Of a stretch of 40,010 nt of DNA, positions 1-40,010 are shown piece after piece; the first letter of the stretch is position 1; each line of letters begins with the position of its first letter. The stretch covers positions 1-40,010 of the forward strand of contig JACPGQ010000009.1 in assembly GCA_016188975.1 (NCBI GenBank). Direction: 5' to 3'. The notes beneath the pieces were generated by a model. The model worked only from the letters and a program-made list of their open reading frames with translations, searched no databases and was not told where the DNA came from. Both the position numbers and the translations under genes were made by a program. This DNA is from Candidatus Levyibacteriota bacterium. GTDB lineage: Bacteria; Patescibacteriota; Microgenomatia; Levybacterales; UBA12049.

Positions 1-25
1 TTGGAAGGGGACCTGGCTGGTTCCT

Positions 26-278
26 TTACTTGGTGCCCGAGTAGACCAGTTTACGTCGCTCGTTCCGATTGGAGCGCGAAAGCAGGCCCACCGCCACGAC
101 CACGGCAAATGCGATGGTCGCCAGAGCGACGACTTGCGCCTCCTGCAACCCCAGCCAGAGAACCAAGCGCAATTGTGCCTATGCCAAGGCCACCTTTTTT
201 TGCGGGAGGTTCTGGAGATACCGTCTCTTCAGGAGGAGAGTTGTCAGGCGGGTTTTGATTGTTGTTTTCATCAGCCAT
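26..278 (-). pseudogene. small tail-anchored membrane protein, apparent +1 frameshift
   Basis: The ATG at 278 opens a Pro/Asn/Glu-rich acidic N-terminus (MADENNNQNPPDN...) followed by a Gly-rich stretch (KKGGLGIGTIALGSLAGVAGG). The frame then degenerates into Arg-rich sequence and stops at 51. In the next frame the sequence gives a convincing membrane helix, AQVVALATIAFAVVVAVGLL, then a basic tail ending SRSNRNERRKLVYSGTK and a TAA at 26-28. A single-base shift between about 140 and 178 therefore joins two halves into an 84-residue protein with one C-terminal TM segment; the second frame has a TAG at 179-181 that bounds the shift. The A7 run just upstream lies before that stop, so slippage there would not rescue it. 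It is the last gene of the T4SS-like operon and has no function I recognise. Sequencing error, true mutation or recoding cannot be told apart. Confidence 0.6.
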
Positions 279-324
279 ACATCAAGCGTACTAGAAGCTG
301 AGTGAGTCGTCAATGCGGATGGTC

Positions 325-436
325 AAAAGGTGTAGGAATAGTTGTAGCAGCTAGTATGGGTGTAGTAAAAAGGCAAAGGGTTTTACACTCTAACCACGCC
401 TTCTTACCATACTGGCAGCCACACCCAAACCTTTTA
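325..436. repeat. long imperfect hairpin element, family D copy 1
   Basis: A palindrome of about 110 bp fills the gap between virB4 and the small membrane protein. The outer arms read GTAGCAGCTAGTATGG on the left and, reverse-complemented, GTGGCTGCCAGTATGG on the right. The AAAAGG outer ends also pair, and the tip forms a GTAAAA/TTTTAC hairpin. A second copy, with the same arms and tip but opposite internal orientation, lies at 6743-6860. The gap (279-458) holds nothing else that I can identify. Confidence 0.75.
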
Positions 437-458
437 CTTATACCCACATATATTCTTG

Positions 459-2366
459 TTATTTCGCTTCTGCCTGCTCTGCTTCTTGCTTCAGGATCTC
501 CTCAGGATTTGAGGTGATGATGTCGTGCTCAAATGGTGCAGCCAGTACTTTCATGGCTACGTGGTTTTGGCCGGCAAAGAAAAGCCCCTCACCGATATCA
601 GCTGCGAGAAGGAGTTCTTTTTCTCCTTCTGAAAGGTAGAACGTTTGCGCTGCGAGGTCAACTTCTGTCGTGCCTTGTTTGAGAAGCATTTGGATTGAGG
701 AGTTACTCAAAACTGCTTTTCCATACTCGGTTGAGAGAAAATCCTCGACATCTTGGGTTGCTGTTGTCAGGCCAAGGAAGTATTTTCGAGCTCTTTTGGC
801 AATAGAAAAGACAAACGAAGCTGAATCCTGGTACTTCATCATGTACCATGCTTCGTCAAGAATGAGGAGGCGTTTTTTGAGCGTTTTTTTGACTTTCGTC
901 CAGACAAAGTCAAGGACAATGTGCATGGCAATAGGACGCAGCTCGTCCTCAAGGTTTTTGATGGAGAAGACTGTCAGGGGATTGGTGATATCAAAATTTG
1001 ACGTCTGGTTGAAAATGCCAGCTGCTGAACCTTTGATGAATTTTTCTAAACGAAACGCCATTTCTTTGGCAGCTGCATTTTCCATGCCGAGAAGGACTTT
1101 GTATAAATCCTCCATGAGAGGTGGTTCTTTTGTCTGCGTTGCTGGATCTGGCGTGATGCCTTTTTGATTGTATGCTTCAACAAGCGCTTTATCCAAAATC
1201 GCATCGTGCTCTGCATCAAGCTCTCCCATGATGATCTTAAGAAGCCCATGTAGAGAGAGGATTTTGAGGCCAATCTCATTTTCTCCAACTTCCACGAGCT
1301 GGGAAAGGTCAAAAGGATTCATTTTTATAGGAGCATTTTGGGTAAATTCTACAACCTCGCCCCCAAGTGCCCGTGCGAGGTTGCCATACTCTCCCTCAGG
1401 GTCAATGACGATCACTTCGGTGCCAAGCATAAACTGTCGCATGACTTCAAGCTTGATGAGGTAGGATTTTCCAGCGCCTGATTTTCCAAGGACAACCTCG
1501 TTGGCATTTTCCAGCGAAAAACGGTCAAAAATGATAAGTGAGCCGTTTTGGGCATTCATCCCATACATCACGCCACGATTTTGCGTGAGAATTGCTGAGG
1601 TGAAAGGAAACGTTGAAGCAAGAGAGGTTGTATCCATATTCCGCGTTATATACAGTTTGTCCTGTCCTAGGGGCAAGGTTGATTTAAATCCTTCTTCCAT
1701 CTGAAGCGTTGCAAATTTGGCAGTCATGAGAAGTGAAGAAAACGTCGTTTGCAGTTTTTTTGCTGCTTCTTGCAGCTCGGCAGCTGACTCTGAGGAGAGG
1801 GTGACATAAAAGCTAAACTGGAAAAACCGCTCAACGCCTTTTGCTAATTCTTCCTGAAGCGCTAACGCATCCTCCAGAGCTGCTTGGATTTTTGGGTCGA
1901 CAACATGTCCCTGTTGCGTTTCTGAGTCAATTGTTGCTTCCATCTCGGCGATTTTGCGCCTGAGGTCTGCGAGCACATCAGAGGATGACTCAGGGTAGGC
2001 AAACATCGCGATATCAAGCGTGTGGTCGTAATCAATGAGTGGCAGCAGCCAGTTTGGCGAGACAAAGCGAGGGTAGCCTACAACAAAAAGGGTTGTATAA
2101 AATCGCTCGCCGACGCGGATGTAGCGGAAATCAACCTCGACAGATGAAGGAGCAATAACATCAAGCAGCGACACCATGCCTTTTTGAAACGTATGCATAG
2201 GGCCAGCGGAAGGTTTAATAAGTGCTTTTCCCGGCACTGGGTGAGGTTTGGCTTGTGCAGTTTTAACCTGTGCAGCAGGTTGTCCTGTCGCTACTTGTCC
2301 AGGTTGAATTGCCCCCCCACTAGGAGGCTGTGGTGGCTGTTGTGCTGGTTTTGGTTTAAAGAACAT
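459..2366 (-). CDS. virB4: VirB4/TraC-family T4SS ATPase
   Basis: Cytoplasmic AAA+/RecA-like ATPase that powers pilus assembly or substrate transfer in type IV secretion. The Walker A motif is VVLGKSGAGKSYLIK in the middle of the protein. Walker B is LLILDEAWYMM, followed by a TTATQDVEDFL motif III-like segment. The first ~250 residues match the VirB4 N-terminal domain, preceded by a Pro/Gln-rich stretch. I start at the ATG at 2366 (635 residues); a TTG at 2378 is also open but lies inside a palindromic repeat, so it is unlikely. The gene follows a TraC-like gene and a PrgI gene on the same strand. This CPR-type set has a VirB4 core but no VirD4, VirB8-10 or relaxase in view, so conjugation, attachment and DNA uptake all remain possible. 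Family assignment is firm. Confidence 0.93.
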   Translation of the reverse strand: MFFKPKPAQQPPQPPSGGAIQPGQVATGQPAAQVKTAQAKPHPVPGKALIKPSAGPMHTFQKGMVSLLDVIAPSSVEVDFRYIRVGERFYTTLFVVGYPRFVSPNWLLPLIDYDHTLDIAMFAYPESSSDVLADLRRKIAEMEATIDSETQQGHVVDPKIQAALEDALALQEELAKGVERFFQFSFYVTLSSESAAELQEAAKKLQTTFSSLLMTAKFATLQMEEGFKSTLPLGQDKLYITRNMDTTSLASTFPFTSAILTQNRGVMYGMNAQNGSLIIFDRFSLENANEVVLGKSGAGKSYLIKLEVMRQFMLGTEVIVIDPEGEYGNLARALGGEVVEFTQNAPIKMNPFDLSQLVEVGENEIGLKILSLHGLLKIIMGELDAEHDAILDKALVEAYNQKGITPDPATQTKEPPLMEDLYKVLLGMENAAAKEMAFRLEKFIKGSAAGIFNQTSNFDITNPLTVFSIKNLEDELRPIAMHIVLDFVWTKVKKTLKKRLLILDEAWYMMKYQDSASFVFSIAKRARKYFLGLTTATQDVEDFLSTEYGKAVLSNSSIQMLLKQGTTEVDLAAQTFYLSEGEKELLLAADIGEGLFFAGQNHVAMKVLAAPFEHDIITSNPEEILKQEAEQAEAK

Positions 2367-2370
2367 AAAA

Positions 2371-2456
2371 AATGTCAAATACTACCAATATCCAATGTCC
2401 AATATCTAATAAAAAACATTTGGCATTTGATATTTGTCATTGGACATTTGACATTC
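2371..2456. repeat. word-based palindrome, family B copy 1
   Basis: The virB4/TraC-like gap is an imperfect inverted repeat made of about 7-bp words such as TCAAATG, TCCAATG and CCAATAT. The left arm is AATGTCAAATACTACCAAT...; the right arm ends CATTGGACATTTGACATTC. It shares ACTACCAAT and GGACATTTGACATTC with the element at 3141-3223, in the same orientation. There is no coding capacity. Confidence 0.75.
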
Positions 2457-2467
2457 GTCAGCTAAGA

Positions 2468-3127
2468 TTATTGTTTCACTTTTACCATCGGTGCGCTCAT
2501 GTCATCTGCCACCTGGGCAATCTGTAAATTATCCTGGTTATAGATGTTGTAGTAGAGCTTGACGAGCTCATCTTTTTCAAGCACTTTGGCGGATAGTGCG
2601 AGCCTGCGAAGCTGCGAAAGAAGCGCATCAGCTTTTGACAGGAGGGATTTTTGTGCAGTTTGCGCGAATGCAAGTTTTGCGGGCTCTCCTTTCTTGACAG
2701 TTGCTGTGGCGCCGGTTGCTCCTTGTTCAAGTGCGGAGTAGGTGATGACGATGTAAAACTGCTTGTTTAAGACGATATTTACTTTTATCATTTGGTGGAC
2801 AAATTCGCGGTAGAGCTTGATATGCTGAGCAAGCATCTCGTTTTTGGTGAGCTTTTCTTGTTCCTCAAGCGATTTCAGGTACGAAGTGATATCGACCCGC
2901 TGATTACGGACTATGATCTGAATGGGAAAGCCGAGTGAGTTGAGAAGCGAAGCGTAGGAGTAGATTTTGGCATCCTGTTCTTTTTTTGACAGAAGCGCAA
3001 AATTGCTTGCTGTCACCTCGATGACAATACACGCGTAACCTCCTTCAAGGAGGACTATTGAGTCAATAATATCGATAATTTCAGTGAATTTCTGCGTTGA
3101 CGCTTTCACTCGGGCAGCTTTTGCCAT
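2468..3127 (-). CDS. TraC-like (VirB4 N-terminal-like) T4SS accessory protein
   Basis: A 219-residue protein without signal peptide or TM segment. The N-terminus (KFTEIIDIIDSIVLLEGGYACIVIEV) and the following SYASLLNSLGFPIQIIVRNQRVDI resemble the N-terminal domain of VirB4/TraC ATPases, including the RVD-like loop, but there is no Walker motif. It ends with a Lys/Gln-rich tail. It lies directly upstream of virB4 in the same operon, which suggests that part of the VirB4 N-terminal function is carried by a separate polypeptide. CPR genomes commonly have such a protein beside PrgI and VirB4. The start at the ATG at 3127 is the first in frame. The exact biochemical role is unknown. Confidence 0.75.
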   Translation of the reverse strand: MAKAARVKASTQKFTEIIDIIDSIVLLEGGYACIVIEVTASNFALLSKKEQDAKIYSYASLLNSLGFPIQIIVRNQRVDITSYLKSLEEQEKLTKNEMLAQHIKLYREFVHQMIKVNIVLNKQFYIVITYSALEQGATGATATVKKGEPAKLAFAQTAQKSLLSKADALLSQLRRLALSAKVLEKDELVKLYYNIYNQDNLQIAQVADDMSAPMVKVKQ

Positions 3128-3140
3128 ACCTATAAAATAA

Positions 3141-3223
3141 AATATCCAATACTACCAATGACAAATATCCAATGTCCAATAACCAATTATCATTTGACAT
3201 TTGATATTGGACATTTGACATTC
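3141..3223. repeat. word-based palindrome, family B copy 2
   Basis: The gap upstream of the TraC-like gene is an imperfect palindrome of the same word set as 2371-2456. The left arm is AATATCCAATACTACCAAT; the right arm ends GATATTGGACATTTGACATTC. Copies 1 and 2 are direct repeats of each other about 770 bp apart, bracketing the TraC-like gene. Confidence 0.75.
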
Positions 3224-3242
3224 TTTTCAGCTAGCTGAAAAG
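3223..3242. repeat. perfect 20-bp palindrome over the prgI stop codon
   Basis: CTTTTCAGCTAGCTGAAAAG is a perfect inverted repeat. Its centre supplies the TAG stop of the PrgI gene. It could be a hairpin at the mRNA 3' end, but there is no following U-run, so I do not call it a terminator. Confidence 0.6.
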
Positions 3243-4568
3243 CGCCTTTCTTAATTCTTCTCTCTCATCATGTGACGTGATCTCAAGTGGCAAAATAACC
3301 TCTCCGTTTGCGACAAGTTCGACAACATCAAAACGGTGTTGTCCTTTTGGATCCTCAAACTCAATCGTATACGTGCCATTCGTCAGAGGCGTTGCCGAAG
3401 CAAATTGGCCTAGGCTATTAGTGCGGAATGCCCGGGCTGGCGTGCCATCTTTGTCTCTTACCTCAACGAGGATATTCTGGAGAACATTGTCACGAGGATC
3501 TTTGACAATGCCGACGATGAGGTTTGGCACCTCAGGCATGCGGGGAAGTCCAATTGATTTTGCCATATCTGCAGGAATCTTACGGATGGTCGGTGACGGG
3601 CTTGGCGTTGGAGGCGGAGGCTTCACTGCTGGCGCAACCGGCTTGAGCGCAGCTGCCTGCTGAGGTTGAGAGGAAGAAAGCTGCTGAGCGACTTGTTGGG
3701 CAAGCTGTTCTGCCTCCTGTGAAGGAAGGGGTTGCGTTTGAGGAGGAGTGGCACTCGTCGTATGCGCCAGACGTTCTCCTTTCAAAGCTTGCAGTTCTTT
3801 TTCAACCTGATCTTTTTGGGCAAGAAGGTTTTGTAATTTTTTCTCAAGTTCGACCACTTGTTCGTGTGAAGAGTGCGCTTTGGCGGCATCTTTTTCTTTT
3901 GCTTCGTGATCTTTTGCCTCATTGAGTGCGTACTTCACAGATGCTGCTTGCAGCGCGAGATTGGCTTCTTGTTCTTCCATTTCTTTTGGCGTAAGGAGTG
4001 CATCTGCTTTTTTCGGCTGATACTGTGAAGGAGCAGGTTGTTCGGGTGGCATGCGTTGAGGTGAAGGAGCAGGTTGAGGCGAAGGCATAGGGGTGCCAAC
4101 GTGCTGGAGAAACTCCTCCTCTCTCACATCAAGATGCGAGCTTGTAGGCTTTTGGACTGATTGTAAGTACTCCTGAAGGCGTTGTGCTTTATCTTCGTCT
4201 ACGACCGGAGTTGCCTGTCGTTTGGCCGGAACATGGGAAGTAGCGCGCATTGAGGGAATGGTAAAAAGCGCAATGCTGCCTCCTAATTTGTGGTAGGCAT
4301 ACTGGTTTGGTGTCACAAGTGCTTTTATGAAATACCCAATCATCGCGTCAGCTGGGCGCCCTTCGATAGGGAGAAACGCGAGCGCCGCACCGACAATGCC
4401 AAAAAGAACGCCAATTGGAATTTTAATAAATGGCGTCATGGGTGCGTAAAAAAAGACGAACGCCAGCACAGAGCCTACAGCGATGTAGGCAAACTGCTTC
4501 ACCGTCATGTCGCCGATGAGCTTAAACTGAAACCCCGTTACATCTTGGGGAATAGGATGATTTTCCAT
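3231..4568 (-). CDS. PrgI-type T4SS membrane protein with coiled-coil and carboxypeptidase-regulatory-like domain
   Basis: Residues 1-110 match the PrgI family (VirB3-like inner-membrane component): FQFKLIGDMTVKQFAYIAVG followed by two adjacent TM helices (about 25-42 and 50-68) and LPIEGRPADAMIGYFIKAL. Then comes a Pro/Gln-rich linker, a charged helical region (about 205-265, VVELEKKLQNLLAQKDQVEKE) likely to be a coiled coil, another Pro-rich stretch, and from about 345 a beta-rich domain (PNLIVGIVKDPRDNVLQNILVEVRD...) like CNA-B or carboxypeptidase regulatory folds. At 445 residues it is roughly four times the minimal PrgI length. It lies upstream of the TraC-like and virB4 genes, as in other CPR T4SS clusters. 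Whether the C-terminal domain is cytoplasmic or external cannot be read from sequence alone. Confidence 0.85.
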   Translation of the reverse strand: MENHPIPQDVTGFQFKLIGDMTVKQFAYIAVGSVLAFVFFYAPMTPFIKIPIGVLFGIVGAALAFLPIEGRPADAMIGYFIKALVTPNQYAYHKLGGSIALFTIPSMRATSHVPAKRQATPVVDEDKAQRLQEYLQSVQKPTSSHLDVREEEFLQHVGTPMPSPQPAPSPQRMPPEQPAPSQYQPKKADALLTPKEMEEQEANLALQAASVKYALNEAKDHEAKEKDAAKAHSSHEQVVELEKKLQNLLAQKDQVEKELQALKGERLAHTTSATPPQTQPLPSQEAEQLAQQVAQQLSSSQPQQAAALKPVAPAVKPPPPTPSPSPTIRKIPADMAKSIGLPRMPEVPNLIVGIVKDPRDNVLQNILVEVRDKDGTPARAFRTNSLGQFASATPLTNGTYTIEFEDPKGQHRFDVVELVANGEVILPLEITSHDEREELRKALFS

Positions 4569-4570
4569 AA

Positions 4571-5036
4571 ATAGAATAGCAAAACTATATAGCCATATAG
4601 CTATATAGCTATGTTGTTTTATCTCTCTAGTTTCTCTTCTGTAATTTTAATTAACCAATTTATACTCTGAGGCAAGCCAGTAAGCTGCTGTGAAATCGTT
4701 GAGTACTTTTCTTCAGAAATTAGACTTCTCGTTTTTGCCCTTTCTATCCAGTGAAGCGCTTCATAGGTTGAGCCTCTTGAATTGTAGAAAAACTTTTGCT
4801 TATCTTTCTTGTGATATCTCCCAAATCCTTCAGCGATATTTGCTGCAATCGAGTCGGTTGATTCTACAAATTGTGCTCCAAGTGTCTTTTTCTCAAACCA
4901 TCCCCATGTGATAACCTTATGCCAGACGATATCTGATACCTCAGTTGCTATTTGATACGGTTTAATCCGCTCTGGCAGTAGGAAATTAGTTGACACAATA
5001 ACTATCCAGCTATTTAGCTATAAAACTATAGCTCAA
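4571..5036. mobile_element. IVP cassette 1: four-helix-bundle gene between private inverted repeats
   Basis: The IVP gene at 4619-4996 is bounded by arms made of repeated TATAGC/ATAGCT words. The left arm (4571-4615) reads CTATATAGCCATATAGCTAT...; the right arm (4992-5036), reverse-complemented, reads TATAGCTAAATAGCTGGATAG followed by TTATTGTG. The arms align over about 35 bp with the same order of words. The unit sits within the T4SS operon between prgI and the first pilin gene. I see no target duplication and no transposase in the unit, so mobility is inferred. Confidence 0.55.
4619..4996 (-). CDS. four-helix-bundle protein (23S rRNA intervening-sequence protein family)
   Basis: A 125-residue all-helical protein. 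The signature SIAANIAEGFGRYHKKDKQ followed by a helix containing GSTYEALHWIERA is diagnostic of the IVP/S23 four-helix-bundle family, related in fold to the Avd accessory proteins of diversity-generating retroelements. The start is a GTG at 4996; this start lies in the right inverted-repeat arm. No rRNA gene is near, so the original context of the family (insertions in 23S rRNA) does not apply here. The molecular function of the family is not established. Its position in a T4SS operon between private inverted repeats suggests an inserted cassette rather than a secretion component. Confidence 0.85.
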   Translation of the reverse strand: MSTNFLLPERIKPYQIATEVSDIVWHKVITWGWFEKKTLGAQFVESTDSIAANIAEGFGRYHKKDKQKFFYNSRGSTYEALHWIERAKTRSLISEEKYSTISQQLTGLPQSINWLIKITEEKLER

Positions 5037-5141
5037 TAAGCATACTTCGTGAAAAATCATGATTCAAGATCATCAAAGTAGGTCATAATGAGCTATACCA
5101 ACGCCATTTTTGTGAAAAGAGGAGGAGGAGAGGTATTAGGT

Positions 5142-5257
5142 ATTAGTGAACTAGTTACTAGATTCTTTTCAAAGCCCGTCATTCCCGCCTTGAGCGGGAA
5201 TCAGATCCTCAATCAAGTTGAGGATGACGGGAGGAGATCCTAGTCACTAGTAACTGT
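5142..5257. repeat. nested palindromic element with REP-like core
   Basis: The outer arms read ACTAGTTACTAGATTC on the left and, reverse-complemented, ACTAGTGACTAGGATC on the right. The inner core (5175-5231) pairs CCCGTCAT with ATGACGGG and contains two small hairpins, TTCCCGC/GCGGGAA and CTCAA/TTGAG. The core resembles the widespread GTCATTCCCGC REP-like repeats. It fills most of the gap 5037-5261; I see no gene there. Confidence 0.7.
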
Positions 5258-5261
5258 CTCC

Positions 5262-5657
5262 TCAAGGTCCTGGGCCGGTTCCTGGCGGAAGCGGCGCAGG
5301 AGTAGGAGTCTGGCAATTAGTGAAGCCAAGTATCTTGATGCAGTCAGCGCCTGTGAGCTGGGCGACGACCGAGAGGATAAAGTAAGCAAGAAGCACAATG
5401 ATAAGGCCGATGATAGCGTAGGTGATTGTATGTCTTGCGCCTTCTGCTTGTTTTGGGTCGCCTCCTGAGCGGATATACTGGATACCTCCCCAGATAATGA
5501 GAAAGACTGCCACAGTTCCGGCGAGCGCTACTGCGATATTTAGGATGTTTTGGATAAGATAAGGAACACAAGCAAGGGTTGCAACGTAGTCAACCCTGGT
5601 TCCTTGAGTAAATGTCGAGAAACACTGTCCCCAAATATCTGGATCAGGTGCTGGCAT
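5262..5657 (-). CDS. VirB2/T4SS_pilin-like protein, divergent member
   Basis: A 131-residue protein with two TM helices (about 34-57 and 80-101) separated by the family loop YIRSGGDPKQAEGARHTITYAIIG. It has no clear cleavable signal peptide, unlike most of its neighbours, and its N-terminus holds Cys residues (CFSTFTQ, LACVPY). The C-terminus has CIKILGFTNC then a Pro/Gly-rich tail. VirB2-like subunits form the extracellular pilus of type IV secretion systems. It is the last of seven pilin-like genes in transcription order and nearest to prgI. The divergence from the other six suggests a specialised subunit, perhaps a base or tip component; that is inference. Confidence 0.8.
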   Translation of the reverse strand: MPAPDPDIWGQCFSTFTQGTRVDYVATLACVPYLIQNILNIAVALAGTVAVFLIIWGGIQYIRSGGDPKQAEGARHTITYAIIGLIIVLLAYFILSVVAQLTGADCIKILGFTNCQTPTPAPLPPGTGPGP

Positions 5658-5719
5658 AGATTAAGCGTAGCAGAGAAGTGATGGAAAAGAAAGATAAGAT
5701 GGAGCAATGGAGGAAATCT

Positions 5720-6235
5720 CTAGGCTTTCTTGCAAGATTTATTGTCATTATCAGGGTCTGAAATGCAGGAGAATGAGCCGTCTTCTGGTTGATTACATTC
5801 AAGTACTGTGCCATCTGGGTTTCTTGATTTTACGGTGCATGCCTGCAGCGTCGGGATCTTTACTTGACTTATGTCTTCTCCTGTTAAGAACGTGAGTACG
5901 AGGTTGAGGATGACGTACGCTAGAAAAACGATAATGAGACCGATAATCGAGGCAATAATGGTGTTGCGTGCAGTTTCAACGCCACTTTTATCTCCTCCTG
6001 AGGTAATCCACCTGATACCTCCATAGACGAGGAAGCCCAAAGCGAGAATGACAGCGATGACGAAAATAAACTGGATGACTGTACCCAATGCCTCGCCGAT
6101 TTGAATGCTTGATGCTTGGCAGGTTGAGAGCTCTGGGTTATTAATGCAAGGATCAATACTCTCACCTTCTTGAGCAAAAACGACAAGAGGAAAGAGGGCA
6201 AAAAGTCCAAATAAGCTGAGAAGTATTTTTTTCAT
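5720..6235 (-). CDS. T4SS_pilin-like protein with Cys-rich C-terminal extension
   Basis: A 171-residue protein with a signal peptide at residues 1-21 (ends PLVVFAQ), a short mature segment with a Cys pair (DPCINNPELSTCQAS), TM1 at about 50-72, the conserved loop YGGIRWITSGGDKSGVETAR, and TM2 at about 92-117. Beyond the core is a ~50-residue extension with five Cys (QACTV, LECNQ, FSCIS, KSCKKA). The core is nearly identical at DNA level to the next gene (6237-6656), pointing to recent duplication or gene conversion. The extension, absent from that neighbour, probably forms a small disulfide-bonded domain outside the membrane. Only one base separates it from the upstream gene, so the pair is surely cotranscribed. 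Confidence 0.85.
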   Translation of the reverse strand: MKKILLSLFGLFALFPLVVFAQEGESIDPCINNPELSTCQASSIQIGEALGTVIQFIFVIAVILALGFLVYGGIRWITSGGDKSGVETARNTIIASIIGLIIVFLAYVILNLVLTFLTGEDISQVKIPTLQACTVKSRNPDGTVLECNQPEDGSFSCISDPDNDNKSCKKA

Positions 6236-6236
6236 G

Positions 6237-6656
6237 CTAGGGAGTAGTAGGACCAGTAAGCTGCGGGATCGTAACAGATCCGATACCGCTTCCGGTTAAG
6301 AATGTCAAAATGAGGTTAAGAACGACATATGCCAGAAACACGATGATAAGACCTACAATTGCAGCGATAATGGTGTTGCGTGCAGTTTCAACGCCACTTT
6401 TATCTCCTCCTGAGGTAATCCATCTGATTCCCCCATAGACGAGGAAGCCTAAAGCGAGGATGACAGCGATGACGAAGATAAACTGGATTACTGTACCTAA
6501 TGCCTCGCCGATTTTTATGCCTGAGGCTTGACAGGTGCTAAGATCTGGATTGCTGATACATGGATCAATACTCTCGCCTTCTTGGGCGAAGGCAAGAGCA
6601 GGAGATGAGGCAAAAATAAGGAGCGTAGCCGCAAGCTTGGACAGCAAAGATTTCAT
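6237..6656 (-). CDS. T4SS_pilin-like protein, core form
   Basis: A 139-residue protein with signal peptide (MKSLLSKLAATLLIFASSPALAFAQ), Cys pair DPCISNPDLSTCQAS, two TM helices and loop YGGIRWITSGGDKSGVETAR. It ends soon after TM2 with GSGIGSVTIPQLTGPTTP, so it is the minimal form without the Cys-rich tail. It is the closest paralogue of the 5720-6235 gene, differing by scattered synonymous changes in the TM-encoding region. A short form paired with a long form fits the idea of a major shaft subunit plus decorated minor subunits, but relative expression cannot be read from the sequence. Confidence 0.87.
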   Translation of the reverse strand: MKSLLSKLAATLLIFASSPALAFAQEGESIDPCISNPDLSTCQASGIKIGEALGTVIQFIFVIAVILALGFLVYGGIRWITSGGDKSGVETARNTIIAAIVGLIIVFLAYVVLNLILTFLTGSGIGSVTIPQLTGPTTP

Positions 6657-6742
6657 GTATCTCTATCTTAGTCACAGTTTTTTCCGCTTGTCAAGCCCCG
6701 ATTACATCCGGGTGCAGACCCCCGCCTTCATGTCCGGGAGTG

Positions 6743-6860
6743 GTGAGGGGGAGCAAGGTATAGCTGCCAGTATGGAAAGAAGGTTTAGTAAAAAGGGAAT
6801 CCCCTTTACCTCTCAACTATACCCATACCAGCAGCCACAACCAAACCTACGCCTTCTCAC
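6743..6860. repeat. long imperfect hairpin element, family D copy 2
   Basis: Second copy of the element at 325-436. The left arm contains TAGCTGCCAGTATGG; the right arm, reverse-complemented, contains GTGGCTGCTGGTATGG. The outer GTGAG ends pair and the tip is GTAAAAAGGG/CCCCTTTAC. It lies in the 6657-6880 gap between two pilin genes. The rest of that gap shows no coding signal. Confidence 0.75.
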
Positions 6861-6880
6861 TGTTCCTTTATTCAGGATGA

Positions 6881-7327
6881 CTACGGTACGAGAGGATTGA
6901 AATTAAGTTGGCTGATTCCTGCTCCAGTGAGGAAGGTGAGGACGAAATTTAGGATGACGTAGGAGAGGAAGACGAGCACTAAGCCGACGATAGCAGCGAT
7001 GATGGTATTTCGTGCTCCTTCGACGTTGCCTTTGTCACCGCCTGACGTAATCCATTTGATGCCGCCATACACGAGGAAACCGAGAGAAATGATCACAGCG
7101 ATGACGAAGAATACCTCCACGGCAATGCCTATGAAATTTCCAAGACTTGCATCAATGCAGTATGAAGGTGGGTTAGCGCCTTCGCACAGGTTAACCTCTG
7201 TCAGCGTAACTTCTGAGAGAGTAGATATCTGAGGTTGTTGGGGCTCCTGAGGTTCTGCATGAATTGTTGGGGAAAAGAGGTATAGAGCGACAAGCGCAAA
7301 AACAAGAAGAGCGAAGAGCTTATGCAT
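6881..7327 (-). CDS. T4SS_pilin-like protein
   Basis: A 148-residue protein with signal peptide (MHKLFALLVFALVALYLFSPTIHAEP), a longer Gln/Pro-rich linker (EPQEPQQPQISTLSEVTLTE), Cys pair (LCEGANPPSYCIDAS), TM1, loop YGGIKWITSGGDKGNVEGAR and TM2, ending LNFNPLVP. The linker and the K/N changes in the loop mark it as an older duplicate than the 5720/6237 pair. It belongs to the same operon and strand as the other pilin genes, separated from the next one by the family D hairpin. Membrane protein before assembly, extracellular fibre afterwards, if it behaves as other VirB2 proteins do. Confidence 0.85.
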   Translation of the reverse strand: MHKLFALLVFALVALYLFSPTIHAEPQEPQQPQISTLSEVTLTEVNLCEGANPPSYCIDASLGNFIGIAVEVFFVIAVIISLGFLVYGGIKWITSGGDKGNVEGARNTIIAAIVGLVLVFLSYVILNFVLTFLTGAGISQLNFNPLVP

Positions 7328-7476
7328 ACGATTATTGTGACATTTGTTTCGATTCTATTGCAAGAGCGGAGAAGGACAAGCTTAAAAGTTAACTTAAACT
7401 ATTGATTATGCCCAAGCTAAAAGTATGTGTGGTACAAATTAGAATTCAAGGAGAATCGAAAAAGGAGACCTCGACG

Positions 7477-8007
7477 CTACAAGCATGCACCCGTGTTGGG
7501 ATTTATGCTCCGACCGCCATCGCAAATACAAGTGGGATTGCCGCTTATTATATTAACAATTTGACCATTACTACAAGAATTTATTCCTCCGCCTCCGCTA
7601 ATGCCGCTAAGGTTCGGAATGGTTATGCCACTCAGGCCACTCCCTGTCAAGAACAGGAGGACGAGGTTGAGTATGACGTAAGCCAGGAAAACGAGAATAA
7701 GCCCTACGATTGCAGAAATAATGGTATTTCTTGCAGTCTCCACACCGCCCTTATCACCACCCGAGGTAATCCACCTGATGCCGCCATACACGAGGAAGCC
7801 TAAAGCGACGATGACGGCAATGACAAAGAGGAACTGGATGATCAATCCAAACGCAGGGCCGAATGGCAAATCTGCAGTCGCGCACATGGCAAGATTGCTG
7901 TTTCCTCCGGCGCATGGATCAAGTTTTTGCTCATCTTGTGCAAAAACCGCAAGAGGAGTAAGAAACGTCAAAAAGAATGCAAAGATGATTGAAAGAACGA
8001 ATTTCAC
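7477..8007 (-). CDS. T4SS_pilin-like protein with Cys-rich C-terminal module
   Basis: A 176-residue protein with signal peptide (ends LTPLAVFAQ), mature start DEQKLDPCAGGNSNLAMCATAD, TM1, loop YGGIRWITSGGDKGGVETAR, TM2, then a Gly-rich linker (SGISGGGGINSC) and a small module with four Cys: SCSNG, TCICDGG and GACL. The spacing NPTCICDGGRSINPNTGACL is EGF/disulfide-like, but I do not recognise a named domain. The module differs from the tails at 5720 and 8216, so the array combines one conserved core with different exposed tails. It lies in the same operon. Confidence 0.85.
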   Translation of the reverse strand: MKFVLSIIFAFFLTFLTPLAVFAQDEQKLDPCAGGNSNLAMCATADLPFGPAFGLIIQFLFVIAVIVALGFLVYGGIRWITSGGDKGGVETARNTIISAIVGLILVFLAYVILNLVLLFLTGSGLSGITIPNLSGISGGGGINSCSNGQIVNIISGNPTCICDGGRSINPNTGACL

Positions 8008-8059
8008 GCTTTATCCTATCGTATGCCACAAACACCTCTGTGTCAAGAAGAGCGTCACT

Positions 8060-8190
8060 TCGTAACAGCTCACAAGTCTAACATGATTATTCTTCGAGCG
8101 AATCCGGCTAAGCCGGAGAGTCGAGAAGTTCTCGACTTCACTTCGTTACACTCGAACAATAACGTTTGTGTCAAGTGTGAGCAGTTACAA
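8060..8190. repeat. long imperfect palindrome between pilin genes
   Basis: The outer arms pair GTAACAGCTCACA on the left with TGTGAGCAGTTAC on the right. Further in, ATTATTCTTCGAGCG pairs with CACTCGAACAATAA, and the centre contains CCGGCTTAGCCGG-type and GTCGAGAA/TTCTCGAC hairpins. It accounts for most of the 8008-8215 gap. No gene is visible in it. Confidence 0.65.
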
Positions 8191-8215
8191 GTTATTGAGC
8201 ATGTAGGCTGCAGTA

Positions 8216-8725
8216 TTAAAAAGCGCTACAGGGAGTGGAATTTTCTTCTTCCCAATGGCAGCCCGCAGCGTTGCATGTTCCTTTGGTGTCAAAGATAGCG
8301 CAAGCTGCATCTTGATCATTTGTATCTCCAGTTGTGCCTCCAGTCAAATTTGGTATCGTAACTTCCCCTAACCCTTTTCCAGTCAAGAATAAGAGTACGA
8401 GGTTGAGTATGACGTAAGCGAGGAAGACGAGGATGAGTCCGACAATAGCAGCAATGATCGTATTCCGTGCTGTCTCAACCCCGCCCTTATCACCACCAGA
8501 GGTGATCCAACGTATTCCTCCATACACGAGGAATCCGAGCGCAAGGATGACAGCAATTACGAAGAGGAATTGGATGATAGTTCCAAAGGCAGTACCAAAA
8601 GGAAGGGTTGAGGTTTTACAAAGAGAAAGGTCAGCATTGCCTTCTGCGCAAGGATTGATGCTTTCTTGGGCAAAGGCCATGACAGGAAAAAGTAGGCTCA
8701 GAAGAAAGGGTAGAATATATTTCAT
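8216..8725 (-). CDS. T4SS_pilin-like protein with Cys-rich C-terminal tail
   Basis: A 169-residue protein with signal peptide (MKYILPFLLSLLFPVMAFAQ), Cys pair DPC-like (NPCAEGNADLSLCKTS), TM1, loop YGGIRWITSGGDKGGVETAR and TM2. It then has VTIPNLTGGTTGDTNDQD and a Cys-rich end with four Cys (AACAIF, GTCNAAGCHWEEE, TPCSAF). The CNAAGCHWE pattern resembles short Cys/Trp repeats found in surface proteins, but I make no domain call. The core is closest to the 7477-8007 gene. It is the second gene of the array in transcription order. Confidence 0.85.
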   Translation of the reverse strand: MKYILPFLLSLLFPVMAFAQESINPCAEGNADLSLCKTSTLPFGTAFGTIIQFLFVIAVILALGFLVYGGIRWITSGGDKGGVETARNTIIAAIVGLILVFLAYVILNLVLLFLTGKGLGEVTIPNLTGGTTGDTNDQDAACAIFDTKGTCNAAGCHWEEENSTPCSAF

Positions 8726-8740
8726 ATGTTCACTGTAGCA

Positions 8741-9073
8741 CTATTTTCCAAGCTGTGGAGCACCGAAAATATAGAGCACGAGATTGACGAGAAAAATTGA
8801 CAGAAAGATAATAACTAACCCGATAATAGCATAGATCATGCGATTTCTTGCAGCGGCCACTTTCTGCTTGTCGCCACTTGATGTTATCCATTGAATCCCG
8901 CCATAGATGAGGTAAAAAAGAGCTAGGATGACTCCAATGGCAAAAAGAACGCTGACTGCATTTCCTGTGATCATTTCTGCCAAGTCAATGCCGCCACTGG
9001 GAATATTGCCAGGTGCAGTAATCGTCACCTCTTTTCCGTCTGGACCGATGAGTTTGATGGCTAGATATTTCAT
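8741..9073 (-). CDS. T4SS_pilin-like protein, short first member
   Basis: A 110-residue protein, first of the array in transcription order. It lacks the cleavable signal peptide and Cys pair; instead it begins with a polar segment (MKYLAIKLIGPDGKEVTIT). TM1, the loop YGGIQWITSSGDKQKVAAARN and TM2 follow, ending YIFGAPQLGK. The SSGDKQKV loop resembles the wider VirB2/TrbC-like set in CPR genomes. Its start codon lies next to the left arm of IVP cassette 2, so the promoter region of the array may have been altered by that insertion. Confidence 0.82.
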   Translation of the reverse strand: MKYLAIKLIGPDGKEVTITAPGNIPSGGIDLAEMITGNAVSVLFAIGVILALFYLIYGGIQWITSSGDKQKVAAARNRMIYAIIGLVIIFLSIFLVNLVLYIFGAPQLGK

Positions 9074-9082
9074 AGGGTGTGT

Positions 9083-9575
9083 AGTAAGTTATGAGTTTTG
9101 GGTCGAGTTGTGAGCATGGGTTGTGAGTTTTTACTATACGGTATTTCTCCATGACCTCGCAAGAGTATAAATTCTTTTGCCAGCAATATTATATGTATCA
9201 ATAAGCTGATCACATAGCTCGACTGAAACAAGATGGGCATAAAGGTCTTTTGCAAAAGAAAGATGGGTTATCATTTCATTGCATTCACCAATAGAGTCAT
9301 CCAGGTGTTTTTGCCAATCTTTTTGGTGATTTTTACGGGCATATCCTTCGGCAATTACTGCAGGGATGGATTTTGATGCACGACGTAATTGATCTGCCAA
9401 GTCATATTTTTCTTCAGGAGGCAAAAGAGGAACAATTTGTTTATTCACCGCAATAGCAGCTTCATAGGTAGATTTATATACTTCCAGATCAAGAAAGCTT
9501 CTCGCTGCTTGATTCATATCTTCTCACCCTCACAACTCATCTCTCGACGCATAACTCAGAACACTTAACGCACTC
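9083..9575. mobile_element. IVP cassette 2: four-helix-bundle gene between private inverted repeats
   Basis: The IVP gene at 9134-9517 is flanked by word-built arms of a different sequence from cassette 1. The left arm (9083-9130) contains GAGTTTTGGGTCGAG then GTTGTGAG; the right arm (9521-9575), reverse-complemented, contains GAGTTATGCGTCGAG then GTTGTGAGGGTGAG. The 15-bp block matches at 13 positions, and the word GAGTT or GTTGTGAG recurs within each arm. It sits upstream of the pilin array, beside the insertion sequence. Mobility is inferred. Confidence 0.55.
9134..9517 (-). CDS. four-helix-bundle protein (23S rRNA intervening-sequence protein family)
   Basis: A 127-residue helical protein with the family signature LADQLRRASKSIPAVIAEGYAR, followed by a helix rich in aromatic and acidic residues (KHLDDSIGECNEMITHLSFAKDL in parts) and a final helix ending in RSWRNTV. 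It shares the family with the gene at 4619-4996 but is only distantly similar in sequence, so the two are not a recent local duplication. It starts at the ATG at 9517. It is enclosed by inverted repeats that lie just outside the reading frame. Function is unknown; related folds bind nucleic acid in diversity-generating retroelements (Avd). Confidence 0.85.
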   Translation of the reverse strand: MNQAARSFLDLEVYKSTYEAAIAVNKQIVPLLPPEEKYDLADQLRRASKSIPAVIAEGYARKNHQKDWQKHLDDSIGECNEMITHLSFAKDLYAHLVSVELCDQLIDTYNIAGKRIYTLARSWRNTV

Positions 9576-9618
9576 TCCTCATTATAGTGACCGAAAATAA
9601 TGAATACAATGATCCGAT

Positions 9619-10916
9619 TTAACTCACATAATTTCCTCCTGAAAGCCATTCGTTGACTCACGAGAAATTCCTCCCCAAAATTATCTCGATCTTTCTGTCC
9701 GTTAGGGGGTGAATTTCATAATGAAAAAACAGGAAAGATTAACGGTGGTAAGAGCATTTAGCAAAGAGTACAAACGGACATCTAAAAAGCAAAAGGGTGT
9801 CCTTTTGGAACGCTTGGTACAAACGACAGGCTATTCCAGAAAACACTTGATGGACATTCTCTCTCAGTTCCCAAAAGCAAAACGGATCAGACGAAAACGG
9901 GTATCCAAATATCTTTTTGTCATCAAATATCTGCGGAAGCTGTGGGCAATTTCCAATTATGCTTGTGGCCAACGATTAGCACCAATGATTCCATCATATC
10001 TGGCAGCACTCAGACGACACAAAGAGTTGACCGTTACAAAAGAAGAACGAAAACTGCTTTGTTCCATTAGCCACGCGACAATTGACCGTCTTTTGAAGCA
10101 CGAACGTAAAAGAATCAATCTTAAGGGACGCTCCAGAACAAAACCAGGGACACTCTTAAAACATCAAATACCTATCAGAACCTTTGCTGATTGGAATGAG
10201 AAGCAACCGGGATTTCTGGAAATTGACACAGTACACCATTGCGGCGATAGTCTCAGGGGAGACTATGTCCACACTCTGGATACAACTGATGTTTTTACAG
10301 GCTGGAATGAGTGCAGGGCCTTTATGGGAAAATCTGAGAGAAATACCGTTGAGGCACTCGAGCATATCAAACAAAACAAACTCCCCTTTCCCATGCTCGG
10401 AATTGACTTTGACACAGGAGGAGAGTTTGTGAATTACCATCTTATCAGATACTCAGATAGAAACAAGATCAGCTATACCAGAGCTCGGGAGGGGAAGAAG
10501 AATGACCAGAACTACATTGAGCAGCAAAACTATTCCGTTGTCAGACGGTTTGTCGGCTACCAACGGTTGGATACGCCAGAACAGCTGCAAATGCTCAACC
10601 AGATGTACGATCTGTTATCTGATTACCAGAATTTCTTTCAACCGGTCATGCGCTTAAAAGAGAAAGTCAGAAACGGGACAAAGGTAACCAGACGGTACGA
10701 TAAACCAAAGACAGCATATCAGAGAGTGTTAGCGGATAAACGTATTACTCAAGAGGCAAAGAAAAAACTCAGAGAGCGATACAGTACACTCAATCCAAAA
10801 AGGCTGCTTCTCAAGATAACAAGTCTTGGAAAAAAGTTGTCGAAACGGTAAATCGTTTCAGGAGGATTTTATTTGATTCAATAACTCGGTTTCGAGAGGA
10901 TTCTCTCGTGAGTTAA
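9619..10916 (+). mobile_element. insertion sequence with DDE transposase, inserted in the 3' end of ftsA
   Basis: The inferred element is about 1.3 kb. The left end starts TTAACTCACATAATTTCCTC; the right end, reverse-complemented, starts TTAACTCACGAGAGAATCCT. The first nine bases are identical and similarity continues to ...CTGAAA/...CTCGAAA. A second copy of the motif occurs inside the left end (TTGACTCACGAGAAATTCC from 9654), as expected of repeated transposase-binding sites. Outside the ends, CGAT on the left and CGAA on the right leave the exact boundary open by a few bases, and I see no clear target duplication. The right end is read as the last codons of ftsA. Confidence 0.75.
9721..10851 (+). 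CDS. transposase with rve/DDE integrase core
   Basis: A 376-residue protein from the ATG at 9721 (AGGGGG at 9704-9709 is a plausible ribosome site; a GTG at 9709 is also open). The N-terminal ~110 residues are basic and helical, suited to DNA binding. The catalytic core shows D169 in FLEIDTVHHCG, D231 in LGIDFDTGGEF and E267 in NDQNYIEQQNY. That spacing, with 35 residues between the second D and the E, is typical of the rve superfamily. The C-terminus is Lys/Arg-rich. It resembles the IS481/ISNCY-like group of 'integrase catalytic domain' transposases, but I cannot name the IS family. The frame is intact, so the element may still be active. Confidence 0.88.
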   Translation: MKKQERLTVVRAFSKEYKRTSKKQKGVLLERLVQTTGYSRKHLMDILSQFPKAKRIRRKRVSKYLFVIKYLRKLWAISNYACGQRLAPMIPSYLAALRRHKELTVTKEERKLLCSISHATIDRLLKHERKRINLKGRSRTKPGTLLKHQIPIRTFADWNEKQPGFLEIDTVHHCGDSLRGDYVHTLDTTDVFTGWNECRAFMGKSERNTVEALEHIKQNKLPFPMLGIDFDTGGEFVNYHLIRYSDRNKISYTRAREGKKNDQNYIEQQNYSVVRRFVGYQRLDTPEQLQMLNQMYDLLSDYQNFFQPVMRLKEKVRNGTKVTRRYDKPKTAYQRVLADKRITQEAKKKLRERYSTLNPKRLLLKITSLGKKLSKR

Positions 10917-12092
10917 TTCGAAAAGCTTTTTCATGACTTTTCCCGACCCGCCCATCCCCGGAATTTTTGGCAGAGAAAATCCAAATGGAAGTGACTTCTC
11001 CTCACCCATTCTCGAACCAATCTGCGCTAACCCGATGACTGTTGCGTATGCAGGGTTCTGAATCTCATCAATAATTCCTTTCATGTTTTGCGGCGTTCCT
11101 ACTCGTACTGGCATTGCAAGCATGCGCTTGGCAGAATCTTTGATGCCAACAGTCATCGCTCCTCCGCCTGCCAGAACAATCCCAGCTGGCGTTTGTCCGC
11201 CAAAACCCGATTTTTTAATCTCAAGACCTACCATGGTAAAGATTTCATTCAAACGAGGCCTTATAATACCCTCCACAAGCGTCTTGTGGGAAACTTTGGT
11301 GAGATCCTCGGGAAGCCTGAGCTCAGCAAGATCTATTTCATCAGATGCCTTTTGCTCTTTCCGCCCCTCGGCATCATCAGGTCGTATGACCCGCTTCTGA
11401 GGGACTTGGGAGAGGTAGAGCTTGATCTTCTCAGCACTCTCCAAAGAAATTCGAAGCCCGATAGCCAAATCATTAGTGATATGTCGTGCGCCGATTGCCA
11501 ACACTGACGAATACGCAACAGATCCTTCAGTATAGATCTGAATATCAGTCGTCCCAGCTCCAATATCTATGAGTATCACGCCGAGTTCTTTCTCCGTATC
11601 TGACAAAACCGAGAAGGAGCTGGCATAACCGTTAAAGACAAAACTATCAACATCGACCCCGACTTCTGAGAACGCTTTCTCAAGGTTGCGTACAGCGATA
11701 CTATTGGCTGTTATGATGTGCGTATCCACCTCAAGCCTCACTCCTGTCATGCCGATGGGGTCTTTAATGCCCTCCTGTCCATCGACAGTGTAGTTTCGTG
11801 GAAGAACATGGATAATCTCTTTTGTAGAGGGAAGAGAGACAGCCTTTGCCGCATCAATAACGCGTGCTAAATCAGTTGGAGAAATCTCGCCATTCGGGTT
11901 TGAGACAGCGACGACGCCACGTGAGTTTAGGCATTCGATCTGGCTTCCACCGATTGATGCAATGATGTGGGATGCTGAGTAGCCTGCCATCCGCTCCGCT
12001 GTGATGTATTCATCTACTTTCGCTATGACAGTGACGACTTTATATGTCCCGACATCAACCGCTACAACTATTCTTCCTTCACTTGCATTCAT
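10878..12092 (-). CDS. ftsA: cell division protein FtsA, C-terminus rewritten by an insertion sequence
   Basis: Actin-like ATPase that tethers FtsZ to the membrane and recruits the divisome. It starts RIVVAVDVGTYKVVTVIAKV (phosphate-1 motif), includes the SHS2 region (HVLPRNYTVDGQEGIKDPIGM), the phosphate-2 motif VILIDIGAGTTDIQIY and the adenosine motif GIVLAGGGAM. At 404 residues it is slightly short. The tail GSGKVMKKLFE is where the C-terminal amphipathic membrane-targeting helix should lie. The last 12 residues (LTHERILSKPSY) and the stop are encoded by the end of the insertion sequence at 9619-10916. The divisome anchor may therefore be changed. ftsZ, usually next, is not present downstream. 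Confidence 0.93.
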   Translation of the reverse strand: MNASEGRIVVAVDVGTYKVVTVIAKVDEYITAERMAGYSASHIIASIGGSQIECLNSRGVVAVSNPNGEISPTDLARVIDAAKAVSLPSTKEIIHVLPRNYTVDGQEGIKDPIGMTGVRLEVDTHIITANSIAVRNLEKAFSEVGVDVDSFVFNGYASSFSVLSDTEKELGVILIDIGAGTTDIQIYTEGSVAYSSVLAIGARHITNDLAIGLRISLESAEKIKLYLSQVPQKRVIRPDDAEGRKEQKASDEIDLAELRLPEDLTKVSHKTLVEGIIRPRLNEIFTMVGLEIKKSGFGGQTPAGIVLAGGGAMTVGIKDSAKRMLAMPVRVGTPQNMKGIIDEIQNPAYATVIGLAQIGSRMGEEKSLPFGFSLPKIPGMGGSGKVMKKLFELTHERILSKPSY

Positions 12093-12095
12093 ACA

Positions 12096-12545
12096 TTACT
12101 TGAGAACAATCACAGGCCTATCAAAGCGTAGGTCAAGCCTGCTAAATCGCTTACCCTCCATTGTAAGCCGACGACTAATCAGTTGTAAAGAGGCTATTTG
12201 CGAGGATAGATCATCTTTTTTCATCACTACCTCAACATTGTCTGGAAGCGTCACGATATACGCCGAATCTGAAGCGGTAGTTACAAAGAGGTATGAGATA
12301 TTTTTTTCTTTGAGAAGATGCTCAAGCTCTTCAGCGCTGCTACTTACAAAAACACTCTTGACTCCTCTGATACTCTGGGAAAGTGAAACAGGGACAACAA
12401 GAGGGGTTTCCCTCGTTAGGGAAATAGCAGAAATCACTACAAAAACGAACGCAAATGCGCCTATCAGGTAAAACGCTCCCTGCAGAAGTGTCCGGGGTCT
12501 ATTTTTTTCTCTATATTTTTTCGTTTGACGTTTTCTTCGCCACAT
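12096..12545 (-). CDS. ftsQ: FtsQ/DivIB-like division protein, short form
   Basis: A 149-residue type II membrane protein with a basic cytoplasmic start (MWRRKRQTKKYREKNRPR), a single TM helix at about 24-44, then a short extracytoplasmic part ending MEGKRFSRLDLRFDRPVIVLK. The LDLRFxxPVIV ending matches the last beta strand of FtsQ/DivIB. The usual ~200-residue periplasmic region with POTRA plus beta domains is shortened. The call rests on the ending, the topology and the position between murG and ftsA, where ftsQ is expected. The reading frame overlaps the 3' end of murG by 35 bases, indicating coupled translation. Confidence 0.75.
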   Translation of the reverse strand: MWRRKRQTKKYREKNRPRTLLQGAFYLIGAFAFVFVVISAISLTRETPLVVPVSLSQSIRGVKSVFVSSSAEELEHLLKEKNISYLFVTTASDSAYIVTLPDNVEVVMKKDDLSSQIASLQLISRRLTMEGKRFSRLDLRFDRPVIVLK

Positions 12546-13623
12546 CGGACAGTATCCTTACTATTGTATCAGCTGCAGTACTAAACCGTTCTTTTTGGGA
12601 AGGATCATTGAGATAAAATGTCGATCGCCTTTCTAGCATTTCTTTAATCTGTGAGAGGAAAAAATCATCAGCTTTCTGTTGGAAGAGTACGCGGCCCAAG
12701 CCAAGTGCTGTAAGAAGCTCTGCATTTTCTTCTTGCTCACCCTTCTGTCCTGTTGGAAGCGGTATACAAAGTGTCGGCCTCTCAAAATAAATCAGCTCTG
12801 AGATCGTGTTGATGCCGGATCTGCTAACGACAAGGTCTGAGGATGCCATAACTTCCGCTGCCTCCTTGGAAAAAAGGAATTTCTCCACTTTGTACCGGCT
12901 CCTCAACTCAGGAGGAAGTGTTTCGCGAAGTTTAGAAAGCCTCGCAAAATCCCCAAACTCACGCGTATCCCCTGTCTGATGGATAATCACAGATAATGCA
13001 GTAAGCTCTTTGAGATACTTCTCAACGAGTACGTTCATCGCATGCGACCCAGCACTTCCACCGGTTACATATATTCGGGGGATGTCTGTTTTCTTCTTTT
13101 CTCTTCTTGCCTGAAGAATTTCCTTCCGCAATGGGTTTCCTGTAAGAACAGATTTACTCGTTGGAAAATACTGCCTTGATGACTCCCAAGAAATGCATAT
13201 TGTGCTTGCAAACCGTGCGGAGAGCTTGTTGGCAAAGCCTGCTCGTGTCGTCTGCTCGTGGATGACAGACGGAATCTTAAGAGTCGATGCAGCAATTACA
13301 ACCGGAAGCCCTATATAGCCGCCAAACGAGAGAACGATGTCAGGACGAATTTCCTGAAGAATTCCTCTAGCTGTTTGAAAGCTTTTGGGAAGACGCAGGA
13401 GAGAGGGAAGTGTGTGCCTGGTAATACTACGCTGCAATCTCCCAGTAGGGAGAATAACAAACTCAATTCCTCTCTGAGTAATTTCTTCATATTCCAGGGA
13501 CACTGCACTATCCCCTTCAAATGCCTGTTTCCGCCCAATAAAGACGATCTCTGCATCTTTCGGCATCGCTTCGATTATCGCAAGTGCAGGCGCCATATGA
13601 CCCCCTGTTATCACAATCTTCAT
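12511..13623 (-). CDS. murG: MurG, UDP-GlcNAc:lipid I GlcNAc transferase
   Basis: Adds GlcNAc to lipid I to make lipid II on the cytoplasmic membrane face. At 370 residues it has normal length. Visible motifs: N-terminal ITGGHMAPALAI, a shortened version of the family GGTGGHxxPAL loop; PDIVLSFGGYIGLPVVIAA; IPSVIHEQTTRAGFANK (the HEQN-like motif with T for N); TGNPLR; YVTGGSAGSHAMN (GGSxGA variant); and SRSGINTISELIYFERPTLCIPLP, the UDP-binding signature. The start ATG overlaps the ftsW stop by 4 bases. Several signature positions deviate, but the overall pattern and the context leave little doubt. Confidence 0.93.
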   Translation of the reverse strand: MKIVITGGHMAPALAIIEAMPKDAEIVFIGRKQAFEGDSAVSLEYEEITQRGIEFVILPTGRLQRSITRHTLPSLLRLPKSFQTARGILQEIRPDIVLSFGGYIGLPVVIAASTLKIPSVIHEQTTRAGFANKLSARFASTICISWESSRQYFPTSKSVLTGNPLRKEILQARREKKKTDIPRIYVTGGSAGSHAMNVLVEKYLKELTALSVIIHQTGDTREFGDFARLSKLRETLPPELRSRYKVEKFLFSKEAAEVMASSDLVVSRSGINTISELIYFERPTLCIPLPTGQKGEQEENAELLTALGLGRVLFQQKADDFFLSQIKEMLERRSTFYLNDPSQKERFSTAADTIVRILSDVAKKTSNEKI

Positions 13624-14690
13624 GTTTTTGATGTATGAGAAATATTAAGCAATATTCCGATAGCTGCCAAGTCTATAATGAGTGCTGATCCGCCATAAGA
13701 AATAAAAGGCAACGGAACACCGGTAAGCGGCATCAGCGCTGTCATAGAAAAAAGGTTGATTATGATCTGGATACCCAGAAATGTCGTTATACCAGCCGCA
13801 AAGAGCTTTCCAAAAGGATCCTTGGCAAGAGACGCTATGACAAACCCCCGCCACACAACGATAGTAAAAAGAAGCACGACAGCTGTTGACCCAATAAATC
13901 CAGTCTCTTCAGCTATGATCGCAAAAATCGAGTCAGTCACATTCTCAGGCAGATAGGCATATTTCTGCAAAGAATTGCCAATTCCGACGCCGAGAATACC
14001 TCCTGAACCAAGCGCGATAAGTATCTGCTTTGTATGGTAGGAGACGTTTGATAGTGTCGGATCGACATTGAGAAAAGACGTCAACCGTGCCGCTCTGTAT
14101 GGGGCTGATTTAATAAAGAGAAACCCAATAATTGCCACAACAGGAGCGAGAAGGAGAAAGTGTCCGATTGCTCCTCCCGAAAGGAAGTAAACGACCGCTG
14201 CTTCAAACAAAATAATCGATGCTGTTCCCATATCAGGCTGCAACATCACCAGAAGCCACACCGTTCCCATGAGGAGAAGAAACGCCGGCAGTCTCCCTTT
14301 TTCTTTCGATGAAAACCAGGCAGCAAGGTATATAGCTAAACTGAGCTTTACAAACTCAGATGGCTGGAGAACAAAAAAGTGAAAATTGATCCAGCGATGC
14401 GCTCCAAGTGCCTTAATACCAAACCCTGGGATAAATACGAGAAGCAGTAATATAATTGACGTCACGAGAAGTGGGACTGCGAAAGAATACAGTTTCTTGT
14501 ATGAAAAAAGCGTAAAAAAACCCAACCCACAATACCCTAAAAGCATCCAGACTGATTGTTCTTTGATGTAGTAGTACTTATCTTGAAAATCCCGCTGAGC
14601 GATAACTGACGAAGCGTTATAAATCATAAACAAACCAAATGCCGTCAAAAGTACTATAGCCAGAAGGAGGATACCATCGACTTTCTTCAT
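13620..14690 (-). CDS. ftsW: FtsW/SpoVE-type SEDS glycosyltransferase
   Basis: SEDS-family lipid II polymerase that works with a class B PBP at the septum. It has 356 residues with about ten TM helices. Signature pieces are PSEFVKLSLAIYLAAWFS, LLVMLQPDMGTASIIL (with the Asp of the loop), NVTDSIFAIIAEETGFIGS and MPLTGVPLPFISYGGSALI. The location between mraY and murG in the dcw order supports FtsW over RodA. The partner PBP is the gene at 25442-27121. The C-terminal cytoplasmic tail is only a few residues long. Confidence 0.94.
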   Translation of the reverse strand: MKKVDGILLLAIVLLTAFGLFMIYNASSVIAQRDFQDKYYYIKEQSVWMLLGYCGLGFFTLFSYKKLYSFAVPLLVTSIILLLLVFIPGFGIKALGAHRWINFHFFVLQPSEFVKLSLAIYLAAWFSSKEKGRLPAFLLLMGTVWLLVMLQPDMGTASIILFEAAVVYFLSGGAIGHFLLLAPVVAIIGFLFIKSAPYRAARLTSFLNVDPTLSNVSYHTKQILIALGSGGILGVGIGNSLQKYAYLPENVTDSIFAIIAEETGFIGSTAVVLLFTIVVWRGFVIASLAKDPFGKLFAAGITTFLGIQIIINLFSMTALMPLTGVPLPFISYGGSALIIDLAAIGILLNISHTSKT

Positions 14691-14749
14691 AATTTACTTC
14701 AGTATAACTTTTTTATTTCGTTGTATCTAGAATAAAGGGAATTGAGAGG

Positions 14750-15763
14750 TTAGCTAATATACGCAATATAAAGCCCAAGAAGTGCAAAAAATGCTCCAAC
14801 AAGCCATGCACGCATGACAATTTTTGGCTCTTCCCATCCACGCTTCTGAAGGTATAAATGGAGTGGCGCCGCAGGGAAAATCCGTCTTCCAAGATATTTT
14901 TTACTCAAAATCTGCAGCAGTGAAGACCCGGCTTCCAAAACAAATACCCCGCCGATAAGCCCAAGCGCCAGTACTTTTCCTGTCAGAAGTCCGGTAACCG
15001 CGAGCGCTGCTCCTAGGGAAAGTGACCCCACGTCCCCAAGAATGATACGCGCTTTATAAATGTTAAAGTATAAAAACGCAGCGATGCTTCCAAGAAGAAG
15101 CGAAATAAAAATACCAAGCGATTGGTCAAGCTGAGTCGAGGTAATAGCAAGAAATGCTGCCAAACTGATGAGACAGAGGCCTGAAGCAAGCCCGTCGAGA
15201 CCATCTGCAATATTAAACGCGTTCACAAAAGAGACGATAACAAACGCGGCAAACGGGATAAAAAGCACACCAATGGCAATTGTCCCGAGGGCTTGAATAT
15301 GGATAAAGGTATATCCAAGCTGGTAGTAGAAAACTGACGCAATAATAAGAGCGAGAACCCACTGAATGATAAATTTGTGTCGAAACCGTAAGCCAAAAAA
15401 AACCGTTTGCTTCCCGTGATTCACAATCTTTTTTAAGTCATCATACAAACCAAGTAACCCAAAGCTGATAAAAGAAAAAAGCAGGACAAATGCCTGCCAA
15501 CCTTTTACCTGAACATCCAAAATACCATATGCCCAGAGTGTCAAGACACTGACAACGACAATTATCAAAATTCCTCCACCAAAGGGTGTTCCTGCTTTCC
15601 AATTGTGGTATTTATCAAAGGTGGGAGTATGCTGGTTAAAAATGTCACGAGTTTTCTGCTTCGCACGCTGGAGTTTAATTTTGTAGAGGAAATCGATGAA
15701 AGGTATTAAAAGTATCCCCGTAATAAAAAATGACAGTATACTAAGCCCCAAAATTGTCGCCAT
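14750..15763 (-). CDS. mraY: MraY, phospho-N-acetylmuramoyl-pentapeptide transferase
   Basis: Integral membrane enzyme that transfers phospho-MurNAc-pentapeptide from UDP to undecaprenyl phosphate, giving lipid I. It has 337 residues with about ten TM helices. Diagnostic motifs: FDKYHNWKAGTPFGGGILI near the N-terminus (the usual xGTPTMGGxxI with P-F-G-G-G), LYDDLKKI (catalytic DD), FNIADGLDGLASGL (NxxDGxDGL motif) and the HLYLQKRGWEEPKIVMR C-terminal loop. It stands between glmS and ftsW. A 59-base AT-rich gap separates it from ftsW with no obvious terminator. Confidence 0.95.
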   Translation of the reverse strand: MATILGLSILSFFITGILLIPFIDFLYKIKLQRAKQKTRDIFNQHTPTFDKYHNWKAGTPFGGGILIIVVVSVLTLWAYGILDVQVKGWQAFVLLFSFISFGLLGLYDDLKKIVNHGKQTVFFGLRFRHKFIIQWVLALIIASVFYYQLGYTFIHIQALGTIAIGVLFIPFAAFVIVSFVNAFNIADGLDGLASGLCLISLAAFLAITSTQLDQSLGIFISLLLGSIAAFLYFNIYKARIILGDVGSLSLGAALAVTGLLTGKVLALGLIGGVFVLEAGSSLLQILSKKYLGRRIFPAAPLHLYLQKRGWEEPKIVMRAWLVGAFFALLGLYIAYIS

Positions 15764-15807
15764 GAAACAGTATTATACCCCAAGCAGTATACAAGTACAA
15801 ATCCGTG

Positions 15808-15829
15808 AAAATAGCCTATAAGGCTATTT
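15808..15829 (-). terminator. hairpin overlapping the glmS stop codon
   Basis: On the minus strand AAATAGCC, a 5-base loop TTATA and GGCTATTT form an 8-bp stem followed by a short U-run (TTTTC). The TAG stop of glmS is part of the stem. It may act as a weak rho-independent terminator or attenuator between glmS and mraY. Confidence 0.45.
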
Positions 15830-17587
15830 GACCGTCACACTTTTGGCTAGATTCCGAGGCTTATCAGGATCAAGATCCTTCTCCACAGCCAGGAAATACG
15901 CAAGAAGCTGTGCGGGTATTATTTGAGTAATGACTGATGCCTCCCCAACGTCTTTCACTTCTATAAAATGGTCAAATACCTCAGCTTTCTGTGGGCTTAT
16001 TCCAACAATTTTGCCTCCTCTGGCCTTAATCTCCATCGCATTTGAAAGTATCGCTTCATGCGTCTCATCCATGGGAGCAAACACAAAACACGGTGTGCCC
16101 TTTTCAATGAGAGCAATTGTTCCATGTTTGAGCTCTCCCCCCGCAAGCCCTTCTGTATGGATATAGCTTACCTCTTTAATTTTTAATGCAGCCTCAAGTG
16201 CAGTCGCATATGACGTTCCTCTTCCGACCGTAAAAATGTTCTCATTACCCTTCAGCTCTTTTGCCAGTCTCCTAAGCTTCTCAAGATTTTCATCACTGAG
16301 TAACCGTCTTATCTCCCCAGCTGCCTCTAAGAGGAGTTTCTGGGCATCGCTTGTTTTTCTTACCATAGCAAAACTGAGCATGAGAAGCACGGCAAGTTTT
16401 GCTACGTATGCCTTCGTTGACGCGACTGCTTTTTCAGGCCCAGCACCCAAGAGTAGCTTTTTATCTGCCATCCGATAAATTGTTGAGCCGAGCGAATTTA
16501 CTATCGCAACGACACTGCTCCCTTTTTGTTTTGCTCTGGTCAACGGCTCGACGATATCAATCGTCTCTCCCGATTGAGAAAGCGCTATAATCAGGCTCTG
16601 CTTCGTCAAAAAATCCTCAAGATAATTAAACTCCGATGCCATGGCAGTATTGATATGCTCTTTGGCTATTTTTGAAAAAAGGTATACTCCTGCGAGTGAT
16701 GCATGAAATGCTGTTCCGGCTCCAATGAAAAACGTCCCTTTTGCTACCTTGATGACTTCAGCTAAATCATCTATTTGATCAGCATATGTTTCGGCAATAT
16801 TTCTGATGACTTTTGGCTGGTCGAAAATCTCTTTGATCATAAAATGAGGATACTTTCCCCGGTCTGCTTCCTCAATGATCCAATCCACGTGCTCGTAGGA
16901 AAGCGGCAGGTTTTTCCCTGTTGAAACCGTAAATAAATTCACAGAATCGTCAAGGATGACCATCTCATCATCCTTGAGAAAAATAATTTCCTTTGTGAAC
17001 TTGACGATCCCTGAAGCATCAGAGGCTAGAAAAAAACCACTGTCAGATTTTCCGACAACAAGCGGGGAACCGTTTTTTGCTGCGATGATTTGATTCGAAT
17101 TACTGTTCATAACAACAATCGCATTAAGACCGCTAAATCGTAAAAACGCACGACGAACCGCTTCAGGAAATGTATTGCCATTTTTCATATTCTCTTCGAT
17201 GAGATGTACAGCTACCTCTGTATCAGTTTCTGAGAGAAATGTATGTCCTTTTGCGAGAAGCTCTGATTTTATAGATTCGTAATTTTCAATGATTCCGTTG
17301 TGAAGAAGTGCTATGTTTCCTGAGCAATCACGGTGAGGATGAGCATTTTTTACTGTCACACCACCATGTGTCGCCCACCGCGTGTGGCCAATGCCGAGGT
17401 TGCTTTGAGGAAGCGACACTTTTGCTTGGCCTATTTTCCCGACTCTCTTCTCGATCTCAATCCTATTTCCTGCTTTTACCGCAATCCCCCATGAATCATA
17501 CCCTCTGTACTCAAGCGTCTTTAATCCTTCAAAGACGATAGCTGCAGCACGTTTCTGATTTCCAATATAACCAAAAATCCCGCACAT
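15824..17587 (-). CDS. glmS: GlmS, glutamine-fructose-6-phosphate aminotransferase
   Basis: Cytoplasmic enzyme making glucosamine-6-phosphate from fructose-6-phosphate and glutamine, the first step to UDP-GlcNAc. At 587 residues it is near normal size. The N-terminal nucleophile Cys is in MCGIFGYIGN, the glutaminase motif in GIGHTRWATHGGVT and ENYESIKSELLAKGH, and two SIS domains follow (FFIGAGTAFHASLAG, ALSQSGETIDIVE, FTVGRGTSYATALEAALKIKE). The canonical C-terminus is PRNLAKSVTVK. One atypical point is GAGTAFHAS where many enzymes have GCGTSYHA. It follows the GlmU-like gene, so two UDP-GlcNAc steps are linked. Only 9 bases precede it after the HAD fragment, so there is no room for a glmS ribozyme. 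Confidence 0.96.
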   Translation of the reverse strand: MCGIFGYIGNQKRAAAIVFEGLKTLEYRGYDSWGIAVKAGNRIEIEKRVGKIGQAKVSLPQSNLGIGHTRWATHGGVTVKNAHPHRDCSGNIALLHNGIIENYESIKSELLAKGHTFLSETDTEVAVHLIEENMKNGNTFPEAVRRAFLRFSGLNAIVVMNSNSNQIIAAKNGSPLVVGKSDSGFFLASDASGIVKFTKEIIFLKDDEMVILDDSVNLFTVSTGKNLPLSYEHVDWIIEEADRGKYPHFMIKEIFDQPKVIRNIAETYADQIDDLAEVIKVAKGTFFIGAGTAFHASLAGVYLFSKIAKEHINTAMASEFNYLEDFLTKQSLIIALSQSGETIDIVEPLTRAKQKGSSVVAIVNSLGSTIYRMADKKLLLGAGPEKAVASTKAYVAKLAVLLMLSFAMVRKTSDAQKLLLEAAGEIRRLLSDENLEKLRRLAKELKGNENIFTVGRGTSYATALEAALKIKEVSYIHTEGLAGGELKHGTIALIEKGTPCFVFAPMDETHEAILSNAMEIKARGGKIVGISPQKAEVFDHFIEVKDVGEASVITQIIPAQLLAYFLAVEKDLDPDKPRNLAKSVTVK

Positions 17588-17596
17588 AAACGATGA

Positions 17597-19301
17597 TTAT
17601 ACTAAAGTGACGATGGGTAATACCATACGCAAATCGTCCACAGTCGCGTCAGGAAGAAATCCCTCAATTTGCTTCGTCTTCTCGGCAAATGGACCACGTT
17701 TCATCCAGATTGTATAGGTATCAGGCCGAACTTGTTTTGCCTTGAAAAGTACCTCTAGCCGATCGTCTATGAGAAAGAGAGTAACATTTTTATATGTTGA
17801 CAAAATATCTTCAATTACCTCATCTTTCTTCGGCACTATATGCACATGATCCGTAGAAAAATGCGATTCGATAGCAGTCTTTAGTAACTTTGCTTTTTGA
17901 CACTCCTCCGAGCACTTCTACGACTTCGTCATACACTGCGAACTTCGTTAAATCCGATTCCCTAAATTGCTTCGTATCAAAGAGCGTGTAGTCAATATCG
18001 AAAAGAACGACCTTCTTTTCTCTCTGCTCTGATTTCTCTATAGTTCCGTCAGTATGTTCCTGGATTACTTCAGTTATCTTCGAGAAATATTTCGTGTCTG
18101 ATGGGACATTTTTAAAGACTGTCGTCGATGGCCCCACAATAACATTTTTCCCTATAAGAACACCAGGCATCGTCGATACACGAATACCTATCTTGGTTCC
18201 ATCTCCGACAAAAACGCCTAACGATCGCCTCTTGGAATCAGTCTTTTCGTCTTTCACAACGGCGTGTACGTTAGCACGATCGATACGAACGTTTCCTGAG
18301 CAGAAAAGTGCTGCAATTTTGCAGTTTTTGCCAATGACACTGTCGCCAATATATCCAGAATGCGTTGATGAACCCTCCATGATAATACTATGCTTAACTT
18401 CCATGTTTGCACCAATGACTGCACCTTTTTCTACGATCACTCCGCCGCGAAGCAGCGCATTCGTTCCGATATATACACCTTCTCCGATAAAACACGGCCC
18501 TTTTATGACGACACCATTCTCAATCGTTACGTGTTCAGAAACAAAAACGCTTCCTTCTATAACTGCCGATTCAGCAATCTTTGCGTTTCTAGAAACAGAT
18601 CCTGATAGCCTGGAGAGCAAAAAATCTCCTATGTCGAGAATGTGCCAGGGATATTTGAGCGTCACAACGGACTCTTCTGTGCGTACTCCAACCACTCTTT
18701 CTTTTTTGGCAAATTCGTCAAGCGCTGTCTCAAAACTATAATGATGTTTTTCGGCGCTTATCAAGACATCAAGAAATCCTGGGGAAAGAAGATAGATTCC
18801 AACAATGCGTAAAGCATCGGAGACTCCCTTGGGTTTTTCTGCAACACTTGTAACCTGATCATCTGTTAACGACACGATCCCGTAGCTCTCAAGAGACGAT
18901 TCTTTTCGCAGGAGCAATACACCTTGTGCGCTCAGCTTTTTCTTCGCCGATACTAACTCAGGGATAAAGGTGTCACACTCAAAATGATGTGCATGAAGTA
19001 GCAGGAAATCCTCTTTAATTTCAGAGGATGTATCTAGCAGCGCTTCACCCATACCCCGTGCCCCAACATGGGAAACAAACCTGATATCTCTGTATTCTTC
19101 CCCCAGCGCCTCTATGCTTTCTTTGACTCCGTTGTCGGGACTTATGACAACGGTGATACGGGAAACACCGGATCTTCTGAGACTATCAATTGTCTGAACA
19201 ACAAGCGATTTTCCCATAAGGGAGATCGTAGCCTTCTGCATGGTTCCCCCAAATGGAAAAAGCCTGCTTGATTGTCCAGCTGCTAAAATAACTGCTTGCA
19301 T
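17597..19301 (-). pseudogene. GlmU-like nucleotidyltransferase/left-handed beta-helix protein fused to a HAD domain, frameshifted
   Basis: Residues 1-225 form a sugar-1-phosphate nucleotidyltransferase (LAAGQSSRLFPF, a variant of LAAGxGTRL; later FLLLHAHHFECD, SVAEKPKG). Residues 230-400 are hexapeptide repeats of a left-handed beta helix (VIEGSVFVSEHVTIENGVVIKGP, read in pieces). From about 430 a HAD domain begins (VVLFDIDYTLFDT, motif I). The frame then ends at 17820 as a 493-residue product. The missing HAD half is in the next frame (AKLLKTAIESHF..., then a GTG-start ORF 17597-17845 containing NVTLFLIDDRLEVLF). Removing one base from the T5 run at 17894-17898 joins them into about 567 residues. 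It may make UDP-GlcNAc or another NDP-sugar; the HAD substrate is unknown. Sequencing error is a real possibility. Confidence 0.75.
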
Positions 19302-19303
19302 AC

Positions 19304-20629
19304 TTAGAGTGCGTGACGCGAAATTCGAGCGCCGAGTTTTCCAAGCCGTAATTCAAGTTGCTCATATCCACGGTCAAGCTTCTCAATACCAAGTATTGTA
19401 GATTCACCGCTAGCAGCTAGTGCTGCCAGTACGAGAGTTGCTCCTGCACGGATATCTGAAATCGTCACAACGCCGTTATGAAGCTTTACTGGACCAAAAA
19501 TCCTCGCGGCATGGTAAAACCCCGGCCTATCATCAGAGAGATTAAAATTGTACGTTTTCTTAGGCTCCGCTACTTCAGGATTAAAGAGCTCAATCTTGGC
19601 TCCCATTTTTCGAAGCTCTTTTACATACCCGAAACGGTTCTCAAATACTGTCTCATGAATAACAGATTCACCACTAGCTTGCGTCATCAAGAGTGCCCAG
19701 GGACCTTGCCAGTCCGTCATAAACCCTGGATGGGGAGAGGTAGTCACAGAAACTGCCTGGAGAAGTCCTGTATAGTAAAACCTAATCCCATCCTCTTTCA
19801 TATCAAAGCTACCTCCCGCTGGAGTAAGCGCTTCAAGAAAATCACCAATTTGATCTCTTGCCGAACCGACGATAAAAATATCACCTTTTGTTACTATTGC
19901 CGCAACTGCGAGTGTTACAATCTCATTTCTGTCAGGTCGAACGGTAAGGGAACCGCTGTGCAGTTTTTCTACGCCCCGGATGGTAATTTCTCTCTTGCCG
20001 CTTCTCTTAATAGACGCCCCCATACTTTTCAGGAGAGAAATCAATTCATCAACTTCTGGCTCCTCCGCTGCATTCTCAAGCACAGTTACTCCCTGAGCAA
20101 GGACTCCAGCAAGGATCATAGTTTCCGTTGCCGTGTGGGAGTTTTTCTCAAAACGGTAAGTTATCCCTTTCAATGCCTTCGTTTTTGCGTGGAAAAACCC
20201 ATCATCGCTGCTATAGGTGATTTCAGCACCCATAGCTTGCAAGCCATCTATAGTACGGTCAATTGGTCTTGCACCCAATCTACATCCTCCCGGATTTGGG
20301 ATGAGAGCCTCACCGGTCCTCGCAAGGAGAGGTGCTATAAACATTGATGATGTGCGAACTTCAGCAGCTGCATCAAGAGGAATTGCACTTTTTTGGAATC
20401 GTTTCATAGAAACGGTAGCTGTATGGTCAGTAACCACAACGGATCCTCCGAGATTGTTGATTATTTCCACCATGATGTGTAAATCGCTGATAAGAGGGAT
20501 ATTCTGAATAACGACGTCTTCTTCTGTAAGGCATGAAGCAACTAACGCTTTGAGAGCAACGTTTTTTGCACCAGAAACGCTTGTGGTTCCTGAAAGCGTA
20601 TTCCCTCCGATAACGGTATATTTTTCCAT
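19304..20629 (-). CDS. murA: MurA, UDP-GlcNAc 1-carboxyvinyltransferase
   Basis: Catalyses the first committed step of peptidoglycan synthesis, adding enolpyruvate from PEP to UDP-GlcNAc. It has 441 residues. The N-terminus shows SGTTSVSGAKNVALKALVAS (with the conserved Lys of SGAKN). The catalytic Cys loop is NPGGCRLGARPIDRTIDGL, with Cys present rather than the Asp of fosfomycin-resistant forms. The MTDWQGPWALLMTQA segment and C-terminal LDRGYEQLELRLGKLGARI are typical. It has 1- to 2-base gaps to murB and to the GlmU-like gene, so it is cotranscribed with both. Confidence 0.96.
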   Translation of the reverse strand: MEKYTVIGGNTLSGTTSVSGAKNVALKALVASCLTEEDVVIQNIPLISDLHIMVEIINNLGGSVVVTDHTATVSMKRFQKSAIPLDAAAEVRTSSMFIAPLLARTGEALIPNPGGCRLGARPIDRTIDGLQAMGAEITYSSDDGFFHAKTKALKGITYRFEKNSHTATETMILAGVLAQGVTVLENAAEEPEVDELISLLKSMGASIKRSGKREITIRGVEKLHSGSLTVRPDRNEIVTLAVAAIVTKGDIFIVGSARDQIGDFLEALTPAGGSFDMKEDGIRFYYTGLLQAVSVTTSPHPGFMTDWQGPWALLMTQASGESVIHETVFENRFGYVKELRKMGAKIELFNPEVAEPKKTYNFNLSDDRPGFYHAARIFGPVKLHNGVVTISDIRAGATLVLAALAASGESTILGIEKLDRGYEQLELRLGKLGARISRHAL

Positions 20630-20630
20630 G

Positions 20631-21608
20631 CTACGTGATGCTGTGAAGTTGTATGTCTAATTGTACACCGAAACGCCTGAGAATTGTCGTTTTAATATGT
20701 GCAATAAGCTGTTTAACGTCCTCTTCCGTTCCGTTTCCTCGATTTAAAATATACCGAGGATTATCTGGCCATATCTCAACGTTCCCGACTCTGAAGCCTA
20801 GAATTCCGGCTTTCTCGAGAAGAAATTCATAGGTAACATCACTCGGAAGCGAGCTGTTCGGATATATGCACGTAATCTGAACATTACGAAATGTCATCCC
20901 AGTCAGCTGTTGCTTGGGTTGTGTTGTCGTACGGTACGAAACAGCTTCTTCTGCCCTCTTCCAGAGCTTCGTCTTATCGTCAGGATACAGCGCAAAAAGC
21001 AACGAGAGAATGATCTCCCGATCAGCAAGAATTCTACTTCGCTCAGGAGAGAAATGGAAGTAGCTGCTATCAACGTCTTTTATTCCCCCATCTTTTGTGA
21101 GTATTTTTGCTGCATAAACAGCCCGTCCGATACGAATATTTTCTTTCGGAAAGTTTGAGTTCACTGCCACCGCCCCGCCAACTGTCCCTGGTAAACCAAG
21201 GGAATATTCAATCCCACCAAAACCTTGATCTATGACATACCTCACGACCTGATTCATGAGAGCTCCTGATTCTGCATAGAGATAGCCTTGGGATAGTTTC
21301 ATTTGATTGTTTGTAAACCGTCCTCTCATGCCCTGAAGGTCAAAACGACGACAGTTATTTTTTATAACCAGTCCGTCAAACCCGTCATCAGGAACGAGAA
21401 TATTCGTCCCCCCTCCAACGACCCGTACTGCAACTCCGTTCTCCCATGCATATATCGCTACATCAGAGAGCGTCTCAAGGTTGTCAATCAAAGCAATATA
21501 GCGAGCATGGCCGCCACACTTAAATGAGGTGTATGGTAATAGTAATTCATCTTGTTTTACGTGAACCTCAGGATGAATCTCTTTCAGCTTTTCTACAAAT
21601 GCATCCAT
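20631..21608 (-). CDS. murB: MurB-like UDP-N-acetylenolpyruvoylglucosamine reductase with atypical active site
   Basis: Flavoprotein that reduces the MurA product to UDP-MurNAc with NADPH. At 325 residues it has normal length. FAD-binding motifs are clear: TSFKCGGHARYIAL, VVGGGTNILVPDDGFDGLVI and SLGLPGTVGGAVAVNSN. The catalytic positions look changed. The usual G-S-x-F-K-N-P serine loop reads TGMTFRNV (Met238 where Ser/Cys is expected). The FxYRxS motif reads FHFSPERS. The C-terminal SEKHxNFxxN segment reads WPDNPRYILN. By eye these are the proton-donor Ser, the Arg and the Glu. Position between murC and murA argues it is still MurB. Confidence 0.88.
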   Translation of the reverse strand: MDAFVEKLKEIHPEVHVKQDELLLPYTSFKCGGHARYIALIDNLETLSDVAIYAWENGVAVRVVGGGTNILVPDDGFDGLVIKNNCRRFDLQGMRGRFTNNQMKLSQGYLYAESGALMNQVVRYVIDQGFGGIEYSLGLPGTVGGAVAVNSNFPKENIRIGRAVYAAKILTKDGGIKDVDSSYFHFSPERSRILADREIILSLLFALYPDDKTKLWKRAEEAVSYRTTTQPKQQLTGMTFRNVQITCIYPNSSLPSDVTYEFLLEKAGILGFRVGNVEIWPDNPRYILNRGNGTEEDVKQLIAHIKTTILRRFGVQLDIQLHSIT

Positions 21609-21610
21609 CT

Positions 21611-23038
21611 CTATCTCTTTAGCAATATATTGTGAAGCTGATACACGTCACCAGCTCCCATGGTGACAATAATATCTTTGTCAGAAAGTTCTTGGTCTTG
21701 CAAATAGGAAGCAGCTTCGCCAAGCGATTTATGATACATCACTGACTTATGAACTCTCTTCATCGATTGCCCAAGGTGCATCGATGAAATCTCATCGGTA
21801 TGCTTTTCCCGTGCAGAAGCAAAGATATCAAGAAGAATCACATCATCTGCATCAGAAAATGATCCAACAAATTGATCGAACAACTTTTGTGTCCTTGAGA
21901 AGGTATGGGGTTGAAAAATACAGACAATCCTACCTCGCGGATACATATGGCGAAATGCCCTCAATGTCTTACTTATTTCCGTCGGATGGTGCGCATAATC
22001 ATCATAAAGTTTTGTGCCAGATCGTAACTGACCTATATACTCCATGCGTCGTTTTGCTCCCGCGTAGTGCAAGAGTGCCTTTTTTATGTGTTCGATATCT
22101 TGTCCTACTTCAAGACCGACAATAGTTGTTGCCAAACTATTTAGGGCATTGTGCTCGCCAGGAACATTTATGTGAAATTCTCCCAGGTTTGTTCCCATGC
22201 CTTTTACCCAAAAAAATGTCTGGTGTGAAGAAATGAAAACCCGGGTTATGACAAAATCATTCCGAGGAGAATAACCGTAGGTTTTCACTTCGCAGGAAAC
22301 CCGCGGCAAAATACTTCTGACATTTTCGTCATCACCGCAAGCCACAAGGAGTCCGCTTGATGGAAGATTGCCAACGAACTGGGTAAACGCATCGATCACA
22401 GACGAAATATTCTCGTAAACGTCAGGGTGGTCAAACTCTACGCTCGTCACAACGGCAATTTGTGGGTGTTGCCAAAGCATTTTCGCTGACTTATCAAGAT
22501 TTGGCTCTGTGACATACTCATCTGCTTCTGCAATAAAGTATTTTCCTTTCCCAAAATGACCTGGACCGGGAAGGGACGCAATGTGACTGGTCCCGATAAC
22601 GTATGAAGGATCAAGCATGAGTTTTGTAAAAAGTGTTGCGATCATGCTTGTTGTTGTTGTCTTCCCGTGTGTTCCCGCCACAGAAATACCAAAAAAGGGT
22701 TCCTTTGTGAGAAGCGTCCCGTCCATAAATTTCCCGACTGCTTCTCCTTGAGACCACACAGCGATACCGTTGGCCTTTGCTGCCACAACCTCGGGATTCC
22801 CAAAGCCTCCGTGTGCTCCGGTAGCGATAACAAGCTGCGCTGATTTTACGTGCTGCTCATCAAACGTTGAAAAGACTCGAATACCCGCTTTCTTCAACGG
22901 CTCATCAGTTATAAAGTATCCCTCAGTGTCTGAGCCGGTCACTGGAAATCCTGCTTGGCGTGCAAGAATCGCCAGTGCAGTCATTCCGACACCCTTTATA
23001 CCGACGAAGTGAAGCAGAAAATTTTTTTTATTTTTCAT
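21611..23038 (-). CDS. murC: MurC-type UDP-MurNAc-L-alanine ligase
   Basis: ATP-dependent ligase that adds the first amino acid to UDP-MurNAc. It has 475 residues and three domains. The N-terminal Rossmann domain has FVGIKGVGMTALA and TGSDTEGYF. The central domain has the P-loop VAGTHGKTTTTSMI, the EADEY motif and SVEFDHPDVYEN (conserved His). The C-terminal domain has DDYAHHPTEI and FQPHTFSRT. HPDVYE in place of HxDxY spacing and the YAHHPTEI motif are typical of MurC/Mpl. Mpl is less likely because the gene is in the dcw cluster. Its start overlaps the end of murE by 11 bases. Confidence 0.93.
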   Translation of the reverse strand: MKNKKNFLLHFVGIKGVGMTALAILARQAGFPVTGSDTEGYFITDEPLKKAGIRVFSTFDEQHVKSAQLVIATGAHGGFGNPEVVAAKANGIAVWSQGEAVGKFMDGTLLTKEPFFGISVAGTHGKTTTTSMIATLFTKLMLDPSYVIGTSHIASLPGPGHFGKGKYFIAEADEYVTEPNLDKSAKMLWQHPQIAVVTSVEFDHPDVYENISSVIDAFTQFVGNLPSSGLLVACGDDENVRSILPRVSCEVKTYGYSPRNDFVITRVFISSHQTFFWVKGMGTNLGEFHINVPGEHNALNSLATTIVGLEVGQDIEHIKKALLHYAGAKRRMEYIGQLRSGTKLYDDYAHHPTEISKTLRAFRHMYPRGRIVCIFQPHTFSRTQKLFDQFVGSFSDADDVILLDIFASAREKHTDEISSMHLGQSMKRVHKSVMYHKSLGEAASYLQDQELSDKDIIVTMGAGDVYQLHNILLKR

Positions 23039-24215
23039 ATCGTGTTTGCAGCGCTTTTGTTACGGCCTCATGGTCGCTCCACGGCGTCTCACCTTTTCCA
23101 AGATTCATCGATTCCTCATGCCCCTTTCCCGTTATAGCAACAATATCACCTTTCCTTGCAAGTGAAAGCGCAAAAGAAATTGCTTCTTGCCTGTCTCGGA
23201 TTGTATGTACCTCCGGAACCGTACCAACGCTGATAATGCCTGAAGCTATCTCGTCGATAATTTTTTGTACGGGTTCGTTGCGTGGGTCTTCTGCTGTGAG
23301 GACAATAACATCATCATATTCACTTGCGACCTCGCCCATGAGCGGCCTTTTCGAAGCATCTCTCCTGCCAGCCGCACCAAAAACGTGAATAATCCTTCCG
23401 TGCTTCGTCTTTTTTAGTGTTGAGAGAAGGTGAGTGAATGCATTTGGTGTATGGGCAAAATCTATCATGACGCGAAATTCTCCGTCGTAAACAATCTCCG
23501 TCCTTCCTTTCGGAAGTCGGAATGTTACTACTGCTTTTGCAATTGCATCTTTTTGTATTCCTAGGTTCAAACATACGGCGGTCGCTGCAAGAATGTTGTA
23601 GAGATTGTACTTCCCGATGAGGTTGTTTTTAAACGATTTGACCATGTCCAAGGTATAATCAGCATCTGCTTTTCCGTACGTAAAAAGCCTCTTATCAGGT
23701 ACAAGCTTACGGATTATTGGACAGGACTTGTCGTCTTTATTGACGATTCCTATTTTGGCAACATGGAGTAGCTTGGTTTTTGCTTCAACGTATTTCTCAT
23801 ATGTTTTATGGTAGTCAAGATGCTCATGGCTTATGTTTGTAATCAGCCCTATTGAAAAGGGAATGCCTACTGTTCTGTTTTGGTCAAGTGCGTGTGACGT
23901 CACTTCCAGTACAACGTGTGTTGTACCTGTATCTCTTGCCTGCTTCAAGTATGATTGCATCTGAGCGCTACCAGGTGTTGTTACATGGAAGCCGGTGCCA
24001 TACTGTTTTGTACCAATCGTGGCTCCAACTGTTGAGATAAGCGCAGCATGTATCCCGTTCTCCCGAAGAATATGAAAAATAAGCGAGGCTGTCGTCGTCT
24101 TGCCGTCTGTCCCTGTCACGCCGATAACTGTCATTCCTCGCCCAGGAAAAGCGTAATACCAGGAGGCAAACCATGCGACGAGCAGGTGATATATGTTTTT
24201 TGCCTGTTGCCACAT
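23028..24215 (-). CDS. murE: MurE-like UDP-MurNAc-tripeptide ligase, N-terminally reduced
   Basis: Adds the third residue of the stem peptide. I start at the ATG at 24215 (395 residues, MWQQAKNIYHLLVAWF...). The reading frame is open further upstream to 24509 but there overlaps the preceding gene without resembling MurE. The P-loop VIGVTGTDGKTTTASLIFHIL sits only about 30 residues from the start, so the UDP-binding N-terminal domain of normal ~490-residue MurE is missing. The central TNISHEHLDYHKTYEKY, FAHTPNAFTHLL and C-terminal DVIVLTAEDPRNEP are MurE-like. The last corresponds to the DNPR motif that reads diaminopimelate, here EDPR with the Arg kept. A short hydrophobic helix near the start may anchor it to the membrane. 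Confidence 0.85.
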   Translation of the reverse strand: MWQQAKNIYHLLVAWFASWYYAFPGRGMTVIGVTGTDGKTTTASLIFHILRENGIHAALISTVGATIGTKQYGTGFHVTTPGSAQMQSYLKQARDTGTTHVVLEVTSHALDQNRTVGIPFSIGLITNISHEHLDYHKTYEKYVEAKTKLLHVAKIGIVNKDDKSCPIIRKLVPDKRLFTYGKADADYTLDMVKSFKNNLIGKYNLYNILAATAVCLNLGIQKDAIAKAVVTFRLPKGRTEIVYDGEFRVMIDFAHTPNAFTHLLSTLKKTKHGRIIHVFGAAGRRDASKRPLMGEVASEYDDVIVLTAEDPRNEPVQKIIDEIASGIISVGTVPEVHTIRDRQEAISFALSLARKGDIVAITGKGHEESMNLGKGETPWSDHEAVTKALQTRYEK

Positions 24216-24265
24216 GCTAGCTGTTATTATACTCGTTTTGGCACCAGTCTTCAAAATTACAAGAG

Positions 24266-24838
24266 CTATCCGAAGCTGCGGAAAAACTCGAGAAACTTTG
24301 AGTAATGAGTGAAAAAAAGGTACGCATTTACCAAAAGTAGCCCGGGGAAAACAAGCGACTTCTCGACAAATCCACCAGTAGAGAGGCGTAAAAACCGAAG
24401 TGGCGGTATCCCGAATCTGATTGGAATAGGAAAAAGCCACGGGACACCCTCTTTTGTAAATGTATCCACCACCAAGTGGGAAGCAAAACCAATCATAAAA
24501 GCCCACCAAACGATGCTCATATCAACGAGCAAAACGCTAGCTGATACATCCAATAGTAGTTTTGCGAGAAACCCAAACAGAACAAGCCCAACAATTGAGT
24601 GCGAAAGGAGCCTATGGCTTCCCAAAAGCGGATCTATGATTGTTGAAAGAATCTTTCCTCCTCTTATGTTGGAATAAAGCTTTGCTGAAGGCTGATCGAT
24701 ATCAGGAGCCAGTCCTCCAACCATATTTACTCCGAAAGCAACAAGCGCAGTTGCAAGCGAGATGTAGGGAGTGGGGATGGTAGTAAACACGATAGTCATC
24801 GCAGTAAATGCAGCCAAATCATGTGTCCTCCCTGTCAT
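24266..24838 (-). CDS. YdjM-like membrane-bound metal-dependent hydrolase family protein
   Basis: A 190-residue polytopic protein of the YdjM/DUF457 type. Motifs: HDLAAFTAM near the N-terminus, GLAPDIDQPSAKL (Asp pair), GSHRLLSHSIVGL (HRxxxHS) and FASHLVVDTFTKEGVPWLFPI (HxxxD). These His and Asp residues are the putative metal ligands of the family. It has about four or five TM helices. It is upstream of murE on the same strand with a 50-base gap, so it may share the transcript. The physiological substrate of the family is not known, and a cell-wall role is only suggested by location. Confidence 0.85.
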   Translation of the reverse strand: MTGRTHDLAAFTAMTIVFTTIPTPYISLATALVAFGVNMVGGLAPDIDQPSAKLYSNIRGGKILSTIIDPLLGSHRLLSHSIVGLVLFGFLAKLLLDVSASVLLVDMSIVWWAFMIGFASHLVVDTFTKEGVPWLFPIPIRFGIPPLRFLRLSTGGFVEKSLVFPGLLLVNAYLFFTHYSKFLEFFRSFG

Positions 24839-24862
24839 ACTGTAAGCGTGAGTGGGATATAA

Positions 24863-24926
24863 TTGTCATTCTGAGCGTAGCGAAGAATCTCTTAAGATCC
24901 TTCGGACTTCGTCCTCAGGATGACAA
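24863..24926. repeat. GTCATTCTGAG-type palindromic repeat
   Basis: The arms TTGTCATTCTGAG and CTCAGGATGACAA pair with one mismatch. The inner CGAAGAATCT pairs with AGATCCTTCG. It lies in the 24839-25102 gap. The rest of that gap is AT-rich, with TATAAT at 25043-25048 as the only promoter-like element upstream of the plus-strand gene and no convincing -35. Confidence 0.75.
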
Positions 24927-25102
24927 ACGGTATTTATGTCCTAGTCACAGTAAGTATAACAAAACTCAATGAGCCAAAATCATAAGGATTAATCAACTAT
25001 TGAAATCATTTCTAAAGATTTATTAGGTAAAATAATATATATTATAATAGTCAAACGTGTAGAAAATTAGCTTTTTACCAGCCTTAATGATACAATTTGA
25101 CT

Positions 25103-25432
25103 ATGAAGCCAATCATTTCCTTTGATGATTTTAGCAAGCTGGACCTTCGAGTTGGAACAATTGTATCATGTGAGCGGAAAGAAGGATCAGAAAAATTACT
25201 CAGATTAACAGTTGACTTTGGCGATCAGGGAACAAGAAATATACTCTCAGGTATTGCTCAGTGGTATGCACCTGAAAAACTTATCAATAAGCAATTTATC
25301 TTTATCCTCAACCTAGAACCCCGTCAAATCATGGGAGAAATGTCTGAAGGCATGATCCTCGCAGCAGAGGGTAAAAAACCGCTCCCCCTCAAGCCCTCAG
25401 GAAAAACACCTCCTGGTGCCCCAATTCGGTAA
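25103..25432 (+). CDS. stand-alone tRNA-binding OB-fold protein (MetRS beta/CsaA-like)
   Basis: A 109-residue protein from the ATG at 25103 (a TTG at 25097 is also open). ISFDDFSKLDLRVGTIVSCERKEGSEKLLRLTVDFG, read in parts, is the start of the tRNA-binding (EMAP-II/Trbp111/CsaA) OB fold. RNILSGIAQWYAPEKLINKQ and EPRQIMGEMSEGMILAAE complete it, and it ends PPGAPIR as MetRS beta domains do. It could serve as a detached C-terminal domain of methionyl-tRNA synthetase or as a chaperone-like tRNA binder. It is the only plus-strand gene inside the dcw block, convergent with the PBP gene (10-base gap). Confidence 0.88.
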   Translation: MKPIISFDDFSKLDLRVGTIVSCERKEGSEKLLRLTVDFGDQGTRNILSGIAQWYAPEKLINKQFIFILNLEPRQIMGEMSEGMILAAEGKKPLPLKPSGKTPPGAPIR

Positions 25433-25441
25433 GAATGAGCC

Positions 25442-27121
25442 TCATTCTGTTGGTGCAATGTTTAGATGGAGTAATATTTTTTTCGCAATAGTGAAGAAGG
25501 TCGGAGCGGCTGTTTCTGAGCCGAAAATCGAGCTTGTCGGCCTATCAATAATAACAAGCATCACAAACTGCGGCTCATCTGCAGGGGCAAATCCTATAAA
25601 CGATGCTATCGTTTTATTCGGATCGTAATGGCCACCAATCGGAATCTGTGCTGTACCTGTTTTCCCGGCGATACGATATCCTTTTGGCTTTGCCCATTTA
25701 GCCTCACCCTTATCTACTGCATTGACGAGTATTTCTGTCATCACACGGGCAGTCGCAGCAGAAATTGGCTTACTTAATTCCTGTGGGGGGATAGGAATGA
25801 CTTTTCCGTTCTCTGTCTCGATCTTATCCACGACATGCGGCTCCATTCTCACTCCATCATTTGCTATTGTTGAAAAGGCTGAGAGAAGCTGCAGAGGCGT
25901 TATGGAGATACCTTGGCCGAAACTTGCTGTCGCAAGATCGATTGGATACCAAGAATCAGGTCCTCTTAAAATTGCAGGAGTCTCACCTTGAAGATCAATT
26001 CCTGTTGTTTCCCCTATCCCAAACTTCTCAAGGTAGGAAAGAAGGCGCTTCAAACCGAGTTTTTGGGCAACAAACACCATGCCTATATTGTCTGAGAACT
26101 GAATTGTCTCCATCACCGTCTCCCCAGAATGGTATTTGTTATTCCACGTACGGATCTCATATCCGCCGATTGGTACAGGCCCGTCACAAATCGTACATTT
26201 GGTAAGAGGCGTAACAACTCCCGCATCAAGCGCTGAAGACACGATGAGCGGCTTGAAGGTAGATCCGGGTTCGTAGGTACTTGAAACAATCGGGTTTTTA
26301 AACACAGATTCCTCATACCCCCAGTAACGATGGGGATCAAAAGAAGGTTGTGACGACATTGCAAGTATTCCCCCTGTCTTTGGATTCATAACGATGACTG
26401 TCCCGCCTTGTGCGCCGTATCTTTCGATGCTTTGTTTCAGCTCTTCTTCTACGAGAAATTGCACAACGCGGTCAATATGAAGAATAAGGTTTCTTCCGTC
26501 ATCTCCTCCTGGTGATGCTTGGACTCTCGCCAAAATTGGCCTGCCTAAGGCGTCGTGGATTTGCACTGCCTTTGCTTCTTTCCCCCGAAGCTGGCGGTCG
26601 TAATATCCCTCAAGCCCGAAATATCCCTCGCTCTTACCCAAATCATTTTTACCCACAAAACCGAGAAGCTGTGCTGCCACAGACGCTTCGGGGTAGTAAC
26701 GAATGTATTGCTCCTCAAATCCAACTCCTGGAAGATTGAGTCTTTGGACCTGCTGTTTTTTGTAATAATCTACACCCGGACTGATAGCTACCCAAAACCG
26801 GTTCATCGAGAGCAAGCTACTTATGGAGGCTACGTCCTGCTCTAAAAGAGGTGAGAGTATTTGTGCCGTAGTCGCAATATCGTTTATTTGCTTTGGATTA
26901 GCATATACAAGATATGTGAGCTTATTTGAAGCGACAGGAAAATCATCTGACGTTTTTATCTCTCCTCGCCTAGGACTCAACGTAATAGATCGACCGTATT
27001 GTGACTCACCTATCGACGAAAGCGTATCTGCCTCAACAATCTGCCAGTGTGCAAGCCTGAGGATGGTTGCAAAAAAACAAAAGATGTAAAACAGTAGAAC
27101 AAATCTGTATCTCCATCTCAT
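25442..27121 (-). CDS. ftsI: class B penicillin-binding protein, septal transpeptidase
   Basis: Crosslinks septal peptidoglycan in partnership with FtsW. It has 559 residues: an N-terminal TM helix (about 7-24), a dimerisation/pedestal domain (SQYGRSITLSPRRGEI, then YYPEASVAAQLLGFVG) and the transpeptidase domain. The SxxK motif is in YEPGSTFKPLIV, SxN in IQFSDNIGMVF and KTG in YRIAGKTGTAQIPIGG. No PASTA domain follows. It overlaps the ftsL-like gene by 4 bases (ATGA). Its place downstream of mraZ, rsmH and ftsL is the classical position of ftsI/pbpB. Confidence 0.95.
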   Translation of the reverse strand: MRWRYRFVLLFYIFCFFATILRLAHWQIVEADTLSSIGESQYGRSITLSPRRGEIKTSDDFPVASNKLTYLVYANPKQINDIATTAQILSPLLEQDVASISSLLSMNRFWVAISPGVDYYKKQQVQRLNLPGVGFEEQYIRYYPEASVAAQLLGFVGKNDLGKSEGYFGLEGYYDRQLRGKEAKAVQIHDALGRPILARVQASPGGDDGRNLILHIDRVVQFLVEEELKQSIERYGAQGGTVIVMNPKTGGILAMSSQPSFDPHRYWGYEESVFKNPIVSSTYEPGSTFKPLIVSSALDAGVVTPLTKCTICDGPVPIGGYEIRTWNNKYHSGETVMETIQFSDNIGMVFVAQKLGLKRLLSYLEKFGIGETTGIDLQGETPAILRGPDSWYPIDLATASFGQGISITPLQLLSAFSTIANDGVRMEPHVVDKIETENGKVIPIPPQELSKPISAATARVMTEILVNAVDKGEAKWAKPKGYRIAGKTGTAQIPIGGHYDPNKTIASFIGFAPADEPQFVMLVIIDRPTSSIFGSETAAPTFFTIAKKILLHLNIAPTE

Positions 27122-27402
27122 CTGTTTAGTGCCATAGGAATTGGCGAAGAGAGAATAATCTGTGAGGTTGCCTGCTCGTACCCACGTTTCTTTGCTTCCT
27201 CCTGAAGAGTTGTATATGCGGCAGCGTGAAGAAGTTTTTCCTCCATAAGCGCGGTCTCCCGTTTATAGGTATGGATCTCATCATCAAGCCTGTTCAGATC
27301 GATACCTGATGTGGACAGCGTGTTTGACACCACGGCACGTGTTATCGTGAGGACAATGATAATACTGAGTAAACCTGTGAAAAGAAATAGTAACTTTTTC
27401 AT
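27118..27402 (-). CDS. ftsL: FtsL/DivIC-like septum protein
   Basis: A 94-residue bitopic protein with an N-terminal TM helix (KLLFLFTGLLSIIIVLTI) and a following short helical region with heptad-like spacing (IDLNRLDDEIHTYKRETALMEEKLLHAA) that could form the FtsL-FtsB type coiled coil. FtsL sequences are poorly conserved, so the call rests on size, topology and position between rsmH and the PBP gene. Translation is coupled to the PBP gene by the ATGA overlap. Confidence 0.72.
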   Translation of the reverse strand: MKKLLFLFTGLLSIIIVLTITRAVVSNTLSTSGIDLNRLDDEIHTYKRETALMEEKLLHAAAYTTLQEEAKKRGYEQATSQIILSSPIPMALNR

Positions 27403-27411
27403 AGCTTCTAA

Positions 27412-27497
27412 GTGACTACAAATTACAAATCTTTACAAATAGACAAGTGAACTCCTTGGATTCGTATATTCGTACCTATTCGTAATTCGTAGTTCTC
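27412..27497. repeat. word-based palindrome supplying the rsmH stop
   Basis: The left arm GACTACAAATTACAAATCTT pairs with the right arm, which reverse-complemented reads AACTACGAATTACGAATAGG. The words ACAAAT and ACGAAT recur. The right arm enters the rsmH reading frame, encoding its last residues TTNYE and the TAG stop. Confidence 0.7.
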
Positions 27498-28372
27498 GCA
27501 AATACCCGTAATTTTGCACTTCGTGCACGCGGATTCTCGCGTAGCTCGTGTTCGGAAGGAAGTATTGGTTTTCTTGTCACCATACTTCCTAGTCCTTGGT
27601 CTTCAAATTCCAGAAAAGCCCTCTTCACAACCCTATCCTCCAAGGAATGAAACGAGATAACGACGATTCTTCCTGCATCTTCCAATAACCGAACAGACTG
27701 CCCCAAAGCGTCTTCAAGCACGTGAATCTCGTCATTCACTGCGATTCTCAATGCCTGAAATACACGTGTTGCCGGATGAATTTTCTCCCTTATTCCTGTT
27801 GTTCTTTCAATAATTCCAGAGAGTTCTGTCGTCTTATGTATTGGTTGTTCCAAACGGGCTTTAACAATTGCACCGGCAATTTTTTTTGCAAATCGTTCTT
27901 CACCGTATTTATCGAATAACTTCGTCAACTCAGCTTTGGTCAGTCCGTTTATAAGATCAGCTGCTTTCACCGATAAGGACTGGTCCATCCTCATGTCCAG
28001 TGGTCCTTCCCGCTGAAAACTAAACCCTCTCTCTGCTTTGTCAAACTGATAACTTGAAACACCTAGATCAAACAGTATCCCTGAAACTTCCTCAAATCCA
28101 TTCTCTCTTGCAATCTCTGTTATCTGCAAAAAATTACCTCTTACCAACGTTGCGTTTTTGCTATTTGCTATTTGATTTTTGATTTTCTCCTCAACGTAGT
28201 TAATTGCGTCAAGATCAACGTCAATCCCGAGAACAATCCCGCCTCTTTTAACAATTTCAATTGCGTGTCCTCCTCCGCCAAGCGTAGCGTCTATGTACTT
28301 TTTTCCTTTCTCAACATGTAGCGCATCAACTGCTTCAGAGAGCATTACGCTCACATGGAAATCACGCACCAT
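27476..28372 (-). CDS. rsmH: RsmH, 16S rRNA m4C1402 methyltransferase
   Basis: SAM-dependent N4-methyltransferase of the small-subunit rRNA. It is 298 residues from the ATG at 28372, preceded by AAAGGGAAAAGC. A GTG at 28387 is also open but less likely. Motifs: HVSVMLSEAVDAL, YIDATLGGGGHAIEIV (SAM motif I), GILFDLGVSSYQFD, GFSFQREGPLDMRMDQ, HPATRVFQALRIAVNDE and the C-terminal ISFHSLEDRVVK and NPRARSAKLRVFAR. The insert KIKNQIANSKNA after motif II is encoded by short repeated words (ATCAAATAGCAAATAGCAAA). The final five residues come from a palindromic repeat. It overlaps mraZ. Confidence 0.95.
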   Translation of the reverse strand: MVRDFHVSVMLSEAVDALHVEKGKKYIDATLGGGGHAIEIVKRGGIVLGIDVDLDAINYVEEKIKNQIANSKNATLVRGNFLQITEIARENGFEEVSGILFDLGVSSYQFDKAERGFSFQREGPLDMRMDQSLSVKAADLINGLTKAELTKLFDKYGEERFAKKIAGAIVKARLEQPIHKTTELSGIIERTTGIREKIHPATRVFQALRIAVNDEIHVLEDALGQSVRLLEDAGRIVVISFHSLEDRVVKRAFLEFEDQGLGSMVTRKPILPSEHELRENPRARSAKLRVFARTTNYE

Positions 28373-28802
28373 GCTTTTCCCTTTCACTTAGTCTCTCTGC
28401 CACAGACGGAATACTTTTAGCCAAACGATCCTGTTCCTTATCCCACAATCTCTTATCCCACAGCTCCACATACCGTTTCATGCCCGCAAAAACTACAGTC
28501 GCTTGGAGTTTAGCGTACGTCTTTAGCGAGAGAGGGAGCAGAATTCTCCCTTTCTCATCAAGCTGAACATACTCTGCATTACCGAGTAAGAAGCGCTGCA
28601 TTTCACGGGCGTCTCTGTTTAGAAACGATATCTCACTTGATCCCTCGAGCAATGTCTCCCACTCTGCCGCAGAGACGATAATCAAGTTTTCATCCAACCC
28701 CTTGGTAACGACTAACCTCTCACCGAGAAACTCACGAAATCGTTTTGGGAAAGAGACTCGGGATTTCTCGTCTATTTTTCCTTCGTACTGACCAAGAACC
28801 AT
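28362..28802 (-). CDS. mraZ: MraZ transcriptional regulator of the dcw operon
   Basis: A 146-residue protein with two SpoVT/AbrB-like repeats: MVLGQYEGKIDEKSRVSFPKRFRE (DxKxR motif) at the start and EYVQLDEKGRILLPLSLKTYA in the second half. MraZ forms a ring that binds direct TGGG-containing repeats in its own promoter and represses the dcw operon. Matching repeats are present just upstream at 28822-28837. It is the first gene of the block, as in most bacteria. No Shine-Dalgarno sequence is evident before the ATG at 28802. Confidence 0.95.
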   Translation of the reverse strand: MVLGQYEGKIDEKSRVSFPKRFREFLGERLVVTKGLDENLIIVSAAEWETLLEGSSEISFLNRDAREMQRFLLGNAEYVQLDEKGRILLPLSLKTYAKLQATVVFAGMKRYVELWDKRLWDKEQDRLAKSIPSVAERLSEREKHGA

Positions 28803-28821
28803 ATTTCAAAGAGCAGATTTT

Positions 28822-28837
28822 TCCCACTTCATCCCAC
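28822..28837 (-). promoter_or_regulatory. MraZ box: two GTGGGA direct repeats
   Basis: On the minus strand GTGGGATGAAGTGGGA places two GTGGGA hexamers exactly 10 bases apart, 20 bases upstream of the mraZ start. This is the known MraZ-binding pattern (TGGG repeats with one helical turn spacing). It sits just downstream of the predicted -10 box, where bound MraZ would block initiation. Only two repeats are visible, while many species have three. Confidence 0.75.
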
Positions 28838-28854
28838 TTTGAAGTGTGAATACC

Positions 28855-28883
28855 ATTGTGAAATATTTTTCACAGACAGTCAA
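28855..28883 (-). promoter_or_regulatory. predicted dcw promoter with an internal operator-like palindrome
   Basis: On the minus strand TTGACT (28878-28883) and CACAAT (28855-28860) are separated by 17 bases, a reasonable sigma-70 promoter for mraZ. The spacer is part of an inverted repeat TGTGAAA-N4-TTTCACA (28857-28874). That looks like a binding site for a second dimeric regulator, separate from the MraZ box. Confidence 0.5.
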
Positions 28884-28963
28884 GGGGGTAAACGAGAAAA
28901 ATAGTGTGTCAGTATTGCCTAAAACACAATGCGTAGAGAATTGCTGCTCGTGAAAAGTGGAGA

Positions 28964-29458
28964 CTATAAATCGAGGGAGTCTTCGACTTGAAATACTTTT
29001 CCGTCTGTCTTGGTTACTTTCATTACGACTTTTACCTGTGTGACTCCTGTATCGTACCTGCATTTACCGCTTGAGCAGCTTCCCAAATCATAATACTTTG
29101 TCTCAAAAGGCGACTGCCCATCGACATCCAGCTCATCAGTCACATTTCGTGTCACTTTTCCTTCTCCTTCGCCCTCATCAAAGCTCCCTGACTGATCTGC
29201 ATCGTAGACGAGATCAAACTCAATCTTCTGGATATCCAAGGCATTATTCAGAGTAAGCTTCACCGCTCTTCCGTCTGCACGAGCGACCATCTCAAGTCCT
29301 ATATCACTTGGAGCAAGTGTTGGGATAACCTCATCGAGGATGCCTTCGTCTGTCTCCTCTATTAGGGTCTGATTTGCATTCCGTGTATAGACAAACCCTC
29401 CAATTCCAAGGGCAAGCACGACCACGACTGAAATAATGATGAGCACTTTCTTATTCAT
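28964..29458 (-). CDS. exported protein of unknown function with EF-hand-like loop
   Basis: A 164-residue protein with an N-terminal TM/signal anchor (VLIIISVVVVLALGIGGFVY) and a beta-rich extracytoplasmic part. YDADQSGSFDEGEGE matches a calcium-binding DxDxSG loop as found in EF-hands and dockerin-like repeats. A Cys pair (GSCSSGKCRYD) follows. The general outline resembles small cohesin-like or surface-anchored proteins, but I do not recognise a family. It is upstream of mraZ with a ~160-base gap that holds the dcw promoter, so it is probably its own unit. Confidence 0.7.
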   Translation of the reverse strand: MNKKVLIIISVVVVLALGIGGFVYTRNANQTLIEETDEGILDEVIPTLAPSDIGLEMVARADGRAVKLTLNNALDIQKIEFDLVYDADQSGSFDEGEGEGKVTRNVTDELDVDGQSPFETKYYDLGSCSSGKCRYDTGVTQVKVVMKVTKTDGKVFQVEDSLDL

Positions 29459-29524
29459 AGTGACATTATTCTATTGTTTTCAGCTCTTGTCAATCCCGCC
29501 CTCTCCCCGTAGTATACATTTACA

Positions 29525-29586
29525 TCCTCATCTTACCCCTCTCCCTTGAAGGGAGAGGGACCTCGCATGAAGCGAGGGGTGAGGGT
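29525..29586. repeat. nested palindrome with CCCTCTCCC core
   Basis: Two adjacent hairpins, CCCTCTCCCTT/AAGGGAGAGGG and CCTCGC/GCGAGG, lie between outer arms CCTCATCTTACCCCT and AGGGGTGAGGG. The element ends a few bases before the ATG at 29594, and its right arm provides the only Shine-Dalgarno-like GAGGG of that gene. Confidence 0.7.
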
Positions 29587-29593
29587 GCCAACT

Positions 29594-30922
29594 ATGTCAC
29601 GCCTTGTAATCCTCTGGACAACATTATTTCTTCTCCTGTCAATGTTGTTTCTTGTTCGCTACCATATTGTCGGTCAAGCAATCTATGGGGATGGCATTTA
29701 CTACTGGGCATATACTCGCTCGCTTATCATCGATCATGACCTTGATCTAAGAAACGAAGGCGCACATACGTATGGACCCCGTACAAATAACAGTTTCTCG
29801 CCTGGACCACAGGGGTCAGACACTACCGACCTTTCAAAAAATAAATATTACCCCCTGGGTCCAACGCTTCTCTGGAGTCCTTTTTTCATTGTTGCACATC
29901 TACTCGTGTTACTCGCGATTGCAACAGGCGCTCCCGTTCCTACAAATGGGTATGCTGATCTCTATCAAATCACAGTCGGTTTGATAAATATAGGTTTTGT
30001 CGTCGTAGGTCTTGTTTTGCTCAATACGTTGTTACGTAAGTACTTTTCTCCTTTCACGTCTCTCACAACGAGCCTGCTTGTTCTTTTTACAACAAACCTC
30101 TTCTACTACGGGAGTCTCGATGTCCTCAATTCTCACCCGTCTTCGTTTCTCCTTGCGACACTGTTCAGCTATTGCTTTGTAGTGTATAGAGAAAAAATGA
30201 ACACGAAACAATGGCTCTCTCTTGGAATTTTACTCGGCGTCATGACTATTATCCGCTTGCAAGACAGCATATTTATCCTCATGCCACTTTCACTCTTTCT
30301 CAGACAGCTTAATGTATCAAAACGCAATAAAAAATTTGATAGCTTTGTCAATTTTTTTGCGTTCTTAGTTGGTTCTTTCGTGGGTTTTCTTCCGCAACTC
30401 ATTGCTTCAGCAATCATTTACAAATCATTTTTCCTCATACCCTATACGCTGGGTTCTGATGAGCTTAACTTCCTTGATAATAAACTCCTCCACCTCTTTC
30501 TTGACTCCCAAAAGGGGCTCTTCTGGTACTCACCAGTATTTATCACTGGACTCATTGGCTTAAGATTGCTCAAAGGGAAACTCGCTCAAGTAAGATTACC
30601 ATTTTTCAGTGCTATACTCACTTCACTTTTCCTTGTTGGAGCGTGGTCGGGATGGTCTCAAGGGGAGTCATACGGCATGAGAATGTTTATAAGTCTTCTC
30701 CCACTTCTCTCATTTGGAATAGCAGAAATGGTAACCCTTGTCTCCCGCTATCTCTCAAAGCCAGCAATAATAATAATCGGACTGCTCTTTGTTCTACAAA
30801 ACTTAGTGCTAATCACAGCCTTTCACCTCTTCTTCCACAACCCGACGTATGTTGGTGACGAGCTTTCCCAATCAGGAAAACTGAAAACAGAAATCTTACA
30901 TCATCTCCAACGCCTTAAATAA
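29594..30922 (+). CDS. GT-C-type polytopic glycosyltransferase-like membrane protein
   Basis: A 442-residue protein with about ten TM helices. The first extracytoplasmic loop carries IYGDGIYYWAYTRSLIIDHD, an acidic-aromatic loop like that of GT-C (ArnT/PMT/GT39-like) enzymes which use polyprenyl-phosphate sugars. A second loop has YYPLGPTLLWSPFFI, as in many such proteins. I start at the ATG at 29594 (MSRLVILW) because the 16 codons upstream, though open, lie in a palindromic repeat. Donor and acceptor are unknown. It is divergent from mraZ and convergent with glyS. Confidence 0.75.
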   Translation: MSRLVILWTTLFLLLSMLFLVRYHIVGQAIYGDGIYYWAYTRSLIIDHDLDLRNEGAHTYGPRTNNSFSPGPQGSDTTDLSKNKYYPLGPTLLWSPFFIVAHLLVLLAIATGAPVPTNGYADLYQITVGLINIGFVVVGLVLLNTLLRKYFSPFTSLTTSLLVLFTTNLFYYGSLDVLNSHPSSFLLATLFSYCFVVYREKMNTKQWLSLGILLGVMTIIRLQDSIFILMPLSLFLRQLNVSKRNKKFDSFVNFFAFLVGSFVGFLPQLIASAIIYKSFFLIPYTLGSDELNFLDNKLLHLFLDSQKGLFWYSPVFITGLIGLRLLKGKLAQVRLPFFSAILTSLFLVGAWSGWSQGESYGMRMFISLLPLLSFGIAEMVTLVSRYLSKPAIIIIGLLFVLQNLVLITAFHLFFHNPTYVGDELSQSGKLKTEILHHLQRLK

Positions 30923-30939
30923 ATTTCGTATTTTTTCTT

Positions 30940-30954
30940 GCAAGGCCACGCCTT
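30940..30954. terminator. hairpin between the convergent GT-C and glyS genes
   Basis: CAAGGC-CAC-GCCTTG forms a perfect 6-bp stem in the 79-base gap between convergent genes. There is a T-run on the left (TTTTTTC) but none on the right, so termination of either transcript is only suggested by location. Confidence 0.3.
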
Positions 30955-31001
30955 GTGAAGCTAATAAACTGAACGTACTGAGGAAATGTAAAGTACAATA
31001 A

Positions 31002-32471
31002 TTATTGCGAAAGTTTCTTTGAGAAATACGAAAAAAGCTCTGCGATAGGCAAACGAACCTGTTCAGTTGTATCGCGATCACGAACCGTCACAGTGCCATC
31101 CTCAAGTGAATCAAAATCGACTGTCACACACCACGGCGTACCGATCTCGTCTTGGTATAAATATCGCTTTCCGATATTGCCCCTATCATCAAACATACAA
31201 GGTATTTGTACACGAAGTGTTTCAAAAATCCCCTTTGCTTTTGTAACGAGCTCTTCTTTATTTGCGAGAAGCGGAAAAACTGCTACTTTAAACGGTGCAA
31301 TGCGTGGAGCGATGCGTAATACTACCCGCTCTCCCTCCTCATAATATGCGTCTGACAATACCATAAGAAATAAACGGTTGATCCCTACTGCCGGCTCTAT
31401 GACGTGGGGTGTTATTTTTTTATTCGTCTTCGGATCTACGATAAAGAGCTCCTTTCCTGAATGTTTGATATGTTGCTTGAGGTCGTAATCTGTCCTGTAT
31501 GCCAAACCCCATAATTCCTTAAAGCCAAACGGAAAGTTGTATTCCAAATCCTCAGTGCGCTTGCTATAAAATGACCTCTCATCATCCGTATGCACTCTCC
31601 ACCGTATATTCTCTTCTCTGATACCAAGCGAATGGACTACAAAGTGCCACATCGACTCTTTCCAGGAATCAAAGAGCTTCTCCCAACTCTCACTCTCCGG
31701 ATCAAAGAAATATTCAATCTCACCTTGTTCAAATTCGATTGTCCGAAATACAGAATTTCCAAGGGTCACTTCGTTGCGGAAACTTTTTCCAAGCTGAGCA
31801 ATACCGAATGGCAAACGGACTCTTGTCGAGTTTACGACATTTTCAAAATTCACAAACATTCCCTGCGCCGTCTCCCCACGAAGGTACGCCAAGGCCTGAT
31901 CACCCATCACAATTCCCAAATGGACCGGAAACAACAAATTAAACTTTCGCGGTGTCGTCCAGGCAAACTTGCCGCAATTGGGGCAAGGAATCTTGAGATG
32001 ATTGAGTATTGTTTCAACCTCCAAAAGCGTGAGGCCTTCCACCTTTTTATTTGCAATTCCTGTTTTTATCCTCTCAGGATCAATATCTGCACTATGTGGA
32101 ACTGATGTAAAAAGCTCGATGAATTCATCGATTTTCTGCTCATGCTCTCCTAAATAGTCTTCAATCAGGTGATCTGCTCGAATTCGATGCTTACATTCCT
32201 TACAATCGATGAGAACATCTGAAAAACCAGTTGTGTGACCAGATGCTTCCCAAACCTTTTGGTGCGAGATAAGGCTTGCGTCAAGGCCGACTATGTCAGT
32301 ACGGCGGTGAATGAATGTTTCCCACCACAAATTTTTTATGTTACGGAGAAGCTCTGCACCGACAGGACCGTAATCGTACGTATTTGCGAGACCACCATAC
32401 AACTCGCTTCCAGGAAAAATAAACCCTCTCCTTTTCGCAAGTGCAACAATTTTATCCATTTTGTCGACCAT
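31002..32471 (-). CDS. glyS: glycyl-tRNA synthetase, alpha2 type
   Basis: Charges tRNA-Gly in the cytoplasm. It has 489 residues, of the single-chain dimeric type rather than the alpha/beta tetramer. Start: MDKIVALAKRRGFIFPGSELYGGLANTYDYGPVG, read in parts (class II motif 1 region). Zn-like Cys pairs are in DCKECKHRIRADH and CPNCGKFAWTT. Motif 2 is at FGIAQLGKSFRNEV and ...FRTIEFEQGEIEYF; motif 3 is at VIEPAVGINRLFLMVL. The C-terminal anticodon-binding domain has APFKVAVFPLLANKEELV and DRGNIGKRYLYQDEIGTPWCVTVD. The start at 32471 or the ATG at 32459 are both possible. Confidence 0.96.
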   Translation of the reverse strand: MVDKMDKIVALAKRRGFIFPGSELYGGLANTYDYGPVGAELLRNIKNLWWETFIHRRTDIVGLDASLISHQKVWEASGHTTGFSDVLIDCKECKHRIRADHLIEDYLGEHEQKIDEFIELFTSVPHSADIDPERIKTGIANKKVEGLTLLEVETILNHLKIPCPNCGKFAWTTPRKFNLLFPVHLGIVMGDQALAYLRGETAQGMFVNFENVVNSTRVRLPFGIAQLGKSFRNEVTLGNSVFRTIEFEQGEIEYFFDPESESWEKLFDSWKESMWHFVVHSLGIREENIRWRVHTDDERSFYSKRTEDLEYNFPFGFKELWGLAYRTDYDLKQHIKHSGKELFIVDPKTNKKITPHVIEPAVGINRLFLMVLSDAYYEEGERVVLRIAPRIAPFKVAVFPLLANKEELVTKAKGIFETLRVQIPCMFDDRGNIGKRYLYQDEIGTPWCVTVDFDSLEDGTVTVRDRDTTEQVRLPIAELFSYFSKKLSQ

Positions 32472-32523
32472 GAGCGTATGATAGCAGAAAATATTGAGGA
32501 CGAATACTGTTGATTGCGGTTAA

Positions 32524-33084
32524 TTAAAATCGATTTACCTCTGAAACCGGTCGCTCGAATCCAATGCTGTACGTTGTTTGTAGCCTTTCAGCCCCTATAA
32601 AGGAGAATAAGAGTAAATCAGAATCGACCCACCGCTCAAAAATTGGCGACTCGTATCCTTCAAGCTGTATCTTTTTAATTTTTTCCGTATCAACATCATA
32701 AACATAAATACCTTCATCCGCATTACCCTTCACACTAGTGGCTGCTCCATCTTCGTTTATTGCAACTGTACCTGAGCTAAACAGCGAATAGGCAATATGC
32801 CTACAATCCGGTGACCATTCTGGCCCATCAATCCCCACAAACTGTCCCGCTTTTATCTCTAGTTTCTCGCGGGGAATATCGCCGCATTTTTTGACAAGTA
32901 GTCTTTTTCTTTCATTTTGATCTTCTGCTGTTCCAGTATTTTTAGATGCGGACGAAATTCTCGCTTCATTTTTGTCCTTATATATTGTTCCAAAATAAAA
33001 CCCGATCGAAACTGAAATTAATACTGCGAATAAAACTGCGAAATAAACATGAGTGCGATTCTTCTTTACTATTGCTTTCCTCAT
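32524..33084 (-). CDS. single-pass membrane protein with PD40-like beta-propeller piece
   Basis: A 186-residue protein with a basic start, a TM helix (YFAVLFAVLISVSIGFYFG) and an extracytoplasmic part. GPEWSPDCRHIAYSLFSSG resembles a PD40/TolB-type beta-propeller blade (WSPDGxxIAY), followed by GIYVYDVDTEKIKKIQL, a second blade strand. Only about two blades fit, so it is not a full propeller. It lies between glyS and recO on the same strand with a 2-base gap to recO. Function is unknown. Confidence 0.65.
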   Translation of the reverse strand: MRKAIVKKNRTHVYFAVLFAVLISVSIGFYFGTIYKDKNEARISSASKNTGTAEDQNERKRLLVKKCGDIPREKLEIKAGQFVGIDGPEWSPDCRHIAYSLFSSGTVAINEDGAATSVKGNADEGIYVYDVDTEKIKKIQLEGYESPIFERWVDSDLLLFSFIGAERLQTTYSIGFERPVSEVNRF

Positions 33085-33086
33085 TT

Positions 33087-33758
33087 CTAACTTAACTTTA
33101 CAAAGACACGCTTACTCTTTAATTTGCGTTCGAGGATGTTTTCAATGAAGGAATGCAAATCAATGCTTTGAGAGACAGATGTCGGGCGGTGCCAGTACCC
33201 AAGAAGCGTCAGGAGTTCGACTTCAAAGTCATGAACAATAGAAAAAATGTCATCTGTCCAACTGTCATTTCGACCCGCCTTTGGCGAGGGAGAAATCCCA
33301 CGGAGATCTCTCACTCCGTTGGAGATGACAGAAGATTCTTCGCGAAGTTTACCCCGAGTGTAGTCGAGGGGGTCAGGATAACAACGGGAAAGGCTGCCAA
33401 GCGTTACTTTCAGCAAATTGTAAATATTCCTATGTTCCTGATTTTCAGGGCACAAACCATCCACGAGTTCACAGATATGGTACGCGTAGCCAATCTTTTG
33501 CAAGTCTTCTTTGAGCTCTGAGAAGGTTTCATTCGCCGCTGCTTCGGTCAAGATAGGGTATCTTGAGGCACCATGCACTGTCAGGACAGAATTATTGAGT
33601 AATTCAACATGCGCTGAACGGCGGCTCGGCACACGACGGATACCCTTTGCCTTGATGCACAGTTTTCCGTGATCTTTCGTAAAGACAGTAATAAGCCTGT
33701 CTGCCTCGCCTACATTCCGGCGCTTAATGACGATCCCCTCTGTTTTGAACGTTCTCAT
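33087..33758 (-). CDS. recO: RecO recombination mediator with palindromic in-frame insert
   Basis: Loads RecA on SSB-coated DNA with RecR. N-terminal OB fold: MRTFKTEGIVIKRRNVGEADRLITVFTKDHGKLCIKAKGIRRVPSRRSAHVE, read in parts. I start at the ATG at 33758 because the upstream ATG at 33773 lies within a repeat. The helical C-terminal domain is reduced. Residues about 129-165 (YTRGKLREESSVISNGVRD... to ...KAGRNDS) are encoded by palindromic repeat sequence at 33264-33372 and have no RecO counterpart. The frame stays open through it. Without the insert the protein is under 190 residues, short for RecO (about 240). Confidence 0.85.
   Translation of the reverse strand: MRTFKTEGIVIKRRNVGEADRLITVFTKDHGKLCIKAKGIRRVPSRRSAHVELLNNSVLTVHGASRYPILTEAAANETFSELKEDLQKIGYAYHICELVDGLCPENQEHRNIYNLLKVTLGSLSRCYPDPLDYTRGKLREESSVISNGVRDLRGISPSPKAGRNDSWTDDIFSIVHDFEVELLTLLGYWHRPTSVSQSIDLHSFIENILERKLKSKRVFVKLS
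33264..33372. repeat. composite palindromic element inside recO
   Basis: GTCATTTC (33264) pairs with GAGATGAC (to 33329) around inner hairpins CCCGCC-TTT-GGCGAGG and CGGAG...CTCCG. It is followed by CTTCGCGAAG and CCCCGAGTGTAGTCGAGGGG. The words match the GTCATTC/CGAAGAATCT family seen at 24863 and 33774, placing it in the same broad repeat group. It has no stop in the recO frame. Confidence 0.7.
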
Positions 33759-33767
33759 ACCAAATAA

Positions 33768-33850
33768 TGTCATTCTGAGGAAGCAAAGCGACCGAAGAAT
33801 CCCCTTAAAGATCGAGATCCTTAGGCGATCCCTCAGGATAACCTATTATA
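33768..33850. repeat. GTCATTCTGAG-type palindrome between recO and the DUF4012 gene
   Basis: AATGTCATTCTGAGG on the left pairs imperfectly with CCTCAGGATAACCTATT on the right; the inside has CCGAAGAATCCCC and GAGATCCTTAGG. It belongs with the copy at 24863-24926. It touches the recO start region and nearly reaches the stop of the upstream DUF4012 gene. Confidence 0.6.
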
Positions 33851-33854
33851 AACA

Positions 33855-35813
33855 CTACATCTTCAAATTCAATTCTTTGTCAGTCAGGAGAGGGAACTTA
33901 TCGACAGTTCTGTTGTTTACCTTGATTGTGTATTCATTGCCACCAGTTCCTGGCTGTTTCTGAATCAACACAGGAAGAGAACCTTTCTCCACCTTAAACG
34001 GAAGAAGATAGGTCAGTGTATACGTCGTCTTCCCCAAAGGTCTCACTGTAATAAAGCCCTCAAATACGGTCTTACCCAGATCTTCATTTGTATCTACTTT
34101 TACTTCAGAACCCTTGCTACTGATAAGCTTACTGCCCTTTGGCACGTATATCCTTATCCAATCACGAAGCTCCGCATTCAAGCACAACCCTCCACGCTCT
34201 AGATTACAGTCAGACGGAGCATGCGTATTTTTGTAGTTAATGGTAAGTGTCTTCTCAATCTGGCCATTTTTCACGCTGTAGGCTACCTCGACAGCTTGAT
34301 CTGTAAAGAGATTTGACTTAGCACCGGCAAAGTTTACATCATTGATGTGAAGATAGTCACCGTTAAATTCTCGGATTCTCCCTGCTGCATTAAGGGCTTC
34401 TATTCCTGATTGTGCGTTCTTGTCATTTAGATCAAAAAGGATGTGTTTCTGCTGGACTTGGGTGATCAAATCCTGGAAAAGCGGACCCCAGTATAGCTTC
34501 GGGGAGGATTTCAACGCTTTCTCCATCAGCGCATAGAGAAGTATACCAAGAAGATCTTTTCTCCCTGTTCTGACGTAGTTGACAGGACGAGAGATGTTAT
34601 CTTCGAGTACATAGATTACCTGAGGACAATCACAGCGCGGGTCATTCTTGGTGGTGAAGTTTATGCCGCCAGCTGTGACTTGATCATCAAGTATTTTCAG
34701 CACGGAAACGAGAACGTGTGTGTCCAGTGCAATAATCCCATCGACCTCAACTTTCTGTCCTGCCCTATTGTAAAGCGTACGAAATGTCTTCATCGACTCA
34801 ATAAAATCGGGCGAGAGATTGGAGTCGCGAAGATTTAGCGTCGAGAGCTTCGGGAGGTATTTAAGAATTGGCTCTGGCGCAGTCGGCTTATTCGGGATAG
34901 AGTTGTCGAGAGTATAAATATCGTCTGAGCGGTCAACATGAATGACGCCTTTATCTATGCGGAATATAGCGAAGGCCGTGATAAATCCTCCGGTCGCGCG
35001 AAGCTCTTTATCGTTTTGGAAAAGAATAAGGTACTTTTTCTCTTTTGTCTCTCCGAGAAGGGAAGGGAGAACCTTAATAAGTGGCTGTGCTTCATCAACA
35101 AACGTTACTCCTTGGTCTGTTAGGTCACGAAGCTGTAAAATTTGATCATGTACTTTCTTCCCAAACAGGAATGCCGGGTAGTGGTTTGGGCTGACCTTAT
35201 CGACCTCTTCACGCACCGCAACAAGTGATTTGGAAAGCTCACTTATTTTTGGCGTCACTTTTCCCATGGTCAACACTGCAGTTTTTATTCTTTCTTCTGC
35301 AGTACCGCCAACAAAACTTCCCTGGCCTTTTAACCCCAAAACATCAGCGTACGGAGTAAGTGTACTCAGAAGAATCTCGCCAGTCTCAATGCCATGTATT
35401 CCTGCCTTTACGAGATGATCGGCATCACTGTAATACCACCCAGCAATCGGAATGAATTGAAGAAACGAGAGGCTATTGAGGTCCTTCTGCGTTTTTGCCA
35501 TGAACTCTTTTGTATGTTTCAATTCTTGTTCCGCTTGCTGAATATTTTGATTTTTTACGTACGCCGCCACCAATTTTGCCGACTGATAGGTCTCACGAGC
35601 GGATTTGTACGTTTTTTGTGCGGGAAGAACGATAGTAAAAACAGAAAGAACAGCTAGTACTATAAGAACAATGCCTATGCGAAGTGAATTTTTTCCGAGG
35701 TTAAACGTGAATGGTCCCCTTCCGACTCCTCTTTTCTTGCTTTTTTTCCCGTCCTGGGGCTGTAGATCAATTTTTTGAAATCCATCCATAAGGTATGCAA
35801 CAATCTTACTCAA
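33855..35813 (-). CDS. DUF4012 membrane-anchored protein
   Basis: A 652-residue protein with a basic cytoplasmic start, a TM helix at about 45-67 (RIGIVLIVLAVLSVFTIVL), a helical stalk (TYKSARETYQSAKLVAAYVKNQ, AEQELKHTKEF) and then the DUF4012 domain. Typical pieces of that domain are KKYLILFQNDKELRATGGFITAFAIF and LDTHVLVSVLKILD. A beta-rich C-terminus follows (TLTINYKNTHAPSDC). The domain is common next to exopolysaccharide genes in CPR and Gram-positive bacteria and is thought to be extracytoplasmic. Here it precedes recO and follows the sugar transferase on the same strand. The function is unproven. Confidence 0.85.
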   Translation of the reverse strand: MSKIVAYLMDGFQKIDLQPQDGKKSKKRGVGRGPFTFNLGKNSLRIGIVLIVLAVLSVFTIVLPAQKTYKSARETYQSAKLVAAYVKNQNIQQAEQELKHTKEFMAKTQKDLNSLSFLQFIPIAGWYYSDADHLVKAGIHGIETGEILLSTLTPYADVLGLKGQGSFVGGTAEERIKTAVLTMGKVTPKISELSKSLVAVREEVDKVSPNHYPAFLFGKKVHDQILQLRDLTDQGVTFVDEAQPLIKVLPSLLGETKEKKYLILFQNDKELRATGGFITAFAIFRIDKGVIHVDRSDDIYTLDNSIPNKPTAPEPILKYLPKLSTLNLRDSNLSPDFIESMKTFRTLYNRAGQKVEVDGIIALDTHVLVSVLKILDDQVTAGGINFTTKNDPRCDCPQVIYVLEDNISRPVNYVRTGRKDLLGILLYALMEKALKSSPKLYWGPLFQDLITQVQQKHILFDLNDKNAQSGIEALNAAGRIREFNGDYLHINDVNFAGAKSNLFTDQAVEVAYSVKNGQIEKTLTINYKNTHAPSDCNLERGGLCLNAELRDWIRIYVPKGSKLISSKGSEVKVDTNEDLGKTVFEGFITVRPLGKTTYTLTYLLPFKVEKGSLPVLIQKQPGTGGNEYTIKVNNRTVDKFPLLTDKELNLKM

Positions 35814-35888
35814 CAGCAGCTATCCTTGTCAAATCGACCGAGCCACACGAAGTCTTGCTGAATCGAGTTCAGGATCCACAGAGAGGAG

Positions 35889-36554
35889 CTATAATGCGCC
35901 TTTCCCGGAAATCATAGCCCAAGGCGTCTTAAGAATAATCAACAAATCATACATAATAGACCGTTTCTTAACATACTCAGCATCCATTTGAATACGCTTG
36001 TCAAAATTTATTTCCGATCTACCGGATACCTGCCAGAAGCCTGTCAAGCCAGGCTTTACTGAAAGCACTACTTTTACAGCATCTTTCGTATCTGGATAAT
36101 TTCTCTGCTGCTCACGTAATTCATCAGGATAGTACGCTCTAGGACCAACGAGGCTCATATCGCCTTTCAAAATATTCACAAGTTGCGGAACTTCATCAAT
36201 TGAATGCTTCCGTAAGAATCTTCCTGCTTTTGTTATACGAGGATCATTGCGCAGCTTATAACTTCCACGCTTATACCGGTCATACAAACTTGCAAACTCA
36301 GGATCTTCACGTAAAAGCTCATGGGCATTTTGGATCATCGAACGGAGCTTAAACATTTTAAATGGCTTACCGTTTTTTCCAATTCTTTCTGGTGTATCGG
36401 CAAAAACAGGCCCAGAGCTGTCAAGTTTAATAGCAATTGCCGCAATCAATAGTATCGGAGAGAAAAGAATAAGAAGTGCTAAAGAAAAAAAGATATCGAT
36501 ACAACGTTTCGCTGCCTCATAGAAGACACTTTTTTTTATTTCACTGTAGGGCAT
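35889..36554 (-). CDS. undecaprenyl-phosphate sugar-1-phosphate transferase (monotopic PGT type)
   Basis: Starts a surface glycan by moving a sugar-1-phosphate from a nucleotide sugar to undecaprenyl phosphate. At 221 residues it is the small PglC-like form with one N-terminal membrane segment (IDIFFSLALLILFSPILLIAAIAIKL). The Bac_transf motifs FKMFKLRSMI, ITKAGRFLRKHSIDEVPQLVNILKGDMSLVGPRAY (in parts) and KPGLTGFWQVSGRSEI are all present, including the Asp-Glu (SIDE) catalytic pair. The substrate sugar cannot be told. It neighbours the GDP-mannose synthesis gene. Confidence 0.92.
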   Translation of the reverse strand: MPYSEIKKSVFYEAAKRCIDIFFSLALLILFSPILLIAAIAIKLDSSGPVFADTPERIGKNGKPFKMFKLRSMIQNAHELLREDPEFASLYDRYKRGSYKLRNDPRITKAGRFLRKHSIDEVPQLVNILKGDMSLVGPRAYYPDELREQQRNYPDTKDAVKVVLSVKPGLTGFWQVSGRSEINFDKRIQMDAEYVKKRSIMYDLLIILKTPWAMISGKGAL

Positions 36555-36679
36555 AGATATTCTTCGCTCTTTCTCGCTCGTACGTTTTCGTCTTGCTGTG
36601 CTATCGTCTCTTACAAAGCGTAAATATACGAAGATGTGTGAATTGAGTTATGAAACTATGAGTATAACACTCTGAAAAT

Positions 36680-37765
36680 TTACGTTAGGTGTTCCCGTTT
36701 TGTCCCAGCGAGCTTTTCGACAACTTTTTTAATTTTGGGGACCGCATTTTTTGGGCAAATCAAGATAACATCGTCAGTATTTATCGCGACGTAACCGTCG
36801 AGATCAATCCCAACAACAAGCTGCTTTCCTTCGTTGAAAATAATACTATCGCGACAATCCTCAACCAATGCGTCTCCTTTAATAACGTTCTGATGCTCGG
36901 AGTCTGTGAGGGCTTCCTTAAGCGATTCCCATGCTCCTATGTCGCTCCACCCTAAATCCGCCGAAAAAACGAGGATATTATTGTTGGCAAGCTTTGTCAG
37001 TACCGCATCATCAAAGCTTATCTTCTCAACGGTCGGATAAATCCTCTCAAGCCGCTCATCGTAGTCATCTGTCCCATATGCGTCTGCAATAAGTTGAAGC
37101 TGCTCAAACATATCATGTGCGTGCTCCCTAAAAAGCGAGGTGAGAAAATGCGGGGATGTCACAAAATAACCGAGGTTCCAAACATAGTTCTTGTTTCGGA
37201 AGAACTGTTCTGCTTCCTGGGGATTTGGTCGGTAACGCAATTTAGAAAATTCATAAATGTGGATGCTATCTTGATCCTGCAGCTTCTCTCCTACTTCGAT
37301 CCAGCCCATATTTTGGTTGGCGAATCTCGGTTTTTGACCGATAAAAATAAAGTCTGCATCTTTTGAGCGGATTTTATCTCCTGCCTTCGTGATCATCTTC
37401 CGAAATAGCGCTTCTTGCTTGACCATATGGTCACTCCAGAGTATCGCAACCGGCTCATCGCTTCCGAACCTTTTCTCTAAAATTGCTGCAGTGAGACCAA
37501 GTGCCGGTCCGACATCTCTCATCGCAGGTTCAAAAATAAAATTGTCACGCGGAATTTTCGATAGCTGCTCAAAAACTATCTCTGAGTATTGCTTGCCTGT
37601 GGCAATAAAAATATCAGATGGAGCAAAAGATGGAAGCAATCTGTCTATAGTCTGTTGGATTGTTGATTTATCACCAATAAGCCTGCCAAACTGCTTTGGA
37701 GAATTTTTACGGGACAGCGGCCATAGTCGTGTCCCTGCACCACCTGCAAAAATTATCAGTTTCAT
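36680..37765 (-). CDS. manC: mannose-1-phosphate guanylyltransferase
   Basis: Makes GDP-mannose for glycan synthesis. It has 361 residues, the single-domain form without the C-terminal phosphomannose isomerase. The N-terminal signature is FAGGAGTRLWPLSRKNSPKQF, with the metal and GTP site. Others are FIFEPAMRDVGPALGLTA (ENTA-like position reads EPAMRD), ILWSDHMV (D/H pair) and FSADLGWSDIGAWESL. The N in the usual EPxxRNTAPA motif is replaced by D-V-G, worth noting but common among divergent members. It overlaps the upstream glycosyltransferase by 4 bases. Confidence 0.9.
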   Translation of the reverse strand: MKLIIFAGGAGTRLWPLSRKNSPKQFGRLIGDKSTIQQTIDRLLPSFAPSDIFIATGKQYSEIVFEQLSKIPRDNFIFEPAMRDVGPALGLTAAILEKRFGSDEPVAILWSDHMVKQEALFRKMITKAGDKIRSKDADFIFIGQKPRFANQNMGWIEVGEKLQDQDSIHIYEFSKLRYRPNPQEAEQFFRNKNYVWNLGYFVTSPHFLTSLFREHAHDMFEQLQLIADAYGTDDYDERLERIYPTVEKISFDDAVLTKLANNNILVFSADLGWSDIGAWESLKEALTDSEHQNVIKGDALVEDCRDSIIFNEGKQLVVGIDLDGYVAINTDDVILICPKNAVPKIKKVVEKLAGTKREHLT

Positions 37766-38841
37766 GGGTTTGTATTCATTATATACCCAATCGCTGTAAG
37801 AAACTCATCTTTAAATCGCTCCTTGCTAAACTGTGCTGCCTGTTTTTTACACAGCTTCGGATCAAACTTCTTCTTCATAAATCGCTGCATCGTATACATC
37901 AGGGCTTTCATCGTCTGTGGGTAAAAAAAGAGCCCTGTTTTTCCTTGCCTTACTGTCTCCAATGCTCCTCCAGCCTTAAAGGCAATGACAGGCTTGCCGT
38001 ATTTTTGGGCCTCAAGAATGGTTAAGCCAAAATCCTCCTTCCCGGGAAAAATGAGGCCCTGACAACCTTTATAATACTCAACCAGTTCCAGATCAGTCAA
38101 GTTTCCTAAAAACTCAACAGTTGGCCCAGCAATCTTTCGGAGATAGGAGAGCTGACCGCCGGTTCCGACAATTTTTAGCGGAATCTCCAATTGATTACAC
38201 GCTTTTATCGCAAGATCTATGCGCTTATATGGCACCATTCGTGAGACTACGAGGAAGTATTTCCCTTTCTTTCGTTTCGTGTCCCCTTCGGGAAGCGCAA
38301 GAGGCGGATAAATAACTGAGGCTTCTTTTTGATAATACTTTTTTATCCTTCCTTTCACCTCTTGCGAGATAGCAATAAAAAAATCTGGGCGGTTTGCCGC
38401 AATTGTATCCCAATGACGAAGGTAGGATACCGCCGGCTTCGCAAGAAAACGAACGATCGGATTTCGGAAATACTCATCATGACCACTCCATAGATACCTC
38501 GTCGGTGTCAGGCAATAAGAGATATGTTTGACGCGGGGAGGTGTCAGAATTCCCTTTGCGGCTTCACTTGTTATAGAAATAACCACATCATAGTTTGAGA
38601 AATCGAAACTTTCAAAAGCAAGAGGCATGGCGAGTGCAAAATACTCATGAGATCCTCTTGCTACGTGAAGTGACTGGAGAAAGGAGGTTTTTACTGTGAA
38701 AACCTTGGCCCACGAAGCATGAAGGGGATTATAAACAGACGTATACAATGGGGCGTCTGGAAAAAGCTCATGGAGAGCAAGAAGTATCCTCTCTGCCCCA
38801 CCCCATTTATTCACCCGATCGTAAACTAGTGCTACTCGCAT
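37762..38841 (-). CDS. GT4-family glycosyltransferase
   Basis: A 359-residue GT-B fold enzyme. The N-terminal domain starts MRVALVYDRVNKWGGAERILLAL (GGAE motif of GT4). The C-terminal domain has KYFLVVSRMVPYKRIDLAIKACNQL and the donor-site E-x7-E region FPGKEDFGLTILEAQKYGKPVIAF, then TGLFFYPQT. It likely adds mannose or a related sugar, given the adjacent GDP-mannose gene, but specificity is a guess. Its ATGA overlap with the manC start indicates one transcript. Confidence 0.9.
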   Translation of the reverse strand: MRVALVYDRVNKWGGAERILLALHELFPDAPLYTSVYNPLHASWAKVFTVKTSFLQSLHVARGSHEYFALAMPLAFESFDFSNYDVVISITSEAAKGILTPPRVKHISYCLTPTRYLWSGHDEYFRNPIVRFLAKPAVSYLRHWDTIAANRPDFFIAISQEVKGRIKKYYQKEASVIYPPLALPEGDTKRKKGKYFLVVSRMVPYKRIDLAIKACNQLEIPLKIVGTGGQLSYLRKIAGPTVEFLGNLTDLELVEYYKGCQGLIFPGKEDFGLTILEAQKYGKPVIAFKAGGALETVRQGKTGLFFYPQTMKALMYTMQRFMKKKFDPKLCKKQAAQFSKERFKDEFLTAIGYIMNTNP

Positions 38842-38898
38842 GGAAATATTATAAATGAGGGCAGTTATGCTATCAGATACACTTTTGCCAAACCAGCG

Positions 38899-39041
38899 TT
38901 TTGATAGTTTGAAGTGAGAAGTGCGATGTCTTTGATCTTTAAAATTTGAACCGTTGATAATTTGATTTTTCGAAAAGTCAAGATTTCAAAACTTCAATAA
39001 ATCATTGTCAAAAAAATCCCACTTCACACATCAAGAATTCT
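38899..39041. repeat. word-based palindrome between glycosyltransferase genes
   Basis: The left arm (TTGATAGTTTGAAGTGAGAA) pairs with the right arm, which reverse-complemented reads TTGATGTGTGAAGTGGGA. The centre is TTGATTTTTCGAAAAGTCAA. Words such as TTTGAA, TTGAT and GAAGTG recur. It accounts for most of the 38842-39110 gap, where I see no gene. Confidence 0.6.
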
Positions 39042-39110
39042 GAATTCAGCATCTTTATCGGTAACGTTAAACGAAACAACGACAGTTTTGGTATAACTTT
39101 TAAACTCAAC

Positions 39111-40010
39111 CTATGAGACGCAACTTTCATATACTTGCAATGTTCGTTCAGCCATTTTCTTCCATGAAAATTCTTTGACCCGTGCCGTTCCTCTTTTTCG
39201 TAAAGAGGCTTTTTGACCATCGGTCAGCAATAACGCAGAAGACATTTTTCTCGCAATGTCCGAAATGTCCATCGGGTCAAAATATATGGCAGCATTATTA
39301 CATATTTCCCGAAGTGATGGAATGCTTGATGCAAGAACAATGCAATCATTTGCCATTGCTTCAAGTGGCGGCAGACCAAATCCCTCCATAAGAGAGGGCA
39401 TAATAAGCGCTTTTGCATGCTTGTAATAGTCCGCAAGCTCAGCATCGCTTTCGACGGTTTTAAAAATAATTCCAGGCAGATGAACATACGTTTTTTTTAA
39501 TCTGCGATAGAAAAAATCATCTCTCCCCACAAGAACAAGCGAGACATCATTGTGTTTTTCTGAAACGCTAGCAAACGCAGGGAGCAGTCTCTCTAAATTC
39601 TTATGCGGGTACGCATTTCCGACATAGAGAAAATATTTTCCCAGTGCAGATATATTGGTATATTGGTAGCGGGAGTCTCTCAAACCTACCTCAACTCCCT
39701 CATACGTCACAACAACCTTTGCCGGGGAGACACCCAAATGATCAACTATCTCCTTTTTCGTCGCCTCAGAAACAGCAATCACTTTGCGTGCATTTTGTGC
39801 TGCATGAGCGATGACAAATTTATATCCTTGTAATTTCAACCAGTACAAAGGATAAGGCAATGTCGAGGCCTGACCCGTTGGAAAATGATGAATAATCAAG
39901 TCATGGATTGTTACAATAAACGGTCCATTGTAAAAAAGTGGAACTGAGAAGTAAGGAAAATGCACAAGATCAAGATTTTCTTTTCCAAGAATTCTTGGAA
40001 GCTCAAATTG
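39111..40010 (-). CDS. GT4-family glycosyltransferase, 5' end outside the window
   Basis: The frame is open from the window edge (...FELPRILGKENLDLVHFPYF...), so the start lies beyond 40010. The visible part has the inter-domain region FIVTIHDLIIHHFP and KVIAVSEATKKEIVDHLGV. The donor-binding domain has YFLYVGNAYPHKNLERLLPAF and the EGFGLPPLEAMA motif, and it ends MAERTLQVYESCVS. These are typical of GT4 mannosyl- or rhamnosyl-type transferases. It is the second GT4 of the locus, on the same strand. Confidence 0.9.
   Translation of the reverse strand, partial: QFELPRILGKENLDLVHFPYFSVPLFYNGPFIVTIHDLIIHHFPTGQASTLPYPLYWLKLQGYKFVIAHAAQNARKVIAVSEATKKEIVDHLGVSPAKVVVTYEGVEVGLRDSRYQYTNISALGKYFLYVGNAYPHKNLERLLPAFASVSEKHNDVSLVLVGRDDFFYRRLKKTYVHLPGIIFKTVESDAELADYYKHAKALIMPSLMEGFGLPPLEAMANDCIVLASSIPSLREICNNAAIYFDPMDISDIARKMSSALLLTDGQKASLRKRGTARVKEFSWKKMAERTLQVYESCVS

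Follow-up and report, generated by a model that had tools for sequence, protein, structure and literature searches.

Proteins of the IVP/S23 family are widespread in bacteria, and to our knowledge no function is known for them beyond their being encoded in 23S rRNA inserts. Dispersed heptad repeats are known in cyanobacteria as STRRs. Intervening sequences (IVSs) in 23S rRNA encode IVP/S23p in Leptospira and Coxiella (PMC4990558), and rRNA inserts are also described in CPR bacteria (PMC11270868). An arm of the Coxiella IVS is built from GACAGAT heptamers, the copy number of which differs between strains (PMC4990558). GGGNATC heptads are found in Xanthomonas and Nostoc, with about 70 inverted pairs per genome in Xanthomonas (PMC4692102), and TAACTGA heptads in Beggiatoaceae, where the authors suggested a repeat-binding protein as a possible mobile element (PMC4679880). 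In the REPIN/RAYT systems, REP doublets form hairpins and are accompanied by REP-associated tyrosine transposases (PMC3116915, PMC2817692), and one end of the palindrome is marked by GTAG or CGTC (PMC3733652). For homing, diversity-generating retroelements (DGRs) depend on a hairpin or cruciform in the DNA of their target (PMC3240598).

The window, a stretch of 40,010 nucleotides from Candidatus Levyibacteriota bacterium, contains two IVP genes (Table 1). A sequence-only reading had claimed that both are enclosed by inverted, word-built arms, and the open reading frames, their PF05635 matches and the arms were all confirmed. The IVP1 arms (4588-4617 and 4993-5022) are 77% complementary over 30 nt and carry the tandem 8-nt word TAGCTATA; the IVP2 arms (9079-9114 and 9529-9564) are 72% complementary over 36 nt, with the word GTTRTGAG/GAGTTGTG. 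The IVP1 element lies between the promoter of the prgI-like gene and its ATG. Both elements are found in leaders of T4SS genes, and an Rfam scan of the window gave no matches and no rRNA. In the IVP tree, IVP1 groups with IVPs from the same prgI leader in two other genomes (G009 and G006).

Table 1. Features of the window related to the IVP elements
Feature	Position	Strand	Remarks
Gene-less hairpin, family F5	334..432		GGTATAG words
Gene-less palindromic heptad array	3154..3225		ATTTGAC/ATTGGAC; related array at 2414-2461
prgI-like T4SS gene	3231..4568	(-)	IVP1 in its 5' leader; PF12666 30.9 bits; orthologues found
IVP1 element 3' arm	4571..4618	(-)	inverted words; nhmmer match 4574-4630 to hairpin family F1
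IVP1 gene	4619..4996	(-)	125 aa, GTG start; PF05635 70.8 bits (cut-off 33.8); TAGCTAAA octamer clade
IVP1 element 5' arm	4997..5037	(-)	TAGCTAAA/ATAGCTGG words; starts at most about 10 nt from promoter -10
prgI-like gene promoter	5037..5088	(-)	TTTGACC..TTTTGAT.ATCTTGAA...ATTTTTCACG..TA..CT; kept across the family (empty and filled sites compared)
Probable gene-less inverted arms	5129..5256		ACTAGT words; like arms of IVP L008 in G001 (compared by eye); second hairpin enclosed
Gene-less hairpin, family F5	6756..6848		GGTATAG words; gene-bearing copy lies on contig C63
T4SS pilin gene	8741..9073	(-)	3' of IVP2; PF18895
IVP2 element 3' arm	9079..9131	(-)	inverted arm
IVP2 gene	9134..9517	(-)	127 aa; PF05635 75 bits (cut-off 33.8)
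IVP2 element 5' arm	9526..9564	(-)	GAGTTGTGAG words
Promoter-like TTGTAT-17-TATAAT	9581..9609	(-)	adjoins IVP2 5' arm upstream; basis is consensus match only
Gene-less hairpin, family F3	38903..39040		TTGAAGTG/TTTGATA words; gene-bearing copy lies on contig C47

Inverted arms are a property of IVP genes as a class. Using same-locus controls and shuffles, we find that the inverted flank score of 123 IVP genes of the family has a median of 30, compared with 18 in 1938 control placements (Mann-Whitney p ~1e-67), so that the arms expected beside the IVPs of relatives are present. The direct-orientation score is not raised (19 for IVPs and 19 for controls). The flanks of the 123 IVPs show a sharp 7-nt period that is missing from the controls, and the word on the 5' side of the gene is found again on the 3' side once that flank is reverse-complemented, and only seldom when it is read directly. 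The arms are tandem arrays of heptads, sometimes octads, with a median length of 4.7-4.9 heptads, and poor arms are seen at some IVPs (L003, L048, L054 and L009). Of 78 loci drawn from 17 named phylum-level groups, 73 show the same pattern. No IVP match was found in a search of phages.

The IVP clade predicts the arm word in the IVP tree, and a Mantel test of IVP against word gives a rho of 0.15, when 300 permutations reach at most 0.03. Among IVP pairs that are 60-80% identical, words are common to 34-74% of pairs, against less than 1% of unrelated pairs, and their fourfold-degenerate sites have reached composition level (0.34 vs 0.32; 0.31 vs 0.31). The co-evolution of protein and word therefore holds where these sites are saturated.

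A scan that covered 63% of the genome (0.82 Mb out of 1.31 Mb) yielded 44 gene-less hairpins, which fall into five families, one for each IVP gene. Matches to the families lie on both strands, and the reversed sequence gives none. The arm core GGTATRGCTGCYAGTATRG has 21 matches compared with 3 in the control, mostly arranged as inverted pairs with a spacing of about 66 nt; one pair encloses the IVP gene. IVP2's own hairpin family is thin, with 2 copies. In the sister genome G001 we find TAGCGTY heptad hairpins as inverted pairs, and their word matches G001's own IVP and differs from those of the window's genome.

This organisation resembles REPIN/RAYT in several ways. A single-copy gene lies between inverted repeats, one per repeat family (one gene-bearing copy each was found for F1, F3, F4 and F5). 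Gene-less inverted hairpin doublets are dispersed and extragenic, 39 of the 44 being intergenic, and the same is seen in G001. Several gene-repeat families share a genome, and gene and repeat co-evolve. It differs in that RAYT is a Y1 HUH transposase and IVP a PF05635 four-helix bundle, in that the IVP arms consist of heptad or octad words in tandem, wholly different between families, and in that IVP systems occur in genomes with no Y1 match.

PF05635 is the only domain matched in the IVP1 and IVP2 proteins, the IVP domain is mildly basic (median net charge +2), and we know of no catalytic motif in it. The AlphaFold2 model of IVP2 (pLDDT 92.9) was matched by Foldseek to 2GSC (TM 0.83/0.90) and to the DGR protein Avd (8UB7_E, TM 0.67/0.76), which shares the four-helix fold. 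On this predicted structure IVP belongs with the pentamer-type four-helix bundles and is related to Avd, with no transposase. Unlike in DGRs, no reverse transcriptase (PF00078) match was found in the genome that hosts IVP1 and IVP2 (G000, a 94% complete draft). A dependence on reverse transcriptase by analogy with Avd was rejected, as matches are absent from G000 and also from G009 and G010, which hold 9-10 IVPs.

Taken together, we suggest that each dispersed hairpin family has in its own IVP a word-specific binding partner, by which the family is maintained or spread, a reading to which we give a probability of about 0.62. The IVP gene would be the single-copy, gene-bearing member of a hairpin family made of tandem heptad, sometimes octad, words. 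Its product would most likely be a ring-forming nucleic-acid-binding protein that recognises the word of its own family in the hairpin, as RAYT recognises its REP in REPINs, and the ligand could be a hairpin of RNA or of DNA that has become single-stranded at a fork or in a transcription bubble. Such recognition would maintain the gene-less hairpins and probably help to spread or rewrite them at intergenic and leader positions that tolerate inserts. The element could be transcribed as one unit of 5' arm, IVP, 3' arm and downstream gene, which would place the IVP gene in the loop of the hairpin, as in the 23S rRNA IVSs. We infer direct binding, the stoichiometry of ring and heptad and the role in spreading from these patterns. 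The sequence-only reading had put forward a class of cassettes whose small helical protein either accompanies palindromic repeats or maintains them, and this idea gains support from the arms, the word correlation that it had proposed to look for, and the filled and empty sites described below. The heptad and octad arrays, the dispersed gene-less family for each IVP of the genome and the occurrence in many phyla go beyond it.

The protein clade and arm word code provides a concrete, testable candidate ligand for IVP/S23, and the elements represent a second, independent REPIN/RAYT-like organisation around a protein unrelated to transposases. More tentatively, and with the odds against it, IVP/S23 might form bacteria-wide two-part elements of a non-enzymatic ring protein and cognate heptad-word hairpins, with one heptad per subunit. 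During replication the ring, needing no transposase of its own, would drive hairpins to be copied into intergenic sites or rewritten there; the class would take in the 23S rRNA IVSs as well as the orphan heptad repeats known from cyanobacteria, Xanthomonas and Beggiatoaceae. The orphan repeats (STRRs, GGGNATC and TAACTGA) share tandem heptads and intergenic positions with the IVP arms, but have been without a named protein partner until now, and a candidate partner is offered here for several classes of them. A stringent tandem scan of two 50-kb plasmid stretches, from Nostoc and Trichormus, gave 0 heptad arrays, so a high density of solo arrays is not universal. The IVP XCC0516 (2GSC) of X. 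campestris is a candidate link to the GGGNATC repeats. IVP genes are also found in CRISPR operons, among them the '23S rRNA IVP' of PMC10910872, and might be insertions rather than components of these systems.

The best surviving alternative, which we regard as rather unlikely, is an RNA system serving the host. The hairpins would be kept by the host as elements of mRNA processing, stability or attenuation, IVP would be an RNA-binding regulator coating its word, and the hairpins would multiply by slippage and recombination, not via IVP. TRAP, a ring protein that binds tandem short motifs in a leader, is a precedent. Hairpins and IVP elements are indeed found in leaders and between co-transcribed genes, and the GGGNATC heptads of Xanthomonas and Nostoc are mostly transcribed (PMC4692102). 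However, words and families are completely replaced at the same sites between sister species, unlike in a conserved regulon: the same sites hold different IVP families and words, and in G001 the leader of the pilin orthologue is occupied by an unrelated IVP element. Near-identical cores are also dispersed, which needs a copying process. At orthologous sites, where presence or absence had been proposed for comparison, some genomes are filled and others empty; at the prgI leader, 13 genomes belonging to several distant clades have IVP elements, all co-oriented, and 19 others have none. These comparisons suggest that IVP elements are mobile, though neither a transposition event nor an enzyme for it was observed. 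No clean target-site duplication was found, Nostoc pNsp_a showing only a possible one of 5-6 bp, TTCTA(G), and none is obvious in hairpin families F3-F5.

It is very improbable that the elements are passive inserts, with arms serving only for removal from the transcript by RNase III and not recognised by IVP. The anatomy is that of 23S rRNA IVSs, where RNase III cuts in the stem and, in Coxiella, the GACAGAT heptamers precede S23p (PMC4990558). In both cases an IVP/S23 ORF lies in the loop of long inverted arms. The window elements differ in that they occupy mRNA leaders and intergenic regions instead of rRNA and are accompanied by gene-less hairpin families. As RNase III would accept any duplex, this reading leaves unexplained why the heptads are strict, why protein and word co-evolve and why gene-less families exist. 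The rRNA IVSs may be the rRNA-located members of the IVP element class.

A transposase, Y1 (RAYT) or other, might move the hairpins as REPINs or MITEs, with IVP genes having merely landed inside them, and there are 4 Y1 transposases in G000. This is already disfavoured and even less probable, since the arm word tracks the IVP clade and G001, although full of hairpins, has no Y1 match, nor do the five IVP-rich genomes G013, G031, G044, G054 and G063. A dependence on Y1/RAYT was rejected on these genomes.

An artefact of chance or low complexity in AT-rich flanks is refuted by the inverted-score and 7-nt-period statistics of the class and by the GC-rich arm words of Chloroflexota and Nostoc, even if, taken singly, the window arms are equalled in inverted flank similarity by 6.6% (IVP1) and 3.5% (IVP2) of 288 ordinary small ORFs of the same genome, which is only moderately unusual, partly because gene-less hairpins are common there.

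IVP genes share the orientation of the downstream gene in 100 of 123 cases, which does not differ from the background of 75% (p = 0.10), and we dropped orientation bias as a proof of insertion at the RNA level. Despite this lack of an overall bias, the co-orientation of 13 out of 13 elements in the prgI leader is notable.

The sequence-only reading had proposed two genes of the small helical protein IVP in the window, each enclosed by inverted arms built of a repeated word. Both ORFs are present and match PF05635, and their word-built arms are real (see the table). Compared one by one with 288 ordinary small ORFs from this genome, the arms rank in the top 6.6% (IVP1) and 3.5% (IVP2), and therefore the two loci are unconvincing by themselves. 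Of 73 genomes in the window's family, 55 encode PF05635, in up to 11 copies per genome, and we analysed the flanks of 123 distinct IVP genes. For the inverted score, the 250 nt left of each gene were aligned locally with the reverse-complemented 250 nt on its right. Its median is 30, versus 18 for 1938 control placements at these loci (Mann-Whitney p about 1e-67), so the expected arms are found in relatives beyond chance. At 76% of loci no more than one dinucleotide shuffle out of 100 attains the score, and the direct-orientation score is not elevated (19 vs 19). Excess self-identity of the flanks appears only at lags 7, 14, 21 and 28 (0.10, 0.07, 0.04 and 0.01), and 1259 controls show none there. 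Lag 7 is the best at 86 loci and lag 8 at 23. The 5' flank and the reverse-complemented 3' flank have their word in common, which is seldom seen in the other orientation; each arm has about 4.7-4.9 heptads. A few IVPs are without clear arms, in data that come from draft genomes, greedy ORF calling and simple word scoring.

Features of the window and of related loci
Feature	Location	Strand	Remark
IVP1 gene	4619-4996	-	arms of TAGCTATA-type word, 8 nt
IVP2 gene	9134-9517	-	arms of GTTRTGAG/GAGTTGTG word
Six paralogous T4SS pilin genes (PF18895) in a row	5262-9073	-	between prgI and IS; hairpins and IVP elements sit between them
380-aa ORF	9709-10851	+	adjoins IVP2; no Pfam match; resembles insertion-sequence transposase
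Upstream sequence of 380-aa ORF	about 9620-9665		found again at start of contig C21 (L314:36-121)
ATTTGAC/ATTGGAC arrays	2414-2461, 3154-3225		flank the 219-aa ORF
219-aa ORF	2468-3127		no Pfam match; not an IVP
F3 hairpin	L301:8028-8165		different hairpin in sister species
IVP gene, heptad arms	L255:2495-2863		cas6-cas4, type I-D
IVP gene, heptad arms	L258:2492-2848		cas10-cmr3, III-B
IVP, whole hairpin as each flank	L266 (G001:C7:6550-7120)		direct score 116

The correlation anticipated between IVP family and arm word is also present. In a tree of the 123 IVPs, members of a clade have words in common across genera: octamers of ATTGTTNN (7 genomes), TRGYTRAA (window IVP1 and genomes G006 and G009), TAGAANN (8 loci), TTAGTCT (4), and further TTTTGAW, TCAAANN, TAGCGTN and GAATTA. 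The Mantel rho of protein versus word is 0.15, with a permutation maximum of 0.03 (n=300). The key control uses IVP pairs 60-80% identical in different genomes. Their agreement at fourfold-degenerate sites is no higher than composition predicts (0.34 vs 0.32, 0.31 vs 0.31), yet 34-74% of them have arm words in common, versus under 1% among unrelated pairs. Common descent of neutral DNA cannot account for this word sharing; the arm word is kept in step with the protein. The ATTTGAC/ATTGGAC word has no match among the words of the five IVPs found in the window's genome.

The same arms also occur as hairpins without a gene. The arm core GGTATRGCTGCYAGTATRG of the IVP on another contig of this genome, C63, matches 21 times in the whole genome, and its reversed pattern 3 times. 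Most of the core matches form inverted pairs with a spacing of about 66 nt, and the C63 IVP gene sits inside one pair spaced by 474 nt. Profiles seeded from IVP arms, read over 0.82 of 1.31 Mb (63%), resolve five families of hairpins. Each family corresponds to one IVP, and they have 10, 2, 14, 8 and 10 gene-less copies, the second being thin. Nearly all were matched on both strands, the reversed sequence gave no profile matches, and 39 of 44 are intergenic, in DNA that is 88% coding. When 1.2 Mb was scanned for tandem arrays, 118 of period 7 or 8 lay no more than 200 nt from an IVP gene (164 kb of sequence) and 87 lay in the other 1030 kb; other periods were almost absent, apart from a few arrays of period 9.

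Presence and absence were compared across the window's family at the intergenic spot upstream of the prgI-like T4SS gene, where the promoter is conserved and the ATG follows it directly in many genomes. An IVP element lies exactly between promoter and ATG in 13 genomes, co-oriented in all; in 19 a pilin gene is directly upstream, with no IVP. Both states occur within genera (G006/G007; G009 and G010/G011; G059/G060). These IVPs belong to several well-separated clades, and insertion there is therefore recurrent. No clean target-site duplication was found. The homologous operon on two plasmids of the Nostoc strain ATCC 53789 has its IVP elements at two different gene junctions, each plasmid being the empty site for the other. 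Further IVP elements separate nrdB from nrdA, cas6 from cas4 and cas10 from cmr3. As heptad-armed IVP genes lie inside CRISPR operons, the '23S rRNA IVP' of a CRISPR-linked gene survey (PMC10910872) may represent hitch-hiking insertions.

The best supported reading is a REPIN/RAYT-like partnership of the IVP protein with its hairpins. A ring protein would recognise its own family's heptads in the hairpin and maintain or spread these hairpins, and one copy would hold the IVP gene in its loop. The AlphaFold2 model of IVP2 (pLDDT 92.9) matches 2GSC (TM 0.83/0.90), a homopentamer (PMC4990558). Further matches are 2RLD (0.71/0.83) and 8UB7 (0.67/0.76), the latter being the Avd subunit in a DGR ribonucleoprotein. 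Invariant residues of IVP include Q43, E57, G58, G77 and E81. We infer that the protein binds the heptads, that about five heptads go with about five subunits in the ring, and that the hairpins are spread. The main rival is that the same binding has a host RNA-regulatory role. In the sister species G001, the prgI leader holds gene-less inverted arms of TCAAAGC words, an unrelated IVP with ACTAGGT words occupies the leader of the pilin gene that lies downstream of IVP2 in the window, and the F3 site holds a hairpin of TAGCGTTTA, the word of that species' own IVP and of many hairpins there (83 pattern matches vs 29 reversed). This full replacement of families at the same sites argues for a self-spreading or self-rewriting element. 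The proposed partnership works like REPIN/RAYT (PMC3116915) but is not a member, because a Y1 domain was looked for in the IVP proteins and not found. Y1 transposases are absent from G001 and several IVP-rich genomes. The Pfam search found no transposase or nuclease domain in the window IVPs, and the window's genome has no reverse transcriptase match.

REPIN/RAYT, the 23S rRNA IVS with its 28-bp stem and GACAGAT heptamers (PMC4990558), IVPs in CPR rRNA inserts (PMC11270868) and orphan heptads (PMC4692102, PMC4679880) are already known as separate pieces; we found no link between IVP and heptad hairpins in the literature searched, preprints excluded. Beyond the family, a query with one IVP gave 80 named loci of GTDB genomes. 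Lag 7 or 8 is best in 73 of the 78 analysed, which span 17 named phylum-level groups (Bacteroidota, Patescibacteria, Deltaproteobacteria, Planctomycetota, Omnitrophota, Firmicutes, Acidobacteriota, Chloroflexota, Nitrospirota and others), and the median inverted score exceeds its own controls in every group (24-74 vs 16-24). Cyanobacterial plasmids show the same pattern, with words AGTCAGR, GGGAGTA and GGGTGTA. At L229 and L230, both from Chloroploca species, GGGTCTC heptad arrays occur several times within a few kb of the IVP gene. At L266 the two flanks have a direct duplication of roughly 45 nt in common, a pattern suggestive of hairpin duplication around the gene; high direct scores are also seen at L085, L107 and L079.
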